64,000 bases of DNA. It comes from Rugamonas violacea (GTDB taxonomy: Bacteria; Pseudomonadota; Gammaproteobacteria; Burkholderiales; Burkholderiaceae_D). The notes below the pieces were generated by a model. That model did no database searches and was not told the DNA's origin. It worked only from the letters and a program-made list of their open reading frames with translations. The DNA is taken from contig NZ_JAEMNU010000051.1 in the NCBI RefSeq assembly GCF_016461825.1, positions 25,640 to 89,639 of the forward strand, given 5' to 3'. A program made the position numbers and the translations under genes. Shown one piece after another: positions 1-64,000 of this stretch. Each line of letters begins with the position of its first letter. Positions within the stretch are counted from its first letter, which is position 1.

Positions 1-51
1 GGCGGGAAAGGACAAATTGTAGCGCAATCAAGAAAAACCACCGGCGTGGAG

Positions 52-115
52 CCGGGGTCAGACCCGCCGGGTCTGACCCCGGTTCTCTGCCTCTGGGTGG
101 TTTGGCTAGCCGCCG
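52..115. repeat. Dispersed palindromic repeat, family B, copy 1
   Basis: A perfect 14-bp inverted repeat (CCGGGGTCAGACCC at 52-65 and its complement at 69-82) is followed by a conserved tail reading roughly ctctgcctctgggtggttttg and tagccgcc. The same hairpin plus tail recurs at 36038-36100. Positions 1-45 show nothing I can name. The element lies upstream of the adaptor gene that starts at 239. Confidence 0.7.
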
Positions 116-238
116 GCGCCTTAACTGAACGGCATTGGGCCTTCAGCGGCGCCTCTTGCGTTTATTTCAACTATGTAGCAGTATCATCGGGTCTTTCGCC
201 CGCCCCACCGCTCAGCCCTACCCTTTTCGAGGTAATAC

Positions 239-1459
239 GTGGCAACTCCAGACATCTCCAAGCTCAAAATCGAACGGGCGCCGACGGCGCAGATTCCCGG
301 CCAACGCTCGCAGCGGCGGCGCTGGCTCAAGCTGGCGCTCGGCGTGGCGCTGCTGGCGGCGCTGGCCGTGGCGGCGGGACGCCTGTTGAACGGCAAGCCC
401 AGCGTGGAGACGGTGACGGTGGCGCAAGCCTATCCGGCGCAGAACTACACGCTGCTCAACGCCACCGGCTATGTGGTGGCGCAGCGCAAGGCGGCGCTGT
501 CATCGAAGGCCACCGGGCGGCTCGAATGGCTCGGCGTGCTCGAAGGCAGCCGGGTCAAGAAGGACGAGGTCGTCGCCCGCCTGGAAAACCGCGACGTCAG
601 CGCCAGCCTGGGCCAGGCGCAGGCCAACATCAAGGTGGCCCAGGCCAACCTGGAACAGGGACTGGCCGAGCTGGCCGACGCCCAGGCCGCCTTTCAGCGC
701 GCGGCCGACCTGCTCAAGCAAAACTTCATCGCCGCCGCCAGCTTCGACACGGCGCGGGCGCGCCTGAACAAGGCCAAGGCCAACATCAGCGGCTACCGCG
801 CCGGCATCGCGGCGGCCCAGGCCAACGCCCAGGTGGCGCAGGTGGCGCTGGACCAGACGGTGATCCGCGCGCCGTTCGACGGCGTGATCCTGACCAAGAG
901 CGCCAACGTCGGCGACAACATCACACCGTTCTCCTCGGCCGCCGACAGCAAGGGCGCGGTGGTCACCATCGCCGACATGGACACGCTGGAGGTCGAGGCC
1001 GACGTGTCGGAGTCGAACCTGAGCAAGATCGGCGCCGCGCAGCCGGCCGAGATCCAGCTCGACGCCTTCCCCGAGCTGCGCCTGGCCGGCGTGGTCTCGC
1101 GCATGGTGCCGACCGTGGACCGCAGCAAGGCCACCTTGCTGGTCAAGGTGCGCTTCGCCGAGCGCGACGCCCGCGTGCTGCCGGACATGAGCGCCAAGGT
1201 GGCCTTCCTGTCCAAGCCGGTGCCGGCCGCCGACAAGCAGGCCGTCACCGCCCTGCAGCCGGCCGCCATCGTCACGCGCGACGGCAAGCCGGTGGCCTTC
1301 GTGGTCGACGGCGACAAGCTCAGACAGGTGGCGGTGAGCAGCGGGCGCAAAATCGGCGAGCTGGTCGAAGTCCGCGGCCTGAAGGCCGGCGACAAGGTGG
1401 TGCTGGCGCCCGACGCCAAACTGCACGACGGCCAGCTGGTCGCCGTGGTGAAGAAGTAA
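239..1459 (+). CDS. HlyD/MacA-type periplasmic adaptor of an ABC export system
   Basis: A 406-aa membrane-fusion protein that should link an inner-membrane ABC transporter to the periplasm or an outer-membrane channel. A basic N-terminus is followed by one membrane segment at about residues 30-50. Then come a lipoyl/barrel-sandwich half, an Ala/Gln-rich coiled-coil hairpin (about 115-185), the second lipoyl half with RAPFDGVI, and beta-barrel and membrane-proximal domains. The start is GTG with GAGG 6 bases upstream. The ATPase gene begins 26 bp after the stop, followed by two permease genes, so the four form one operon. The exported substrate is not evident; lipid, peptide or macrolide export are all possible. 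Confidence 0.88.
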   Translation: MATPDISKLKIERAPTAQIPGQRSQRRRWLKLALGVALLAALAVAAGRLLNGKPSVETVTVAQAYPAQNYTLLNATGYVVAQRKAALSSKATGRLEWLGVLEGSRVKKDEVVARLENRDVSASLGQAQANIKVAQANLEQGLAELADAQAAFQRAADLLKQNFIAAASFDTARARLNKAKANISGYRAGIAAAQANAQVAQVALDQTVIRAPFDGVILTKSANVGDNITPFSSAADSKGAVVTIADMDTLEVEADVSESNLSKIGAAQPAEIQLDAFPELRLAGVVSRMVPTVDRSKATLLVKVRFAERDARVLPDMSAKVAFLSKPVPAADKQAVTALQPAAIVTRDGKPVAFVVDGDKLRQVAVSSGRKIGELVEVRGLKAGDKVVLAPDAKLHDGQLVAVVKK

Positions 1460-1485
1460 GCCTTACCACACAAGGAAAACAAGGC

Positions 1486-2178
1486 ATGCAGCCACTGGTC
1501 CAGATCGAACACCTGGTGAAATCCTATCGGCGCGGCGGGCAGGTCGTGCCGGTGCTGACCGACATCAGCCTGACCATCCAGTCGGGCGACTTCACCGCGC
1601 TGATGGGTCCCTCCGGCTCGGGCAAGAGCACCCTGCTCAACCTGATCGCCGGCATCGACAAACCGGACAGCGGCGTGCTGCGCGTCGCCGGCCTCGACAT
1701 CGCCAGCATGGGCGAGAGCGAGCTGGCGCGCTGGCGCGCCGCCAACATCGGCTTCATCTTCCAGTTCTACAACCTGATGCCGGTGCTGACGGCCTACGAG
1801 AACGTCGAGCTGCCGCTGTTGCTGACCAGGCTGTCGCGGCGCGAACGGCGCGAGCGCGTCGAGCTGACGCTGGCGATGGTCAAGCTGTCCGACCGCATGG
1901 ACCACACGCCCAACGAGCTGTCCGGCGGCCAGCAGCAACGCGTGGCGATCGCCCGCGCCATCGTCACCGACCCGACCCTGATCGTCGCCGACGAACCGAC
2001 CGGCGACTTGGACCGCCAGTCCGCCGGCGAGGTGCTGGCCCTGCTGAACCAGCTCAACCGCGAGTTGGGCAAGACCATCATCATGGTCACCCACGACGCC
2101 AACGCGGCGGCGCAGGCGCGCAGCATGGTGCACCTGGAAAAAGGCGAGCTGCTGGCCGAACCGGCCGTGGCCGGCTAG
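1486..2178 (+). CDS. ABC transporter ATP-binding protein (MacB/LolD type)
   Basis: A 230-aa single-domain ABC ATPase that powers the two adjacent permeases. Visible motifs are Walker [10 protein letters not shown] (41-49), the Q-loop in [10 protein letters not shown], signature LSGGQQQR (about 145), Walker [11 protein letters not shown] (about 165) and the switch His in VTHD. The ATG at 1486 lies a few bases after AAGGAAAAC. The same frame stays open far upstream, but that stretch overlaps the adaptor gene and has no family similarity. The length and the [16 protein letters not shown] stretch are typical of the LolD/MacB (3.A.1.122/125-like) ATPases that work with FtsX-fold permeases. Confidence 0.92.
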
Positions 2179-2181
2179 CCC

Positions 2182-3339
2182 ATGTACGCGCTGCGCATGA
2201 TCGTCAAAAACGCCCTGCGCCACAGGCTGCGCACCACGCTGACGGTGCTCGGCCTGGTGGTGGCGACGCTCTCCTTCGGCCTGCTGCAAACGGTGGTCAA
2301 CGCCTGGTACGCCGGCGCCGAGGGCGCCTCCAACACCACCCTCGTCACGCGCAACAAGACCTCGCTGGTGTTCCCGCTGCCGCTGTCCTACCAGGCCAAG
2401 CTGCGCGCCGTCGACGGCGTGAGCGGGGTCGGCTACGCCAACTGGTTCGGCGGCGTCTACCAGGACCCGAAGAACTTCTTCGCCCAGTTCGCCATCTCCG
2501 GCCAGAGCTACCTCGACATCTATCCCGACTACCTGCTGCCCGAGGCCGAGCGCGGCGCCTTCCTGCGCGACCGCAAGGGCGCCATCGTCGGCCGCAAACT
2601 GGCGCAGCAGTACGGCTTCAAGGTCGGCGACGTGATTCCGATCAAGGGCACCATCTACCCCGGCCAGTGGGAGTTCGTGGTGCGCGGCATCTACGACGGA
2701 CGCCAGAGCGGCACCAACACGGCGACCATGTTCTTCCACTGGGATTACATCAACGAGAGCATCCTGAAGACGGCGCCACGGCGCGGCAACCAGATCGGCG
2801 TGTATGTGCTGCAGATCGCCCACGCCGAGGACGCCGCCGCCATCTCGGCCACAGTCGACGCGCAGTTCGGCAACTCGCTGGCCGAGACGCTGACCGAGAC
2901 CGAGAAGGCCTTCCAGCTCGGCTTCGTCTCGATGTCGGAGGCGATCGTGGTGGCGATCCGGGTGGTCTCCTTCGTGGTCATCCTGATCATCATGGCGGTG
3001 ATGGCCAACACCATGGCGATGAGCGCGCGCGAGCGGCTCGGCGAGTACGCCACGCTGAAGGCGCTCGGCTTCGGCCCGGGCTTTTTGGCGTCGCTGATCT
3101 TCGGCGAGTCGATGCTGCTGGCCCTGGCCGGCGCCGGCCTGGGCATCGCCCTGCTCTACCCGGTGGCGGCCGGCTTCGCCGCCCAGCTGGGCACCATGTT
3201 CCCGGTGTTCGAGGTGGCGCCGCTGACGGTGCTGCAGCAGGTGCTGGCGGCGCTGGGCATCGGCGTGGTGGCGGCCATCGCGCCGACGCTGCGGGCGATC
3301 CACGTCAACATCGTCGACGGCCTGCGCAGCATAGGATGA
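2182..3339 (+). CDS. ABC transporter permease, MacB/FtsX type (first of two)
   Basis: A 385-aa inner-membrane permease: an N-terminal helix (about 13-35), a large periplasmic MacB-PCD-like domain (about 40-240), then three C-terminal helices (about 255-280, 305-335, 345-370). The segment ARERLGEYATLKALGF before the third helix is the coupling-helix signature of FtsX-fold permeases. It starts 3 bp after the ATPase stop. It probably pairs with the next gene as a heterodimer, because two different permeases are encoded with a single ATPase. Confidence 0.88.
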   Translation: MYALRMIVKNALRHRLRTTLTVLGLVVATLSFGLLQTVVNAWYAGAEGASNTTLVTRNKTSLVFPLPLSYQAKLRAVDGVSGVGYANWFGGVYQDPKNFFAQFAISGQSYLDIYPDYLLPEAERGAFLRDRKGAIVGRKLAQQYGFKVGDVIPIKGTIYPGQWEFVVRGIYDGRQSGTNTATMFFHWDYINESILKTAPRRGNQIGVYVLQIAHAEDAAAISATVDAQFGNSLAETLTETEKAFQLGFVSMSEAIVVAIRVVSFVVILIIMAVMANTMAMSARERLGEYATLKALGFGPGFLASLIFGESMLLALAGAGLGIALLYPVAAGFAAQLGTMFPVFEVAPLTVLQQVLAALGIGVVAAIAPTLRAIHVNIVDGLRSIG

Positions 3340-3360
3340 CACCACCATGAACCGGCACCG

Positions 3361-4527
3361 ATGAACATTCCCTTTTCCTACATCGCGCGCAACCTGTGGG
3401 CGCGCCGCCTGACCACGGCGCTGACGGCCGGCGGCCTGGCGCTGGTGGTGTTCGTCTTCGCCGCCGTGCTGATGCTCGACGAGGGCTTGCGCAACACCCT
3501 GGTCACCACCGGCGAGTACGACAACGTGGTGCTGATCCGCCGCTCCGCCGAGACCGAGGTGCAGAGCGGCGTCGAGCGCGGCCAGGCCAACATCGTCGCC
3601 AGCCATCCGGCCATCGGCCTGGGCAGCGACGGCCAGCCCATGCTGTCGAAGGAAACGCTGGTGCTCATCTCGCTCAACAAGCGCGGCTCGGACAAGCCGT
3701 CCAACATCATCATTCGCGGCGTCGGCGAACGGGCGCTGGCGCTGCGGCCGCAGGTCAAGCTGACGGCCGGCCGCATGTTCCGCCCGGGCGCCTCGGAGAT
3801 CATCGCCGGCGCCAGCATCGCGCGGCGCTTCTCCGGCGCCGGCATCGGCGAGACGCTGCGCTTCGGCCAGCGCGAGTGGACCGTGGTCGGCCTGTTCGAC
3901 GCCGGCAACAGCGGCTTCGACTCGGAGATCTGGGGCGACGCCGACCAGCTGATGCAAGCCTTCCGCCGCACCGCCTACTCGTCCATCGTGCTGCGCCTGG
4001 GCGACCGCGGCCGCTTCGACGGTTTCAAGAGGGACGTCGAGGGCGACCAGCGGCTGACGCTGGACGCCAAGCGCGAGCAAACCTTCTACTCGGACCAGTC
4101 GCGCGCGCTGTCGACCTTCATCAGCATCCTCGGCCTGACCTTGTCGGTGATTTTTTCCATCGGCGCGATGATAGGCGCCACCATCACCATGTACGCCTCG
4201 GTGGCCAACCGGGTCGGCGAGATCGGCACCTTGCGCGCGTTGGGTTTCCAGCGCAGGAACATCCTCGCCGCGTTTCTGACCGAGTCCATGCTGCTGGCGG
4301 TGGCGGGCGGCGTGGTCGGGCTGGCCTTCGCCTCGCTGATGCAGTTCCTGTCGTTCTCGACGACCAACTTCCAGTCCTTCTCCGAGCTGGCCTTCGGCTT
4401 CAAGCTGAACGCGGCGATCGTGTTCAAGACGCTGCTGTTCTCGTTGGGGATGGGGATGGTGGGCGGCTTCCTGCCGGCCCTGCGGGCGGCGCGCATGAAG
4501 ATCGTCGATGCGCTGCGCGCCGCCTGA
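3361..4527 (+). CDS. ABC transporter permease, MacB/FtsX type (second of two)
   Basis: A 388-aa permease with the same plan as its upstream neighbour: N-terminal helix, periplasmic domain, three C-terminal helices, and the coupling motif NRVGEIGTLRALGF. It ends the four-gene export operon. A 21-bp gap separates it from the first permease, and an in-frame ATG just upstream at about 3347 is less likely because only the ATG at 3361 gives the usual permease N-terminus. The next gene is on the opposite strand with only 21 bp between the convergent stops. Confidence 0.88.
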   Translation: MNIPFSYIARNLWARRLTTALTAGGLALVVFVFAAVLMLDEGLRNTLVTTGEYDNVVLIRRSAETEVQSGVERGQANIVASHPAIGLGSDGQPMLSKETLVLISLNKRGSDKPSNIIIRGVGERALALRPQVKLTAGRMFRPGASEIIAGASIARRFSGAGIGETLRFGQREWTVVGLFDAGNSGFDSEIWGDADQLMQAFRRTAYSSIVLRLGDRGRFDGFKRDVEGDQRLTLDAKREQTFYSDQSRALSTFISILGLTLSVIFSIGAMIGATITMYASVANRVGEIGTLRALGFQRRNILAAFLTESMLLAVAGGVVGLAFASLMQFLSFSTTNFQSFSELAFGFKLNAAIVFKTLLFSLGMGMVGGFLPALRAARMKIVDALRAA

Positions 4528-4548
4528 GGTGATGTAAAACTGCGGCGC

Positions 4549-5193
4549 CTATTCGGCGTCGGGCTGTTGCGCCGGGTGCGCCTGGATGAAGGCCGGCAGC
4601 GCGGCGCAGTTGGCGTGGATGCGCATGACGGTCGGATACGCCGTCATGTCGACCCCGAAGCGCTGCGCGTTGAACACCTGCGGCACCAGGCAGCAGTCGG
4701 CCACGGTCGGCGTGTCGCCGTGGCAGAAGCGGCCGGTCTGCGCATCGCGCGCCAGGTGCGCCTCCAGCATCGCCATGCCCTCGCTGATCCAGTGGCTGAT
4801 CCACTGCTGCTTGAGCTCCTCCGACAAACCGAGCGGCCCGCGCAAATACTTGAGCACGCGCAGATTCGACAGCGGATGGGTGTCGCAGGCCACCGTCTGC
4901 GCCAGCGCGCGCACGCGGGCGCGGCCGAGCGGATCGGCCGGCAGCAAGGGCTGCGACGGCCGCGTCTCGTCGAGATACTCGATGATCGCCAGCGACTGGC
5001 TGAGCACCACGCCGTCCTCCTCCAGCGCCGGCAACAGCGCGCTGGGATTGACGGCGCGGTAGGCGTCGGTCAGCTGCTCGCCGCCGTTGCGCAGCAAATG
5101 CACCGGCACCGCTTCGTAGTCCAGCCCCTTCAGGTTCAGCGCGATGCGCACCCGATACGAGGCCGAGCTACGGAAGTAGGTGTAGAACTTCAT
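4549..5193 (-). CDS. maiA: Maleylacetoacetate isomerase (zeta-class glutathione transferase)
   Basis: A 214-aa glutathione S-transferase of the zeta class, which isomerises maleylacetoacetate (or maleylpyruvate) using glutathione. The N-terminal thioredoxin-fold domain opens with KFYTYFRSSASYRVRIAL, which contains the SSxSxRVR active-site signature. NPSALLPALEEDG and SQSLAIIEYLDE are the glutathione-binding elements, followed by an all-helical C-terminal domain. It is the last gene of a VOC-FAH-maiA operon; its ATG at 5193 is 1 bp after the TGA of the hydrolase gene. The isomerisation and hydrolysis steps belong to the homogentisate and gentisate pathways, but no HPPD or homogentisate dioxygenase is in the window. 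Confidence 0.88.
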   Translation of the reverse strand: MKFYTYFRSSASYRVRIALNLKGLDYEAVPVHLLRNGGEQLTDAYRAVNPSALLPALEEDGVVLSQSLAIIEYLDETRPSQPLLPADPLGRARVRALAQTVACDTHPLSNLRVLKYLRGPLGLSEELKQQWISHWISEGMAMLEAHLARDAQTGRFCHGDTPTVADCCLVPQVFNAQRFGVDMTAYPTVMRIHANCAALPAFIQAHPAQQPDAE

Positions 5194-5194
5194 C

Positions 5195-6217
5195 TCAGCG
5201 GCGCTCCTGGTAGTGGGCGACGGTCTGCTCGATGCTGCCGAAGATGCTGGCGCCCTGCGCGTCGCGCATCTCGATGCGCACGCTGTCACCGAACTTGAGG
5301 AAGCCGGTCTTCGGCTTGCCCTCTTCGATGGTTTCGTACATGCGCACCTCGGCCAGGCAGCAGTAACCGACGCCGCCGTTCTCGATGCTCGAACCGTGCA
5401 GATTGCCCTGCTTGTTCGACACCGTGCCGGAGCCGATGATGGTGCCGGCCGCCAGCTCGCGCGTGCGCGCCGCGTGCGCCACCAGTTGGGCGAAGTTGAA
5501 GGTCATGTCCTCGCCGGCGTTCGGTTTGCCGAAGGGTTTGCCGCTCAACTCCACCAACAGCGGCAGGTGCAGCTTGGTGTCGGCCCAGTGGCCGCCCAAT
5601 TCGTCCGGCGTGACCGCCACCGGCGAAAAGGCGCTGGCCGCCTTCGACTGGAAGAAGCCGAAGCCCTTGGCCAGCTCGTTGGGGATCAGGTTGCGCAGCG
5701 AGACGTCGTTCACCAGCATCACCAGGCGGATCGCCTTGGCGGCGTCGGCGTCGGTGGCGCCCATGGCGACGTCGCCGGTGATGACCGCCACTTCCGCCTC
5801 CAGGTCGATGCCCCAGTCTTCCGACAGCACGAAGATGGGATCACGCGGACCGATGAAGCTGTCCGAGCCGCCCTGGTACATCAGCGGGTCGGTGTAGAAC
5901 GAGGCCGGCACCTCGGCGTTGCGGGCGCGGCGCACCAGCTCGACGTGGTTGATGTAGGCCGAGCCGTCGGCCCACTGGTAGGCGCGCGGCAGCGGCGAGT
6001 GGCACAAGGCCTGCTCGAAGGGCTGGGCCAGCGAGGCGGCGCCGGCGTTGAGCGCGGTGTAGACCTGCTCCAGCTGCGGCGCGATGGCGTCCCAGTTGTC
6101 CAGCGCCTGCTGCAGCGTGGCGGCGATCTGCGGCACGGCCAGGTAGTGGCCCAGGTCGCGGCTGACGACCACCAGGGCGCCGTCGCGGCCGCCGTTTTTC
6201 AGGGTGGCGAGCTTCAT
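5195..6217 (-). CDS. Fumarylacetoacetate hydrolase-family protein
   Basis: A 340-aa FAH-fold hydrolase expected to cleave a beta-diketo acid from an opened aromatic ring. The metal-binding core is visible: DLEAEVAVITGDVAMG (acidic ligands), then VMLVNDVSLRN, and later GTIIGSGTVSNKQG and EMRDAQG. The ATG at 6217 overlaps the stop of the VOC gene as ATGA, so the two are translationally coupled. The N-terminal 75 residues before the catalytic core suit the longer bacterial FAH family. Fumarylacetoacetate or fumarylpyruvate is the likely substrate given the downstream isomerase, but sequence alone does not settle it. Confidence 0.82.
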   Translation of the reverse strand: MKLATLKNGGRDGALVVVSRDLGHYLAVPQIAATLQQALDNWDAIAPQLEQVYTALNAGAASLAQPFEQALCHSPLPRAYQWADGSAYINHVELVRRARNAEVPASFYTDPLMYQGGSDSFIGPRDPIFVLSEDWGIDLEAEVAVITGDVAMGATDADAAKAIRLVMLVNDVSLRNLIPNELAKGFGFFQSKAASAFSPVAVTPDELGGHWADTKLHLPLLVELSGKPFGKPNAGEDMTFNFAQLVAHAARTRELAAGTIIGSGTVSNKQGNLHGSSIENGGVGYCCLAEVRMYETIEEGKPKTGFLKFGDSVRIEMRDAQGASIFGSIEQTVAHYQERR

Positions 6218-6756
6218 GCCTTCACCTCCGCTTGCGGCGCGTGCATCCAGGCGGCGTGCTTGGGCGCCTTGCGCGTGCGCGACCACTCCTCCAGCATGTC
6301 CCATTTGACCGCGTCGAGCTGCTGCATCATCTCCGGCGTGCCGGTGTTGGCGGCCAGCTCCAGACGGTGGCCGCTCGGGTCGAAGAAGTAGATCGATTTG
6401 AAGATGGTGTGGTTGACCGGGCCGAGCACCTCGACGCCGCCGGCGACCAGGCGTTCCTTGGCGGCCAGCAGTTCTTCCATGCTGTCGACTTCCAGCGCCA
6501 GATGCTGCACCCAGGCCGGCGTGTTGTGGTCGCGGTCCATCGGCGCCTGGGTCGGCAGCTCGAAGAAGGCCAGCACGTTGCCGTGGCCGGCGTCGAGGAA
6601 GACATGCATATACGGGTCCGGCGCCTTGGTCGACGGCACCTCGTCCTCGGCGATGGCCAGCACGAAGTTCATGTTCAGGTGTTTCACATACCAGTCGACG
6701 GTCTGCTTGGCGTCGATGCAGCGGTAGGCCACATGGTGGATTTGTTTGATTTTCAT
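6214..6756 (-). CDS. VOC-superfamily (glyoxalase/extradiol dioxygenase-like) protein
   Basis: A 180-aa vicinal-oxygen-chelate protein. Two beta-alpha-beta-beta-beta repeats are visible. Candidate metal ligands are His in IHHVAY (residues 7-8), His in WVQHLALEV (about 85) and Glu in GHRLELA (about 135), the usual His-His-Glu pattern. First gene of the operon with the FAH-family hydrolase and isomerase, and divergent from a LysR gene. A ring-cleaving or ring-processing role on an aromatic acid is an inference from context; glyoxalase-like isomerase activity is the alternative. Confidence 0.78.
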   Translation of the reverse strand: MKIKQIHHVAYRCIDAKQTVDWYVKHLNMNFVLAIAEDEVPSTKAPDPYMHVFLDAGHGNVLAFFELPTQAPMDRDHNTPAWVQHLALEVDSMEELLAAKERLVAGGVEVLGPVNHTIFKSIYFFDPSGHRLELAANTGTPEMMQQLDAVKWDMLEEWSRTRKAPKHAAWMHAPQAEVKA

Positions 6757-6886
6757 CGTTGTCTCCGGGGGTCAATTCGTTCGCTGCGGGTCGATTGCGA
6801 CGGGCGCGGCATCTATGCTTAGCATTAGAATCCAGTTTCAGATATCATACAAACAGTATTTTTACCTCCACTTATCAGAATTTCTT
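6757..6886. promoter_or_regulatory. Divergent promoter region of the VOC operon and LysR gene
   Basis: A 130-bp gap between the two divergent start codons, more AT-rich than its surroundings. It holds an ATAC-N5-GTAT inverted repeat at 6847-6859, a plausible LysR half-site pair close to the regulator's own start. LysR proteins usually bind such divergent gaps and control both sides; which repeat is the true operator is not known. Confidence 0.45.
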
Positions 6887-7801
6887 ATGAATCCTAGCCT
6901 GCGCCAAATGCGCGCCCTGGTCGCCCTCGCCAAGACCGGCAGCTTCACGCTGGCGGCCGAATATCTGCACGTGACGCAGTCGGCCCTGAGCGGGCAGATC
7001 AAGGAGCTGGAGCAACTGCTCGGCGTGAAAGTGGTCGAACGCACCACCCGCAAGGCGCAGCTGTCCGAGCTGGGCCGCGAGCTATATCCGCTGTTCGACA
7101 AGATGCTGCAGGACTTGGACGGCGCCATGGCCGACATCGCCAACCGCAAGGCGTTGAAGAAGGGCATGGTGCGGGTGGCGGCGCCGCAGATGATGTCCTG
7201 CACCTTGCTGCCGGAGGTGATCGCCGCCTACCGGCTGGCCTACCCGGACGTGCAGGTCAAGCTGGTCGACTGTCCGGTGGAGAACGTGTCGGCCCGCGTG
7301 TTCAGCGGCGAGGTCGACTTCGGCATCGGGCCGGAGCGCGAGCCGACCGCCGAGATCGACGCCCAGGTGCTGTTCGAGATGCCCTTCGTGCTGGTGTTCC
7401 CGCCCGGCCACGCGCTGGAGCAGCGCGAGCGCGTCAGTTGGGCCGACGTCAACGACTTCCCCTTCATCGCCCTGCAAGGCCAGTTCACCGAACGGCTGCT
7501 GCACGATATGCACGTGTCCTTCCGCGAGCTGTCGCTCAGCCCGTACAACGAGGTGACCTTCATGACCACCGCGCTGGCCATGGTCAGCGCCAAGCTGGGG
7601 ATCACCGTCTGCCTGCCCTACGCCGAACCGATGGTCAAGCTGTACGGCCTGCAGATGCGGTTGCTGCAAGACCCCGAGCTGACGCGCCGCTTCTTCGTCT
7701 ACACCAAGAACGCCCGCGCGCTGTCGCCGGCGGCGGAGAGCTTCGTCACCTTCCTGCACGAGTTCGTCGGCGCCCACGAGTGGAACGTGACGCTGGCCTG
7801 A
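6887..7801 (+). CDS. LysR-family transcriptional regulator
   Basis: A 304-aa LTTR. The winged helix-turn-helix is at residues 1-62 (LRQMRALVALAKTGSFTLAAEYLHVTQSALS... region), followed by a linker helix and a periplasmic-binding-like effector domain (about 90-295). The ATG at 6887 begins MNPSLRQMRAL, the normal position relative to the HTH; an upstream in-frame extension has no family match. It is transcribed divergently from the VOC-FAH-maiA operon and probably regulates it in response to an aromatic acid or ring-cleavage intermediate. Confidence 0.9.
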   Translation: MNPSLRQMRALVALAKTGSFTLAAEYLHVTQSALSGQIKELEQLLGVKVVERTTRKAQLSELGRELYPLFDKMLQDLDGAMADIANRKALKKGMVRVAAPQMMSCTLLPEVIAAYRLAYPDVQVKLVDCPVENVSARVFSGEVDFGIGPEREPTAEIDAQVLFEMPFVLVFPPGHALEQRERVSWADVNDFPFIALQGQFTERLLHDMHVSFRELSLSPYNEVTFMTTALAMVSAKLGITVCLPYAEPMVKLYGLQMRLLQDPELTRRFFVYTKNARALSPAAESFVTFLHEFVGAHEWNVTLA

Positions 7802-7888
7802 ACGCCTGCCCAGCCATCCGCCCCGTCCACGCCATCCACGCTATCCACACCTGCGGAACCTGCGAACCATCTGTACAATTCGACCACC

Positions 7889-8485
7889 ATGAGTGCCAAC
7901 ACCATCGCCGCCAACCGGCAAACCGACCACCTCACCGGCAAGGACAGCGTTTGGCTGTTCGGCTACGGCTCGCTGATCTACAAGGCCGACTTCCCCTACA
8001 TCGAGCGGCGTCCGGCCAGCATCGCCGGCTGGACGCGCCGCTTTTGGCAAGGCTCGCACGACCATCGCGGCACGCCCGAGGCGCCGGGCCGCGTCGTCAC
8101 CATCATCGCCGAGGCCGGCGCCATCTGCCACGGCATGGCCTACCTGGTCACGCCGCAGGTGTTCGAGCACCTCGACCACCGCGAGAAGAACGGCTACCTG
8201 CGCCTGAGCAGCGACATCCTGTTCGACGACGGCCGCAGCGTGCCGGGCCTGGTCTACATCGCCAGCGAGGACAACACGGCCTTCCTCGGCGCCGCCTCCG
8301 AGCTGGACATCGCGCGCCAGATCGCCCAGTCCAGCGGCCCGAGCGGCCCCAACAGCGACTACCTGAACCATCTTGCCGCCGCCCTGCGCGAGCTGGGCAA
8401 GAGCGACCCGCACGTGTTCGCCATCGAACAACATCTGGCCGAACTGGGCAAGCCCGGCGCTCAGGACGCCGAAGGGAAACGCTAA
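7889..8485 (+). CDS. ChaC-type gamma-glutamylcyclotransferase
   Basis: A 198-aa protein of the ChaC family, cytosolic enzymes that cleave glutathione to 5-oxoproline and Cys-Gly. The substrate-binding motif FGYGSLIY is at residues 24-31, and the family's catalytic glutamate is expected in the HLDHREKNGY stretch near residue 98. Length is slightly below E. coli ChaC. An 87-bp gap separates it from the LysR gene, and it appears monocistronic. Confidence 0.88.
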   Translation: MSANTIAANRQTDHLTGKDSVWLFGYGSLIYKADFPYIERRPASIAGWTRRFWQGSHDHRGTPEAPGRVVTIIAEAGAICHGMAYLVTPQVFEHLDHREKNGYLRLSSDILFDDGRSVPGLVYIASEDNTAFLGAASELDIARQIAQSSGPSGPNSDYLNHLAAALRELGKSDPHVFAIEQHLAELGKPGAQDAEGKR

Positions 8486-8560
8486 ACACCCGCCGATGCG
8501 GAATGACAAAGTCGGGCTATTCGAAGTGCCCCTAAACGAAGTGCCCCTAAACCGTCGCCC

Positions 8561-9682
8561 TCAAAACAAATCCAGTTGTCCGGCCGAGCCCTCCTTTGCC
8601 TTTGAGCCCAGCGGCGGGATCACCAGCGGGCGCCGGAACAGCGAGGTGTCGAGCCCCTTGAAGCGGTCGCCGCGCCCCGTCAAGCCGAGCCTGGCGACGG
8701 CGATCTGGAAACGCTGGCGTATCAACTCCGCCCACACGCCCTCGCCTTTCATGCGACTGGCAAAATCGCTGTCGTAGTCCTTGCCGCCGCGCATTTCGCG
8801 GACGCGGTTCATGACCCGTTGCGCCCGGTCGGGAAAATGCGCCTGCAACCATTGCTGGAACAGGGGGTTGACCTCCCACGGCAAGCGCAGCACCACGTAA
8901 TGGGCGTGGACGGCGCCGGCGTCGCGCGCCGCCTCCAGCAGGTGTTCGATTTCCGGCTCGGTGACGAAGGGAATGATGGGCGAAATGCTGACGCTGACCG
9001 GAATGCCGGCGTCCGTCAGCGTGCGGATGGCGCGCAGGCGCCGCGCAGGCGCCGCCGCGCGCGGCTCCAGCGTGCGCGCGATGGTCGGATCGAGCGTGGT
9101 CAAGGTGATGGCGGCGGTGGCCAGGCGCTTGGCGGCCATCGGCGCGAGGATGTCGATGTCGCGCTCGATCAGCGCCGACTTGGTGATCAGGCCGACCGGA
9201 TGCTCGCATTCTTGCAGCACCTCAAGGATGCGGCGGGTCAGCCGCAGTTCGCGCTCGCAGGGTTGGTAGGCGTCCGTGATGACGCCCAGCGCGATCGACT
9301 CCGGCACATACGCGGCCTTGCCCAGCTCGCGGCGCAGCAATTCCGGCGCGTTGACCTTGGCGAAAATCTTGCTCTCGAAATCCAAACCCGGCGACAGTCC
9401 CAGATAGCTGTGGGTCGGCCGCGCGTAGCAGTAAATGCATCCGTGCTCGCAACCGCGATAGGGGTTGAGCGACACGCCGAACGGCAGATCCGGCGAGCTA
9501 TTGCGGCTGAGGATGGTCTTGGCCTGCTCCTCGGTGACCTGGGTCTTCCAGCCGCGCGGCTCCTCCTCCTCGCGCGGCCAGCCGTCGTCGTATTCCTCGC
9601 GGGCCTGCTTGTCGAAGCGGCCCTGCAGATTGGACACGGCGCCGCGCCCCTTGCTCGCCTTGAGCGGCCGTGGCGGCAACAT
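8561..9682 (-). CDS. PA0069-family radical SAM protein (spore photoproduct lyase-like)
   Basis: A 373-aa radical SAM enzyme. The [4Fe-4S]/SAM motif is GCEHGCIYCYARPTH (CxxxCxxC), followed by the GLDFESKIFAK segment typical of the PA0069/Rv2578c branch of SplB-like proteins. I place the start at 9682 because GGAAGGG lies 6 bases upstream and the product begins MLPPRPLKASKGRG like family members. An ATG at 9715 would add 11 residues with a poor ribosome site. A LexA-type box sits just upstream, implying DNA-damage control. The substrate of this family is not known to me; a DNA or nucleic-acid lesion is suggested only by SplB similarity and the box. Confidence 0.85.
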   Translation of the reverse strand: MLPPRPLKASKGRGAVSNLQGRFDKQAREEYDDGWPREEEEPRGWKTQVTEEQAKTILSRNSSPDLPFGVSLNPYRGCEHGCIYCYARPTHSYLGLSPGLDFESKIFAKVNAPELLRRELGKAAYVPESIALGVITDAYQPCERELRLTRRILEVLQECEHPVGLITKSALIERDIDILAPMAAKRLATAAITLTTLDPTIARTLEPRAAAPARRLRAIRTLTDAGIPVSVSISPIIPFVTEPEIEHLLEAARDAGAVHAHYVVLRLPWEVNPLFQQWLQAHFPDRAQRVMNRVREMRGGKDYDSDFASRMKGEGVWAELIRQRFQIAVARLGLTGRGDRFKGLDTSLFRRPLVIPPLGSKAKEGSAGQLDLF

Positions 9683-9731
9683 CGCCTGCCCTTCCAGTTG
9701 TTCATCATCCGGCATAGCTCACTCACCAATA

Positions 9732-9747
9732 CTGTATATATGAACAG
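9732..9747 (-). promoter_or_regulatory. LexA (SOS) box upstream of the radical SAM gene
   Basis: CTGTATATATGAACAG fits the CTGT-N8-ACAG consensus with an AT-rich centre, and the flanking bases TA on each side extend the palindrome. It ends 16 bp before the ATG at 9715 and 49 bp before the preferred start at 9682, a position suited to repression. It is the only such box I noticed near a gene start in this window. Confidence 0.8.
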
Positions 9748-10022
9748 TATTCTATGCCGCGCAAATCAGCTTATCAAGCTCAACCATGAAAAAATATCAT
9801 CGCCCCGGCGCACATGCGGCCCCGCGCCTTGCGCCTAGACCCTGTGGCGGCCGCCCGCTTGCTGGTATCATGCCAACAAATCCGGGGATCGACGATCCCC
9901 GCGCCTCGCCCAGTGCATTTCTGCGGCATGGCGGGCCCAACGCCCCTGACCCACCCACACATTTTCAGGATGCCGCCCAAGAGCGTGGCGGCGCCCCGAT
10001 ATTGACTATTCGCGAGCACATT
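9748..10022. other. Intergenic stretch without a gene
   Basis: The gap between the radical SAM gene's control region and the DUF2760 gene. Open frames cross it but show no family resemblance and have atypical composition. It should carry the promoter of the DUF2760-Hsp70 operon; I see no clear -35/-10 pair. Confidence 0.4.
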
Positions 10023-10637
10023 ATGAACAATTCGAGCACACCGGCTCTGCCCTCGTTCTGGCGCAGAATCCCCCTGGCCTTCGGCGCCTTCTTCAGCACC
10101 CTGTCCGACGCCGAATACGCCGCGCGCATCGTGCGCCTGGCCGACGCGCCGCTGACGCCCACGCCGGCCGCCGCGCCGGTCGCCGCAGCAACGGCGCCAA
10201 CGCCCGCACCGGCGCCGGCGCCGGCCCCGGCTCCTGCGCCGGCGCCTCTGCGCGACACCGCGCCCGACGCCGCCCTGCAGTTGCTGACCCTGTTCCAGCG
10301 CGAAGCGCGCCTGATCGACTTCACCCAGGAGAACCTGAGCGCCTACTCGGACGCCGACATCGGCGCCGCCGCGCGCGTGGTCCACGAGGGCTGCGGCAAG
10401 GTGCTGCGCGAGCACTTCACCATCGAGGCGGTGCGCAGCGAGGCCGAAGGCAGCCGCATCGTGCTGGAAGAAGGCTTCGACGCCAGCGCCGTGCGCCTGA
10501 CCGGCAACGTGGTCGGCAAGGCGCCGTTCCGTGGCGCCTTGAGCCATCGCGGCTGGCGCGCCTCCAGCGTGCGCCTGCCCAAGCTGGCCGACGCGCACGA
10601 CGCCTCCGTGCTGGCCCCGGCGGAGGTGGAATTATGA
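10023..10637 (+). CDS. DUF2760 protein, first gene of an Hsp70-like operon
   Basis: A 204-aa protein with a hydrophobic-aromatic N-terminus (FWRRIPLAFGAFFSTLSD), a Pro/Ala linker made of about eight Ala-Pro repeats (about residues 55-80), and a conserved C-terminal domain of about 120 residues (LLTLFQREARLIDF... through GALSHRGWRASSVRLP). This domain matches DUF2760 as I recall it. The stop overlaps the ATG of the first Hsp70-like gene as ATGA, implying coupled translation and a shared function. No enzyme motif is visible. A partner or substrate adaptor of the downstream ATPases is an inference from context. Confidence 0.75.
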   Translation: MNNSSTPALPSFWRRIPLAFGAFFSTLSDAEYAARIVRLADAPLTPTPAAAPVAAATAPTPAPAPAPAPAPAPAPLRDTAPDAALQLLTLFQREARLIDFTQENLSAYSDADIGAAARVVHEGCGKVLREHFTIEAVRSEAEGSRIVLEEGFDASAVRLTGNVVGKAPFRGALSHRGWRASSVRLPKLADAHDASVLAPAEVEL

Positions 10638-12487
10638 GCCAGCCACGCTACGCCATCGGCATCGACCTTGGCACCACCCACAGCGCCCTGTCCTACGTTG
10701 ACCTGGCCGCCAGCGACGGCGAGAAAACCGCGCACGGCGTGCTGGCGATTCCCCAACTGACCGCGCCCGGCACCGTCGAGGAACTGGCGCTGCTGCCGTC
10801 CTTCCTTTATCTGCCGCACGCGGACGAACTGGCGCCCGGTGAACTGACCCTGCCATGGCAACAAAGCCAGGCGGAACAAGGCGCCGTGGCCGGCGAGATG
10901 GCGCGCAGCCGCGGCGCCACCACGCCGATCCGCCTGGTCTCCAGCGCCAAGAGCTGGCTGTGCCACGCCGGCGTCGACCGCCGCGCCGCCATCCTGCCGA
11001 ACGATGCGCCGGAGGAGGTCAGCCGCGTCTCGCCGCTGGCCGCCTCGACCCGCTACCTGGCGCACCTGCGCCAGGCCTGGGACGCCGCCCACCCCGAGGC
11101 GCCGTTCGCCGAACAAGCCGTCACCGTCACCATCCCGGCGTCCTTCGATCCGGGCGCGCGCGAGCTGACCGCCGAGGCGGCCCGCGCCGCCGGCTACGAG
11201 TCGCTGACCTTGCTGGAGGAGCCGCAGGCGGCGCTGTACAGCTGGATACAGGGCAGCGATGGCCGCTGGCGCAAGGAAGTCAAGCCGGGCGACATCATCC
11301 TGGTGGTCGACGTCGGCGGCGGCACCAGCGACTTCTCGCTGATCGCCGTGCTGGAACGCGACGGCGTGCTGGAACCGCACCGCATCGCCGTGGGCGACCA
11401 CATCCTGCTGGGCGGCGACAATATGGACCTGGCCTTGGCCCACCTGGTGGCGCGCAAGGTCGCCGCCGCCGGCAACCAGCTCGACGCCTGGCAAATGCGC
11501 GCGCTGACCTACGGCTGCCGCTCGGCCAAGGAGGCCCTGCTGGCCGACGCCGACGTCGACACTTGGCCCATCGTGGTGCCTAGCCGTGGCTCGAAACTGA
11601 TCGGCGGTTCGATCCGCACCGAGCTGACCCGCGACGAGGTGAAGAGCTTCATCCTCGACGGCTTCTTCCCCGCCGTCGACGCGTCGGCGCGGCCGGCCGT
11701 GCGCAGCCGCGCCGGCCTGACCCAGCTCGGCCTGCCGTACGCGCAGGACGCCGGCATCACGCGCCACCTGGCCGCCTTCCTGGCGCGCCAACTGGGCGCC
11801 ACGGCTGAACTGGAAGGCTTTGCCGGCCGCGTCGCGCCGGACGCCAGCTTCCTGCATCCGACCGCCGTGCTGTTCAACGGCGGCGTGTTCAAGTCGGCAC
11901 TGCTGGCCGAGCGCGTGATGGGCACCATCAACGACTGGCTGTATCTGGAAGGCGCCGAGCCGGCGCGCATGCTCGGCGGCGCCGACCTCGATCTGGCGGT
12001 GGCGCGCGGCGCGGCCTACTACAGCTACGTGCGGCGCGGCAGCGGCGTGCGCATTCGCGGCGGCACGGCGCGCTCCTACTACGTGGCGGTGGAGTCGGCC
12101 ATGCCGGCCATCCCCGGCATGGAGCCGCCGATCCAGGCGCTGTGCGTGGCGCCGTTCGGCATGGAGGAAGGCGGCGAGATGGAATTGCCGGCGCAGGAGT
12201 TCGGCCTGGTGGTCGGCGAGCCGGTGCACTTCCGCTTCTTCGGTTCCTCGGTGCGCCGGCAGGACCAGATCGGCGATATGCTCGACTTCTGGGGCGCCGA
12301 CGAGCTGATCGAACTCAATGAGATCCAGGCCACGCTGTCGCCGGAAGGCCGCCAGTCGGGCGACGTGGTGCAGGTCAAGCTACACGCGCTGGCCACCGAC
12401 TCCGGCACGCTGGAACTACTGGCGGTGGCCAAGGACGGCCAGCGCTGGAAGGTGGAGTTCGACGTGCGCGGCAGCGCCGCGGCATAA
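10634..12487 (+). CDS. Hsp70-like ATPase (short form)
   Basis: A 617-aa actin-fold ATPase related to DnaK but clearly divergent. It has the phosphate-1 loop GIDLGTTHS (residues 9-17), VTIPASFDPGAR (DnaK's VPAYF position), LLEEPQAALYSW, the phosphate-2 loop VVDVGGGTSDFSL and the adenosine-loop-like VLFNGGVFKS. After the ATPase part comes a beta-rich segment of about 170 residues in place of a canonical substrate-binding domain, and the DnaK C-terminal EEVD-like tail is absent. It is coupled to the DUF2760 gene and lies 2 bp before a second Hsp70-like gene. No DnaJ or GrpE gene is nearby. Confidence 0.85.
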   Translation: MSQPRYAIGIDLGTTHSALSYVDLAASDGEKTAHGVLAIPQLTAPGTVEELALLPSFLYLPHADELAPGELTLPWQQSQAEQGAVAGEMARSRGATTPIRLVSSAKSWLCHAGVDRRAAILPNDAPEEVSRVSPLAASTRYLAHLRQAWDAAHPEAPFAEQAVTVTIPASFDPGARELTAEAARAAGYESLTLLEEPQAALYSWIQGSDGRWRKEVKPGDIILVVDVGGGTSDFSLIAVLERDGVLEPHRIAVGDHILLGGDNMDLALAHLVARKVAAAGNQLDAWQMRALTYGCRSAKEALLADADVDTWPIVVPSRGSKLIGGSIRTELTRDEVKSFILDGFFPAVDASARPAVRSRAGLTQLGLPYAQDAGITRHLAAFLARQLGATAELEGFAGRVAPDASFLHPTAVLFNGGVFKSALLAERVMGTINDWLYLEGAEPARMLGGADLDLAVARGAAYYSYVRRGSGVRIRGGTARSYYVAVESAMPAIPGMEPPIQALCVAPFGMEEGGEMELPAQEFGLVVGEPVHFRFFGSSVRRQDQIGDMLDFWGADELIELNEIQATLSPEGRQSGDVVQVKLHALATDSGTLELLAVAKDGQRWKVEFDVRGSAAA

Positions 12488-12489
12488 CG

Positions 12490-15387
12490 ATGGCGCACTA
12501 CCTCGTCAGCATCGACCTGGGCACCACCAACACGGTGCTGGCCTACTCTGCGCCGGGCGCCAAGCCCGGCGCGGAGCAGATCAAGCTGTTCGAGATCGAG
12601 CAACTGGTGGCACCCGGCGAGGTTGCTGCCGGGTCCTTGCTGCCGTCGCTGCGCTACCACCCGGCCGCCGGCGAGCTGGCGCCGGGCGAGCTGCAACTGC
12701 CGTGGCGACAGGACGATGCCGGCGGCGTGGAGCAGGTCGTCATCGGCCGCGCCGCGCGCAAGCTTGGCGGCCAGGTGCCGGGCCGGCTGGTGGCCAGCGC
12801 CAAGAGCTGGCTGTCGCATCCCAATGTCGACCGCATGGCGCCGATTTTGCCGTGGGGCGCCGAACCCGAGGTGGCGCGGGTCTCGCCGGTGGCGGCCTGC
12901 GCCAGTTATCTGGCGCACCTGCGCGCGGCGTGGAACACGCGCTTCCCGCGGCAGCCGCTGGAACAACAGCAAATCGTTTTAACCATTCCCGCTTCGTTCG
13001 ATGAAGGCGCCCGCGCGCTGACGCTGGAGGCGGCACGGCTGGCCGGCCTGCCGACGCTGCGCCTGCTGGAGGAGCCGCAGGCGGCCTTCTACGATTGGCT
13101 GTTCCGCCACCGCGCGACGCTCGCCGCCGAGCTGGCGCAGACCCGCCTGGTGCTGGTCTGCGACGTCGGCGGCGGCACCACCGACTTCAGCCTGATCAAG
13201 GTCGAGCTGGTCGACGGCGCACCGCGCATCAGCCGCATCGGCGTCGGCAACCACCTGATCCTGGGTGGCGACAATATGGATCTGGCCCTGGCCCATCTGG
13301 TCGAGGCGCGTTTGGCGGATGGCGATGCGGGCGGCGCGCGGCTGTCGGCCAGCCGCCTATCGCAGTTGACGGAACGCTGCCGCGCCGCCAAGGAACAACT
13401 GCTGGCGGCCGACGCGCCGGAGCAGGTCAACGTCACCCTGCTGGGTGCCGGCGCCCGCCTGATCGGCGCCAGCCGCTCGGCGGAACTGCGCCGCGACGAA
13501 GTCGAACACTTGGTGGTGGACGGCTTCTTCCCGCAGGTGGACGTGCTGGAACAGCCCAAACGGGGCCGTGGCGGCATCGTCGAATTCGGCCTGCCCTACG
13601 CCGCCGACGCCGCCATCACGCGTCACCTGGCGGCCTTCCTGCAGCAGCACGCCGCTGCCGCGCGCGAGGCGCTGGGTTTGCCGCCCGGCGCCGCGCCGGT
13701 GATTCCGGACACGCTGCTGCTCAACGGCGGCGTGTTCCGCGCCGACGCGCTGGCCAAGCGCCTGGAAGCCGTGCTGGCGGTCTGGCGCGGCCAGCCGCTG
13801 CGCGTGCTCCACAACGACAACCCGGACGTCGCCGTGGCGCGTGGCGGCGTCGCCTACGCGCTGGGCCAGCTGGGACGGGCGCCGACCATCGGCGGCGGCT
13901 CGGCACGCAGTTACTATCTGGTGCTGGACGAGGAGGCGCGCGGCGACCAACCGCGCCGCGCCATCTGCATCCTGCCACGCGGCAGCGCCGAGGGCCGCGA
14001 AATCCTGCTGGCCGAGCGCAGCTTTGCGCTGCGCCTGGGCCGGCCGGTGCGCTTCTATCTGGTGTCGTCGACCACCCAGGCCGGCGCCGCGCCGCAGCTG
14101 GGCGAGTTGGTCGACCTGAACCAGGGCGACTACCAGCGCCTGCCGACCATCGCCACCGTGCTGCGCGCCGATGGCGACAACAGCCGCAAGGAAGTGCCGG
14201 TGCAACTGGCCACCGCGCTGACCGAGGTCGGCACCTTGGAGGTGCATTGCGTCTCCAGCGCAGAGGGTGGCGACAAGGCGCAGCGCTGGCTGCTGCAGTT
14301 CCAGCTGCGCGAGCATGGCGGCGACGCCAAGGCGGCGCGTGGCGGGAGCGGCGCCGGCCAGTCCGACGACGACAGCGACGGCGACAGCAACAGCGACGGC
14401 GACAGCGAGCAAGCCAAGCTGCCGCCGCGCTTCAACGAGGCGCTGGAGCGGATCGAGCGCATTTTCGGCGGCCGCGCCCAGCAGGTCGAGAGCAAGGACG
14501 TGCGCCAGTTGCGTAGCCAGCTTGAGGGACTGCTCGGCAGCCGCGAACGCTGGGAAACGCCGATGCTGCGCCAGCTATTCGACGCCCTGCTGCAGCGCGC
14601 CAAGGGCCGGCGCCGCTCGGCCGAGCACGAGCGCGTCTGGCTCAACCTGACCGGCTACTGTCTGCGGCCCGGCTTCGGTTACGCGCTCGACGAGTGGCGC
14701 ATCGAGCAGTTGTGGGCCTTGTTCGAAGCCGGCGCCCAGCATCCCAAGGACAGCCAGGTCTGCGCCGAATGGTGGACCCTGTGGCGCCGCGTCTGCGGCG
14801 GCCTGGACGCGACGGCGCAACTGCGCCTGCTCGACGACTTCGCCTTCAACGTGCAGGCCGACCTGGCGGAGCGGGCGCGCCGCCCCGTCACGCTGGTCGG
14901 CGGCAGCGAGGACGACATGCTGCGTCTGGGCGCCTCGCTCGAACGCATCCCCGGTAACTACAAGGCCGAGATCGGCGCGTGGATGCTGGGCCAGCTGGAG
15001 CAGGCCGCCGGCCCCAAGGCCGATGCCGCGCAGGCCAAGTATCTATGGGGTTTGGGCCGGGTCGGCGCGCGCCAACCCTTCCACGGCAGCGCCCACGACG
15101 TGGCGCCGGTGGAGACGGTCGAGCAGTGGCTGAGCGCCATCCTGGCGCTGGACTGGAAGAAGGTCGAGCCGGCCGGCTTCGCGGCGGCCCATCTGGCGCG
15201 CATGACCGGCGACCGTTCGCGCGACATCAACTTGCGGCTACGCGCCGAGATTGTGCGGCGTTTGGGCGCGACCGGCGCGCCGGCCAGTTGGTCGGCGATG
15301 GTCCGCGAAGTGGTGCAGCTCGACCAGTTGAGTGAGAAGCGCCTGCTGGGCGAGGCGCTGCCCCCCGGCCTCAAGCTGATTTCGTAA
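12490..15387 (+). CDS. Hsp70-like ATPase (long form with C-terminal helical domain)
   Basis: A 965-aa paralogue of the preceding protein. The ATPase part has SIDLGTTNTVLAY, LTIPASFDEGAR, LLEEPQAAFYDW, LVCDVGGGTTDFSL and LLLNGGVFRA. An acidic Ser/Asp/Gly linker lies at about residues 625-640. Beyond it is an extra domain of about 320 residues rich in Arg, Trp and Leu (FNEALERIERIFGGRAQQV onward), probably helical; it may correspond to DUF3731. The last gene of the operon. Two unequal Hsp70 paralogues with a DUF2760 protein form a conserved-looking unit whose client is unknown. Confidence 0.85.
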   Translation: MAHYLVSIDLGTTNTVLAYSAPGAKPGAEQIKLFEIEQLVAPGEVAAGSLLPSLRYHPAAGELAPGELQLPWRQDDAGGVEQVVIGRAARKLGGQVPGRLVASAKSWLSHPNVDRMAPILPWGAEPEVARVSPVAACASYLAHLRAAWNTRFPRQPLEQQQIVLTIPASFDEGARALTLEAARLAGLPTLRLLEEPQAAFYDWLFRHRATLAAELAQTRLVLVCDVGGGTTDFSLIKVELVDGAPRISRIGVGNHLILGGDNMDLALAHLVEARLADGDAGGARLSASRLSQLTERCRAAKEQLLAADAPEQVNVTLLGAGARLIGASRSAELRRDEVEHLVVDGFFPQVDVLEQPKRGRGGIVEFGLPYAADAAITRHLAAFLQQHAAAAREALGLPPGAAPVIPDTLLLNGGVFRADALAKRLEAVLAVWRGQPLRVLHNDNPDVAVARGGVAYALGQLGRAPTIGGGSARSYYLVLDEEARGDQPRRAICILPRGSAEGREILLAERSFALRLGRPVRFYLVSSTTQAGAAPQLGELVDLNQGDYQRLPTIATVLRADGDNSRKEVPVQLATALTEVGTLEVHCVSSAEGGDKAQRWLLQFQLREHGGDAKAARGGSGAGQSDDDSDGDSNSDGDSEQAKLPPRFNEALERIERIFGGRAQQVESKDVRQLRSQLEGLLGSRERWETPMLRQLFDALLQRAKGRRRSAEHERVWLNLTGYCLRPGFGYALDEWRIEQLWALFEAGAQHPKDSQVCAEWWTLWRRVCGGLDATAQLRLLDDFAFNVQADLAERARRPVTLVGGSEDDMLRLGASLERIPGNYKAEIGAWMLGQLEQAAGPKADAAQAKYLWGLGRVGARQPFHGSAHDVAPVETVEQWLSAILALDWKKVEPAGFAAAHLARMTGDRSRDINLRLRAEIVRRLGATGAPASWSAMVREVVQLDQLSEKRLLGEALPPGLKLIS

Positions 15388-15394
15388 TCCCCCT

Positions 15395-15431
15395 GTCGTT
15401 CCCGCGCAGGCGGGAACCCATGCTGCGCCAG
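15395..15431. repeat. REP-like palindromic repeat, family A, copy 1
   Basis: GTCGTTCCCGCGCAGGCGGGAAC followed by ccatgctg forms a hairpin just after the stop of the long Hsp70-like gene. The same core occurs at 32108-32185 and 62496-62605. Its 3' position could also help terminate or stabilise the operon transcript. Confidence 0.7.
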
Positions 15432-15481
15432 ACAACATGCGGCGTATGGCGGGTGCATGGCTTCGCGCCTGCGGCCGGGCG

Positions 15482-16147
15482 CTAGGGCGCCGTCGCAGTC
15501 ACCACGCGAGGCGGCACATAGCCCTGCTGCTGCGCCACAAATCCATCGAAGGCAGCGATCAGCGGATCGTAGCGGTGCGGCGCGCCCTCCAACTGGGCCA
15601 GCGCGTAGCAGCTCGCCTCCAAGGTCGACAACTGGTCCGGCAGATGCGCCTTGCGGATCAGGTAGTGCGACGGCGGCGTGTCGCGCAGCTGCAGGCGTGG
15701 CAACTGCTGCAACAGCGGATTCAGATACAACATCTTGCGGCTCTTGCGCCAGGTGCCATCCAACACCACGAGGCGCAAACGCTGCGGCTCACCCATCCAC
15801 TCGGGGTCGAAGGGCGGCGGCGGCGGGATGCCGAGCGAGCGCTCGTCCGCCGTGTCCGGGTACAGCAACACGGCGCGGCGGCGGTCGCTTTGCAGCAGCG
15901 CCAGCAAAGCCTCTGGCGCGAAGGTCTCGCCCACCACCATCGCACTGCGCTGCAGGCAAAGATCCAGCAACCGCGCGCTGCCCTTGGCGTTGGCCACCTC
16001 CAGCGGATGCTGCAACAGCAGCACGTCGACCAGGTTCGGCAGCGCCGTCACCCAATGGCAGATGCAGGTTTGCTGCGGCCGCTGGCAGCGGTCGCAGAGA
16101 ACGCGGCGGGCGCGTGGAAGAGGGTGGGATTCGGCGGCATGGGACAT
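15482..16147 (-). CDS. DTW-domain tRNA-uridine aminocarboxypropyltransferase
   Basis: A 221-aa DTW-domain protein of the TapT/YfiP kind, which transfers the aminocarboxypropyl group of SAM to tRNA uridine (acp3U). It has an N-terminal zinc-ribbon-like CDRCQRPQQTCICHW, LLQHPLEVANAKGSARLL, and the namesake motif as LDGTWRKSRKM. The start MSHAAESHPL at 16147 is preferred; the upstream eight codons show no conservation. It lies convergent with the Hsp70 operon and 37 bp downstream of the tssA stop in the same orientation, but looks unrelated to the T6SS. Confidence 0.85.
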   Translation of the reverse strand: MSHAAESHPLPRARRVLCDRCQRPQQTCICHWVTALPNLVDVLLLQHPLEVANAKGSARLLDLCLQRSAMVVGETFAPEALLALLQSDRRRAVLLYPDTADERSLGIPPPPPFDPEWMGEPQRLRLVVLDGTWRKSRKMLYLNPLLQQLPRLQLRDTPPSHYLIRKAHLPDQLSTLEASCYALAQLEGAPHRYDPLIAAFDGFVAQQQGYVPPRVVTATAP

Positions 16148-16184
16148 AGGCCGCCATTGTACCGCCGCCACAAGCGCAATGGCG

Positions 16185-17222
16185 TCACTCCGCCGCCGCG
16201 CCGGCGCCGAGCAGCTCCGCCAATCCGGCCATCGCGGCGGGGTCCTTGATCACCTCGCGCAACCACAAATGCAGTGGCAGCTCCCCCCAATGCGCCGCCT
16301 TGTCGGCCAGGTACGCGACGGGACTATGCGGCTCGGTGCGACGGAAGAAGTCGGCCACTTGGCGCAGCTGCGCCAGCGCCTGCGCGCGGTTCTGTAACGC
16401 GCCATCGACACGGTTGGCGGAGAACGCCCTACCCTCGCCGGCTGCGGCTGCGGGCGTGGCGCTGTCGCCCGCGTCGGCCCTGGCGACCAGCGGCGCAATC
16501 GCGTGCAGGGCGCCGCGTAGTGCTTCGCGCGCCATGCTGAAGCCGGGACCGTCGGCGCCCAAACGCTGGTCCAGCACGCGCTCCAGCTGCTCCAGCATGG
16601 CCAGACAATACTCGGCGTCGGCCAGCAGCTGGTCATTGAAAGCGGACGAATTACGCCGGCGCTCCGCCTCCATCTCGGCCAGTGTCGGGTCGATGACGGC
16701 GGCCACGCTCCACGGCTGGCCGGCGTCGACCGGGACGCCGGCCGAGCGCTGCCGCGCCAGCTCGAAATCGGCCAAGCTGAAGGGCTGGCCCTCGGTCAGC
16801 GGCATTTCGCGCACCAGCGGCGGCGTGCGCGACAACAGCCAGCACAGGTTGCCGATGCGCTGCTCGTAATCGCCATCGTCGGCGGCCGGATGCAAACCGT
16901 CCCAGTACTGTTCGCACAGACCCGCCAGCAGCGCGTAGCCCTCGCCAAGGCCACGGAAGTGGTGGCTCTTGGCGCGCGCCTCGGCCAACCACACCGCCAG
17001 GCGCAGGTCCTTGCTCTTGGCCGCGATCAGCTTGGCGCAGCGGCTGGCCACCAACGGCCAATCGGCCTCCTTCAACGCCACCACCCACTCGCCCTGATCC
17101 AGGCTGGGGTCGTCGTGCTGGCGCGCCTTGGCGATGTCGTCCACTTCGCTGCTGAAGGAAATGTCGTCGCCGCAGGGGCTGGCCACGCTGATGGGAACGA
17201 GCAGTTGCGCGATATTGAACAT
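16185..17222 (-). CDS. tssA: T6SS baseplate/sheath-assembly protein TssA
   Basis: A 345-aa ImpA-N domain protein that primes and caps sheath polymerisation. The N-terminus carries the family signature: LLVPISVASPCGDDISFSSEVDDIAKAR. Next come LKEADWPLVASRCAKLIAAKSKDLRLAVWL and YWDGLHPAADDGDYEQRIGNL, and a C-terminal segment of AQALAQLRQVADFFRRTEPHSPVAYLADKAAHW. GGAGG lies 7 bases before the ATG. It is the last gene of the minus-strand block lipoprotein-tssB-tssC-hcp-tssH-tssA. Confidence 0.93.
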   Translation of the reverse strand: MFNIAQLLVPISVASPCGDDISFSSEVDDIAKARQHDDPSLDQGEWVVALKEADWPLVASRCAKLIAAKSKDLRLAVWLAEARAKSHHFRGLGEGYALLAGLCEQYWDGLHPAADDGDYEQRIGNLCWLLSRTPPLVREMPLTEGQPFSLADFELARQRSAGVPVDAGQPWSVAAVIDPTLAEMEAERRRNSSAFNDQLLADAEYCLAMLEQLERVLDQRLGADGPGFSMAREALRGALHAIAPLVARADAGDSATPAAAAGEGRAFSANRVDGALQNRAQALAQLRQVADFFRRTEPHSPVAYLADKAAHWGELPLHLWLREVIKDPAAMAGLAELLGAGAAAE

Positions 17223-17264
17223 GGTGGTCCTCCGCGATGGTGCTTACTGGCGCTTACTGGTGCG

Positions 17265-19880
<2,616 letters not shown>

Positions 19881-20012
19881 GCTGGTGCTCCGCCTGCGCT
19901 ACGATTGATCGGATGCGCGGCCGCTTGCGGCCCGCGCGACGGCAGCGCGGCGGCAATGGCGCCGGCTTGCACAAAGGGGATGTGGCGGGGACAGCGTGGC
20001 GAAATAGGCACA

Positions 20013-20043
20013 AGCGGCGCGGCGGGACTGGCCGCGCCGCGCC
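20013..20043. terminator. GC-rich stem-loop between hcp and tssH
   Basis: In the 179-bp gap after hcp the sequence can fold as GGCGCGGC with GCCGCGCC around a short loop. There is no T-run on either side, so it is more likely a transcript-processing or attenuation hairpin that keeps hcp mRNA more abundant than tssH than a full terminator. This role is inferred from position. Confidence 0.35.
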
Positions 20044-20059
20044 GCCGCCCTCAAACCGC

Positions 20060-20551
20060 TCAGACGATGCGGTTGCTGGACAGGTCCCAGCCGCCGGAGG
20101 TGTTGCCGCCGGCGCCGCCGGTGATCTTTTGCTGGGTGTACTTCCAGCGCACCTTGGAGAATTTGAAGCCGACCTGTTCGGTCAGAATGTCGCCTTCATC
20201 GACGCTGGGCGAGACCGCACCGATCAACACGTTCTCGATCTCGATCTCGTAATATTTGACCCGCTCGCCCTGGGCGTCGGCGCGCATGAACTCGAACCTG
20301 GCCTTGGGGATGGTGCGGCCGGCCGCGCAGGTTTGCAGCAGGATCGGCGAGGACAGGTCGGCCAGCTTGGAGATGACGATGTCGCGATGCTCGCAGCGTT
20401 CGGCGGTGTGGCCGCCGCCCGTCGAGGCGGTGGCCGACTTCGGCTGCTCCACGCCCCAGCTGACCGATTTGCATTCGATCCAGTCCTTGTGGCGGTCGTC
20501 GGCCGACTCGCCCTTGATGCCGTCGATGTACAGGTAAACGTCGATTGCCAT
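20060..20551 (-). CDS. hcp: T6SS tube protein Hcp (TssD)
   Basis: A 163-aa Hcp, whose hexamers stack into the inner tube thrown by the sheath. It begins MAIDVYLYIDGIKGESADDRHKDWIECKSVSWG, the canonical Hcp opening, and contains STGGGHTAERCEHRDIVISKLADLSSPIL, the usual second strand set, and IGAVSPSVDEGDILTEQVGFKFSKVRWKYTQQ near the end. It follows tssC by 32 bp. No C-terminal extension is present, so it is a structural Hcp and not an evolved effector Hcp. Confidence 0.95.
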   Translation of the reverse strand: MAIDVYLYIDGIKGESADDRHKDWIECKSVSWGVEQPKSATASTGGGHTAERCEHRDIVISKLADLSSPILLQTCAAGRTIPKARFEFMRADAQGERVKYYEIEIENVLIGAVSPSVDEGDILTEQVGFKFSKVRWKYTQQKITGGAGGNTSGGWDLSSNRIV

Positions 20552-20583
20552 TGCATGCTCCTCATGTGGGTGTGGTGGGAATG

Positions 20584-22068
20584 TCAGCGGTTGGTCGTCT
20601 GCGGCAGCTCCGCGACCAGTCGGAGGGAAACGGACAGCTCGTCAAGCTGGAAGTGCGGCCGCAAGAAGGACACGGCGCGGTACACGCCGGGCCGGCCGGC
20701 CACCTCGTGCACCTGCACCGACGCTTCGCGCAGCGGAAACTGGGCCTTCTGTTCCTGGCTGGCGTTATCGTCGAGCAGCACGTACTTCATCAGCCAGCGG
20801 TTGAGGAAGTCCTCCACATTGCTGGCGGCGGTGAAGCTGCCGACCTTATCGCGCATCATCGCCTTCATGTAGTGGGCGATGCGCGAGACGGCGAAAATGT
20901 ACTGCAGCTGCGACGACAACACGGCGTTGGCGTTGGCCGCGTCGCTGTTGTACTTCTTGGCCTTCTGCGCCGACTGCGCGCCGAAGAAGGCGGCGTAGGA
21001 AGTGTTCTTGCAGTGGACCAGGGAGATGAAACCAAGGTCGCTCAGCTCCTTCTCGCGCCGGTCGGTGATGGCCACCTCGGTCGGACACTTCAGCGCCACC
21101 TCGCCCTCGTCCGTCTTGAAGGTGTGGGTGGGCAGATCGTCGACCAGGCCGCCGCCCTCGACGCCGCGGATCGCCGCGCACCAGCCGTAATCGTCGAAGG
21201 CCTTGGTCAGCTTGGCGCCGAAGGCGTAGGCGGCGTTACACCACAGGTATTTGTGATGGTCGCTGCCGTCGACCTCCTCGACGAAGTTGAAGCCCTCGAC
21301 GGTGGTGCCGTCGACCGGGTTGAACGGTAGGCGGCCGAGGAAACGCGGCAGCGTCAGGCCGACGTAGCGCGCGTCCTCCGACTCGCGGAAGGCCTTCCAC
21401 TTGGTGTATTCGACGGTGTCGAACACCTTCGACAGGTCGCGCGGCTTGCCCAGGTCGCCGTAGCCCTCCAGGCCGAACAGCTCGGGCGCGGCGGCGGTGA
21501 TGAAGGGCGCGTGCGCGGCCGCCGCCACGTGCGACATCTGCTCGACGAAGTAGATGTCCTCCGGCTGGCGCGAGATCTCGAAGTCGCCCAGCAGCGCCGC
21601 GTAGGGCGCGCCGCCGAAGGTGCCGAACTCCTCCTCGTAGACCTTCTTGAACACGGCGCTCTGGTCGAACTCCAGCGCGCTCTGGAAGTCCTTCACCAGC
21701 TCGCGCTTGGTGGCGTTGAGCATGCGGATCTTCAGCCCCTGGCCGGTGGCCGAGTTGCGCACCAGGTAGTGCAGGCCGGTCCAGCTCTGCTCCAGCTTCT
21801 GGAAGGCCGGCGCGTGCATGATGGCGCTCAGCTGGCTGGAGATCAGGCCATCCAGTTCGGCCACGCGCGCGTCCAAGGTCGCCGACAGATTCTGCGACAT
21901 CACCACCGTCCCCTCCAGCACCTGGCTGACCAGCTCGGAGATGATGTCCTTGGCGCGCGCGTGCTCGACGCTGGACTTGGCGATCTTGCTCTGTTCGACG
22001 ATCTGGTCGAGCAGGTTGACCTGCTGCGCCGTGGCGGCAGGCGATGCGGCATTCAATTGAGCGGACAT
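20584..22068 (-). CDS. tssC: T6SS sheath large subunit TssC
   Basis: A 494-aa TssC/VipB. Typical segments are LSATLDARVAELDGLISSQLSAIMH, LEQSWTGLHYLVRNS, KRELVKDFQSALEFDQSAVFKKVYEEEFGTFGG, PYAALLGDFEI, ALRLPRFLGRLPFNPVD-like YVGLTLPRFLGRLPF and the C-terminal SHEATH-forming QLDELSVSLRLVAELP. It starts 1 bp after the tssB stop, so it is strictly cotranslated with its sheath partner. Confidence 0.95.
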   Translation of the reverse strand: MSAQLNAASPAATAQQVNLLDQIVEQSKIAKSSVEHARAKDIISELVSQVLEGTVVMSQNLSATLDARVAELDGLISSQLSAIMHAPAFQKLEQSWTGLHYLVRNSATGQGLKIRMLNATKRELVKDFQSALEFDQSAVFKKVYEEEFGTFGGAPYAALLGDFEISRQPEDIYFVEQMSHVAAAAHAPFITAAAPELFGLEGYGDLGKPRDLSKVFDTVEYTKWKAFRESEDARYVGLTLPRFLGRLPFNPVDGTTVEGFNFVEEVDGSDHHKYLWCNAAYAFGAKLTKAFDDYGWCAAIRGVEGGGLVDDLPTHTFKTDEGEVALKCPTEVAITDRREKELSDLGFISLVHCKNTSYAAFFGAQSAQKAKKYNSDAANANAVLSSQLQYIFAVSRIAHYMKAMMRDKVGSFTAASNVEDFLNRWLMKYVLLDDNASQEQKAQFPLREASVQVHEVAGRPGVYRAVSFLRPHFQLDELSVSLRLVAELPQTTNR

Positions 22069-22069
22069 G

Positions 22070-22576
22070 TCATTCCTCCTGCGCCGGTTGTTTGGCCTTC
22101 AGCTGCGACAGCTGGTCGGTGTTGTTGAGCACATCGGTGAGGATGTCTTCCAGCTTGTCGTTGCCGGCCAGTTTGTTGCGCAGGTCGGCCAGCTTGCCGC
22201 GCGCCTCGAGCAGCTTGCGCAGCGGCGCCACCTGGCGCACCACCGACTCGGGTCGGAAATCGTCCATCGTGCGGAAGCGCAGCTCGACGGCGAACTCGCC
22301 CTCCCCGCTCAGTTGGTTGGACACCAGGAAGCGCGCCACCGGGGCCACGCCGCCCAGCACCTCGTCGAAATTGCCGCTGTCGATGTTGACGAACTTGCGG
22401 TCCTTCAGGCGCTTCTGTTCGAGCGCCGAATTGCCGCCGAAGTCGCCCACCACGCCGACCACGAAGGGCAGCTCCTTGTTCTCCATCGCGTCGCCGATTT
22501 CCACGTCGTAGGTCATCTGCACCCGTGGCGGACGCACCTTGCTCAGGCGCTTTTGCACACTGTCTCCGTTTGCCAT
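22070..22576 (-). CDS. tssB: T6SS sheath small subunit TssB
   Basis: A 168-aa TssB/VipA that forms the contractile sheath with TssC. It reads SVQKRLSKVRPPRVQMTYDVEIGDAMENKELPFVVGVVGDFGG, the hallmark VxxTYDVE...LPFVVGVMxDxxG pattern, then RDRKFVNIDSGNFDEVL-like sequence and C-terminal helices. Start ATG at 22576, 33 bp after the lipoprotein gene. Order lipoprotein-tssB-tssC-hcp is conserved in many betaproteobacterial T6SS clusters. Confidence 0.95.
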   Translation of the reverse strand: MANGDSVQKRLSKVRPPRVQMTYDVEIGDAMENKELPFVVGVVGDFGGNSALEQKRLKDRKFVNIDSGNFDEVLGGVAPVARFLVSNQLSGEGEFAVELRFRTMDDFRPESVVRQVAPLRKLLEARGKLADLRNKLAGNDKLEDILTDVLNNTDQLSQLKAKQPAQEE

Positions 22577-22609
22577 AACTACTCCATCAATAAAGGACGG
22601 GGAAGGCGC

Positions 22610-23203
22610 TCACTTGAGGGCGCCGAAAGGATCGCTGCTGTTCGACTGGTTGGCCGACTTGGCCGGCGCCACGGCCGGGCCGGCCGACTTCTTCGCCGGC
22701 GCGGCGGCGCGGCGCTGGCTGGCGGCCGACGGCACCAGCACGTCCTCGCCCAAGCTGGAGCGCAGCAGCTTGGCCAGGTCCTGCGCCTCCGAGCGCAGCG
22801 GACCGTTCAGATTGTTTTGCTGGCTCAGATCGGCCAGCGCCTTGGTCGACAGGCGCAAGCCGCTGACGGCGACGATGCTGTTACCCAGCTTGTCGCTCGG
22901 ATCGCGCTGCAAGGCTTCCAGCGCGTGCATGATGGCCTCGCCGTAGCTGGCGCGGTCGAACTTGAGCTGGGCCAGGTGCAGCCACGGCGTCTTGTCGGCC
23001 GGGTAGCTGGTGGCGGCGGTTTTCAGGATGCTCTGCGCCCTGTCGCTGTGGCCGGCGGCGATGGCGCTGTCGGCATCGACCAAGGCGCGCTCCAAGGTCG
23101 GGACGACCGATTTGTCGCTGCGGACGTTGTCGCCGTCCGTGGCGCAGGCCGACAGCAGCAGGGCACAGGCCAGGCTGGATAAAACGTGTTTGGGATTCAT
23201 CAA
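22610..23203 (-). CDS. T6SS-linked TPR-like lipoprotein
   Basis: A 197-aa predicted lipoprotein: signal peptide with lipobox LLSAC (Cys about residue 20), then two or three TPR-like helical pairs (LVDADSAIAAGHSDRAQSILKTA, KTPWLHLAQLKFDRASYGEAIMHALEAL). The C-terminus is Ala/Lys/Ser-rich and probably disordered. It is the promoter-proximal gene of the sheath operon, a place where betaproteobacterial T6SS clusters often encode such a TPR protein. A scaffolding role in the periplasm is likely but its exact function is not known to me. Confidence 0.75.
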   Translation of the reverse strand: MMNPKHVLSSLACALLLSACATDGDNVRSDKSVVPTLERALVDADSAIAAGHSDRAQSILKTAATSYPADKTPWLHLAQLKFDRASYGEAIMHALEALQRDPSDKLGNSIVAVSGLRLSTKALADLSQQNNLNGPLRSEAQDLAKLLRSSLGEDVLVPSAASQRRAAAPAKKSAGPAVAPAKSANQSNSSDPFGALK

Positions 23204-23470
23204 CGAATCTCCTTTGTCAAAAAGAAAGGAAAGCTGCTTTGGGGGTGGAGGCCATTATTAATCAACGGTTGGGTGCGCAATTGCGGTGGCGCAAGACAAG
23301 GGGTTTTGCCGACCGCCGACGACATGGCAAAGCGCCGACGCTTGCGCTGAGGCAAGCATCGACGCCGCGCCGCCGATGAAAAATTCAAGCTGAACAACTT
23401 TTGCTTCCCATCAAACAAAGTCCCCCGCTTCGGTGCCAGCATGGTTCGCCATGGCAACCGGAGCGCGACG
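23204..23470. promoter_or_regulatory. Divergent T6SS promoter region
   Basis: The 267-bp gap between the lipoprotein-tssBC-hcp-tssHA operon (minus) and the tssFG-vgrG block (plus). It must hold both promoters. It is locally AT-rich near 23255-23265 (attattaatcaac), but I see no confident -35/-10, sigma-54 or operator site. Confidence 0.5.
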
Positions 23471-25312
23471 ATGAAACCACTGCTGCCCTACTACGAGCGC
23501 GAACTGGCCCTGATGCGGCGCGACTTCCACGGCTTCGCCGAACGCTACCCCGCCGTCGCCGCCGCCCTGCTGATCGCCGACGAGAGCAGCAAGGATCCCC
23601 AGGTCGAGCGCCTGATCCAGTCCTTCGCCCTGCTGGCGGCGCGCATCGCCAAGCGCCTCGACGACGACTATCCGCAACTCAGCGATGCGCTGCTGGAAAG
23701 CCTGCACCCGGACTACCTGCGCAGTTGTCCGTCGAGTTCCATCCTCCAGGTGGACCTTGCCGCCGCCCGCAAGTTGCCCGAGCTGCCCTGCCGCATTCCG
23801 CGCGGCACACTGCTCACGTCCGCCGCCGTGCAAGGCGTGCGCTGCCAGTTCAGCACCCGCGCCGACATCGTCCTAACCGCGCTCAGCGTGCGCCGCGTCG
23901 ATTTTCATCCGGTCCTCGACGCGCCGGCCAAGCTGCGCCTCGCCGCCGACGTGGGCGCCGGCATCAGCATCCGCATCGACTGCGACGGCGCGGGCGACCT
24001 GGCGGCGCAGTCGATGGAACCGCTGCGCCTGTTCATCGATGGCGATCCCTCCTTCTGCGGCGCGCTGCGCGACACCCTGTTCAGCCGGGTCAGCGCCGCC
24101 TTTGTCGCCTTCGGCGAACACGGCCCCTGGCTGGCGCTCGACAGCCCGCCGCTGGCCGCCAGCGGCTTCGCCGAGGAGGACGCCTTGCTGCCGCCGTCGC
24201 CCCGTTCGCACCCGGCCTATCGCTTGTTGACGGAGTACTTTGTCTTTCCTGAAAAGTTCAATTTCATCGAGTTGGCCTGGCCCGACATGTGCGCGCGCAT
24301 GCCGGCCGGCTGCCGCAGCCTGACCCTGCACCTGGCGCTGCGCGAGCTGCGCGCCGACTCGCATCTGGCCCAAACCCTGGGCAAACTGAACGCCAGGAAT
24401 TTGCGCCTGCATTGCGCGCCCGTGGTCAACCTGTTTCCCCGTCCGGCGGTGCCCATCGCGCTCGGCCACACCGAGCCCGACTACGCGCTGCTGGCCGACG
24501 CCGCGCTGCCCCAGGGCTACGAAATCCACGGCGTCGAAGCGGCCTGCCTGCTGTCCGAAAGCGCGCTGGGCCAGCAGACCGAGAACGTTCTGCCGTTCAA
24601 CAGTCCGCATCACGGCCAGAACCTGCATCAGGCGGGCCGCTACTGGCTGACCCGCCGCGACGAGCCGACCGCCGAGCTCAGCCCCGGCCACGAGATCCGC
24701 ATCGCCCTGGTCGACACCGAACGCGCCCCGCTGGCCTTCGCGGCGCAAACCCTGTCGCTGGAACTGCTCTGCAGCAACCGCAATCTGCCCGCCGCGCTGG
24801 CCATCGGCGCGCCCCAAGGCGACCTCGGCGGCGACGGCACGCTCGACGGCCTGCCCCTGCGCCTGCTGCGCAAGCCCAGCGCCGCGCGCCGCTTCGCCTC
24901 GGGCAAGGGCGCGCACTGGCGCCTGGTCGCCCAACTGTCGCTGAACCACCGCTCCCTGAGCGGCCTGGGTCTGGACCAGTTCCGCCAGATGCTGTCGCTG
25001 TACGACCTGCCGCGCTCGGCCGTCACGCAACGCCAGATCCAAGGCGTGGTCGACCTGCGCTACCAAAGCGTGATGGCGTGGATCGCCGGCCAGCCCCGCG
25101 CCGCCCTGATGCCCGGCATACAAATCCGCCTGACCGTCGACGAGGACGCCTTCGTCGGCGGCGGCATCCACCTGTTCGCCCAGGTGCTCGACCGCTTCTT
25201 CGGCCTCTACAGCCAGCTCAACGTGTTCAGCCAACTACTCGTCTTATCCCACCAAAGCGGAGAGGAGCTCATGCGATGCCAGCCACGCAGCGGAAAGCAC
25301 GCCTTGGCGTGA
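23471..25312 (+). CDS. tssF: T6SS baseplate protein TssF
   Basis: A 613-aa baseplate wedge protein. It opens MKPLLPYYERELALMRRDFHGFAERYPAVAAAL, the highly conserved TssF start, followed by DPQVERLIQSFALLAARIAKRLDDDYPQLSDALLESLHPDYLR and the C-terminal GGGIHLFAQVLDRFFGLYSQLNVFSQL. The ATG at 23471 fits the family start; 10 upstream in-frame codons do not. It heads the plus-strand block and overlaps tssG by 37 bp. In many clusters tssE precedes tssF; here it does not. Confidence 0.94.
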   Translation: MKPLLPYYERELALMRRDFHGFAERYPAVAAALLIADESSKDPQVERLIQSFALLAARIAKRLDDDYPQLSDALLESLHPDYLRSCPSSSILQVDLAAARKLPELPCRIPRGTLLTSAAVQGVRCQFSTRADIVLTALSVRRVDFHPVLDAPAKLRLAADVGAGISIRIDCDGAGDLAAQSMEPLRLFIDGDPSFCGALRDTLFSRVSAAFVAFGEHGPWLALDSPPLAASGFAEEDALLPPSPRSHPAYRLLTEYFVFPEKFNFIELAWPDMCARMPAGCRSLTLHLALRELRADSHLAQTLGKLNARNLRLHCAPVVNLFPRPAVPIALGHTEPDYALLADAALPQGYEIHGVEAACLLSESALGQQTENVLPFNSPHHGQNLHQAGRYWLTRRDEPTAELSPGHEIRIALVDTERAPLAFAAQTLSLELLCSNRNLPAALAIGAPQGDLGGDGTLDGLPLRLLRKPSAARRFASGKGAHWRLVAQLSLNHRSLSGLGLDQFRQMLSLYDLPRSAVTQRQIQGVVDLRYQSVMAWIAGQPRAALMPGIQIRLTVDEDAFVGGGIHLFAQVLDRFFGLYSQLNVFSQLLVLSHQSGEELMRCQPRSGKHALA

Positions 25313-26340
25313 TCGAGCAACTGCTCAAGGAACCCCACCGCTTCAACTTTTTCCACGCGGTACGCCTGCTTGAACGCTTGCTCATCGAACAGGGCGTGCC
25401 GGCGGACGCGGCCTTGACGGAGTACCTGCAATTCCAGAACAGCACCTCGCTGAGCTTTCCCGCCAGCCAGATCGAATCGCTCTGCGCCGACGCCGACGGC
25501 GGCGAGCACCCCGCCACCGAGGCCGCGCTGCTGGCCGCGCTGGCCACCGGCCAACTCGCCCGCATCCGCATCACGCCCAGCTTCATCGGCCTGCTGGGCC
25601 ACAGCGGCCTGTTGCCGGCGCACTACACCGACCGCATCGCCGCCGCCCAGCAGACGAGGCCGGGGGCGTCCGCCTTCCTCGACCTGTTTTCCAACCGCAT
25701 GGTGGCGCTGTTCTATCAGGCGTGGCGGAAACACCGGCCCGAGTTGCCGCAACCGGCCGGCGGCCAGCATCCCCTGCTGCCGCTGCTGCTGTCGCTCTCG
25801 GGCGCGCCGCCCGGCCGCGACGCCCAGCCCGTGTCCGACCGGACGGCCGCCTATTACACCGCCGCCTTCCGGCAACGCCCGGTCGCCGCCGCCGTGATGG
25901 AAAAAGTGCTGGCCGACTACCTCCGCGTGCCGGTGCAAGTCGAACCGAACCTCGGCCTCTGGTACACCTTGACGCCAGGCCAGCGCTGCCGGCTCGGCGG
26001 CACGAACGCCCGCCTCGGCGTGCGCGCGAAGATCGGTTCGCGCTGCTGGCGCCGCGACCTGCAGGCGGGCATCCGGCTGGGGCCGCTGAGCAAAGCCCGG
26101 TTCGACCATTTCCTGCCCGGCGGCGAAGGCGCGGCCGCGCTGCGCAAGATGCTGTCCATGTTCGAACTGCCCACCATGCAGTTCGAGGTGCGCCTGGTGC
26201 TGCGGGCCGCCGATGTGCGCCGCGCCGGCCTGGGCCGGCAAGGCGCCGGCCGCGTCCGGCTGGGACGGGACGCCTTTCTACTGACCGGGCCGGCCGACGG
26301 CGACCGCGACGACACCCACTACTTGATCCGTCCCCTGTAG
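25276..26340 (+). CDS. tssG: T6SS baseplate protein TssG
   Basis: A 354-aa TssG, partner of TssF in the baseplate wedge. Family landmarks are EPHRFNFFHAVRLLERLL near residue 20, LSFPASQIESL, ITPSFIGLLGHSGLLPAHYTDRI, FLDLFSNRMVALFYQAWRKHRP and the C-terminal GxxRLGRDAFLL. The ATG at 25276 has AGAGGAG 8 bases upstream and overlaps the tssF end by 37 bp. A GTG at 25309 that overlaps the tssF stop as GTGA is the alternative start, but it would remove the first eleven residues and has a weaker ribosome site. Confidence 0.92.
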   Translation: MPATQRKARLGVIEQLLKEPHRFNFFHAVRLLERLLIEQGVPADAALTEYLQFQNSTSLSFPASQIESLCADADGGEHPATEAALLAALATGQLARIRITPSFIGLLGHSGLLPAHYTDRIAAAQQTRPGASAFLDLFSNRMVALFYQAWRKHRPELPQPAGGQHPLLPLLLSLSGAPPGRDAQPVSDRTAAYYTAAFRQRPVAAAVMEKVLADYLRVPVQVEPNLGLWYTLTPGQRCRLGGTNARLGVRAKIGSRCWRRDLQAGIRLGPLSKARFDHFLPGGEGAAALRKMLSMFELPTMQFEVRLVLRAADVRRAGLGRQGAGRVRLGRDAFLLTGPADGDRDDTHYLIRPL

Positions 26341-26439
26341 CCAAACGCAAGCCACGCGGACACTGCGCCGGCGCAAAGCGACGCCGGACGCGCCCGTTAG
26401 AGTTCCCTTCTACGCGCGCAGCAACAGACAAGGGCCGAC

Positions 26440-28611
26440 ATGAACCTGCTTCCGGGCGTCACCGCCCTCCTCTCCGCATTCGACAACGATCCCCAGGGCA
26501 CGCGCCTGCTGCGCCTGGACTACCCCCGCGGCGACGGCCCGGCCAGCCTGATGCTGGTCAACACCCTGCGCGCCGACGAAGCCGTCTCGCGCGACTTCCA
26601 CTACGACGTCGAAATCCTGTCCGACGACGCCCTGATCCCGCTCAAGGCCGTCATGGGCAAGATGGTCACCATCTCGCTGGTGCGCGACGACGGCAGCCTG
26701 CGCCATTTCAACGGCTACGTGTTCGCCTTCCGCTTCGTCAAGACCGACGGCGGCTTCGCCTTTTATCAAATGACGCTCAAGCCCTGGCTGGCCTTTCTGC
26801 GCCTGCGCCACGACAACCGCTGCTTCCACAGCCTGACCTTGACGGAGTTGTGCGAAAAAATCTTCTTCAACTACCTGCAACGCGACCACGCCTACCGCTT
26901 CGTCGACGCCGTCCCCATGGTGACGCTGGCCAACCAGTACGACGAAAGCGACCACAACCATTTGCACCGCCGGCTCGAAGCGGCCGGCATGCACTACTGG
27001 TACGAGCACCGCGCCGACGGCCACACCCTGTGCCTTGGCGACAACAGCACGCTGGCCCGCCCCATCGACGGCGGCGGCGACATGCGCTACCAGGGCGCGG
27101 CCGGCGCGAGGGAAGAAGACGGCATCTCGCAATGGAGTCCGGCGCGCCGGCTCGCCCCCGGCAAGATCACGCTGGGCAGCCACAATTTCAAAAACGCCAC
27201 CGTCAGGCGCAGCGAGCGGCCCAGCCTGAACCGGCAGGGCGCCGTGCCGCGCCACGACGTCTACCTGTTCACCGGCGCCTACGGCTTCCGCAACGCCGAC
27301 GGCGAGGCGCTGGCGATACGCCGCATGGAAGAGATCGACGCCGGCGGCCAGGACTTCAGTGTCAGCGGCAACCACCGCGCCGCCGAACCCCGGCGCACCT
27401 TCCGCATGAGCGAACACTTCAGCGGCGGGCGCAAGGCCGACGCCTACGGCCCGCCCGGCGAGGACAAGGCCGAACGGGAATACCTGATCTTGTCGGTGTG
27501 CCACCACGCCAGCAACAATTACCAAAACGGGCGCGGCGCCCAATCGCACTACAGCAACCAGTTCACCTGTCTGCGCAAGAGCATCCGCTGGCGCCCGCCG
27601 CTCGGCTTCCACAGCCGGGACACGCGCATTTACGGCGTGCAAACGGCCACGGTGGTCGGCCCCGAGGGCCAGGAGATCCACACCGACCAATACGGCCGGG
27701 TGCGCATCCAGTGGCACTGGGACCGCGAAGGCAAGTTCGACGCCCACAGTTCGCCGTATGTGCGCGTGATGACGGCGTCGGCCGGCGCCCGCTTCGGCCA
27801 GATCAGCGTGCCGCGCGTCGGCCAGGAGGTCGTCGTGCAATTTCTCGACGGCAATCCGGACCGCCCCCTGATCATCGGCAGCGTGTACAACGCCGTCAAC
27901 ATGCCGCCGTGGGAACTGCCGGCCAACCAGACCCAGAGCGGCATCCTGACCCGCTCCAGCCGGGGCGGCGACGCCCGCCACGCCAACGCGCTGCGCTTCG
28001 AGGACCGCAAGGGGCAGGAGGAAGTCTGGTTGCACGCGGAAAAGGACCAGCGCATCGAGGTCGAGCACGACGAATCGCACAGCGTCGGCAACGACCGCCG
28101 CAAGCAGGTCGGCCGCGATGAAACGGTCGACGTGGGGCACGACCGGACCGAGACGGTGGGCAACGACGAGAAGGTCACCGTGCACGGCGGGCGCACGGTG
28201 CGGGTCGATCATGACGAGCGGATCGATATCGGCGACAACCGGATGAAGAACGTCGGCCACAACGAGATCGTCAAGATCGGCGGCAGCAGAATCGAGACCG
28301 TCATGTTGGCGGCCGTGCAGAACGTCCTCGTGGATAAGGCGACCAACGTCGGTGGCGCCTGCGAAATTTCCGTGGGCATGGCAATGACCGTTCTGGTTGG
28401 CTTGTCGAAAACGATCAAGGTGTGCGTAAATTTCCTGATCGACGTCGGAGAAAAGATCAGCATCCTGGCTGGCGAAGAGTTCAGGGTAAAGGTGGGTTCG
28501 GCCTCGCTGAGCATGAAGAGCAATGGCGAAGTCCATATCAGCGGCACCAAGGTCACCATCGACAGCAGCGGACCCGTGCAGATTAACGGTAAAAACGTGG
28601 ACCTCAATTGA
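26440..28611 (+). CDS. vgrG: T6SS spike protein VgrG (TssI)
   Basis: A 723-aa VgrG. The gp27-like part opens with DFHYDVEILSDDALIPLKAVMGK and contains HLHRRLEAAGMHYWYEHRADGHTL. The gp5 OB-fold contains QYGRVRIQWHWDREG and SSPYVRVMTASAGARFGQISVPRVGQEVVVQFLDGNPDRPLIIGSVYN. The C-terminal needle is built of short VGxxxxxxVG-type repeats (about 530-700). The last 20 residues do not show an added effector domain, so the cargo is carried by the following DUF2169/PAAR-like genes. It lies 99 bp after tssG and 12 bp before the DUF2169 gene. Confidence 0.95.
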   Translation: MNLLPGVTALLSAFDNDPQGTRLLRLDYPRGDGPASLMLVNTLRADEAVSRDFHYDVEILSDDALIPLKAVMGKMVTISLVRDDGSLRHFNGYVFAFRFVKTDGGFAFYQMTLKPWLAFLRLRHDNRCFHSLTLTELCEKIFFNYLQRDHAYRFVDAVPMVTLANQYDESDHNHLHRRLEAAGMHYWYEHRADGHTLCLGDNSTLARPIDGGGDMRYQGAAGAREEDGISQWSPARRLAPGKITLGSHNFKNATVRRSERPSLNRQGAVPRHDVYLFTGAYGFRNADGEALAIRRMEEIDAGGQDFSVSGNHRAAEPRRTFRMSEHFSGGRKADAYGPPGEDKAEREYLILSVCHHASNNYQNGRGAQSHYSNQFTCLRKSIRWRPPLGFHSRDTRIYGVQTATVVGPEGQEIHTDQYGRVRIQWHWDREGKFDAHSSPYVRVMTASAGARFGQISVPRVGQEVVVQFLDGNPDRPLIIGSVYNAVNMPPWELPANQTQSGILTRSSRGGDARHANALRFEDRKGQEEVWLHAEKDQRIEVEHDESHSVGNDRRKQVGRDETVDVGHDRTETVGNDEKVTVHGGRTVRVDHDERIDIGDNRMKNVGHNEIVKIGGSRIETVMLAAVQNVLVDKATNVGGACEISVGMAMTVLVGLSKTIKVCVNFLIDVGEKISILAGEEFRVKVGSASLSMKSNGEVHISGTKVTIDSSGPVQINGKNVDLN

Positions 28612-28623
28612 CGCGGGGAAGCA

Positions 28624-30108
28624 ATGGACTTCGTCAATCACACGCCGTTTCCCGCCCAAGCGTTTGAAGGCATCGACCAGTACCGGCGGCCCTTCCACGT
28701 CGTGGTGCTGCGCCAGACCCTGAGCTTCGCTGCCGGCATGCTGGAGTATGCGGACGTGCAGGCGCCGCTATGCGAAGGCGATGTCTGCTTTGGCGAACTG
28801 AGTGGAGCTAGCGTGCGCCAGGAATCCGACCTGTGCCACTACAAGCCCAAGTGCGACGTTATCGTCAACGCGACCGCCTATGCGCCACCTGGCAAGCCAC
28901 GGACATGCTTCCCGGTGCGCCTGCGGGTCGCCAAACCGGACACACCGGCGCCGTTACCGCAGCGCCCCCAGGGCTTGAACCAATTTGAGAATGCCGCGCC
29001 CGAGATCATGGCACGCTGGCGAAAAGCGGTTCAGCACGCCGAGCAACATCCCGTTCCGGGTGCGCTACTGATCAACAAAACACTGATCGTCAATGGCCCG
29101 CGCCAGTTCAAAAAAAAGGCGGGCATCACGCTGGGCTTGCACGGCATGCTTCGTCTCTCCACGCTGGGAATGCTGCGGTTCAACCCGTGGAAACTGACCG
29201 ACGCCAAACAGGTCCTAACGCTGCCGCTGCGCTACGAGCATGCCTACGGCGGCGAGTGCCGGATCGGGGCCGGCGATCCGGCCGCGCACCATTTGCCGCA
29301 TAAACAACGCATCGCTCTCGCCGCACGGACCGCACAGCCTGCGCACGACAATGCACCAGTGCGACCGGCGGCCCTGCATTCGGTTTTCGAACCCAATCCA
29401 CGCGGGACCGGATACGTCGAACCGCTCTACCTGCGGGCAACGCGCACCAGAACCATCGCCGCACCGCAGATAGAACAATTTGGCACACCGCTCTGTGCCC
29501 GCCAGTTCTGGCAAGCGCTGCGCGGACGACTGAAAGATGCGGCACAGGGCAAGCCGAGCGCATTCCAACCCGCCGGCTTCGGCATACGCGCCGGCTCGCA
29601 CCCTATCCGGCGCGCGCTCGCCGGCACGGTCGATCAAACCTTCATCAACGGCGACGACGCCCTGCCCACGGATTTCGATTTCGCCTTCTGGAACGCCGCC
29701 CCACCCGATCAACAAACCGATTTCCTGCACGGGAACGAGACGCTTGAGCTCATCAACTTGTGCGCGGCCGACACGCCGGGGGCGACGCCCGACCGCGACG
29801 GCAATACCACGCTGCGGCTAAAGCTGCCGGGCCACGAATGCTTTGTGCTGGGCAGACAAAAGAGCGGCACGCTGTTCCGACAGGCGCTGGCTCTCGATAC
29901 GGTATTGCTCGAACCGGAAGAGCGGACTCTGACCCTGGTGTGGCGCGGCATACTGCCAAAGGACGCAGACGCGCCATTGCGCTGCTGCGAAGCTCGCATG
30001 CATGGCCATGAAGAGCGCGACCTGGCGCAGCGCGAAGTCGATTTTCTGGACCGCAGCACCGGCGCAGCCGAATCGACACAGTCGCGTACGGCCGAGGCGC
30101 CGCCATGA
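28624..30108 (+). CDS. DUF2169 protein, adaptor for the PAAR-like effector
   Basis: A 494-aa DUF2169 protein. The diagnostic opening is FVNHTPFPAQAFEGIDQYRRPFHVVVLRQTLSF, followed by ESDLCHYKPKCDVIVNATAYAPPG and later GQEFVLG-like HECFVLGRQKSG. DUF2169 proteins are encoded between VgrG and PAAR-like effectors and act as adaptors or chaperones for loading; they are not structural parts of the tube. The stop overlaps the effector ATG as ATGA. A decayed second copy of its 5' part lies at 33003-33171, about 3 kb downstream. Confidence 0.88.
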   Translation: MDFVNHTPFPAQAFEGIDQYRRPFHVVVLRQTLSFAAGMLEYADVQAPLCEGDVCFGELSGASVRQESDLCHYKPKCDVIVNATAYAPPGKPRTCFPVRLRVAKPDTPAPLPQRPQGLNQFENAAPEIMARWRKAVQHAEQHPVPGALLINKTLIVNGPRQFKKKAGITLGLHGMLRLSTLGMLRFNPWKLTDAKQVLTLPLRYEHAYGGECRIGAGDPAAHHLPHKQRIALAARTAQPAHDNAPVRPAALHSVFEPNPRGTGYVEPLYLRATRTRTIAAPQIEQFGTPLCARQFWQALRGRLKDAAQGKPSAFQPAGFGIRAGSHPIRRALAGTVDQTFINGDDALPTDFDFAFWNAAPPDQQTDFLHGNETLELINLCAADTPGATPDRDGNTTLRLKLPGHECFVLGRQKSGTLFRQALALDTVLLEPEERTLTLVWRGILPKDADAPLRCCEARMHGHEERDLAQREVDFLDRSTGAAESTQSRTAEAPP

Positions 30109-31781
30109 GCGACCATCTGAAGTTATCCGACCCAAACGGCGATGTCGAGGTGAGCAAGATCGCCAGCGCATTGGAAGCGGCCGAAGACCAGAAGCGTTTC
30201 GAAGAACTGAAGAAAAATATCCACCGGCTCGAACACCTGGTCGCCGAAAAAGAGCGGCAAGCATGGCGTGCCCACCCATCAAAACAAGCCAACAATAAGA
30301 TCGGCGCGCGCAAGGATTGCGTGTTCAAGGCAAGCTCTTCCGCGCCGTCGTTCAACCTGACACCGGTCGGCCCCAGCATGGTGCCCCGCCCGTATCCGAC
30401 GACCGTTGATCTGTCCAGCAGTGTCAACGTCGCCTCCAACGTCCGCTTCAACGGCAAGCAGGTCTACACGCTGGGCAGTTCGCAGCCAAGCTGCAAAGGC
30501 GACGAGCAAGGCAGCGGCGGTGGCGTCAAATCGGGCACGGTCAACGGGGAAGTCAAACCGGTAGCGGCCAGCAAGTCCGTGCGCGTGGAAGGCGAGCGCG
30601 TGGTCAGGGATGGCGACGCCTGCACCATGAACGGAGGAAACAATCCCGGCATCTACGTCACGGTGCCGCCCACCAGCGGCGCGTCCCCCAAAGACGCGCT
30701 GGCGACCTCGAACCCGCCAGTCAAACTTGAAACGGTGCAAGAGGAATCCGCGTTCAGGCAATGGCTGCATCGGACGGAAGAGCAATTGCGTCAGGCCGCC
30801 CATCATCCGGTGGAAGCGGTCAAAGGCGCGGCCAAGGGCGTAGCCAACATTCCTTCGCATATTTCCGAACTGCTGTTGAAAGCCGCCGCCGAACAGCGTG
30901 CCACTGAATTGGATCAATCGGCCGCGACGCAAGCCACATTCGGATGGGCTGAGGCGACAAAAACGCTGTCTGACATGGCGGCGGAAACCAAGCGGCTGGG
31001 CGCGAACATTGACGTACCAAAACTCAAGATGGAAAATCCTGCGCAGGAGGGTGGCGATGTGATCGCCACGGCCATTCAGCTGTTCGCCGGCGGCGCCGGG
31101 ATAATCAAGAGCGCGGCGCAGCGCGTTCTGACGCTGGGCAAGGCCGGGGACGCCGCGCGCGTCGCAGGTACCGGTGGCAAGGCCGCGAAAGGTGCGACCG
31201 AGACAAGCACCGTTGGCGGCGCGGAACCAACAGTTGCGCCAGCTAGTCAGACAGGGGATGGTGTCCGCGTCGCAATGAGTTCGGCAGCGCTTCGACGTAC
31301 GTATCTGAATGAAAAATTGGGGCGAACCGGCAACCTCAACCTCGACATTAACATTCGTGGAAACCAGCAAACCGCTACCAATTTCTTCCTATCCCAAGGC
31401 GTCCCAGAGGAATCTATCCCGTCGTACATGACAGGAATTGACTTTACCAAACCTGTTGAATTACAAACCTTAGGTTCCGAAAAGCAACTCTGGCAATATC
31501 AAACACCGGGAGCACCGCAAGGAAACTGGTACTCTCTGAGTCCATCGGTAAAACCTACCGAATTAGGAATCAGTCCCCTCGGCTTCAATCGAGCCACCCA
31601 AACCGTGGAGCCAAAAGTACTCAATTTATACAAGACAACTCAACCAACAACTGTACTACGAAGCACTTCGGCGAAGGTAGAAGATTTTTGGTCAGTAAAA
31701 GAGCAATCGTATCCTACGACGGGTGGTGCTCGACAACTATTTTCAACAAAAAAATCGGTGTTTTCCCCTGAATCACAATAA
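30105..31781 (+). CDS. T6SS effector: PAAR-like (DUF4150) domain with Tse6-like NAD(P) glycohydrolase toxin
   Basis: A 558-aa specialised effector. Residues 1-60 are charged and helical. A PAAR-like DUF4150 domain spans about 70-185, with VPRPYPTTVDL, GDEQGSGGGVKSGT, SVRVEGERVVRDGD and MNGGNNPG. A helical linker follows (about 205-375), including a Gly/Ala stretch at 323-337 too weak for a confident membrane span. The toxin tip covers about 385-558: GNWYSLSP, PTELGIS, VLRSTSAKVEDFWS, GGARQLFS. This matches the polymorphic toxin 46/Tse6 pattern as I remember it. Gln464 and Asp527 are 63 residues apart, the spacing of the two residues reported as critical in Tse6 (Q333, D396). Base composition becomes visibly more AT-rich from about 31260. 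NAD(P) depletion in the target cell is the inferred action. Confidence 0.72.
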   Translation: MSDHLKLSDPNGDVEVSKIASALEAAEDQKRFEELKKNIHRLEHLVAEKERQAWRAHPSKQANNKIGARKDCVFKASSSAPSFNLTPVGPSMVPRPYPTTVDLSSSVNVASNVRFNGKQVYTLGSSQPSCKGDEQGSGGGVKSGTVNGEVKPVAASKSVRVEGERVVRDGDACTMNGGNNPGIYVTVPPTSGASPKDALATSNPPVKLETVQEESAFRQWLHRTEEQLRQAAHHPVEAVKGAAKGVANIPSHISELLLKAAAEQRATELDQSAATQATFGWAEATKTLSDMAAETKRLGANIDVPKLKMENPAQEGGDVIATAIQLFAGGAGIIKSAAQRVLTLGKAGDAARVAGTGGKAAKGATETSTVGGAEPTVAPASQTGDGVRVAMSSAALRRTYLNEKLGRTGNLNLDINIRGNQQTATNFFLSQGVPEESIPSYMTGIDFTKPVELQTLGSEKQLWQYQTPGAPQGNWYSLSPSVKPTELGISPLGFNRATQTVEPKVLNLYKTTQPTTVLRSTSAKVEDFWSVKEQSYPTTGGARQLFSTKKSVFSPESQ

Positions 31782-31793
31782 TTTGGTGGAGCT

Positions 31794-32069
31794 ATGAGCG
31801 CAATAGAAACTGTAACTAAAGCTTTGGAACTTGCTCGCGCCCGTTTAAATACAGCGCCAGCTTTCGAAATATTTTCTTCGATTGTCAAACAATTGGAATA
31901 TTTTCTGGCGGTATTGAATGGGAATGAACGGGACAAATCTCGACTGAAAAATATTATCGTTGGCCATTTTGCAGTCAGGGAATTTGAGGAAAGTGACCCA
32001 GAATTTGCAAAGGCATTAATTGCAGTCCAAACAATAGCCTCTAAAATGGCAAAAGGACTGAAAATATGA
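31794..32069 (+). CDS. Tsi6-like immunity protein
   Basis: A 91-aa acidic-to-neutral helical protein encoded 12 bp after the effector, the standard immunity position. The second half (LKNIIVGHFAVREFEESDPEFAKALIA...GLK) resembles the Tsi6 family from Pseudomonas aeruginosa as I recall it, including the AVREF-E-DPE core and the GLK end. It is AT-rich like the toxin tip, so both probably arrived together. It should bind and block the toxin domain in the producing cell. No signal peptide is present, fitting a cytosolic toxin. Confidence 0.72.
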   Translation: MSAIETVTKALELARARLNTAPAFEIFSSIVKQLEYFLAVLNGNERDKSRLKNIIVGHFAVREFEESDPEFAKALIAVQTIASKMAKGLKI

Positions 32070-32107
32070 AAATAGGTTGGCAAATGTTATGGCCACCTCT
32101 AAAAACC

Positions 32108-32185
32108 GTCATTCCCGCGCAAGCGGGAATCCATACCCCGCATGTCCATTGGCTCAGCATGGGTTCCCGCCTACGCGGGAACGAC
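32108..32185. repeat. REP-like palindromic doublet, family A, copy 2
   Basis: Two inverted arms (GTCATTCCCGCGCAAGCGGGAAT and its relative ending CGCCTACGCGGGAACGAC) flank a conserved centre reading ccataccccgcatgtccattggctcagcat. The same centre occurs in opposite orientation at about 62548-62580. This is the most complete copy in the window and it marks the boundary between the intact effector cassette and the decayed region. Confidence 0.8.
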
Positions 32186-32225
32186 AATTTGGTGGTTTTT
32201 CGAAGTGCCCTTATTGGATGGAAAA

Positions 32226-32365
32226 ATGATGGATCTTGAAATTCAGGTTGACACCGGAGATATTCTTGTTGATGGAAAAAAATACTGCCTGCCAAAATGG
32301 CTGATTTCTTGCTTTCCTCGAACGGATTGGCTATTCCGTTTCCGGTGGGGAATGACATTCGGCAT
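32226..32365 (+). pseudogene. Short coding fragment of unknown family
   Basis: Two adjacent ATGs open a frame reading MMDLEIQVDTGDILVDGKK then about 20 more plausible residues (YCLPKWLISCFPRTDWLFRF). After roughly residue 45 the frame runs into DNA that is the antisense of an oxygenase remnant, so the native 3' part has been lost. The fragment is AT-rich like the toxin/immunity genes. It may be the 5' end of another immunity gene, but nothing identifies it. Confidence 0.35.
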
Positions 32366-32394
32366 CATGGTCAAGCGCCCCACCAATACCGCTC

Positions 32395-32725
32395 TTAGGC
32401 GGCGTCGCGGAAGAGCAAGTCCAGCGTGCCGCCGGCCGGGCAAGCAGCCGGCTCATGCCGTGCCGTATGTTGACGCGGTGGACACCGCGCTCGCCCGACA
32501 CCGGCCGTTGCGCCACCGGGAGGTCCAACGCTCGCCGCGCTGCGGCGGCACCACCTTGGCGCGCGACTACATGCGCGGACGCTGTTCGGTCTGCACGAAA
32601 TGACCGCCGTCGAAGTCCTCTCCCGCTTGTGACTGCAGCACCTCCATTTGCAAGGTAAACTCCAGATCGCCATACGTCTCCTGGTGCAGGCGGTTGTAGT
32701 CGCCGCCAGAATGGGCTTGGAAAAT
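32395..32725 (-). pseudogene. Decayed 2OG-Fe(II) oxygenase (prolyl-hydroxylase type) remnant
   Basis: On the minus strand, three frames in succession give pieces of one family. The first reads HSGGDYNRLHQETYGDLEF, then FDGGHFVQTEQRPRM and a TAG at 32569-32567. The second reads PVSGERGVHRVNIRHGMSRLL. The third ends GGTLDLLFRDAA and a stop. Order and spacing match the C-terminal half of 2OG-Fe(II) oxygenases, whose His-x-Asp iron site corresponds to the LHQETYGD region. The N-terminal half is missing. At least two frame changes and one nonsense codon make it non-functional. Family identification is from memory of the pattern. Confidence 0.65.
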
Positions 32726-32743
32726 AGGCGAAGGTAAATTGCA

Positions 32744-33001
32744 ATGAAAGAACTTATAAAATTGCTACCGTGCGACTGTGAAGTTACGTGAGAATCTGGA
32801 GCATTTTCAGGCTGGGCTGATTTCGACAAATTTTCACAGGTACTAAAGACGGGAATGGTATTTTCACAAGTTCCTGTCGAGGTACCTTACTCAAACGTTG
32901 GATTAGTGGAAAGTTGGTACCAGTGTCGAAAATGCCAAAGAAATTGGCGGTTGGTAGAACCCGATCCGCCATTTCCTGGCTTATGGACAATAGTGGCCTG
33001 A
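32744..33001 (+). pseudogene. Immunity-like small gene interrupted by one in-frame TGA
   Basis: From the ATG at 32744 the frame reads MKELIKLLPCDCEVT, then TGA (32789-32791), then continues without further stops for 69 codons to a TGA at 32999-33001. The downstream part contains FSGWADFDKFSQVLKTGM and then SWYQCRKCQRNWRLVEPD followed by PPFPGLW. The paired CxxC and WRLVEPD pattern recalls small immunity proteins found after polymorphic toxins, a low-confidence recollection. Reinitiation at the internal ATG after KTG would give about 45 residues. It sits directly before a DUF2169 fragment. Confidence 0.5.
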
Positions 33002-33002
33002 A

Positions 33003-33171
33003 GCTGCCCCAGACCCTGAGCTTCGCCGCCAACATGCAGGAGCGGGGAGTAAGCCGACGTGCAGACGCCACTGTTCGAAGGCGATGTCTGCTTTAGCGAA
33101 ATGAGCGGCGCTGGCATGCGCCAGGAGTCCGACCTGTGCCACCACAAGTCCAAGCGCGACATTTAAATTCC
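33003..33171 (+). pseudogene. Fragment of a second DUF2169 gene
   Basis: This stretch aligns by eye with 28708-28870 of the intact DUF2169 gene. Shared blocks are CAGACCCTGAGCTTCGC, GAAGGCGATGTCTGCTTT, CGCCAGGA-TCCGACCTGTGCCAC and ACAAG-CCAAG. It corresponds to about residues 28-80. A frameshift lies near 33045 and the copy ends abruptly at about 33170, 70 bp before tssJ. It is therefore a truncated, non-coding remnant. Confidence 0.75.
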
Positions 33172-33241
33172 CCTCACTTGCGCCCACGCAAACACCTGCT
33201 CCACAGCATCAGATTTAATGATGGGATCGCCTGGAGAAACC

Positions 33242-33838
33242 ATGACTCTACCCATTCGGACACCACTGGCCATCATGGCTGCGCTGCTGGCCCTCAGCGG
33301 TTGTGCGGCCGGCTCTATCGCCGGGGCGGCGCTGGAGATGGTCGGCATCAAGAGGACGCCCGAGCTGTCTGACTCGCAAAAGCCGGCGCGCAATGTCGCC
33401 ATCAAACTGCACGCCGGCGACACCCTCAATACCGACGCCTCCGGCCACTCGCTCGCCCTGGTCGCCCGCATCTACAAACTCAGACAAGCGGCCACGTTTC
33501 AGCAAGTCTCGTACAACAGTTTCCTCAACGCCCACACCGAGCACGAGCTGCTGGGCGCCGACCTGCTCGAGGTCAAGGAAGTGCTGCTGATTCCCGGCCA
33601 GCGCTACGAGGTCGTCGAGAAGGTGTCCCGCGAGGCGTATTTCATCGGTGTGGTGGCGCTGTTTCGCGCGCCGGCGGAGCAACGCTGGCGCCTGGCGTTC
33701 GCCGCCAACGACGCCGAACAAGGCGGCATCACCATCGGCGCCCACGCCTGCGCCCTGAGCGTGGGCACCGGCGCGGCGGCGTTCAACGGCAACGGCAACG
33801 AAATCGGCAAGCCGCTGTCATCCATCCATTGTCAATGA
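33242..33838 (+). CDS. tssJ: T6SS outer-membrane lipoprotein TssJ
   Basis: A 198-aa lipoprotein anchoring the TssJLM membrane complex to the outer membrane. The signal peptide ends in the lipobox ALSGC, and the mature part shows the TssJ beta-sandwich pattern: VAIKLHAGDTLNTDASGHSLALVARIYKL, FLNAHTEHELLGADLLEVKEVLLIPGQ and YFIGVVALFRAPAEQRWRLAF. GGAGAAACC precedes the ATG at 33242; eight upstream in-frame codons are not needed. It resumes the core T6SS genes after the degraded region and is followed by tssK. Confidence 0.92.
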   Translation: MTLPIRTPLAIMAALLALSGCAAGSIAGAALEMVGIKRTPELSDSQKPARNVAIKLHAGDTLNTDASGHSLALVARIYKLRQAATFQQVSYNSFLNAHTEHELLGADLLEVKEVLLIPGQRYEVVEKVSREAYFIGVVALFRAPAEQRWRLAFAANDAEQGGITIGAHACALSVGTGAAAFNGNGNEIGKPLSSIHCQ

Positions 33839-33858
33839 GTCTGGTCTATGGAGGCGGT

Positions 33859-35205
33859 ATGAATATTCCTTCGAAGGTGCTGTGGGCGGACGGGCTGGAC
33901 CTGTCGCCGCAAATTTTTCAGCAGCAAGACCGCTATCACGAAGCGCGCCTGCACCAGACCGCCAAGGCGCTGCATCCCTACACTTGGGGCGTGCGCAAGT
34001 TGGCGATCGACACGAAATTGCTGCTCAGTGGCACGCTGCGCCTGCTGGAGCTGTCCGCCGTGTTTCCGGAAGGTGAGATGTGCGATGCGCCGGCCAGCGA
34101 TCCCCTGCCCGCCGGCGTCGATCTGGCCGTGCTCGGCGGCGACGTGCAAACGGTCACTTATTACGCCGCCCTGCCCTGGCTGACGCCGGGTGGCGGCAAT
34201 ATGGCGGCCGCCGGCGAGCAGCGCCGCGGCGCGCGTTTCTGCGCGGCGACGCGGGATACCGCGGACTTGTTTACGCAGGGGGTGGGCGAGCAGCTCAGCT
34301 ATCTGCAAGCGGCGGTGCGGCTGGTGTCGGACCAGGAACCGCTGGGCGCCTATGAGCGCTTCCCCCTCGTGCGCCTGCGTCGCGCGGTGTCCGGCGGCTT
34401 CGAGCTGGACCCGTCGTTCGTCGCGCCCAGCCTGTCGCTGGACGGCGCGCCGGCGCTGGTGACGCTGCTGGAGCAGCTGATGGAGGCGTTGGAGGCGAAG
34501 GTCAAATCCTTGCAGGGCAATTTGCGCGAACCGACCCGCAATGTGATCGAGTTCCGCAGCGGCGATGTGTCCTCGTTCTGGTTGCTGCACTCGATCAGCA
34601 CGGCGGCGGCGGCGCTGACGCATTATGTGCGCAATCGCGGCATGCATCCGGAGCGGCTGTTCGAGGCTCTGCTGGGCCTGGCCGGCTCGCTGATGACCTA
34701 TTCGAAAACCTATGCGCTGACCGACCTGCCGACCTATGAGCATGAGAACACGGGCGACTGCTTCGGCAAACTGGACGGCATCGTCCGCGACCTGCTGGAG
34801 ACCGTCATTTCGGCGCGCTACTTCGCCATCGCGCTGGAGGAGCTCAAGCCGGGCTTCCAGCTGGGCAAACTCGATTCCGGCAAGATCGACCAGAACACCG
34901 CCCTGTATCTGGCCGTCAGCGCTTCGATGCCGGCGCTGGAGCTGGTCGACGTCATTCCGCAGCGCATCAAGATCGGCGCGCCCAGCGATGTCGAGCAGTT
35001 CGTGCTGTCGGCTTTGCCGGGCGTCAAGCTCAGCCATGCGCCCCAGGTGCCGGCGGCCATCCCGGTGCGGCCGGAAACCTATTACTTTTCGCTCGACAGC
35101 CGCAGCGCGCTGTACGAGCACATGCTGAAGGCCCAGGCGATCTCGATCTACGCCCCGTCCGGCATGCCGGACCTGCGCCTTGAACTGGTCGCGGTGGCGG
35201 CATGA
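33859..35205 (+). CDS. tssK: T6SS baseplate-membrane complex linker TssK
   Basis: A 448-aa TssK, trimeric connector between baseplate and the TssJLM complex. It begins MNIPSKVLWADGLDLSPQIFQQQDRYHEARLHQ, the invariant family start with W-x-G-x-x-L-x-P-Q-x-F-Q, and carries YERFPLVRLRRA and a C-terminal domain with PSGMPDLRLELVAV. GGAGGCGGT precedes the ATG at 33859; a frame-equivalent earlier ATG at 33829 overlaps tssJ. The stop overlaps tssL as ATGA. Confidence 0.94.
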   Translation: MNIPSKVLWADGLDLSPQIFQQQDRYHEARLHQTAKALHPYTWGVRKLAIDTKLLLSGTLRLLELSAVFPEGEMCDAPASDPLPAGVDLAVLGGDVQTVTYYAALPWLTPGGGNMAAAGEQRRGARFCAATRDTADLFTQGVGEQLSYLQAAVRLVSDQEPLGAYERFPLVRLRRAVSGGFELDPSFVAPSLSLDGAPALVTLLEQLMEALEAKVKSLQGNLREPTRNVIEFRSGDVSSFWLLHSISTAAAALTHYVRNRGMHPERLFEALLGLAGSLMTYSKTYALTDLPTYEHENTGDCFGKLDGIVRDLLETVISARYFAIALEELKPGFQLGKLDSGKIDQNTALYLAVSASMPALELVDVIPQRIKIGAPSDVEQFVLSALPGVKLSHAPQVPAAIPVRPETYYFSLDSRSALYEHMLKAQAISIYAPSGMPDLRLELVAVAA

Positions 35206-35984
35206 GGCCGCTGATCGAACGGCGCGCCTTGCCGCATCTGCTGGGTGGCCAGCGGCGCGGCCCGGCGCCGGACGCCGGCCATCAACCGTCGCTGCTGGAC
35301 TTGCTGCACGAGGGTTTCTACGCCGTCTTCATGCTCAAGAACGGCGCCACGCCGCCCGACGAGGCGACCTTCCTCGACAAGATCCGCCAGTTCCTGGCCG
35401 AGTTCGACACCAAGGCGCGCAAGCTGCAGGCCCACGGCGACGATATCGAGGCGGCCAAATACGCGTATTGCGCGGCGCTCGACGAGGTCATCCTGTCGTC
35501 GACCTTCCCCATCCGGCCGACCTGGGAGCGGCGGCCGCTGCAACTGGCGCTGTTTGGCGAGCAACTGGCCGGCCAGCATTTCTTCGACCGGCTGGAGGCG
35601 CTGCGCGGCAAGGGCGGCGTGCGCGTGCAGGCGCTGCAGGTGTTCCACATGTGCTTGCTGATGGGGTTTCGCGGCCGTTTCGCGCTCGACGACAGCGACA
35701 AGCTGAACAATATGGCGGCGCGCCTGGGCGACGAAATCGCCCATATCAAGGGCAAGAGCCGGGGCTTCGCGCCGCAGGCCGAACGGCCGGACCAGATCGT
35801 CAACAAGTTGCGCAGCGACTTGCCGCTGTGGGCGTTGGCCAGCGTGTTCGCGCTGATCGGGCTGGGCAGCTATGTCGGGCTGAACTCGTCGCTGAACCGG
35901 ACCACGCAAACCAGCATGGCCGCCTATGCCGACCTGGTCAAGCTGGCGCCCCAGCCGGCCAACGTGACCATCACCCTGCCCTGA
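35202..35984 (+). CDS. tssL: T6SS inner-membrane protein TssL (DotU type)
   Basis: A 260-aa TssL. The cytoplasmic hook domain includes LLDLLHEGFYAVFMLKNG, AKYAYCAALDEVILSS and LFGEQLAGQHFFDRLEALR, followed by one C-terminal transmembrane helix (about 207-228, PLWALASVFALIGLGSYVGL). There is no peptidoglycan-binding OmpA domain, so that function must come from another protein; the BON/OmpA protein encoded nearby is a good candidate. It is coupled to tssK by an ATGA overlap. Confidence 0.93.
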   Translation: MRPLIERRALPHLLGGQRRGPAPDAGHQPSLLDLLHEGFYAVFMLKNGATPPDEATFLDKIRQFLAEFDTKARKLQAHGDDIEAAKYAYCAALDEVILSSTFPIRPTWERRPLQLALFGEQLAGQHFFDRLEALRGKGGVRVQALQVFHMCLLMGFRGRFALDDSDKLNNMAARLGDEIAHIKGKSRGFAPQAERPDQIVNKLRSDLPLWALASVFALIGLGSYVGLNSSLNRTTQTSMAAYADLVKLAPQPANVTITLP

Positions 35985-36037
35985 ACGCGGCCACGCCCGC
36001 CATTGCCGCCGCGCCAAACAAGCCCACAGGCATAAAT

Positions 36038-36100
36038 CCGGGGTCTGACCCCCGGGGGTCTGACCCCGGCTCTGCGCCTTTGGGTGATTTTTGTAGCCGC
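36038..36100. repeat. Dispersed palindromic repeat, family B, copy 2
   Basis: CCGGGGTCTGACCC and GGGTCTGACCCCGG flank a short GC spacer and are followed by the same tail as copy 1 at 52-115 (ctctgcgcctttgggtgatttttgtagccgcc). It lies between the convergent ends of tssL and the OmpA-like gene. Confidence 0.75.
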
Positions 36101-36108
36101 CGCCGCCC

Positions 36109-36885
36109 CTACTGAGCGATGCGGAATTCGATGCGGCGATTGCGGGCGCGGCCGTCGGCGCCGCCGTTGTCGGCCACCGGCCGGTCCGGTCCCTGGCCGG
36201 AGACGGCGATCATGTCCGGGTTGATGCCCTTGTCGGCCAGATACTGGCGCACCGTCTCGGCCCGCGCCTGACTAAGGCCCAGGTTGCTCAGCCGCAGGCC
36301 GACGTTGTCGGTGTGGCCGATCACTTCCACCTTCTTGCCCTTGACCTTCTGCAAGGCGGCGGCCATCTCGTCGAGGATGCCCTTGCCCGAGGCGGTCAGC
36401 GTCGCCTTGCCGCTGTCAAATTCGATGATGCGTTTGGCCAGCGTGTCGTCCAGCAGGTTCTGTTCGGCCGCCGACACGCGCAGGCCGTTGTTGACGGTGT
36501 AGGTGGGATTGAGGCTGGTGGCGATGTCGCTGGCGATCTGCTGGCGCTGCGCTTCGTTGGCCACCTCGCCGCGCAGGCTGACGTTGTTGCCGTCGACCTT
36601 GAGCTGGCCCTTGCTGATCAGCTTGAGATTCGGCCCGATCAACTTCTGCACATAAGCGCTCCAGTTCGGCGGCAGCGACACATTGCCGATCGCCACCTGG
36701 TCGACCACCCGCTCGCTGCCGTACAGCTCGCGCAAACGGCCCAGCACGGCGGCCTTGCTGACCTCGTCGGGCACGGTGCCGTTGACCACGATCTGGCCCG
36801 GCTTGGGGCCGGCCGGCGCCGCCATCTGGGCGTTGGCGGCGGCGCCCAGCAGGCACAATAGCAACAGGGTAGGACGATGCGGCAT
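36109..36885 (-). CDS. T6SS-linked BON/OmpA-domain periplasmic protein
   Basis: A 258-aa exported protein. Signal peptide MPHRPTLLLLCLLGAAANAQ, then two BON-like segments (IVVNGTVPDEVSKAAVLGRLRELYG and LKVDGNNVSLRGEVANEAQRQQIAS). An OmpA-C peptidoglycan-binding domain follows, with IEFDSGKATLTASG, VEVIGHTDNVG and NRRIEFRI. The start at 36885 is chosen because the signal peptide begins there. It is the last gene of tssM-tagF-this gene, 19 bp after tagF. It probably anchors the T6SS to the cell wall in place of a TagL-type TssL extension. Confidence 0.82.
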   Translation of the reverse strand: MPHRPTLLLLCLLGAAANAQMAAPAGPKPGQIVVNGTVPDEVSKAAVLGRLRELYGSERVVDQVAIGNVSLPPNWSAYVQKLIGPNLKLISKGQLKVDGNNVSLRGEVANEAQRQQIASDIATSLNPTYTVNNGLRVSAAEQNLLDDTLAKRIIEFDSGKATLTASGKGILDEMAAALQKVKGKKVEVIGHTDNVGLRLSNLGLSQARAETVRQYLADKGINPDMIAVSGQGPDRPVADNGGADGRARNRRIEFRIAQ

Positions 36886-36904
36886 GGCGGCGCTCCCGGC
36901 GGAT

Positions 36905-37873
36905 TCAGACAAAGGTTTCGTGGAACAGCGCATGTACCGAGCGCAACGACAACTGCCCCTGCTCCAGATAGGTCGACAGTTTCTGCACGCCGGCCTGGTC
37001 GCCCAGCATCATCTCGACCCAGCCGGTGTCGGCGCAATCGATCAATTGCTCGCTGGCGCACCGCGCGTCGATGATGGCCAGCAAGGTCGCCGGCGCGGCG
37101 CCGTCGAAGCCGACCACCAGCGTGGGCCGCCCGTACAGCTCGGTGAAGAACAGCGCCAGCTCGAAGTCGGCCTGTTGCAGGAAGGGGGCGATCAGGTCCA
37201 GCCAAAACGCCGCCACGAGGAAGCGATGCTCCTCTTCCTGCGGCAGCGGCAAGGCCAGACTGCGCTCCAGCCTGGCCGCGCCGCTGCCGCGCACCGGCTG
37301 CAACAACAAGCCCAGCGCCAGCACGGTCTGGCGCACCGTTTTACTGGCCAGCATCATTTCCAGCCCGGCCAGGCTGTGGCTGTCGAGGAAGCGGAGGAAA
37401 TCGTCGTCGTGCGTGGCCGCGTCGGGATCGAGCTCGAGCGTCACGGCGGCCAGCGCATGCAGCCGTTCGCCGGGTTCGGCCGTGGCCAGCACGGCGCCGC
37501 ACTGCCGCGCCAGCTCGCGCCACAAGGGCGCCAGCACCAGCGGGCTGCGGGCGAGGAAGGCCGGCGGCGCGGCGATGTCGAGCGTGCTCATGGCCAGGAA
37601 GGGATAGCGGCGCTGCGACTGGTCGCCGCTGGCGATCAGCCGGCCGGCGATCGCCCGCTTGCTGCGCGTGCCGACGAAGGCGAAGTGCAGCGGCGCCAGC
37701 GCGTCGTAATGCTGTTTCCAGCGCGGATCGGCGGTGAGCGCGCTCATCACGCCGGCCAGCCACTGGTCGAGCAGGTCGACCAGGGCGGCGTTGTCGGCCG
37801 CGCGGATGAAGTCGCTGCGGGCGGGAATCTTGCCGAAGTAGCCGACCCGGCTGCGTTGCGGCGCCCGCTTCAC
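36905..37873 (-). CDS. tagF: T6SS regulator/accessory protein TagF
   Basis: A 322-aa TagF (SciT-type) protein. It opens VKRAPQRSRVGYFGKIPARSDFIR, the family hallmark GYFGKxPARGDF, followed by DQWLAGVMSAL and FAFVGTRSKRAIAGRLIASGDQSQRRYPF. In other systems TagF acts as a post-translational repressor of T6SS assembly. The start is GTG at 37873 overlapping the tssM stop as GTGA. No PppA phosphatase, PpkA kinase or Fha gene lies in the window, so the threonine-phosphorylation branch is either absent or encoded elsewhere. Confidence 0.88.
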   Translation of the reverse strand: MKRAPQRSRVGYFGKIPARSDFIRAADNAALVDLLDQWLAGVMSALTADPRWKQHYDALAPLHFAFVGTRSKRAIAGRLIASGDQSQRRYPFLAMSTLDIAAPPAFLARSPLVLAPLWRELARQCGAVLATAEPGERLHALAAVTLELDPDAATHDDDFLRFLDSHSLAGLEMMLASKTVRQTVLALGLLLQPVRGSGAARLERSLALPLPQEEEHRFLVAAFWLDLIAPFLQQADFELALFFTELYGRPTLVVGFDGAAPATLLAIIDARCASEQLIDCADTGWVEMMLGDQAGVQKLSTYLEQGQLSLRSVHALFHETFV

Positions 37874-40800
37874 GGCGCCGCTCCGACTATGGTTTCCGGC
37901 AAGCTCATGCCACGGAAGCCCTGCTCCTGCGGCGCCGCGCCCGCGCCGCCCCGGCTTTCCGGGCTGCTGGTGATTTTCAGATCCATCGCCACGCTGATCG
38001 CGCCGTTGCTCCAGCGCAGTTCGTAGACGCCGCCGTCTTTCTTCTTCTTGTCGGCCGCGTCGATCATGCGCTTCAGGCCGAACTGGCCGGGCTCGTTGAA
38101 CAGCTCGACGCTGCGGCCGTCGAAGCCGACGGCGGTGATGCGGGCGCCGGGCGCGCCCTGCGGGCTGGGATGGACCATATTGCTCCACTGCACCGGCGTG
38201 TTGCGGTAGCGCAGTTGCTGGCCGTCGATTTCGATGGTGTATTCCAGCGTGCCGGGCGCGGGCATGGGCTGGATCTGGAACACCGTCTGCGCCGCCGCCG
38301 ACGAGCTCGCCACTCCGCCGGCGCCGACCGGCGCGATCCAGCCGGGAAAGCGTGCCACCACCTGCGGCAGCAGCTGGATGCCCATGTCGGCCCAGGTGCG
38401 CGCCGCCAGCACGTCGCCGCGGCGCACCACCAGCGGCCCCATCGCCGTGCCGACGAACTTGGCGATCACGCCGTCCGGGCCGAAGAACTGGGCGATCTCG
38501 GCATTGCTGGCCTCGATCCGCGACGTTGGCGAAAACGGATATTTGTTCGCCAGCGATTGCCGGAACGGTTCGTACACCTGGGCCAGCCAGGTCTTGTTGA
38601 GCTCCGCCTCGGCCGGGGCGATGATGACGGCGAAGGTCTGCATCAGCGGCCGCACCAGGATCGGACGGATGGCTTGCTTCTGGCCGTCGCTCATGCCGGT
38701 CAGCATCTGCTCGTCGACATAGCGCAGCGCTTCGGCCAGCTCGGAGCCGCTGCCCTCCAGGGTCTGTTGCATGAACTGGCGCGCGCCCGGGCCTGGATCG
38801 CCCTGGTTCTTCAACTGGTTCAAGCGGCTGCGCAACTTGGACAGCGCGTCCATATACGAGCGCATCAGCGAGGCATCCTTGTCCCTGGTCGACACCAGCT
38901 TGCCGACACCGGCGAATTCCCGCCCCACCGGCCCCATCGGCCGGTCGAAACGCGCCTGGTCGAGTTGGATGTTGACGTTGCTGAGGGGCGCAGGCGCGCG
39001 CCGCAGCACGGTGGTCTTGATCCACTCCCACACACCGCCGCGCACCTGCTGCATGTCGGCATTGCCCAGCGTCGGATTGTCCCAGTTGGTTTGCTCGTAG
39101 ATGGCCGTCAACAACTTGGCGATCGGCGACGACTGCGGATCGCCCAGCCGGTTCATGGCGACGACGGCGCCGTTGAAGCCGTTCAGGTCGGCGACGGTGA
39201 CGCCCTGCACGAACTTCTGCCACTCTTTCGCATAGTCGGCCTTGTACAGGTCGATCAAGCCCTTCTGGATCTGTTCCGGGCTGCCCTCCAGCGTCAGGTC
39301 GTCCTTCGAGGCTGTCTTCAACACCCAGTCGACGCTTTGCAATTCGTGGCTGGCGGCATCCCTGAAGGCGCCATGGACATACTTTTCCCAGGCGTCTCGG
39401 GTGAAGGCGCCGGCCACCGCATGGCTGCCGACGATCAGCGCCTGATCCTGCTCGCCGACGATGCGCGCCACCGTCATGCCGGGAAAGCGCGTCGCGGCGC
39501 GGGCGCGCACATCGGCGTACACACGCTCGCGCGCCGGCATGCCGCGCACCACCCGGCGCAGATTCTCGCGCGCCTGGTCGACCAGCGCCAGCCTTGCCTC
39601 CACGCGCGGCCAGCTGGGGTCGGCGATCTGACTGAGGTAGAAGCTCATCAGCCGCTCGGCGCTGCGGATCAGTTGTTCGCGCGGCATGGCGCCACGGTTG
39701 CTTTCCAGCCAGCCACGCCAGTAGCGCGTCATCTGGTCGTTGAGGTGGCTCGCTTCGGCGTGGGATTTGTCGACCAGCATCAAGTAAGTCTTCAAGGCGT
39801 TGTAGGCATCTTCGATATTGGTCGGCGAGGCGTCCAGATATTGCCGGCTGGCCGAGGGTGCAATCGACGCGGCGGTTGGCAAGGCGGACTGGGCCGTTGG
39901 CGCGGCGCTTGTCGCAACGGCTCCGGCTCCGGCAGCGGCAGCGGCGGCGGTGGCTGCGGTGGCGGTGGCGGTGGCGGTGGCGGTGGCGGTGGCTGCGCCA
40001 GCGACTGTCGCGGTAACCGTCGCGGCGGACGCGGACGGGGGCGCCGCGTCGCCGCGCCCTGCCGGCCTGAGCTGGTCGGCATTCGCGTTCATCTCGGCCA
40101 ACAAGCCTTCCAGAGCGCTCAGCACCGGCTTGAGCATGACCTCGCGCGCGCCGAAGAAATACTCTTCGCGCAATTTACGCTCCAGCAATTCGCCCTGATA
40201 CAAGCCCATGCGCAAGGACCAGGGCCGTTCGCGCCGGTAACTATCCAGTTGCTCTATGCGGTCCTGCAATATCTCCAGCGCCTCCAGACGCGACTGCAAG
40301 TCGATGCGGTTCTGCTGCAGCTTGACCACCTTGTCGAGGTCGGCCTGCACATTGCTGACCAGTTGACGGTTGCCCAGGTAAGACCAGCTCCAGCCGCCCA
40401 GCGCCCCGCCCAGCACGATGGCGGCGGTGAAGAAGGCCGCATAGCGCAGCTGAATCTTGTTCTTGCTGGCATATTGCGACACCAAGTCTCGGTCGGCGAA
40501 AATCACCTTGCGGAACAAACTCAGCAGAAAATAGCCGGACTGGCCCGGATGCTCCCAGGTTTGCGCCGGCCCCGGCTGCAAGGCAAAGCGCTCGGCCACG
40601 CGCTGCGTCTGCTCACTGAGCGGCACGCCCTCCTGCAAGGCGCTGCTGAAGTAATAGCCGCGAAACACCGGCTTGAACTGATACCGGTTTTCCTCGAACA
40701 GCGTGGCCAGGAAGGCGCGCAGCGGGGCGCGCACTGTGGCGAACTCAATGGGAAAAGTGAACACGCCGGGCGCTATGCGCTCGCGCCGTCCCTGCCCCAT

Positions 40801-41757
40801 GTTCGCTAGGCTCATCTCTTGCAGCCCGGAGCACAATTCATCGAAGCTTTGCTCGAAGAATGTGAGCAATTGCTGGCTGGTGGTCTTGCGCTTGTAAGGC
40901 ATGGTGGCGCCCCAGACGCGCTCGCACTCGCTACGCTCGGCGCGGTCGAAAAAGTCGCCGAAGCCGGCGATCAGGTCGACCTTGGTCAACAACAGGTACA
41001 CCGGGGCGAACACTTCCAGGCGCTCGATCAGGTCCTGCACCCGCTGGCGCAAGCTGCGCGCCAAGGCGATGCCGGCCTCGGGATGGTCGCCGCGCAAGTC
41101 GGCCATGCTGACGGCGATGATGATGCCGTTGATCGGCGCCCGCTTGCGGTACTTCTTCAGCAGATCGAGAAAGCCATGCCACTCGGCACGGTCGCCCTCC
41201 TCCACCGCATAGCGCCCGGCGGTATCGAGCAGGATGCCGTCGGTGGTGAAGAACCAGTCGCAGTTGCGGGTGCCGCCGACGCCGTGCACGATCCGGGCGT
41301 CGGCGAATGGAAATTGCAGGCCGGAATTGGTGATGGCGCTGCTCTTGCCGGCCGATGGATTGCCGATGATCATGTACCACGGCAGTTCATACAGCGCCCG
41401 CGCGCCCGCAGTCACGCCCAGCTTGGAACCCTTGATGGTGGCGATCGCCTTTATCATGTTTTCGCGCAAGGCGGTCACTTCCACCCGCTCCCCCACGCTC
41501 GCCGCGCCGCCGGCCGGCTCGGCGGCCTGGCTGCCGATGGCGTCGCCGAGACGGTCCGATTCACGCTTGGCGTAACGCTGGCGCAGGTAGCGCGTCAAGG
41601 CCCACAACGCAAGGCTCAGCGCCAATGCCGCCAGCGCCCAGATCAGCGCCAGCTCCAGCATTTCCGCGCCCAGATAGAACAGCGCCGCCAAGGCAATGAA
41701 ACCCATCACCGTCAGATGCCGGCTATCGCTGAGAAAGTACCAGATACGTCGCATCAT
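37870..41757 (-). CDS. tssM: T6SS inner-membrane protein TssM (IcmF type)
   Basis: A 1295-aa TssM. Two N-terminal helices (about 16-56) precede a cytoplasmic NTPase-like domain with an intact Walker A GNPSAGKSS (132-140). A third helix lies near 447-470 and the rest is periplasmic. A long Ala/Thr/Pro-rich insertion occurs at about 570-640, part of it encoded by a hexanucleotide tandem repeat. The C-terminal TssJ-binding region contains YTIEIDGQQLRYRNTPVQWSNMVHPS and VYELRWSNGAISVAMDLKI. It is coupled to tagF and lies 126 bp after the M15 peptidase gene. Confidence 0.93.
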   Translation of the reverse strand: MMRRIWYFLSDSRHLTVMGFIALAALFYLGAEMLELALIWALAALALSLALWALTRYLRQRYAKRESDRLGDAIGSQAAEPAGGAASVGERVEVTALRENMIKAIATIKGSKLGVTAGARALYELPWYMIIGNPSAGKSSAITNSGLQFPFADARIVHGVGGTRNCDWFFTTDGILLDTAGRYAVEEGDRAEWHGFLDLLKKYRKRAPINGIIIAVSMADLRGDHPEAGIALARSLRQRVQDLIERLEVFAPVYLLLTKVDLIAGFGDFFDRAERSECERVWGATMPYKRKTTSQQLLTFFEQSFDELCSGLQEMSLANMGQGRRERIAPGVFTFPIEFATVRAPLRAFLATLFEENRYQFKPVFRGYYFSSALQEGVPLSEQTQRVAERFALQPGPAQTWEHPGQSGYFLLSLFRKVIFADRDLVSQYASKNKIQLRYAAFFTAAIVLGGALGGWSWSYLGNRQLVSNVQADLDKVVKLQQNRIDLQSRLEALEILQDRIEQLDSYRRERPWSLRMGLYQGELLERKLREEYFFGAREVMLKPVLSALEGLLAEMNANADQLRPAGRGDAAPPSASAATVTATVAGAATATATATATATAATAAAAAAGAGAVATSAAPTAQSALPTAASIAPSASRQYLDASPTNIEDAYNALKTYLMLVDKSHAEASHLNDQMTRYWRGWLESNRGAMPREQLIRSAERLMSFYLSQIADPSWPRVEARLALVDQARENLRRVVRGMPARERVYADVRARAATRFPGMTVARIVGEQDQALIVGSHAVAGAFTRDAWEKYVHGAFRDAASHELQSVDWVLKTASKDDLTLEGSPEQIQKGLIDLYKADYAKEWQKFVQGVTVADLNGFNGAVVAMNRLGDPQSSPIAKLLTAIYEQTNWDNPTLGNADMQQVRGGVWEWIKTTVLRRAPAPLSNVNIQLDQARFDRPMGPVGREFAGVGKLVSTRDKDASLMRSYMDALSKLRSRLNQLKNQGDPGPGARQFMQQTLEGSGSELAEALRYVDEQMLTGMSDGQKQAIRPILVRPLMQTFAVIIAPAEAELNKTWLAQVYEPFRQSLANKYPFSPTSRIEASNAEIAQFFGPDGVIAKFVGTAMGPLVVRRGDVLAARTWADMGIQLLPQVVARFPGWIAPVGAGGVASSSAAAQTVFQIQPMPAPGTLEYTIEIDGQQLRYRNTPVQWSNMVHPSPQGAPGARITAVGFDGRSVELFNEPGQFGLKRMIDAADKKKKDGGVYELRWSNGAISVAMDLKITSSPESRGGAGAAPQEQGFRGMSLPETIVGAAP
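39955..39993. repeat. Hexanucleotide tandem repeat inside tssM
   Basis: About six units of GGCGGT on the plus strand (GCCACC on the coding strand) encode alternating Ala-Thr around residues 588-601. Changes in copy number would lengthen or shorten the linker by two residues without shifting frame. Confidence 0.8.
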
Positions 41758-41883
41758 GGGCAGGCTCGCAAGGTTGACGGAGGGGCGCGCGGCGGGCAGT
41801 CCGGCCAGGCGAACCGAACCATGGTGCCACCATCAATGCGACGATTTCTTGAGGGAAAACAACCATAGCGGCAAGCGCAGGCC

Positions 41884-42723
41884 TTATTTCCGGACCGTGC
41901 CCGGCAAACGCAATTCGGTGTGGCCGAAGTCCATCATGGTCCAGCGGCCACCCCAGTGCAGGCCGGCCGCTTCGGCCACCTCGCCGTACAGACGATAGCC
42001 GCGCATGGCCCACGGATCCTTTTCCGAAATCACCAGCTTGCCGTCGCGCAGAAAGGCGCAGTCCGCCGCCAGGCCGAACTGGTGGTAGCTCTGGAAAGCA
42101 CGGGCGTTGGTCACCGCCGGACCGGCCGTCGCCAGCATGTCTTGCCGCTGCGGGCTGCGGTAACCTTCCAGGATCGCCATGTCGTAACCATGGGTTTCCT
42201 TCATGATCTTGAAGACCGTCAACAAGCGCTGCGCAAAGGCGGCGTCCAGCAAACGCCAGTTGCGATTGGCGCTGTCGAGCATGGGACGCAACTGCGCCAC
42301 CTCGGTGGTGACGAAAGCCGGTGGCGGCAAGGGTGTTGGCGGCACCAGCTGTTCGCCCTGCAACAAGGCCAGCACCTGGGGATTGACGTCGTGGCTGGCC
42401 CCCTCGAACCCGCCCAGCATGCCCCGACCGCTGACCAGCCAGGCCAGCAGCGGCGGCACGGTCAGCAACACGCCGGCGGCAAGCAACAGCAGGCAATGCC
42501 GCAGCAATAGCCGCAGCAGGCTCGACAGCCCGTTTTTCACGCGCGCACCGGCCACGCCGGCCTGCCGCACGCCCTGCCGATTCAAGCGCTGCCAGTGCGA
42601 CTCCAGCGCCCGCGTCAGTTGCGCCAGCGATTGCGCCACCAGCTCGCGTCCGCCGGAAAACAGCAACAACCATGCGCCCGCGCAGATCAGCAGAAAAAAT
42701 ACCAGCACAGAAAAGATAAACAT
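41884..42723 (-). CDS. T6SS-associated M15 peptidase (TagX-like peptidoglycan hydrolase)
   Basis: A 279-aa membrane-anchored peptidase: one N-terminal helix, a second helix at about 85-105, then an M15/VanY-type domain. Zinc ligands are readable as YHQFGLAADCAF (His and Asp) and DFGHTEL (His). YRSPQRQ is the family's YRSxxxQ substrate motif. I start at 42723 because GGAG lies 6 bases upstream; earlier in-frame starts at 42735 and 42765 lack this. Related M15 proteins open peptidoglycan for T6SS assembly. It lies directly upstream of tssM in the same orientation. Confidence 0.83.
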   Translation of the reverse strand: MFIFSVLVFFLLICAGAWLLLFSGGRELVAQSLAQLTRALESHWQRLNRQGVRQAGVAGARVKNGLSSLLRLLLRHCLLLLAAGVLLTVPPLLAWLVSGRGMLGGFEGASHDVNPQVLALLQGEQLVPPTPLPPPAFVTTEVAQLRPMLDSANRNWRLLDAAFAQRLLTVFKIMKETHGYDMAILEGYRSPQRQDMLATAGPAVTNARAFQSYHQFGLAADCAFLRDGKLVISEKDPWAMRGYRLYGEVAEAAGLHWGGRWTMMDFGHTELRLPGTVRK

Positions 42724-42850
42724 GGTGCGCTCCATCAATGCGAGCTGGACGCACAGATCGGACACTTGCTGTCAGCCCGGCCCAGATCGCTACAGCGTAG
42801 CCCTGCCGGGCCAGCGTGTAGAAGGCTAGATCAATGTCGGGGAGGATATT

Positions 42851-43777
42851 TTGGACACTTCGAATCAAAGACCGAACCTGCTATCGAAAAGCGCCTCGGG
42901 CAATCACGGCACGCCCCCAGCCGCCGGCAACGGCGAGCGCATCCTGGCCAGCTTGGAACGGGGCGGCACCACGCTAATGGTGCCGCATCGGCCCAGCCGC
43001 GTTCAGCTCAACGGTTGGACGCTGGCCCTGTTGTTGTTGCTGCTGATACTAGGCGTGTCGGCATGGCTGACCCACCGCGATGGCGTCGCGCCACTGCGCC
43101 ATGCGCTGCCGTTGAGCGCGCGCGCGCCCATGCCGCCCCTGCCGGCGCTGCCCACCCTGTTGGCCTCAGCGCCAGCACAGCAAACCATGGCCAACACCGC
43201 GCCGGCCGCCATCGTCAACGAAGCGGCCGCCGCCCATCCCCACTCGGACAACAACGATACCTTGGTCGAGATCATCCGTCCTGCCAGGCCTAGCGCCAAA
43301 CCGGCCTACCTGCCCGCCACTCCAGCGGGCCGGGTCGGCAATGGCGCGGGCAGGACCGCCGCCAACACCGGCGCCACGGCGACCACCTTGGCGGCTGGGC
43401 CAGCGCCACGCTCCATCGCCAAGGCCGGGGCCGGCGCGGCCAAGCCGGCGCAAACGCCGCATCTTGCTGCCCGGCTCGACAGTCCCGCACCTGTCCGCGC
43501 CAAGAAGCCCACGGCCCTCGGCGCCACGGCCGGCAGCGCCGTCGGCAGCGACACCGATGTGGCCTTGCTGACGGCGCTGGTGGCCCACGCCAGCGCTCCC
43601 GTCACGCTACTGGTCGAGGAAAGCCGGGACGTCGTCGAACGCAAGGAAGGCGACGCCACCGCCGGCCTGCTGCGACGGTGCAAGCAATTGGGGCCGCTCG
43701 AAGGCATGCTATGCCGTTCCCGCATCTGTTCCGGTCGCTGGGACAACGACGCCGCCTGCCGCGCGCCCAACCGCTGA
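42851..43777 (+). CDS. Single-pass membrane protein with disordered region and C-terminal Cys motif
   Basis: A 308-aa protein of unknown function. GGAGG lies 5 bases before a TTG start, the only plausible one. Residues 50-72 form one helix (LNGWTLALLLLLLILGVSAWL), so the rest is probably periplasmic. Residues about 85-240 are Ala/Pro/Thr-rich and likely disordered. The end carries LLRRCKQLGPLEGMLCRSRICSGRWDNDAACR, with four cysteines in 25 residues. It is divergent from the M15/tssM operon and could be an accessory T6SS or envelope protein; sequence does not decide. Confidence 0.6.
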   Translation: MDTSNQRPNLLSKSASGNHGTPPAAGNGERILASLERGGTTLMVPHRPSRVQLNGWTLALLLLLLILGVSAWLTHRDGVAPLRHALPLSARAPMPPLPALPTLLASAPAQQTMANTAPAAIVNEAAAAHPHSDNNDTLVEIIRPARPSAKPAYLPATPAGRVGNGAGRTAANTGATATTLAAGPAPRSIAKAGAGAAKPAQTPHLAARLDSPAPVRAKKPTALGATAGSAVGSDTDVALLTALVAHASAPVTLLVEESRDVVERKEGDATAGLLRRCKQLGPLEGMLCRSRICSGRWDNDAACRAPNR

Positions 43778-43807
43778 GGCCACAGCGACGCAACGGCAAC
43801 GCATCGG

Positions 43808-44251
43808 CTACTGGACGGCCAGTTGCTTGCCGCCGCTGCCAGTGCGCTTCGGCAGGTTCAACTGCAACACGCCATTGTCGTAACGGGCCTGGGCCTGTTC
43901 ATCGTCAACCTCTTGTGGCAGCGTGAAGCTGCGGTGCAACTGGCCGTAGTAGCGCTCGCTACGCAGGTTGCCGCCCTCTCCCTCGTTTTTCTCCTGCCTG
44001 ACCTCCGCCGTCAGCGACACCTGGTTGCCGTTGATCGCCACCTTGATATCCTCCTTGTTAACACCGGGAATCTCGGCCCTCACCACATACTCCTGTTCCG
44101 TCTCGTTGACGTCCATCCGCAGGCGCGGCGTCGTCTCCATGCTACGGAACACGGTGGGCGAAAAATCACGGAATAATTCGTCGATATCGCGCAGCGGGTC
44201 GTACCGGCTGAGATCGCGGAACGGATCGAACCGCATCAGATTGTTAGCCAT
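43808..44251 (-). CDS. Hsp20/alpha-crystallin small heat-shock protein
   Basis: A 147-aa small heat-shock protein. The alpha-crystallin domain begins near residue 45 with RLRMDVNETEQEYVVRAEIPGVNKEDIKVAINGNQVSLTAEV. ERYYGQLHRSFTLPQEVDDEQAQARYDNGVLQLNLPKR is the classic C-terminal half with the conserved NGVL motif. The ATG at 44251 is preferred over 44254 because AGGAGG then sits 4 bases upstream. It stands alone, convergent with the Cys-motif protein. ATP-independent holdase activity is expected. Confidence 0.92.
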   Translation of the reverse strand: MANNLMRFDPFRDLSRYDPLRDIDELFRDFSPTVFRSMETTPRLRMDVNETEQEYVVRAEIPGVNKEDIKVAINGNQVSLTAEVRQEKNEGEGGNLRSERYYGQLHRSFTLPQEVDDEQAQARYDNGVLQLNLPKRTGSGGKQLAVQ

Positions 44252-44254
44252 CAT

Positions 44255-44614
44255 GCCTCCTTATGGCGCCTTAGCACATATTGTCGAGATCCGGCGCACG
44301 CCCCCGTGACGTCCGCCCTCCCGATATCAATCATAGAAGTCAGTCACCGTGCCGATATGACGCACATCAAACGGTCCCCACCGCCCCGCGCTACCCCGTT
44401 TGCAAAGGAATGGCAACATGTCAGTTAATCCGTCCTGTTCCACATCACTTTTTGTTGCGAAATTGACAGTGTGACTATTCGAGAGGAATGCACGGAAAAT
44501 TGTGGCGATAATGGCATGTTAAGAATATTCCTACAGTGCTCATGCATGCCATCCAGACCTATCCGATGGGCGCATCGCGGGAACGCTGATCCATAACTAG
44601 CCAGGAGAACGACC
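44255..44614. other. Intergenic stretch between hsp20 and the GH19 gene
   Basis: A 360-bp gap between divergent genes with no convincing coding frame. It must hold the hsp20 and GH19 promoters. I see no confident heat-shock (sigma-32) promoter or CIRCE element. Confidence 0.4.
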
Positions 44615-45253
44615 ATGGTGCCGATGACACTTTCCCAAGTACTCCAGCTGGCGCCGAACACCCGCTCCAGTTACCGGGAGGCCTTCCAGAACGGCCAGCA
44701 GGTCGTCGACCGTTACGCCATTTCCCAGACGCCGCTGAGACTGGCGCACTTCCTGGCCCAGGTGCTGCATGAATCGGGCGCGTTGACCGTGCAGTTTGAA
44801 AACCTGAATTACAGCGCCCCTCGTTTGCCGGTGGTCTGGCCCCAACGCTTCCATCCCAAGGGGCCGCTCGATCCCCTGCAATTCGCCAACAATCCCGAAC
44901 GGCTGGCGAACGAGGTGTATGGCGGTCGCATGGGCAACGCGGCGCCAGGCGACGGTTTTCTCTACCGTGGCCGCGGCTTGCTGCAACTGACAGGCAAGGA
45001 TAGTTACGCCGAGGCCACCCGTGACCTGCGCAAGATCGATCCGCACGCACCCGATTTCGTCGTGATGCCGGACAATGTCGTCGCCGCGCCCTGGTGCCTC
45101 AGCGTCGCTGCGGCCGAATGGCTGGCCAAAGGCTGCAACGCGCTGGCCGACGCGGACAATATCGACAAGGTCACGCAGGCGATCAACGGCGGCAGCGTCG
45201 GTCTGGAAGAAAGAAGGGAGTGGCTGCTACGCACCAAGGCCATCTGGCACTAG
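44615..45253 (+). CDS. Glycoside hydrolase family 19 (chitinase/lysozyme-like) protein
   Basis: A 212-aa GH19 catalytic domain without signal peptide or carbohydrate-binding module. The catalytic region is LAHFLAQVLHESGALTVQFENLNYS, with Glu53 as the general acid and Glu62 as the likely second acid. FLYRGRGLLQLTGKDSY is the G-R-G-x-x-Q-L-T-G substrate motif. GGAG precedes the ATG by 8 bases. Such short GH19 proteins often act on peptidoglycan as phage-like lysozymes; lack of a signal suggests release by lysis or another route. A T6SS cargo role is possible but unsupported beyond proximity. Confidence 0.85.
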   Translation: MVPMTLSQVLQLAPNTRSSYREAFQNGQQVVDRYAISQTPLRLAHFLAQVLHESGALTVQFENLNYSAPRLPVVWPQRFHPKGPLDPLQFANNPERLANEVYGGRMGNAAPGDGFLYRGRGLLQLTGKDSYAEATRDLRKIDPHAPDFVVMPDNVVAAPWCLSVAAAEWLAKGCNALADADNIDKVTQAINGGSVGLEERREWLLRTKAIWH

Positions 45254-45476
45254 CGCTGGCCGGGGCGCCGCAGGCTATCGTCCTGCCCGCAGCGCGTGTT
45301 GCGATGCTTGCAATGACTGACTTAACAGAACAAAGCCACTGGACATCCATCACCGGCAGGTGCAAGATTTATCCATTCGCTCTCACCGTTGATCGCGCGC
45401 CGCAGCCGACAGTTGCCGCAACAGCGCGCCTGCGGCATTGTGCGCCCAGCCAGCAAGCCCTAGAAAAATTTCGCCT

Positions 45477-46373
45477 ATGCGCAAACTATTCCTTGTCCTG
45501 CCATTGATGCTACCCGTCGCCGCGACGGCACAAGCCGTGATGACCTGGCTGATGCCCGACTTGCCGCCGGCCTCGATCCGCCTCGATGGCCAACCCAGCA
45601 CCGGCATTGTCGACATGGAAATCGCCTACGTGGCAGCACACTGGCCGGAAGTGGAACACCGCTATATTTACGCCAACCTGAAGCGCAGCTGGACCATGCT
45701 CGACGCGGGTGAGCCGGCCTGCTATTCCTTTACCCTGATCAACGCGGAGCGCCTCAAGCGGGCCTATATCGTCGAAACGATCGCCCTGCCGCCGCTGCAA
45801 CTGTTTGTCAGGGCCGAAGCGGCGGCGATGCTGCCATTCAATGCCGACCACCAGGTCGATCTGGCCCAGCTGCTGGCCATGCGCACACTGCGCGGATTGC
45901 TCAGCGAAAAACGCAGCTACGGCGTGCAACTCGATGCCATTTTGCGCAAGCGCCCGCCCGACGCCTCGCTCAAGCTGACCACCATCGGCAGCTACGGCGA
46001 AAACATCTTCTCCAAGATGCGGCTGAGCCGGGCCGATTACACCATCGACTACGATTTCGTCTACGCCTACTACCAAAGCCGCAATCCCAAGCTGAGCGGG
46101 CTGCAGAGCGTCCCCATCGCCGGCAGCGGCGAACTGCTCAAATCCGGCTTCGCCTGCCCAAAAACACCGTGGGGCAAGGCAACGGCGCAGCGCATCGACG
46201 CGATCCTCGGCACGCGCGAAGGCGCGCAGGCGATGCGGCGCAGCCTGGACAACTGGCTCAGCCCGAACACGCGGCAACTCTACGCCAACCAGTTCGCCGC
46301 CTTCTACCGGCAGCGCGAACGGCCGATGCGGCGCTTTGACGACCAACAACAAGCCAGGGAATCCAAGCCGTGA
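45477..46373 (+). CDS. TIGR02285-like periplasmic protein
   Basis: A 298-aa exported protein with signal peptide MRKLFLVLPLMLPVAATAQA. The mature part reads like a substrate-binding-protein fold: WLMPDLPPASI, then a C-terminal lobe with FACPKTPWGKATAQRIDAIL and WLSPNTRQLYANQF. It matches the TIGR02285 group as I remember it, found in proteobacteria and of unknown function. The start at 45477 is the first ATG giving a signal peptide. It ends 18 bp before the convergent stop of the MocR gene. Confidence 0.65.
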   Translation: MRKLFLVLPLMLPVAATAQAVMTWLMPDLPPASIRLDGQPSTGIVDMEIAYVAAHWPEVEHRYIYANLKRSWTMLDAGEPACYSFTLINAERLKRAYIVETIALPPLQLFVRAEAAAMLPFNADHQVDLAQLLAMRTLRGLLSEKRSYGVQLDAILRKRPPDASLKLTTIGSYGENIFSKMRLSRADYTIDYDFVYAYYQSRNPKLSGLQSVPIAGSGELLKSGFACPKTPWGKATAQRIDAILGTREGAQAMRRSLDNWLSPNTRQLYANQFAAFYRQRERPMRRFDDQQQARESKP

Positions 46374-46391
46374 AAGCAGGCGCCCGTGTCC

Positions 46392-47885
46392 TCAGGGTTC
46401 CTCAACCTGACCGCGTTCGGAGCCAGCCCCCGTTTGGACCCCGTTGGCACGGACGCGCGCCAAACTTGAGCGCACGCCGGCCACGGCCTGCAAGCGCTCT
46501 TGCAGGTAGTTGCTCAGGCGTGGATGCTGGCTAAAAGCGACATTGAAACGGATATGGCGATCCGGTGTGTCGTTCGCCGAGAAGGCGGCGCCACGCATCA
46601 GCAGGATCTTGTTGCGGTAGGCGTCCTGCACCAACAAGTCAACGTCCAGACCTTCTGGCATCGTGCCCCACAAGAAAATGCCGGCGTCGCCAGGCTGCTC
46701 AAAAAGCACACCCGCCGTGCTCAATTGGTGCGTGCAGGCGTTGCGTGCCACCATGATCTTGCGTTGCAGACGGTCCAGATGTTTGCGCAAGTTGCCGGCC
46801 CTGAGCACTTCCAGCAGCACATATTCATTCAGCGCCGGCATCGTCATGATGGAATGGATCTTGGTCCGCATCAGCACTTTGAGCAAGGCAGGAGCGGCGG
46901 CAAGATAGCCCATCCGCAGGGCAGGACTCAAGGCCTTGCAAAAGCTGGAGTAGTAAATCACGCCATCGAGCCCGGACAGGGAGGCCAGCCGGGTACTGTG
47001 GCCTTGCTGAAAATGGCCGTGCACATCGTCTTCCGCGATCAAGAAACCATACTGCTGCGCCAATATCAAGACCTTGTGCAAATTGGCGGCGCTGCTGCTC
47101 CACCCCGTGGGGTTATGCAAGGCCGTTTGCACGAACAGCAGGCGTGGACGGTGCTCGCGGCAAGCCGCCTCCAATGCGTCCAGATCGAGGCCGTCGGGGC
47201 GACGCGTGATAGGCACCAACCGTATGCCATCCTGGCGCAAGCGGCCGAACATCAGAAAATAACCGGGGTCTTCCACCAGCACGGTGTCGCCAGCTTGCAA
47301 AAAACTACGACAGATCAAGTCGATCGCATGGGTGCCGCCAAAGGTAGTGAGTATGTGGCCGGCGTCAACGGCAGCGCCAATGCCGCGCAACAGCAGCGCG
47401 ATGTGCTCACGCAACTCCGGCAGACCCTGGGGCGGACAGCGCGAGGCCATGCCTGCGGTGCTACGCGCCAAGGCCCTTTGCACGGCGCTGACCGGCACCG
47501 CGTCTTGCAGCCAGGTCGGCGGCAACGCGCCACTGCTGGCCAGCAACACACCAGCGCGCTGATCGTTCGCTTGCTGCGCCAACCAGACCGGCTCTTGCTC
47601 CTCGCCCGCTTCCAGTGCGAGTTCATCGGGAATCGACCTGCTGGCCTCGTTCCTTGCGCAGACAAAAAATCCCGCCGTGCCATGAGAATCGATGACGCCT
47701 GCCGCAACCAGCCTGTCATAGGCCACCACGACGGTATTCGTGCTGACAGCCAATTGGGTGGCGAGCTGGCGTATCGACAACAGTTTGGCACCGCCAGGCA
47801 GAGCCCGGCTCTCGACCATCTGGCGCAATTTTTCCTCAATCTGCTTGGACAGGGCAATGGGAGAGGAGCGGTCGATTGTGAACAT
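46392..47885 (-). CDS. MocR-type transcriptional regulator (GntR HTH plus PLP aminotransferase fold)
   Basis: A 497-aa chimeric regulator. The GntR winged helix is at residues 1-75 (IALSKQIEEKLRQMVESRALPGGAKLLSIRQLATQLAVSTNTVVVAYDRL). A fold-type-I aminotransferase domain follows with FGGTHAIDLICRSFL, VEDPGYFLMFGRLRQDGI, and the PLP lysine in SSFCKALSPALRMGYL. The aminotransferase part serves as a ligand sensor in this family. It lies 9 bp downstream of a LysE-type exporter gene in the same orientation and probably controls it or responds to the same amino acid. Confidence 0.9.
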   Translation of the reverse strand: MFTIDRSSPIALSKQIEEKLRQMVESRALPGGAKLLSIRQLATQLAVSTNTVVVAYDRLVAAGVIDSHGTAGFFVCARNEASRSIPDELALEAGEEQEPVWLAQQANDQRAGVLLASSGALPPTWLQDAVPVSAVQRALARSTAGMASRCPPQGLPELREHIALLLRGIGAAVDAGHILTTFGGTHAIDLICRSFLQAGDTVLVEDPGYFLMFGRLRQDGIRLVPITRRPDGLDLDALEAACREHRPRLLFVQTALHNPTGWSSSAANLHKVLILAQQYGFLIAEDDVHGHFQQGHSTRLASLSGLDGVIYYSSFCKALSPALRMGYLAAAPALLKVLMRTKIHSIMTMPALNEYVLLEVLRAGNLRKHLDRLQRKIMVARNACTHQLSTAGVLFEQPGDAGIFLWGTMPEGLDVDLLVQDAYRNKILLMRGAAFSANDTPDRHIRFNVAFSQHPRLSNYLQERLQAVAGVRSSLARVRANGVQTGAGSERGQVEEP

Positions 47886-47894
47886 GGTGAAAGT

Positions 47895-48479
47895 TTAGCG
47901 TAAAAACATCAAGGCCAGGACGAGCAAAATTGCGCCCATGGTCAAGTTGAATACGCGCCGCTTGGCCGGATCTTTCAGCAAGCCACGAATCGAGACGCCA
48001 AACAAAGCCCACATGAGATTGCAAGGCGCGCCCACCAAGGCACCAATCACCGCCACTAGCAGCGCGTTGCCGACCGCGCTGCCCCCCGCCGGCATGAAAA
48101 CCGATGCCACGGTAACGGCCTTCACCCAGCTCTTAGGGTTAAGCGCTTGAAACACCGCAGCTTGGGCGAATGACACCGGCTTGGGTGCCTGCTCCGCGAC
48201 CACCGATGCCCCGCTGAGCTTCCATGCCAAAAACACCAGGTACAGCGATCCCGCGATACGCAGCACCTGTTGCGCCAACGGGTAGGCCACAAAGACACTT
48301 CCCAGCCCCGCGCACATGAGCAAGGTTTGCACGAACATGCCGGCCTGGATGCCCAGGATGACCGGCAGCGCGCCGCGACCACCAAAATTGGCGCCCGTGG
48401 TGGCGAGCATGACGTTGTTCGGCCCGGGTGTGGCCGACATTACGAGGCAATAGCTCATCAAGGGCAGGAGTTCAGTCAT
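47895..48479 (-). CDS. LysE/RhtB-family exporter
   Basis: A 194-aa inner-membrane exporter of amino acids or related metabolites. It has the signature CLVMSATPGPNNVMLATTGANFGGRGALPVILGIQAG near the N-terminus, five to six hydrophobic helices, and the conserved LNPKSWV motif (F-x-x-x-NPK-x-x-x) near the centre. The start MTELLPLMSY at 48479 is normal for the family; a longer upstream frame has no similarity. It is cotranscribed with the MocR regulator gene, which suggests the regulator senses the exported compound. Confidence 0.88.
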   Translation of the reverse strand: MTELLPLMSYCLVMSATPGPNNVMLATTGANFGGRGALPVILGIQAGMFVQTLLMCAGLGSVFVAYPLAQQVLRIAGSLYLVFLAWKLSGASVVAEQAPKPVSFAQAAVFQALNPKSWVKAVTVASVFMPAGGSAVGNALLVAVIGALVGAPCNLMWALFGVSIRGLLKDPAKRRVFNLTMGAILLVLALMFLR

Positions 48480-48677
48480 GGTATGCAATTCGCAGCGTGG
48501 AAATGGCCCAAGTCTAGTGGCGCGGCACGGCGCGGACAAGGCACAAGACAACGCCGACAGACCTATGCTGTATTGGTCGATTGACAGCGACAGTTGCCTG
48601 CTTGATGGCGGCCATGCTGCAGTGGTCGGCAGTCTACTTTGCGGCACAACTACGGCACAGGGCCAGAAATGGGGACG

Positions 48678-48714
48678 AAAAAAAGGGGCTACACGCCTAA
48701 GCATGTAACCCCTT
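48678..48714 (-). terminator. Rho-independent terminator of tRNA-Asn copy 1
   Basis: On the minus strand AAGGGGTTAC pairs with GTAGCCCCTT and is followed by a run of seven T. It lies 22 bp after the tRNA 3' end. Confidence 0.85.
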
Positions 48715-48735
48715 GATTCTGTACAACTAAAATTC

Positions 48736-48811
48736 TGGCTCCCCGACCTGGACTCGAACCAGGGACCTGCGGATTAACAGTCCGTCGCTCTACCAACTGA
48801 GCTATCAGGGA
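48736..48811 (-). tRNA. tRNA-Asn (GTT), copy 1
   Basis: A 76-nt tRNA with encoded CCA. The acceptor stem is TCCCTGA/TCGGGGA, the D-arm contains AGCTCAGTTGGTAGAGC, the anticodon loop is CTGTTAA (anticodon GTT), and the T-arm reads GGTTCGAGTCC. Identical to the copies at 55393, 56470 and 58858. Confidence 0.97.
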
Positions 48812-48822
48812 ATTGAGGCCGC

Positions 48823-48851
48823 ATTATATACGGCGAAAAAAACCCTGTCCA
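48823..48851 (-). promoter_or_regulatory. Sigma-70 promoter of tRNA-Asn copy 1
   Basis: TGGACA (-35, 48851-48846) and TATAAT (-10, 48828-48823) are separated by 17 bp, followed by a GCGGCCTC discriminator before the tRNA. The other copies keep TATAAT (copies 2 and 3) or TATAAA (copy 4) at the same distance from the gene. Confidence 0.75.
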
Positions 48852-48899
48852 GATCCCGCGCAAGCATTCTTGCGGCGGGAAGGATGGCGACGGCGGCCG

Positions 48900-49589
48900 C
48901 TACATCCCCAGCGACTTCAGCAGTTCGTCGTTGGCGTCATCCGAGGTCGCCGGCTGTGCCTGATCGGCCTGCATATTCGCCCGCTCGGCGTCCATCAGCG
49001 TGTCGGGGTCGGTTTCCTCGTTCGGATCGAAGTCGTGCAGACGGACGAACTCGGTGCGGTCGATCGCCAGCTCCAGGTAGAAAATATTGCTCTTTTCGGT
49101 GTAGAACGAGACGCGGCGCATTTCCGGCCGGTCCAGCGGCGTGTCGACGCTGAGCATCACCTGCTTGGTCAGCACCAGCATCTTCGGCTGATTCTGCGTG
49201 ATATTGGTCTGCAACTCGCGCCGCACCTTGCCGGTGAAGTCGCCGACGATCTGGTTCATCAGCTCGCCCAGGATGTTCGACACCTCGTCCGAGGTGTGCG
49301 AACTGGCCAGCTCGGACTTCGGCATGCCCATGTGCAGCATGTAGCGCTCGTAGATCTCCATCGCCGTGTCGGCGGCGAAATTCAACACCACCAGGCCCGT
49401 AAACCCCCCGTCGAACAGCACGAAACAGCCGATGTCCGGCTTCAAGCCAACCTTGGTGATACGCTGAACCATGGCAGAGTAATGAACTTTGCTTTGCGTC
49501 GCGATACCCAGCACGCGCGTCACGGAGTTACACAGACTGGTCAGCAGGTCTTCCGTGCCGTACACAATACCCTTGTCATTCATGGTCAT
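48900..49589 (-). CDS. DUF3334 (CheX-like) protein
   Basis: A 229-aa cytosolic protein. Conserved stretches are SKVHYSAMVQRITKVGLKPDIGCFVLFDGGFTGLVVLNF, MGMPKSELASSHTSDEVSNILGELMNQIVGDF, and QNQPKMLVLTKQVML. This is the DUF3334 family, whose HTSDEVSNILGELMNQ helix resembles the active helix of CheX/CheC phosphatases. A role in signalling is suggested only by that similarity. The C-terminus (after about 195) is acidic and probably flexible. A small gene lies 24 bp upstream in the same orientation. Confidence 0.75.
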   Translation of the reverse strand: MTMNDKGIVYGTEDLLTSLCNSVTRVLGIATQSKVHYSAMVQRITKVGLKPDIGCFVLFDGGFTGLVVLNFAADTAMEIYERYMLHMGMPKSELASSHTSDEVSNILGELMNQIVGDFTGKVRRELQTNITQNQPKMLVLTKQVMLSVDTPLDRPEMRRVSFYTEKSNIFYLELAIDRTEFVRLHDFDPNEETDPDTLMDAERANMQADQAQPATSDDANDELLKSLGM

Positions 49590-49613
49590 GTTCCCCTTGT
49601 TTATTTTTGAAAC

Positions 49614-49865
49614 CTACTTTTCATCCTTCAACGCCAGGCGGAACAAGGCCACCTGACTGAGCAGGCGGACGATTTCCTCGCGTCGCTCCGGGGAACGCGC
49701 ATTGCCGGCCGGCATGGCCGCCAGCCGCTCTTGCAAGAGATTGACCGCGCCCTCCAGACGATGCATGCGTTGCACGGCCTGCAAGGCCGCTGGCGCCACT
49801 TCCCGCCCGTCGAGCAATTCGTCCAGCAACCGCGCTGTCTGCGGCGCCGAATCGGTGATCTGCAT
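49614..49865 (-). CDS. Small helical protein of unknown function
   Basis: An 83-aa protein, MQITDSAPQTARLLDELLDG onward, predicted nearly all-helical (VQRMHRLEGAVNLLQERLAAM and REEIVRLLSQVALFRLAL). No enzyme or DNA-binding motif is visible. It is 24 bp upstream of the DUF3334 gene and probably cotranscribed, so it may be a partner or small regulator of that protein. An upstream in-frame start at 49901 is possible but adds an unusual basic stretch. Confidence 0.55.
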   Translation of the reverse strand: MQITDSAPQTARLLDELLDGREVAPAALQAVQRMHRLEGAVNLLQERLAAMPAGNARSPERREEIVRLLSQVALFRLALKDEK

Positions 49866-50034
49866 GGCCTTCCCCTTTGCGTGCCGGCGCGCCCGCAACA
49901 CGCGGTCCCGCCGCCCCCTTGGGATGGCGTCGCTCGCACGGCCGAATACCTAGAGAATACTGAACCGTGTATATCTCGTCCACCTGATTGTTACATTCCG
50001 CAAGGAAATGTCGTTTTCCCAGTGCCGCGCCAAA

Positions 50035-50067
50035 TAAAAAACCCAGCCGGCGAGGGCTGGGTTTTTT
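50035..50067. terminator. Terminator after the TonB receptor gene
   Basis: AAAAACCCAGCC and GGCTGGGTTTTTT form a GC-rich stem flanked by A and T runs on both sides. It lies 27 bp after the stop of the TonB-dependent receptor gene and can act in either direction. Confidence 0.9.
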
Positions 50068-50093
50068 GTGCGGCGGGGAATTACCGGGACGAT

Positions 50094-52280
50094 TTAGAAG
50101 CCGCCCTTGAACTGCACACCCCACAGACGCGGCTCGTTGACGAAGCCGGTGCGGTTGTTGAAGTCGATGGCGCCGGTGATCACTTGCTGGTTGGTGATGT
50201 TGCGGCCATAGGCGGCCACTTCATACTTGCCGTCCTGCCAGATGTAGCCGATGCGCACGCCGCCTTCGGCCAGCGGCTTGCCGGTGAATTCCTTCGACTC
50301 GTACAGGAAGAAATTGACCTTGGTGCGGTACGACCAGTCGGTGAACAGGAACAGCTCGCCGTTTTCCAGCGGGATCGAGTAGCGCGCGGTGGCGTTGGCG
50401 ATCCATTTCGGCGCGTTCGGCAGCGCATTGCCGTTGAGCAGCATCTGGCCGTTGACGACCGGGTTCAGCGGCGTGCAGGTGCGGCACACCGGCAGGCTCA
50501 GGCTGGGATCGCGGATCTCGGTGAAGTTGTAGCTGCCGCCGACGCTCATCTTCAGCTGGTTGGTGACGAAACCTTCCAGATCCATCTCGGCGCCACGGCC
50601 CTTGGTCTTGGCGGCGTTGATCAGCTTGGTGACGTTGGACAGGCCGCCGACCACGGTCAGCTGCTGGTTCTTGATGTCGTAGTCATACACGCTGAACGAG
50701 GCGCGGGCGCGGCGGTTGAACAGGTCGGCCTTGATGCCAGCCTCGTAGGAGGTGATGGTCTCGGCGTCGGCCACGGTGATGGCGACCTTGTCGTTGGCGG
50801 CGGCGATACTCGGCGCGCGGAAGCCGGTGGCGACGCGGGCGTAGACGTTGACGTCCTTGTTCAGCTTGTAGACGGCGCTGAGGTCCCAGTTGACCTTGGA
50901 CTTGCTCTCGCCGATCGACTGCGGCGCCACTTGCACGACGTGGTCCGCCTCGACGGTGGCGAAGTGCTTCTTGTCGTAGGTGTAACGCAGGCCGCCGCGC
51001 AGCGAGAAGGCGTCGCTGACCGCGTAGTTGACGGAACCGAAGGCGGCCCAGGCGGTGTTGACCTGCTGGCTCAGCAGGTGCGAGGTCTGGATGTTGCCCT
51101 TGGTGCTGTCGTAGCCGTCGGCGCCGCCCTTGCCGTCCTCATGGAAGTAGTACAGGCCGCTCTGCCAGTTCAGCGGACCGGTGTTTTTCGACTCGACACG
51201 GAATTCCTGGCTGAATTGCTTCAGCTCGGGCATCGTCGCGGCCGATTCCACCTGGAACGGCACGCCCGGCTGCACGCTGCCGCCGTCGATGTCGCCACGG
51301 CTGTTGTACTTGCCGACCGACTCGTAGCCGGTGATCGAGTACAGCTTGACCGCGTCCAGGTCCCAGCTCAGGCGCGCGCTGGCGCCGTTGGTGCGCAGGT
51401 TCTGGTAGTTCAGGCCGTTGTTGGCGACCTTGCCGTTGTCGTAGCCGTCGACCAGGTCGTTGCTGCCCGGCTTGATGATGTTGGCGCGGAACACGCGCGA
51501 GCTGCCGGTGGTGGTGCGCTGATGCACATTGAACAGGGCGTTGAAGGTGGCGTTCGGGGCGTACAGGAACTGCACGCGCTCGGCGTGTTCGTTGTAGCCT
51601 TCCAGCGCGTCCTGCTGGCCGGTGGTGGTGTTGTCGACGAAGTTGTCGCGGTGCTGGCGCAGGGCCGACACGCGCATCGCCCACTCCTGGCTCAGCGGCA
51701 CGTTGACGGCGCCCTCGGCGTTGATGGTGTTATATGTCGCCCACGACAGGTTGTAGTAGCCCTCGACCTTTTTCAGGTTCGGCTTTTCCGATTCGAACTT
51801 GACCACGCCGGCCGGGGTGTTGCGGCCGAACAGGGTGCCCTGCGGGCCGCGCAGCACTTCGACGTTCTTCGTGTCGAACAGCGGGAAGCCTTTGAGGATC
51901 GGGTTTTCCTGCACCACGTCGTCATAGATCAGCGAGACGGGCTGGGAGGCGAAGATCGAGAAGTCGCTGTTGCCGTAGCCGCGGATGTAGAAGCGCGGGA
52001 AGACGCGGCCGGTCGACGATTCCACGTTCAGACTCGGCACTTTGCCGGCCAGCAGGCGGATATCCTGGCCGCCGGACAGCAGCACGTCGAGCTTCTCATT
52101 GTTCAGCGACGACACCGACACCGGCACTTCGCGGATGTTCTCGGTGCGGCGCTGCGCCGTCACGGTGACGGTTTCCAGTTGCGGCGCGCTGGCTGGCACG
52201 CTTTGCGCCATGGCCGAGCCAATAGGCATCGCCGCACCCAGCGCCAGCAGGCGCTTGTGCATCTTGGACAGTTTGATCAT
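50094..52280 (-). CDS. TonB-dependent outer-membrane receptor
   Basis: A 728-aa receptor for active uptake across the outer membrane. Signal peptide about 1-27, a TonB-box-like ETVTVTAQRR (residues 36-45), a plug domain to about 150 (FPRFYIRGYGNSDF, VEVLRGPQGTLFGRNTPAGVV), then a 22-strand barrel ending in WGVQFKGGF with the expected terminal Phe. DVNVYARVATGFRAPSI is the usual late-barrel motif. The plug matches the siderophore/vitamin/carbohydrate receptors that lack an N-terminal signalling domain, so no FecIR-type regulation is expected. Substrate unknown. Confidence 0.92.
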   Translation of the reverse strand: MIKLSKMHKRLLALGAAMPIGSAMAQSVPASAPQLETVTVTAQRRTENIREVPVSVSSLNNEKLDVLLSGGQDIRLLAGKVPSLNVESSTGRVFPRFYIRGYGNSDFSIFASQPVSLIYDDVVQENPILKGFPLFDTKNVEVLRGPQGTLFGRNTPAGVVKFESEKPNLKKVEGYYNLSWATYNTINAEGAVNVPLSQEWAMRVSALRQHRDNFVDNTTTGQQDALEGYNEHAERVQFLYAPNATFNALFNVHQRTTTGSSRVFRANIIKPGSNDLVDGYDNGKVANNGLNYQNLRTNGASARLSWDLDAVKLYSITGYESVGKYNSRGDIDGGSVQPGVPFQVESAATMPELKQFSQEFRVESKNTGPLNWQSGLYYFHEDGKGGADGYDSTKGNIQTSHLLSQQVNTAWAAFGSVNYAVSDAFSLRGGLRYTYDKKHFATVEADHVVQVAPQSIGESKSKVNWDLSAVYKLNKDVNVYARVATGFRAPSIAAANDKVAITVADAETITSYEAGIKADLFNRRARASFSVYDYDIKNQQLTVVGGLSNVTKLINAAKTKGRGAEMDLEGFVTNQLKMSVGGSYNFTEIRDPSLSLPVCRTCTPLNPVVNGQMLLNGNALPNAPKWIANATARYSIPLENGELFLFTDWSYRTKVNFFLYESKEFTGKPLAEGGVRIGYIWQDGKYEVAAYGRNITNQQVITGAIDFNNRTGFVNEPRLWGVQFKGGF

Positions 52281-53018
52281 TTACATTCCTCGGTTTAATA
52301 AAATTCGTACAAAGAGTGGTTCACAGTTGTCTCCTGTTTCCTCTTGTATGGACGCCGTCCAATCCGCCCGGACGTGCCAGGGGCGGCGGCGCAAGCGGGG
52401 GATCGCCCCGCCCTCGGCAAAACTGGGCGCGCCATGCGCCTCGCCTTGGCGGCGGTTCGCGTGAAGGAACTGGCCGGGATGATGGCGGGCGCTGGTCCGG
52501 CCCGCATCTTGAAGATGTCTGGAATGTGCCGACTTGCAGAAAGGCGGTATTGTCTGGCATTGATAGTGGGTATAGCAAGTCCAATATAGCCACAGCTGTG
52601 CCAGATACAACAGTTTTCAACTAAATAAACTGGCATTTCGCATATGCCATGGAAATTTCTTGCGTTTTTATAGAAATATCATGCGAATATCCATCGAGAC
52701 TTCGTCCCGATGGCACTGCTGCCGGCTTTGTCGGCGCCTTCGGCCCGCCCGTCCTCTACGCGACGCCCGGCATGCTAACGGATAGCTATAAAAATCAATC
52801 CCCTCCCATGAACTATGCGATGCAGGCCAACGAGGTCCAGCTCAGGCAACTGGACAAGGGCCATTACTGGCGCCTCGCAACATTGAATTATGTACATTTT
52901 TGCCTTTTTAGCATGTTAGAATGCGGCCGTGTAACATTAAGTAACGTATTGTACCGACCAACCGCAAGTTTGTTACATGCCCCTCCCAAAAAACACAGGG
53001 GGGACAGGAAGGATTTTT
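52281..53018. other. Long intergenic region between divergent TonB receptor and M28 genes
   Basis: A 738-bp gap. The part nearest the receptor is GC-rich with an 11-bp palindrome GGACGcCGTCC at about 52349-52359. From about 52550 to 52970 it is distinctly AT-rich. No open frame in it resembles a protein and none has a ribosome site plus family match. It should hold the promoters of both flanking genes. Confidence 0.45.
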
Positions 53019-54107
53019 ATGAAATTTTCTTTACGCTGCGGCGCTCTGTGCCTGCTGAGCACCGGCCTGCTCGCCAGCTCGGCGCTGAGCTTGGACGCCC
53101 GCGCCGGCGGCATTGCCGACCGCGCCAATCCAGCCAGCGCCGCGCTGAGGCCTGGCCCGGACAGCGCCGGCAAAACGCCACTCGTCAACGCCCAGAGAAT
53201 GAGCGACCTGGTCAAAGAGCTGGCCGGCCCCAAATACGAAGGCCGCTTGCCGGGCACAGCGGGGGATAGCCTGTCACTCAACGTCATCGTCAACGAGTTC
53301 AAAGCCATAGGGCTGCTGCCTGCGGGCACCGACGGCTATCTGCAGCGCTTTAGCACCACCATCGTCGAGCCCGATGGCCAGAGCCATGGCAACCCCGAGA
53401 ACCCACTATTGGGTGAGCGCATGGCCACCAGCAATGTGATCGGCATCATCCCGGGCAATGACCCGGACTTGGCCAGGGAGGTCATCATCATCAGTGCCCA
53501 CCGCGACCACCTGGGCCGCACCCCGGACGGCTTGCACTACCCCGGCGCCAATGACGACTTGTCGGGCCTGGCGGCGACCATGGAACTGGCGCGCATGTTT
53601 GCACAACACAAGGCGAGCAACAAACTCAACAAACGCACCCTGATGTTTGTCGCCTATGGCGCGGAAGAACAGCATGAAATGGGCTCCATGTACCACGTCG
53701 CCCATCCCCTGCCCGACTTTCCCAATGAGAATATCGTCCTGATGATTTCCATCGACATGATCGGCTTGGGCTACGACAAGTGGCGCGGTTTTACGCAGGC
53801 CCAGTTGGCGCGTTATGCCGACACCTGGTTTGACGAGGTGTACAACGACAGCAAAGATGACAGCGATGAGTATTCCCATGAATACCCGCCTAGCAACGAC
53901 GCGACGTTTCACTATGACGCCGGCCCCTTCGGCAAAATCGGCATCAACAACCGCGTGTTTGGCTTGGCGGAGGGCATTCCCAACTATCACAAAACCACCG
54001 ACAGCTGGAACAACGTGCGCTTCGCCCCCGCCGCCATCGTCACCAAAACCATTTTTGATTTCTTGTGGAAAGTGGACCAGGACCCCAGGGAGCATGTCAA
54101 ACCCTGA
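53019..54107 (+). CDS. M28-family zinc peptidase, secreted
   Basis: A 362-aa exported peptidase. Signal peptide MKFSLRCGALCLLSTGLLAS, then a catalytic domain with the two-zinc ligands: VIIISAHRDHLG (His and Asp), GANDDLSG (bridging Asp), AYGAEEQHEMGS (Glu-Glu) and MISIDMIG (Asp). NYHKTTDSWNNVRF supplies the final His. The start at 53019 has GGAAGG upstream and gives the signal peptide. The gene is monocistronic. Aminopeptidase-like activity in the periplasm or outside is expected. Confidence 0.88.
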   Translation: MKFSLRCGALCLLSTGLLASSALSLDARAGGIADRANPASAALRPGPDSAGKTPLVNAQRMSDLVKELAGPKYEGRLPGTAGDSLSLNVIVNEFKAIGLLPAGTDGYLQRFSTTIVEPDGQSHGNPENPLLGERMATSNVIGIIPGNDPDLAREVIIISAHRDHLGRTPDGLHYPGANDDLSGLAATMELARMFAQHKASNKLNKRTLMFVAYGAEEQHEMGSMYHVAHPLPDFPNENIVLMISIDMIGLGYDKWRGFTQAQLARYADTWFDEVYNDSKDDSDEYSHEYPPSNDATFHYDAGPFGKIGINNRVFGLAEGIPNYHKTTDSWNNVRFAPAAIVTKTIFDFLWKVDQDPREHVKP

Positions 54108-54186
54108 CGGGCAAGCCCGGGCGTAATGTCGGTCAGGAAACGCTTGCGCAAAGCGCGGGGCGGCGGGCAACCACCGCGCACGGTAG

Positions 54187-54489
54187 GTGGGCGCCGGCGG
54201 CCCGATCAGCCCCAGCATCGCGCACCAGGTGCTGGCGCGCCTCCTGCTCGACGCGGAACGCGCCCCGCGATGGCAGCCGCCGGCCGAACCCACGCCGCTG
54301 TCGAGCCGCGAGCAGGAAGTGCTGACGTATACCAGCAAAGGCTTCACCGCGCAGGAAATCGCCCGGCTGATGGACTTGTCGCCTTTCACGGTGCGTAGTT
54401 TCGTGCGGCGCATCTACCGCAAGCTCGAAGTGCGGTCCAAGGCGGAAGCCATCTATGAGGCCCGCACCCGGGGTTTGCTGCCGGATTAA
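54187..54489 (+). pseudogene. LuxR-type HTH fragment of a response regulator
   Basis: A 100-codon frame that begins with GTG directly after an in-frame TAG. It encodes the NarL-type linker (GAGGPISPSIAHQVLARLL) and a full LuxR HTH (PLSSREQEVLTYTSKGFTAQEIARLMDLSPFTVRSFVRRIYRKLEVRSKAEAI). The receiver domain that should precede the linker is missing, and the 77 bp upstream do not encode it. It is therefore most likely a truncated response-regulator gene, although an orphan HTH protein could still be made. Confidence 0.65.
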
Positions 54490-54696
54490 CACCCGCGCCA
54501 GCGAGATCCCGGGCAGCGCCAAACGCCAAGCCGAGGTTGGATAGGCCGGGCGCTGTAGCGCGTTTGCGCTACAGACAAAACATTTTATCAATTTAATAAT
54601 GGCCGCTCTGCCCCCACCCTCTCCGCTCACGCCCTGCAAGCAAGGCCGGGCTGAACGAGTGGGTTCCCCCACCACCACCCCGTGGAGTCAATTCAG

Positions 54697-55335
54697 ATGA
54701 AAAAAGTCTTAGCGGCACTTTCCTTGTCCCTGCTGGCATTGTCCTCGGCGCACGCCGGCACGATCGCAGGGCTTTACAACACCGGCGCCGGCTCGTCCTT
54801 TACCACCGACGACAACTATCAACTGAAAGTCATCTCGGGCAGCACCGTCTTGCCCGGCGATCACCCCTACATCAGCGGGAACGGGTCGATTCGCGGCGAA
54901 TGGCTGCCGAACAGCGGCGCATCGAAATGGATCACCCCCATGCCTTTGGGCAGCGCATCGCTGGACCCCGATGTGATCGGGATCTATTCCTATACCTTGC
55001 GTTTCAATGTGAGCGATGCGCAACTTGCCGGTGCCCGGTTCACCGGACGCATGGCCGCCGACAACCTGGTGTCCGCGTATTTGAACGGGCACCTCATCGG
55101 CACCGGGACCGGTTTCAGCAGCTGGTCGAACTTCGCGGCCAACAGCGGCTTTGTCAGCGGCATCAATACGGTGCAATTCCTGGTCATCAATGAGGCTGGC
55201 GGGGGCAACCCGAGCGGCTTGCGCGCGGAGTTCCTGTCCTCGATCACTGCGGTGCCGGAACCGGAAACGTATGCCATGCTGCTGGGCGGCTTGGCGCTGG
55301 TGGGATGCGCCGCGCGCCGCAGAAAGCAAGCATAA
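54697..55335 (+). CDS. PEP-CTERM exported protein
   Basis: A 212-aa secreted protein with signal peptide MKKVLAALSLSLLALSSAHA and a C-terminal PEP-CTERM sorting signal, AVPEPETYAMLLGGLALVGCAARRRKQ (PEP motif, hydrophobic helix, basic tail). The mature region is beta-rich with SYTLRFNVSDAQLAGARFTGRMAADNLVSAYLNG, like choice-of-anchor or lectin-type folds. Function unknown. PEP-CTERM proteins are processed by an exosortase, not encoded in this window. A terminator follows at 55351. Confidence 0.85.
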   Translation: MKKVLAALSLSLLALSSAHAGTIAGLYNTGAGSSFTTDDNYQLKVISGSTVLPGDHPYISGNGSIRGEWLPNSGASKWITPMPLGSASLDPDVIGIYSYTLRFNVSDAQLAGARFTGRMAADNLVSAYLNGHLIGTGTGFSSWSNFAANSGFVSGINTVQFLVINEAGGGNPSGLRAEFLSSITAVPEPETYAMLLGGLALVGCAARRRKQA

Positions 55336-55350
55336 GCCTGCTTGAAAAAC

Positions 55351-55384
55351 AAAAAAGCCCGGCCGGTTAAGGCTGGGCTTTTTG
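55351..55384. terminator. Bidirectional terminator (PEP-CTERM gene and tRNA-Asn copy 2)
   Basis: AGCCCGGCC and GGCTGGGCT form a stem flanked by AAAAAA and TTTTT. It closes the PEP-CTERM transcript on the plus strand and the tRNA-Asn transcript on the minus strand. Confidence 0.85.
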
Positions 55385-55392
55385 CTGTGTTC

Positions 55393-55468
55393 TGGCTCCC
55401 CGACCTGGACTCGAACCAGGGACCTGCGGATTAACAGTCCGTCGCTCTACCAACTGAGCTATCAGGGA
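55393..55468 (-). tRNA. tRNA-Asn (GTT), copy 2
   Basis: Base-for-base identical to copy 1, with encoded CCA, anticodon GTT and TATAAT 11-16 bp upstream of the gene. Confidence 0.97.
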
Positions 55469-55579
55469 ATTGAGGCCGAATTATATCCGCTCAAAACGAA
55501 ATTGGCGACCCTGCGGGGAATATTTCTTAAAAAATCCCGCACTCGGCGGGATTTTCTTGCCAGCAGTACCCTGCCCGAC

Positions 55580-56203
55580 TTATTTGGCCGAATTCCTGCG
55601 GCGTGCAAGAAAACCAAACAAGCCCATGCCAGCCAGTAACATGCCGTAAGTCTCCGGCTCAGGCACTGCCGCCGTGACGGAAATATTGTCCAGCGCCGCG
55701 CCATAATAGGTGTTGGCAGGACTGCCGGAGAAATACAAGGTGCTCAGGGCCGAGGTGGCCACGAAGCTGAACGCCCGACTTTCCCAGCCCATGCTGCCGT
55801 GCGACTTGCCGGCCGCATCGAAGGTGAACGTATTGGAGCCGGTCACGCCTGCGGTGATGGTCTTGATGTTGCCGCCGCCGTCGGTGTTGCCCGCCATGTC
55901 GAAGCTGACGTTATAGGTCTGCCCCAGGACGGTGGCAAAGGCTTGCGAAATGGTCGCGGCGCTATTGCCATTCAGATCCAGGCTGTATTGGCCCAACGCC
56001 GGCGCCCAATACGTGTTGATCAGGTCGACACTGCCACTGTCGACGCTCCAGCCAGCCAAACCAGGTCCGGCGTTGATGGTCTGGAAGTTGCCGCTGAACG
56101 AGCTCGACTCGAAGCCGCCATTCGTGATCAGTTCGGCGGAGTGCGCCAACGGGGTCAACAAGGCAAAGGCGGCAATAGCGAAGCTGGTTTTGATCTTGAA
56201 CAT
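55580..56203 (-). CDS. PEP-CTERM exported protein with DUF642/choice-of-anchor C-like fold
   Basis: A 207-aa secreted protein: signal peptide MFKIKTSFAIAAFALLTPLAHS, then ELITNGGFESSSFSGNFQTINAGPGLAGWSVDSGSVDLINTYW, the galactose-binding-like DUF642 opening seen in choice-of-anchor C proteins. LGQTYNVSFDMAGNTDG is the second conserved block. The C-terminal PEP-CTERM signal is VPEPETYGMLLAGMGLFGFLARRRN. It faces copy 2 of tRNA-Asn and is unrelated in sequence to the other PEP-CTERM protein except for the sorting tail. Function unknown. Confidence 0.87.
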   Translation of the reverse strand: MFKIKTSFAIAAFALLTPLAHSAELITNGGFESSSFSGNFQTINAGPGLAGWSVDSGSVDLINTYWAPALGQYSLDLNGNSAATISQAFATVLGQTYNVSFDMAGNTDGGGNIKTITAGVTGSNTFTFDAAGKSHGSMGWESRAFSFVATSALSTLYFSGSPANTYYGAALDNISVTAAVPEPETYGMLLAGMGLFGFLARRRNSAK

Positions 56204-56429
56204 GACGGAACTCCTGACGGGTTGAAGGATGATGCCTTGAGTCGATTATCAAATGAAAGAAATTAAATGTCAACAAAGCACTAGATATTTGCTTTTGGAA
56301 ATTTATATTTGCGTCGAAAAAGAGACAAAAAGCATGCAATATTTCCCGATGGAATTGCAATGCACATCTGTTCAGAGCAAGCTTGCCTGAATTGCCAGAT
56401 TTTATTTGGGGAGGGGATTTGCAGGGGGC

Positions 56430-56463
56430 AAAAAAAATGACGCGATCAACGCGTCATTTTTTA
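56430..56463 (-). terminator. Rho-independent terminator of tRNA-Asn copy 3
   Basis: AATGACGCG and CGCGTCATT pair around ATCAA; on the minus strand the stem is followed by seven T. Confidence 0.9.
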
Positions 56464-56469
56464 TCATTC

Positions 56470-56545
56470 TGGCTCCCCGACCTGGACTCGAACCAGGGAC
56501 CTGCGGATTAACAGTCCGTCGCTCTACCAACTGAGCTATCAGGGA
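56470..56545 (-). tRNA. tRNA-Asn (GTT), copy 3
   Basis: Identical to copy 1, with anticodon GTT, encoded CCA, and TATAAT followed by GCGGCCTC immediately upstream of the gene. Confidence 0.97.
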
Positions 56546-56657
56546 AAAGAGGCCGCATTATAGCTGCTCAAAACCAATTTTGCTCCCCCTTGCGCGAAAA
56601 ATTTTCATGGCATCGTCGATTGACCACAAAAATTGGACAAGCAGCCGCGCCCCGCCC

Positions 56658-58028
56658 TCAAGCGGCGCGGCGCTGCATATTGGCCGCGCCGGCGGCGGGC
56701 TTGAAACGCCCCGGCGACGGCAGCGCGACCAGTCCGCCTGGCGTCGCGCCGGGCAGGTCGTCGTCCAGCATGCGCACCAGCGGCGCCAACACCACCCGCT
56801 CGTCCGGCGTCGAGGTCTGCAGGGCGAGATCGCGCGCGATGTCGCGCAGCCGCCATTGGATCTCCCGGCCGGCCACCTCGCGCTCGAACAGCAGCATGTC
56901 GTCGGCGCCAACGCCCAGGTCCGGCTCGGGCCGCACATACACGTCCAGGCCGGTGCTGATGAAGGCGCGGCGGATGTTGCGCACCCGCTCCATCGTCTTG
57001 TGCAATAGTTGCAGCGTGCTGGGCGACTTCGCCGCCGGCCCCACCATCAAGCCCTCGCCGACGTCGAGGATGGCCGCGATGCGCCAGAACAGGCGCTCCA
57101 CGCCCTCGCCGCCCTGCGCGCGGACGGGATCGGCGCCCGCCTCCGGGGCCGCCATGCGCAGCGCGCCCGAGATGGCCGACAACAATTCGTGCGAATACTC
57201 GCCGGGAATGATCTTCAGGGCCAGCTCGGCGCGCTCCAGCGGATGGTCCTTCAACAGCAAGCCGGCGATCATCTCGGCCACCGCCACGGCCTGGCCCGGC
57301 GCGCTGATCTGGCTGCCGCCGATCTGCCGTGGGTAACCGCTGCCGTCGAAGCGCTCGTGGTGCTCGGCCACCGCCCGCCCGACCGCCGCCGGATAGGCGC
57401 CCAGTTCGTCGATCAGCATCTGCCCGATGCGCGGATGCACGACGATGTGCGACCACTCGTGCGGCAGCAGGCGCTTGCCGCGCGCCAGGTAGGCGGGCGC
57501 GATGTACAACTCGCCGACATCGTGCAGCATGCCCGCCAGGCCGGCCACCATCTGCTCCTGCTCGCTCAGGCGCAGCTTCTGCGCCATGCAGATCGACAGC
57601 AGACTGACCAGCACCGCGTGCTCCAGCGCGTGCGCGCCGCTGCGGTCGGCCACGGTCAGCATCATCCCGAGGGCGCTGCCGAACTCCAGCCGGGCCAGCT
57701 GCGCCAACACCGAGGCGCCGCCCTTGCCGCTGGCGCGCAGGATGTGGGCGACCGGCGGGCTGGTGTCGATGAGGCGGCTGGCGATGGCGACGATGGCCTT
57801 CGGCTCGACGCCGCCGCACACCCGCACGGAACTTTCGAACGGTTGGCGCAACTTGTGCAGGATCAGCTTTTCCTGCAGGACCCGGGTGACCTGGGTGCCC
57901 TTGGCCACCAGCTTCATGCCGCGCACGTCGAGAATGTCGACGATCACCTCCACCGCCATGATTTCGGCCACCGCCATCACCTTGTCCAGGTAATGTCTGT
58001 TGACGGGGGCGGCTTGTAGGGGTGACAT
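56658..58028 (-). CDS. HD-GYP domain protein (putative c-di-GMP phosphodiesterase)
   Basis: A 456-aa protein. An N-terminal half (about 1-120) of unknown fold precedes an HD-GYP-type domain: EHAVLVSLLS, LHDVGEL (HD at 169-170), VHPRIGQ, and AEHHERFDGSGYP (223-233, HH and GYP present). All metal-binding positions look intact. The C-terminal 150 residues are less conserved. It should degrade cyclic di-GMP, with no receiver domain to tell what it senses. The start at 58028 has GGAAGGAACCCC upstream; a longer in-frame start at 58103 adds residues of no recognisable match. Confidence 0.83.
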   Translation of the reverse strand: MSPLQAAPVNRHYLDKVMAVAEIMAVEVIVDILDVRGMKLVAKGTQVTRVLQEKLILHKLRQPFESSVRVCGGVEPKAIVAIASRLIDTSPPVAHILRASGKGGASVLAQLARLEFGSALGMMLTVADRSGAHALEHAVLVSLLSICMAQKLRLSEQEQMVAGLAGMLHDVGELYIAPAYLARGKRLLPHEWSHIVVHPRIGQMLIDELGAYPAAVGRAVAEHHERFDGSGYPRQIGGSQISAPGQAVAVAEMIAGLLLKDHPLERAELALKIIPGEYSHELLSAISGALRMAAPEAGADPVRAQGGEGVERLFWRIAAILDVGEGLMVGPAAKSPSTLQLLHKTMERVRNIRRAFISTGLDVYVRPEPDLGVGADDMLLFEREVAGREIQWRLRDIARDLALQTSTPDERVVLAPLVRMLDDDLPGATPGGLVALPSPGRFKPAAGAANMQRRAA

Positions 58029-58260
58029 GGGGTTCCTTCCGGGAGCGGCGCGGGGCCGAAAATTAACTCCCGGAATGATATCCATTAAATTACTTACGGG
58101 CAATATATATTACTACGTAGTAACTTAAACCACACTTACTGATCCGACCACCGCGCCAGCGAAAAATGCTACGTTCAGCCCTTACTTTGGGCTAGACTTG
58201 TCCGCACAGCCGCAATACGTTCCAAGGACAACTCAAGCAAGTTTACATGGGAGCCGCGCC

Positions 58261-58557
58261 ATGTCGGATGCAATTAAAACGCCAGAACAGACCCGCAATG
58301 CTCGACTGGAAGCGCGCGTGCCGAGCGAGCAGAAAGCCCTCTTCCAGCGCGCCGCCGCGCTGGCCGGGCGGACGCTCAGCGAGTTCGTGATTGATAGCAC
58401 GCAGCAGGCAGCGGCCAAAATCGTCCAAGAACACGAACTCATCCGCCTGTCGCGCGAGGAGCAGATTTCCTTTGTGACGGAATTGCTCAATCCGCCGGAG
58501 CCCGGCGTCCGCCTGCGTCAGGCAATCGAGAACTATCGACAAAAATCGAGGCTGTGA
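58261..58557 (+). CDS. DUF1778 (TacA/AtaR-type) antitoxin
   Basis: A 98-aa ribbon-helix-helix antitoxin of the DUF1778 family: NARLEARVPSEQKALFQRAAALAGRTLSEFVIDSTQQAA. A C-terminal toxin-binding segment follows (LLNPPEPGVRLRQAIENYRQKSRL). The ATG at 58261 matches the family start. Its toxin partner starts at the next base but is truncated. Such antitoxins normally repress their own operon. Confidence 0.85.
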   Translation: MSDAIKTPEQTRNARLEARVPSEQKALFQRAAALAGRTLSEFVIDSTQQAAAKIVQEHELIRLSREEQISFVTELLNPPEPGVRLRQAIENYRQKSRL

Positions 58558-58810
58558 TTGGCCCTCATCTTGACCCCTGAATACATTGTCCCTCTTCAAA
58601 AAGGACATGACCGCAGTGTCTTCGACTGCGGCAACGATGAACTCAATCGCTATCTGAAACGGCAGGCGCGGCAGGATGCCGAAAAATATGCGGCCGCACC
58701 TTTCGTTTTGATCGAAACAGACGCCCCCATCATCAGAGCCTATTACACACTCTCATGCTCCCAGCTTCCCTTGACAGAGTTGCCGGTGGAGTTGCGACAA
58801 ACCATGAGCG
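58558..58810 (+). pseudogene. Truncated GNAT toxin gene (TacT/AtaT-type)
   Basis: From TTG 58558, immediately after the antitoxin stop, the frame encodes VPLQKGHDRSVFDCGNDELNRYLKRQARQDAEKYAAAPFVLIE and IRAYYTLSCSQLPLTELPVELRQTM. This is the N-terminal half of a GNAT tRNA-acetylating toxin of the DUF1778 partner group. Coding similarity ends at about 58810, where the terminator of tRNA-Asn copy 4 starts, and the acetyl-CoA-binding half is gone. The frame continues into the tRNA only by chance. Confidence 0.75.
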
Positions 58811-58816
58811 GTAAAC

Positions 58817-58849
58817 GAAAAAGGCCACGTTTTTCAACGTGGCCTTTTT
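58817..58849 (-). terminator. Rho-independent terminator of tRNA-Asn copy 4
   Basis: AAAAAGGCCACGT and ACGTGGCCTTTTT form a long stem around TTTTCA, with T runs on both strands. Confidence 0.9.
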
Positions 58850-58857
58850 ACTTGTTC

Positions 58858-58933
58858 TGGCTCCCCGACCTGGACTCGAACCAGGGACCTGCGGATTAAC
58901 AGTCCGTCGCTCTACCAACTGAGCTATCAGGGA
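58858..58933 (-). tRNA. tRNA-Asn (GTT), copy 4
   Basis: Identical in sequence to the other three copies. Its upstream region has TATAAA and a different discriminator (TGTTGCCTC), so it diverges from the others just outside the gene. Confidence 0.97.
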
Positions 58934-59053
58934 TTAGAGGCAACATTTTATACTGTTTCTTCCACATCATCAAGGTGCTGATGAAGCAATCCGATCCGTA
59001 TTCCGTGCTGCCTTTTCGAATCGATCTTGCGATCAATCCGAAGAAGCAAGATC

Positions 59054-60268
59054 TTAAAGGACTTTGGCGATGGCGTCAATCACGATATCGATGTTGCGCG
59101 AATTTAATGCCGCCACGCAGATGCGGCCGGTGTCGACCGCGTAGATCGATTCGGCGCGCAGCTGCTCGACCTGGGCCTTGCTCAGGCCCGAGTAGGAGAA
59201 CATGCCGATCTGGTCGCGCACAAAGGCGAAGTCGTGCGCCGGGGCTTTCTCTTGCAGCTTCTTGACGAAGGCGTCGCGCATTTCCTTGATGCGCACGCGC
59301 ATGCCGGCCAGCTCCTCTTCCCACAACTGGCGCAGTTCCGGCGTGGTCAGCACGGTGGCGACCACCTTGCCGCCGTGCACCGGCGGGTTCGAGTAGTTGG
59401 TGCGCACCACGCGCTTGAGTTGCGACAGCAGGCGGCCGGCCTCTTCCGCGCTGGCGGCGACCACGCTGAGCGCGCCGACGCGCTCGCCGTACAGAGAGAA
59501 CGACTTCGAGAACGAGTTGGAAATCAGCAATGGGCCACCGCTGGCGGCGAAGCGGCGCACCACGGCGCCGTCCTCGGCGATACCGGCGCCGAAGCCCTGG
59601 TAAGCCATGTCGAGGAAGGGCACCAGGCCGCCGGCGCCGACGGCGGCGATCACTTCGTCCCACTGCGCGCCGCTCAGGTCGGCGCCGGTCGGGTTGTGGC
59701 AGCAGGCGTGCAGCAGCACGATGGAGCCGCGCGGCATCGCCTTGAGGTCGGCCAGCATGCCGGCGAAATCGACGCCGTGCGTGACGGCATCATAGTAGGC
59801 GTAGTTGTTGACGACGAAGCCGGCGCTCTCGAACAGGGCGCGGTGGTTTTCCCAGCTCGGATCGCTGATGTAGACCTGGGCGCCCGGCGCGAAGCGCTGC
59901 AGGAAGTCGGCGCCGATCTTCAACGCGCCGGTGCCGCCGATGGCCTGCACCGTGACGGCGCGGCGCTCTTGAATCACGGCGCTGTCGGCACCAAATACCA
60001 GCTCCTGCACCGCCTTGTCGTAGGCCGCCAGACCCTCGATCGGCAGATAGGTGCGCGGCGCGGCCTGTTCGATCAGTATCGCTTCCGCCTTTTGCACGCA
60101 CGCCAGCAGCGGCACTTTGCCGTTGTCGTCATAATAGACACCGACGCCAAGATTGATCTTGGCCGGATTCTGATCCGCGTTGAAGGCTTCGGTGATACCC
60201 AGGATAGGGTCGCGGGGGGCCATCTCGATGGCGCTGAACAGGCTGGCTGAAACGGAGGGGTTCGTCAT
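59054..60268 (-). CDS. tyrB: Aromatic amino acid aminotransferase (TyrB/AspC family)
   Basis: A 404-aa PLP enzyme of aminotransferase class Ia that interconverts Tyr/Phe and their keto acids, and possibly Asp. Segments read DPILGITEAFNADQN at the start, SDPSWENHRALFESAGF, HACCHNPTGADLS, DMAYQGFG, and the PLP lysine Lys255 in SNSFSKSFSLYGERVG. RTNYSNPPVHGG and the C-terminal Arg region are typical. The start MTNPSVSASLFS at 60268 is preferred over an upstream in-frame extension. It is divergent from uvrB across 110 bp. The tyrB/aspC distinction is by resemblance. Confidence 0.88.
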   Translation of the reverse strand: MTNPSVSASLFSAIEMAPRDPILGITEAFNADQNPAKINLGVGVYYDDNGKVPLLACVQKAEAILIEQAAPRTYLPIEGLAAYDKAVQELVFGADSAVIQERRAVTVQAIGGTGALKIGADFLQRFAPGAQVYISDPSWENHRALFESAGFVVNNYAYYDAVTHGVDFAGMLADLKAMPRGSIVLLHACCHNPTGADLSGAQWDEVIAAVGAGGLVPFLDMAYQGFGAGIAEDGAVVRRFAASGGPLLISNSFSKSFSLYGERVGALSVVAASAEEAGRLLSQLKRVVRTNYSNPPVHGGKVVATVLTTPELRQLWEEELAGMRVRIKEMRDAFVKKLQEKAPAHDFAFVRDQIGMFSYSGLSKAQVEQLRAESIYAVDTGRICVAALNSRNIDIVIDAIAKVL

Positions 60269-60378
60269 GATAAGATTCGATTCGATTGGAGGCGGTTCGC
60301 GGCGGGTTGTGCGCAGTAGCCCTGAGTTACCGCGCCAGGGCCGTTGGCAGGCCAATATTTTAACAAAGGTCTGAGGAT

Positions 60379-62478
<2,100 letters not shown>

Positions 62479-62495
62479 GCGCCCCCCTCAAAACC

Positions 62496-62605
62496 CGTCG
62501 TCGTTCCCGCGCAGGCCCCGTCGTCGTTCCCGCGCAGGCGGGAACCTATGCTGAGCCAATGGGCATACGGGGTATGGACTGCCGCCTGCGCGGCGGTCCG
62601 CCGAC
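62496..62605. repeat. REP-like palindromic repeat, family A, copies 3 and 4
   Basis: A partial arm (GTCGTCGTTCCCGCGCAGG, 62496-62515) is followed by a full doublet starting at 62523: GTCGTTCCCGCGCAGGCGGGAAC, a centre reading ctatgctgagccaatgggcatacggggtatgg, and a degenerate second arm. The centre is the reverse complement of that at 32108-32185. Confidence 0.75.
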
Positions 62606-62623
62606 GCGGAACGCCAGGGCGCG

Positions 62624-63220
62624 CTACAGGGACTTGATGAACTCGCGAATGCCGCCCAGCAGCATCTCGACCGACATCGCCGTCAGAATCAAGCCCATCA
62701 GCCGTTCGAAGGCCGTCATCACCTGCGGGCCAAGCACCTTCTGCAGCCGCTCGGCGCCGAGGAACACCGCCAGCCACACCACCAGCACGGCGGTCAGCGC
62801 GGCGACGTGCACCAGGATCTCGCCGGTGCTCTCGCGCGAGAACAGCAACACCGTGGCCAGCGCCGACGGCCCGGCCAGCGCCGGAATGGCCAGCGGCACA
62901 ATGAAGGGCTCGCCGCCATCGGTCTTGCCGAGCACGCCGTCGGGATGCGGGAAGATCATGCGTATGGCGATCAGCAACAGGATCACGGCGCCGCCGATGC
63001 GCAGCGACACCTCGGACAATTGCAGCGCGGTCAGGAAATGCCGGCCGAAGAACATAAAGGTCAGCAGCAAGACGAAGGCGATCATGCACTCGCGGATCAC
63101 GATGCGCGGCCGGCGCGCCAGCGGCACCGGGTTGAGCACGCTGGCGAACAAGGGCACGTTGCCGAAGGGATCGGTCACCAGCAGCAACAGGATAAAGGTC
63201 TGGAAGAAATTCTGGGTCAT
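62624..63220 (-). CDS. MarC-family integral membrane protein
   Basis: A 198-aa polytopic inner-membrane protein. It has LLLVTDPFGNVPLFASVL near the N-terminus, RIGGAVILLLIAIRMI, and PLAIPALAGPSALATVLLFS, the usual MarC helices. About six hydrophobic segments are present. MarC proteins have no established transport activity. The start MTQNFFQTFI at 63220 is normal for the family; an upstream in-frame extension is not. It is convergent with uvrB, separated by a repeat. Confidence 0.87.
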   Translation of the reverse strand: MTQNFFQTFILLLLVTDPFGNVPLFASVLNPVPLARRPRIVIRECMIAFVLLLTFMFFGRHFLTALQLSEVSLRIGGAVILLLIAIRMIFPHPDGVLGKTDGGEPFIVPLAIPALAGPSALATVLLFSRESTGEILVHVAALTAVLVVWLAVFLGAERLQKVLGPQVMTAFERLMGLILTAMSVEMLLGGIREFIKSL

Positions 63221-63334
63221 TGCGGGCCTGGTCTGAAATAGTGGACGACGACGATGACGCCATTTCCACAATGTTACTACAGAGCAGCCTATTTCCTCAA
63301 AAATCAACCCTCCTCCGGCAAGCCCGCCCGGCCC

Positions 63335-64000
63335 TCAAAAACGATACTGCAAGCTCAGGTTGACGCCGAAGCGCTCGTCGGGAATGCCACCCAGCGAGGC
63401 GGGCGGCGACGGCAGGCGGTTGTCGCGGTCGAACAAGTTGCGCAGCTGTAAAGATGCGCTCAACTGTGGCGAGAGCAGCTTGCTCAGCGTCACATCGGTG
63501 CGCGCATAGGGGCGCAACCGTTGCGCCGGAAAACCCTCGGTGGTCGGCACGTCGTCGGTCGCCGCCTGCCAGCGCTGGCTCACATACAGCTGGCAGGAGG
63601 GATCGAACACGGCGCGGCCGACGGCGACGCTGAACATCGTGGTGGGAAACAAATTGTAGGTGGCACCGCTACGCGAATTGCGGCTGCGCACGTAGGAGCC
63701 GGCCGCGTCGAGCAGCCAGCCGCCGCCCTGCCAGTGCAGGCTGGCACTGGCGCCGTAGGCGTCGTTGCGCTCGACGTTGAGATATTGCGACAGCTTGTTG
63801 GGCGCCAGCAACATGGCGGCGATGCCGTCGCGCCAGAGTGTGCGGAACAGCGTCAACTGCAGCAGCGAGTCGGCGCGCTGGCGCAGCGCCACCAGCTCGT
63901 AGCTGTCGATGACCTCCGGTTTCAAGGACGCGTTGCCCAGCACGCTGCCCTGGGCGCCGCCCAGCTCCACCGCCGACGGCGCGCGGAAAGCCTGGCCGTA
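63335..64000 (-). CDS. TonB-dependent receptor, C-terminal part (runs off the window)
   Basis: At least 221 residues of the barrel of an outer-membrane receptor. Visible are YGQAFRAPSAVELG (the late-barrel FRAP motif at the window edge), GNASLKPEVIDSYELVAL, FPAQRLRPYARTDVTLSKLL, LRNLFDRDNRLPSPPA and the terminal FGVNLSLQYRF ending in Phe. The plug and N-terminal part lie beyond position 64000. Substrate unknown. Confidence 0.85.
   Translation of the reverse strand, partial: YGQAFRAPSAVELGGAQGSVLGNASLKPEVIDSYELVALRQRADSLLQLTLFRTLWRDGIAAMLLAPNKLSQYLNVERNDAYGASASLHWQGGGWLLDAAGSYVRSRNSRSGATYNLFPTTMFSVAVGRAVFDPSCQLYVSQRWQAATDDVPTTEGFPAQRLRPYARTDVTLSKLLSPQLSASLQLRNLFDRDNRLPSPPASLGGIPDERFGVNLSLQYRF

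Follow-up and report, generated by a model that had tools for sequence, protein, structure and literature searches.

A LexA-boxed radical SAM gene of the PA0069 family with a candidate clamp-binding tail

What might a radical SAM enzyme from a family that carries no functional label be doing behind a LexA box? The question is raised by a 64,000-nucleotide stretch of the Rugamonas violacea genome (the window, in what follows), in which a gene of the PA0069 family (NF033668; in NCBIfam a hypothetical equivalog, with no function given) begins next to a palindromic SOS box. PA0069 itself is said to be listed in the P. aeruginosa LexA regulon of Cirz et al. 2006. SOS regulation of splB has already been published, so damage control of such a gene is not a new claim. 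LexA control of splB was predicted in 2012 by comparative genomics in alpha- and betaproteobacteria, in a study which, in its accessible part, carried out gel shifts on Vibrio promoters, did not see the SOS-splB trait in gammaproteobacteria, and read it as SOS-regulated photoreactivation (PMC3323433). The accessible text of a 2021 paper places SplB/COG1533 in the SOS networks of Bacteroidetes and calls its SOS regulation established in several species (PMC8565304), and in the excerpted text of another, SplB-like radical SAM genes are tied to SOS by neighbourhood (PMC3765255). Expression data, again from partial texts, put PA0069 in one differential group with PA0669 and PA0670, the direction not being given (PMC6546240), and a P. 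fluorescens gene known as SplB by annotation at +6.58 after EGCG, in a table of DNA-repair genes (PMC5435343).

Family, cluster and fold of the protein

The predicted product matches NF033668 over its whole length with 489.6 bits (cut-off 360) and is a full member of the PA0069 family, as the preliminary description had it; the gene start, ATG at 9715, is likewise confirmed. With 61.5 bits against PF04055 (cut-off 29.5), a CxxxCxxC motif and a barrel, it belongs to the radical SAM superfamily. The second-best family, NF038135 (the Rv2578c family), scores 218.8 bits, below its cut-off of 430, and TIGR04470, the radical SAM mobile pair protein B, scores 91 bits against a cut-off of 410; the protein is a member of neither.

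Conservation was assessed in two sets of orthologues. One holds 170 loci (L016-L185), hand-picked as a spread from those genomes that pass the cut-off (66 of 150, 171 of 398 and 29 of 60), and was reduced to 167 by removing a partial sequence (L105) and two with inteins (L136, L137); the other consists of the best 80 of 596 candidates, less one in which no frame was found (L208), leaving 79. Two proteins, with the same upstream sequence, are common to both sets, and one further identical pair lies within the hand-picked set. The three cluster cysteines (C89, C93, C96) and Y95 are each present in 246 of 246 orthologues, and the residue that follows, position 97, is Phe in 144 and Tyr in 102. 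The two excluded loci with inteins, from the Burkholderiales genomes G048 and G140, have an in-frame insertion directly before the third cluster Cys, which by eye is intein-like in beginning with Cys and ending in HN; since NCBIfam has intein-bearing Rv2578c proteins (NF038136), the active-site codon appears to be targeted in two clades.

The predicted structure (mean pLDDT 82.1, pTM 0.81) has the fold of spore photoproduct lyase (SPL). SPL structures (PDB 4fhc and relatives) occupy Foldseek ranks 1-6 at a query TM of 0.47-0.53, and reach VIA Z scores of 20.0-20.4 over 264-268 residues, the next family being NifB at 15.9; the best of these matches covers residues 34-349 with Z 20.4, an rmsd of 3.1 and 266 aligned positions at 12% identity. 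The CxxxCxYC motif is likewise common to both proteins. Kinship to SPL rests on the fold because the link in sequence is hardly visible: no SPL chain was found at E <= 1 by phmmer with one sequence or by profile search, and hhalign against one SPL sequence gave a probability of 12%. Against the SPL profile TIGR03886 the protein reaches 11.7 bits, far below the cut-off of 437.55, and TIGR04070 was not listed for it at E <= 10, with one orthologue scoring 17.3 bits against a cut-off of 400.

A further difference concerns the hydrogen donor of SPL, Cys140 in the Geobacillus enzyme, which we mapped by eye from the TSD/ITD register to position 145. There the seven commonest residues, T, V, A, S, I, G and M, none of them Cys, cover 245 of the 246 orthologues, and no column besides 89, 93 and 96 has Cys in even half of them; partial Cys columns occur in the 167-row alignment at positions 138 (59 sequences), 170 (54) and 340 (62). 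Quenching in SPL is thiyl-based. Given that the family has no column for the H-donor Cys, thiyl quenching of the SPL type cannot be a family trait, and the reaction, or the way in which its radical is quenched, must differ from that of SPL.

The LexA box at the locus, in the genome and before orthologues

A CTGT-N8-ACAG box directly upstream of the radical SAM gene had been the starting observation of the preliminary description, and it is borne out in an extended form (Table 1). The core CTGTATATATGAACAG lies inside TACTGTATATATGAACAGTA, which is a near-perfect palindrome, and the 20-bp palindromic consensus, allowing up to three mismatches, has this single match in the 64-kb window (two mismatches) and none in 100 shuffles. 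The bare pattern CTGT-N8-ACAG also occurs once, at this same site; with 0.46 occurrences expected per 64-kb window, and one or more found in 38 of 100 shuffles, we rejected the core by itself as unremarkable in 64 kb, and significance attaches to the extended palindrome alone.

The box abuts a promoter-like sequence, TTGATA-N17-TAGAAT, in which a promoter scan matched 10 of 12 sigma-70 consensus letters, a consensus match being no evidence of function. As the box begins at the final base of the -10 hexamer, a LexA dimer bound there would cover the transcription start, which, judged from the position of the -10 hexamer, should lie under the box. The observation that uvrB has no such box also holds, the best match between 60001 and 60480 reaching 6 of the 10 letters, but uvrB is too distant to be the neighbour it had been taken for.

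Table 1. Features of the window, and genes beside exact LexA-type sites in the draft genome (positions are those of the window unless a locus is named)
Feature	Position	Strand	Remark
PA0069-family radical SAM protein, 384 aa	8561..9715	-	ATG at 9715
C-terminal pentapeptide QLDLF, residues 380-384	8564..8578	-	candidate beta-sliding-clamp-binding motif
Radical SAM cluster motif CEHGCIYC (C89, C93, C96; Y95)	9428..9451	-	
LexA (SOS) box TACTGTATATATGAACAGTA, palindromic	9730..9749	-	15 bp upstream of radical SAM ATG
Core of the box, CTGTATATATGAACAG	9732-9747		inside full box
-10 hexamer TAGAAT	9749..9754	-	last base is first base of box
-35 hexamer TTGATA	9772..9777	-	17-bp spacer to -10
DUF2760 gene, divergent	9786-10637	+	38 bp from box
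Two adjacent Hsp70-like frames, 617 and 965 aa	10634-15387	+	past DUF2760 gene; likeness by eye
uvrB frame	60364-62475		about 50 kb from radical SAM gene
RecA	beside exact site L003		Pfam
LexA	beside exact site L007		Pfam; second box adjoins
Y-family polymerase (dinB)	beside exact site L006		Pfam
FAN1 HTH and SAP domain gene	L002:1501-3016		beside exact site L002; Pfam
SocA/Panacea antitoxin-like gene	L008:920-1518		exact box 75 bp before
C5-cytosine DNA methylase	L012:37-1518		exact box 64 bp before
Gyrase-B-type (parE-like) gene	near exact site L005		174 bp from site
imuA-like gene	at exact site L010		by eye; Pfam assigned no family

A genome-wide scan, one of the checks named at the outset, found 12 exact ACTGT-N8-ACAGT sites in the 6.93-Mb draft genome, including the radical SAM box and others before lexA, recA and dinB; with up to one mismatch there are 53 sites, compared with 25 for the reversed pattern. 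At least five of the 12 exact sites, the radical SAM box among them, belong to genes of the DNA-damage type, and for three (L001, L004, L011) we found no convincing target gene. An exact box also stands just before the FAN1-type gene, suggesting SOS control of this nuclease here.

Conservation of the box before orthologues, another of those checks, was counted in the stretch from 150 to 500 nt ahead of the cluster motif. Dropping four more loci with less than 300 nt upstream left 165 and 77 loci from the two sets, 242 in all (171 beta/gamma, a figure that takes in one from Myxococcales and a few bins of uncertain class, and 71 alpha); L097, whose box falls outside the counted stretch, was scored as lacking it. 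At least 9 of the 10 box letters are present in 97 of the 171 beta/gamma loci, compared with a shuffle mean of 0.45 and with 0 of 114 downstream stretches, and the box is exact in 70 of the 171; by set, the beta/gamma figures are 53/115 for the hand-picked spread and 44/56 for the loci from the best 80 of 596. None of the 71 alpha loci showed the beta/gamma box; 65 of them have instead the direct repeat GTTC-N7-GTTC (shuffles 0.65; downstream 1/51), the alphaproteobacterial LexA motif. Removing identical proteins leaves the picture as it was (96/169 and 64/70), although the loci are mutually related and the counts are therefore not independent trials. In 82 of 98 cases the box lies 0-29 nt before the first in-frame ATG or GTG. 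All ten loci of family f55, which belongs to a non-Burkholderiales order of the same GTDB class, have the box, as does an Aeromonas caviae locus, in contrast to the absence from gammaproteobacteria reported in the accessible part of PMC3323433. A motif specific to the clade is thus found upstream of orthologues without being universal: a box with 9 or more letters was not found in 74 of the 171 beta/gamma loci. Taking the box, the promoter match and this conservation together, LexA/SOS regulation of the radical SAM gene is predicted with near certainty.

Some of the box-less beta/gamma loci have 8 of the 10 letters or other palindromes, and many have nothing recognisable. CTGG-N8-CCAG palindromes stand at the expected place of the LexA box upstream of L026, L034, L039, L253 and L257. 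We considered ACTGG-N8-CCAGT, suggested by several box-less beta loci, as a variant LexA motif and rejected it: exact sites number 4, 10, 2 and 3 in four genomes, where the reversed control yields 11, 13, 11 and 13, and as the pattern is not enriched no variant motif is claimed. One further box-less locus, L157, carries AATTAGTAATAATACTAATT, which we take to resemble the Xanthomonas LexA motif.

Neighbour clustering in the set of the best 80 of 596 candidate loci found no conserved repair-operon partner, and PADLOC gave no match that would indicate a role in defence. In 11 alphaproteobacterial loci the next gene downstream, in the same orientation, encodes RNase HII (for example L261:5158-5961, the locus on which Pfam was checked); the two may work together in connection with the removal of ribonucleotides, or may be no more than syntenic. 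Phage records yielded two partial matches to the protein, and four IMG/VR contigs (L266-L269) encode PA0069-type proteins near contig ends, which may just as well reflect contained host DNA as genuine viral genes.

A conserved C-terminal tail

The protein terminates in ...AGQLDLF. The beta-clamp-binding consensus is QL[SD]LF. Among the orthologues, Q-x-x-[LM]-[FL] falls within the last 12 residues in 233 of 246, exactly at the terminus in 203, and occurs outside the tail twice in 67,461 residues. Q380 is kept in 245 of 246 and L383 in 242, and Phe occupies position 384 in 199 sequences, Leu in 38; positions 2, 3 and 5 of the pentapeptide vary, and the strict form QL[DSN]LF is present in 84 of 246. 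The tail segment is modelled with a pLDDT of about 51, as expected for a flexible tethering peptide. A QLxLF-type peptide, conserved in a terminus that is probably flexible, is what a clamp-binding protein would be expected to have, and the DinB-type polymerase of the same genome ends in QGELFP, a QGELF form that occurs in the PA0069 family as well. Short as the motif is, we consider it probable, from its match and its conservation, that this candidate tail tethers the protein to the sliding clamp. Of 79 box-less loci, 74 retain the tail, so that tail and box are separate lines of evidence.

The same kind of ending extends to relatives outside the family. Four Rv2578c-type actinobacterial loci, plasmid-borne or on large replicons, share a Q-x-x-L-[LF] end (QLTLL, QLRLL, QEPLF, QESLF), and differ from the window protein in phylum, in SOS motif and in belonging to a family for which the latter scores below the cut-off. 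Upstream of two of the four is GAAC-N4-GTTC, a count made without a chance control, and one of the four has TCGAACATACATTCGA upstream; the Tsukamurella locus has GAAC-N5-GTTC, which has the wrong spacing and was not counted. A Gemmatimonadota relative ends in QLSLGI and two clostridial relatives in QQSLFD and EQLSFF, and the one mobile pair protein B that was read (L277) is without a clamp-type tail. In SPL, whose solved chain ends in YVQYFT, such a tail is missing; the SOS box, too, sets the window gene apart from SPL.

Among the open-licence papers searched, a part of the literature, we found no report joining radical SAM, splB or SPL to the clamp. The papers on LexA-regulated splB share with this work the regulatory idea and the COG1533-type gene; in the parts accessible they equate splB with SPL photoproduct repair, and the clamp motif and the missing Cys go unmentioned there (PMC3323433; PMC8565304).

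A proposed role at replication forks

Considering box, tail, fold and missing Cys together, we propose, with a probability of about 0.7, that the protein is an SOS-induced, clamp-recruited enzyme of the SPL fold that processes DNA lesions at replication forks by a chemistry unlike that of SPL. DNA is probably its substrate, and the rounded joint figure can stand so high because clamp tethering and a DNA substrate support each other. In undamaged cells LexA, bound to the box where this covers the start of transcription, would block the TTGATA/TAGAAT promoter; RecA filaments formed on damaged DNA would lead to LexA cleavage, and the gene would come on with recA, lexA and dinB. The product would combine an SPL-like barrel, holding a [4Fe-4S] cluster and SAM, with a flexible tail ending in QLDLF. 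The sliding clamp would then pass this enzyme on to primer-template junctions at forks that are stalled or gapped, and there a 5'-deoxyadenosyl radical may act on a damaged or misincorporated nucleotide. Pol IV/DinB, Pol V and ImuB are clamp-recruited SOS enzymes. They combine LexA control with a QxxLF-type C-terminal peptide, the combination predicted for the window protein, which differs from them in being a radical SAM catalyst and no polymerase, and in that its clamp binding is a prediction.

The part of this proposal most open to another reading is the tail. A LexA-controlled enzyme might reach DNA unaided, its QxxLF end serving in folding, in dimerisation or in contacts with some other partner; SPL does act without such a tail, and the variation at tail positions 2, 3 and 5 would suit this. 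The letters that are kept, Q1, L/M4 and F/L5, at or near the C-terminus, are however those of the clamp peptide, the low confidence of the modelled tail fits a tether, and the ending of the organism's own DinB-type polymerase recurs within the family, so that we regard an enzyme with no link to the clamp as unlikely. Alternatively, the box could be incidental or could serve the DUF2760 gene, as it lies between two divergent genes, close to the DUF2760 frame, and is missing from many beta/gamma loci; the radical SAM gene would then not be damage-induced. Against this, the box tracks the radical SAM gene across families whose neighbours differ, in alphaproteobacterial loci the LexA motif of that class occupies the corresponding position, and in the window it is the radical SAM promoter that abuts the box, all of which makes this explanation very improbable.

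There remains the enzyme's chemistry. SPL is not a light-driven photolyase, which counts against any reading in terms of photoreactivation. If the protein were a true SPL-like photoproduct repair enzyme for non-sporulating bacteria, in line with the reading in the accessible part of PMC3323433, one would expect the fold of SPL, which is indeed the nearest solved one, and the CxxxCxYC motif, whose Tyr is invariant here and whose next residue is Tyr or, in the majority, Phe; partial Cys columns would even allow a lineage-specific donor. The want of a conserved H-donor Cys and scores far below both SPL profile cut-offs weigh more heavily, and we hold photoproduct repair of the SPL type to be improbable, rather more so than an enzyme unconnected with the clamp. 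The suggestion from which we started, a damage-induced DNA or nucleotide repair enzyme, therefore survives in its LexA control, for which motif context, promoter overlap and orthologue conservation speak, and in a DNA-directed role, to which the SPL-like fold and the conserved clamp-motif tail point; a kinship to SPL in chemistry finds no support.

SOS control had been predicted before; the clamp-type tail and the missing Cys give a concrete hypothesis for a family that has had no assigned function. If the tail works as it does in other proteins it places the enzyme at primer-template junctions, and the missing Cys argues against the photoproduct-lyase reaction that has been assumed. More tentatively, at somewhat less than even odds, the PA0069- and Rv2578c-type proteins may form a previously unrecognised class of SOS-induced, clamp-recruited radical SAM enzymes for fork-coupled radical repair, widespread in Proteobacteria and Actinobacteria, built on the SPL fold without the Cys chemistry of SPL, and directly reversing or remodelling a lesion that arises from blocked or error-prone synthesis. 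Were this true, direct radical chemistry would join the SOS activities delivered by the sliding clamp.
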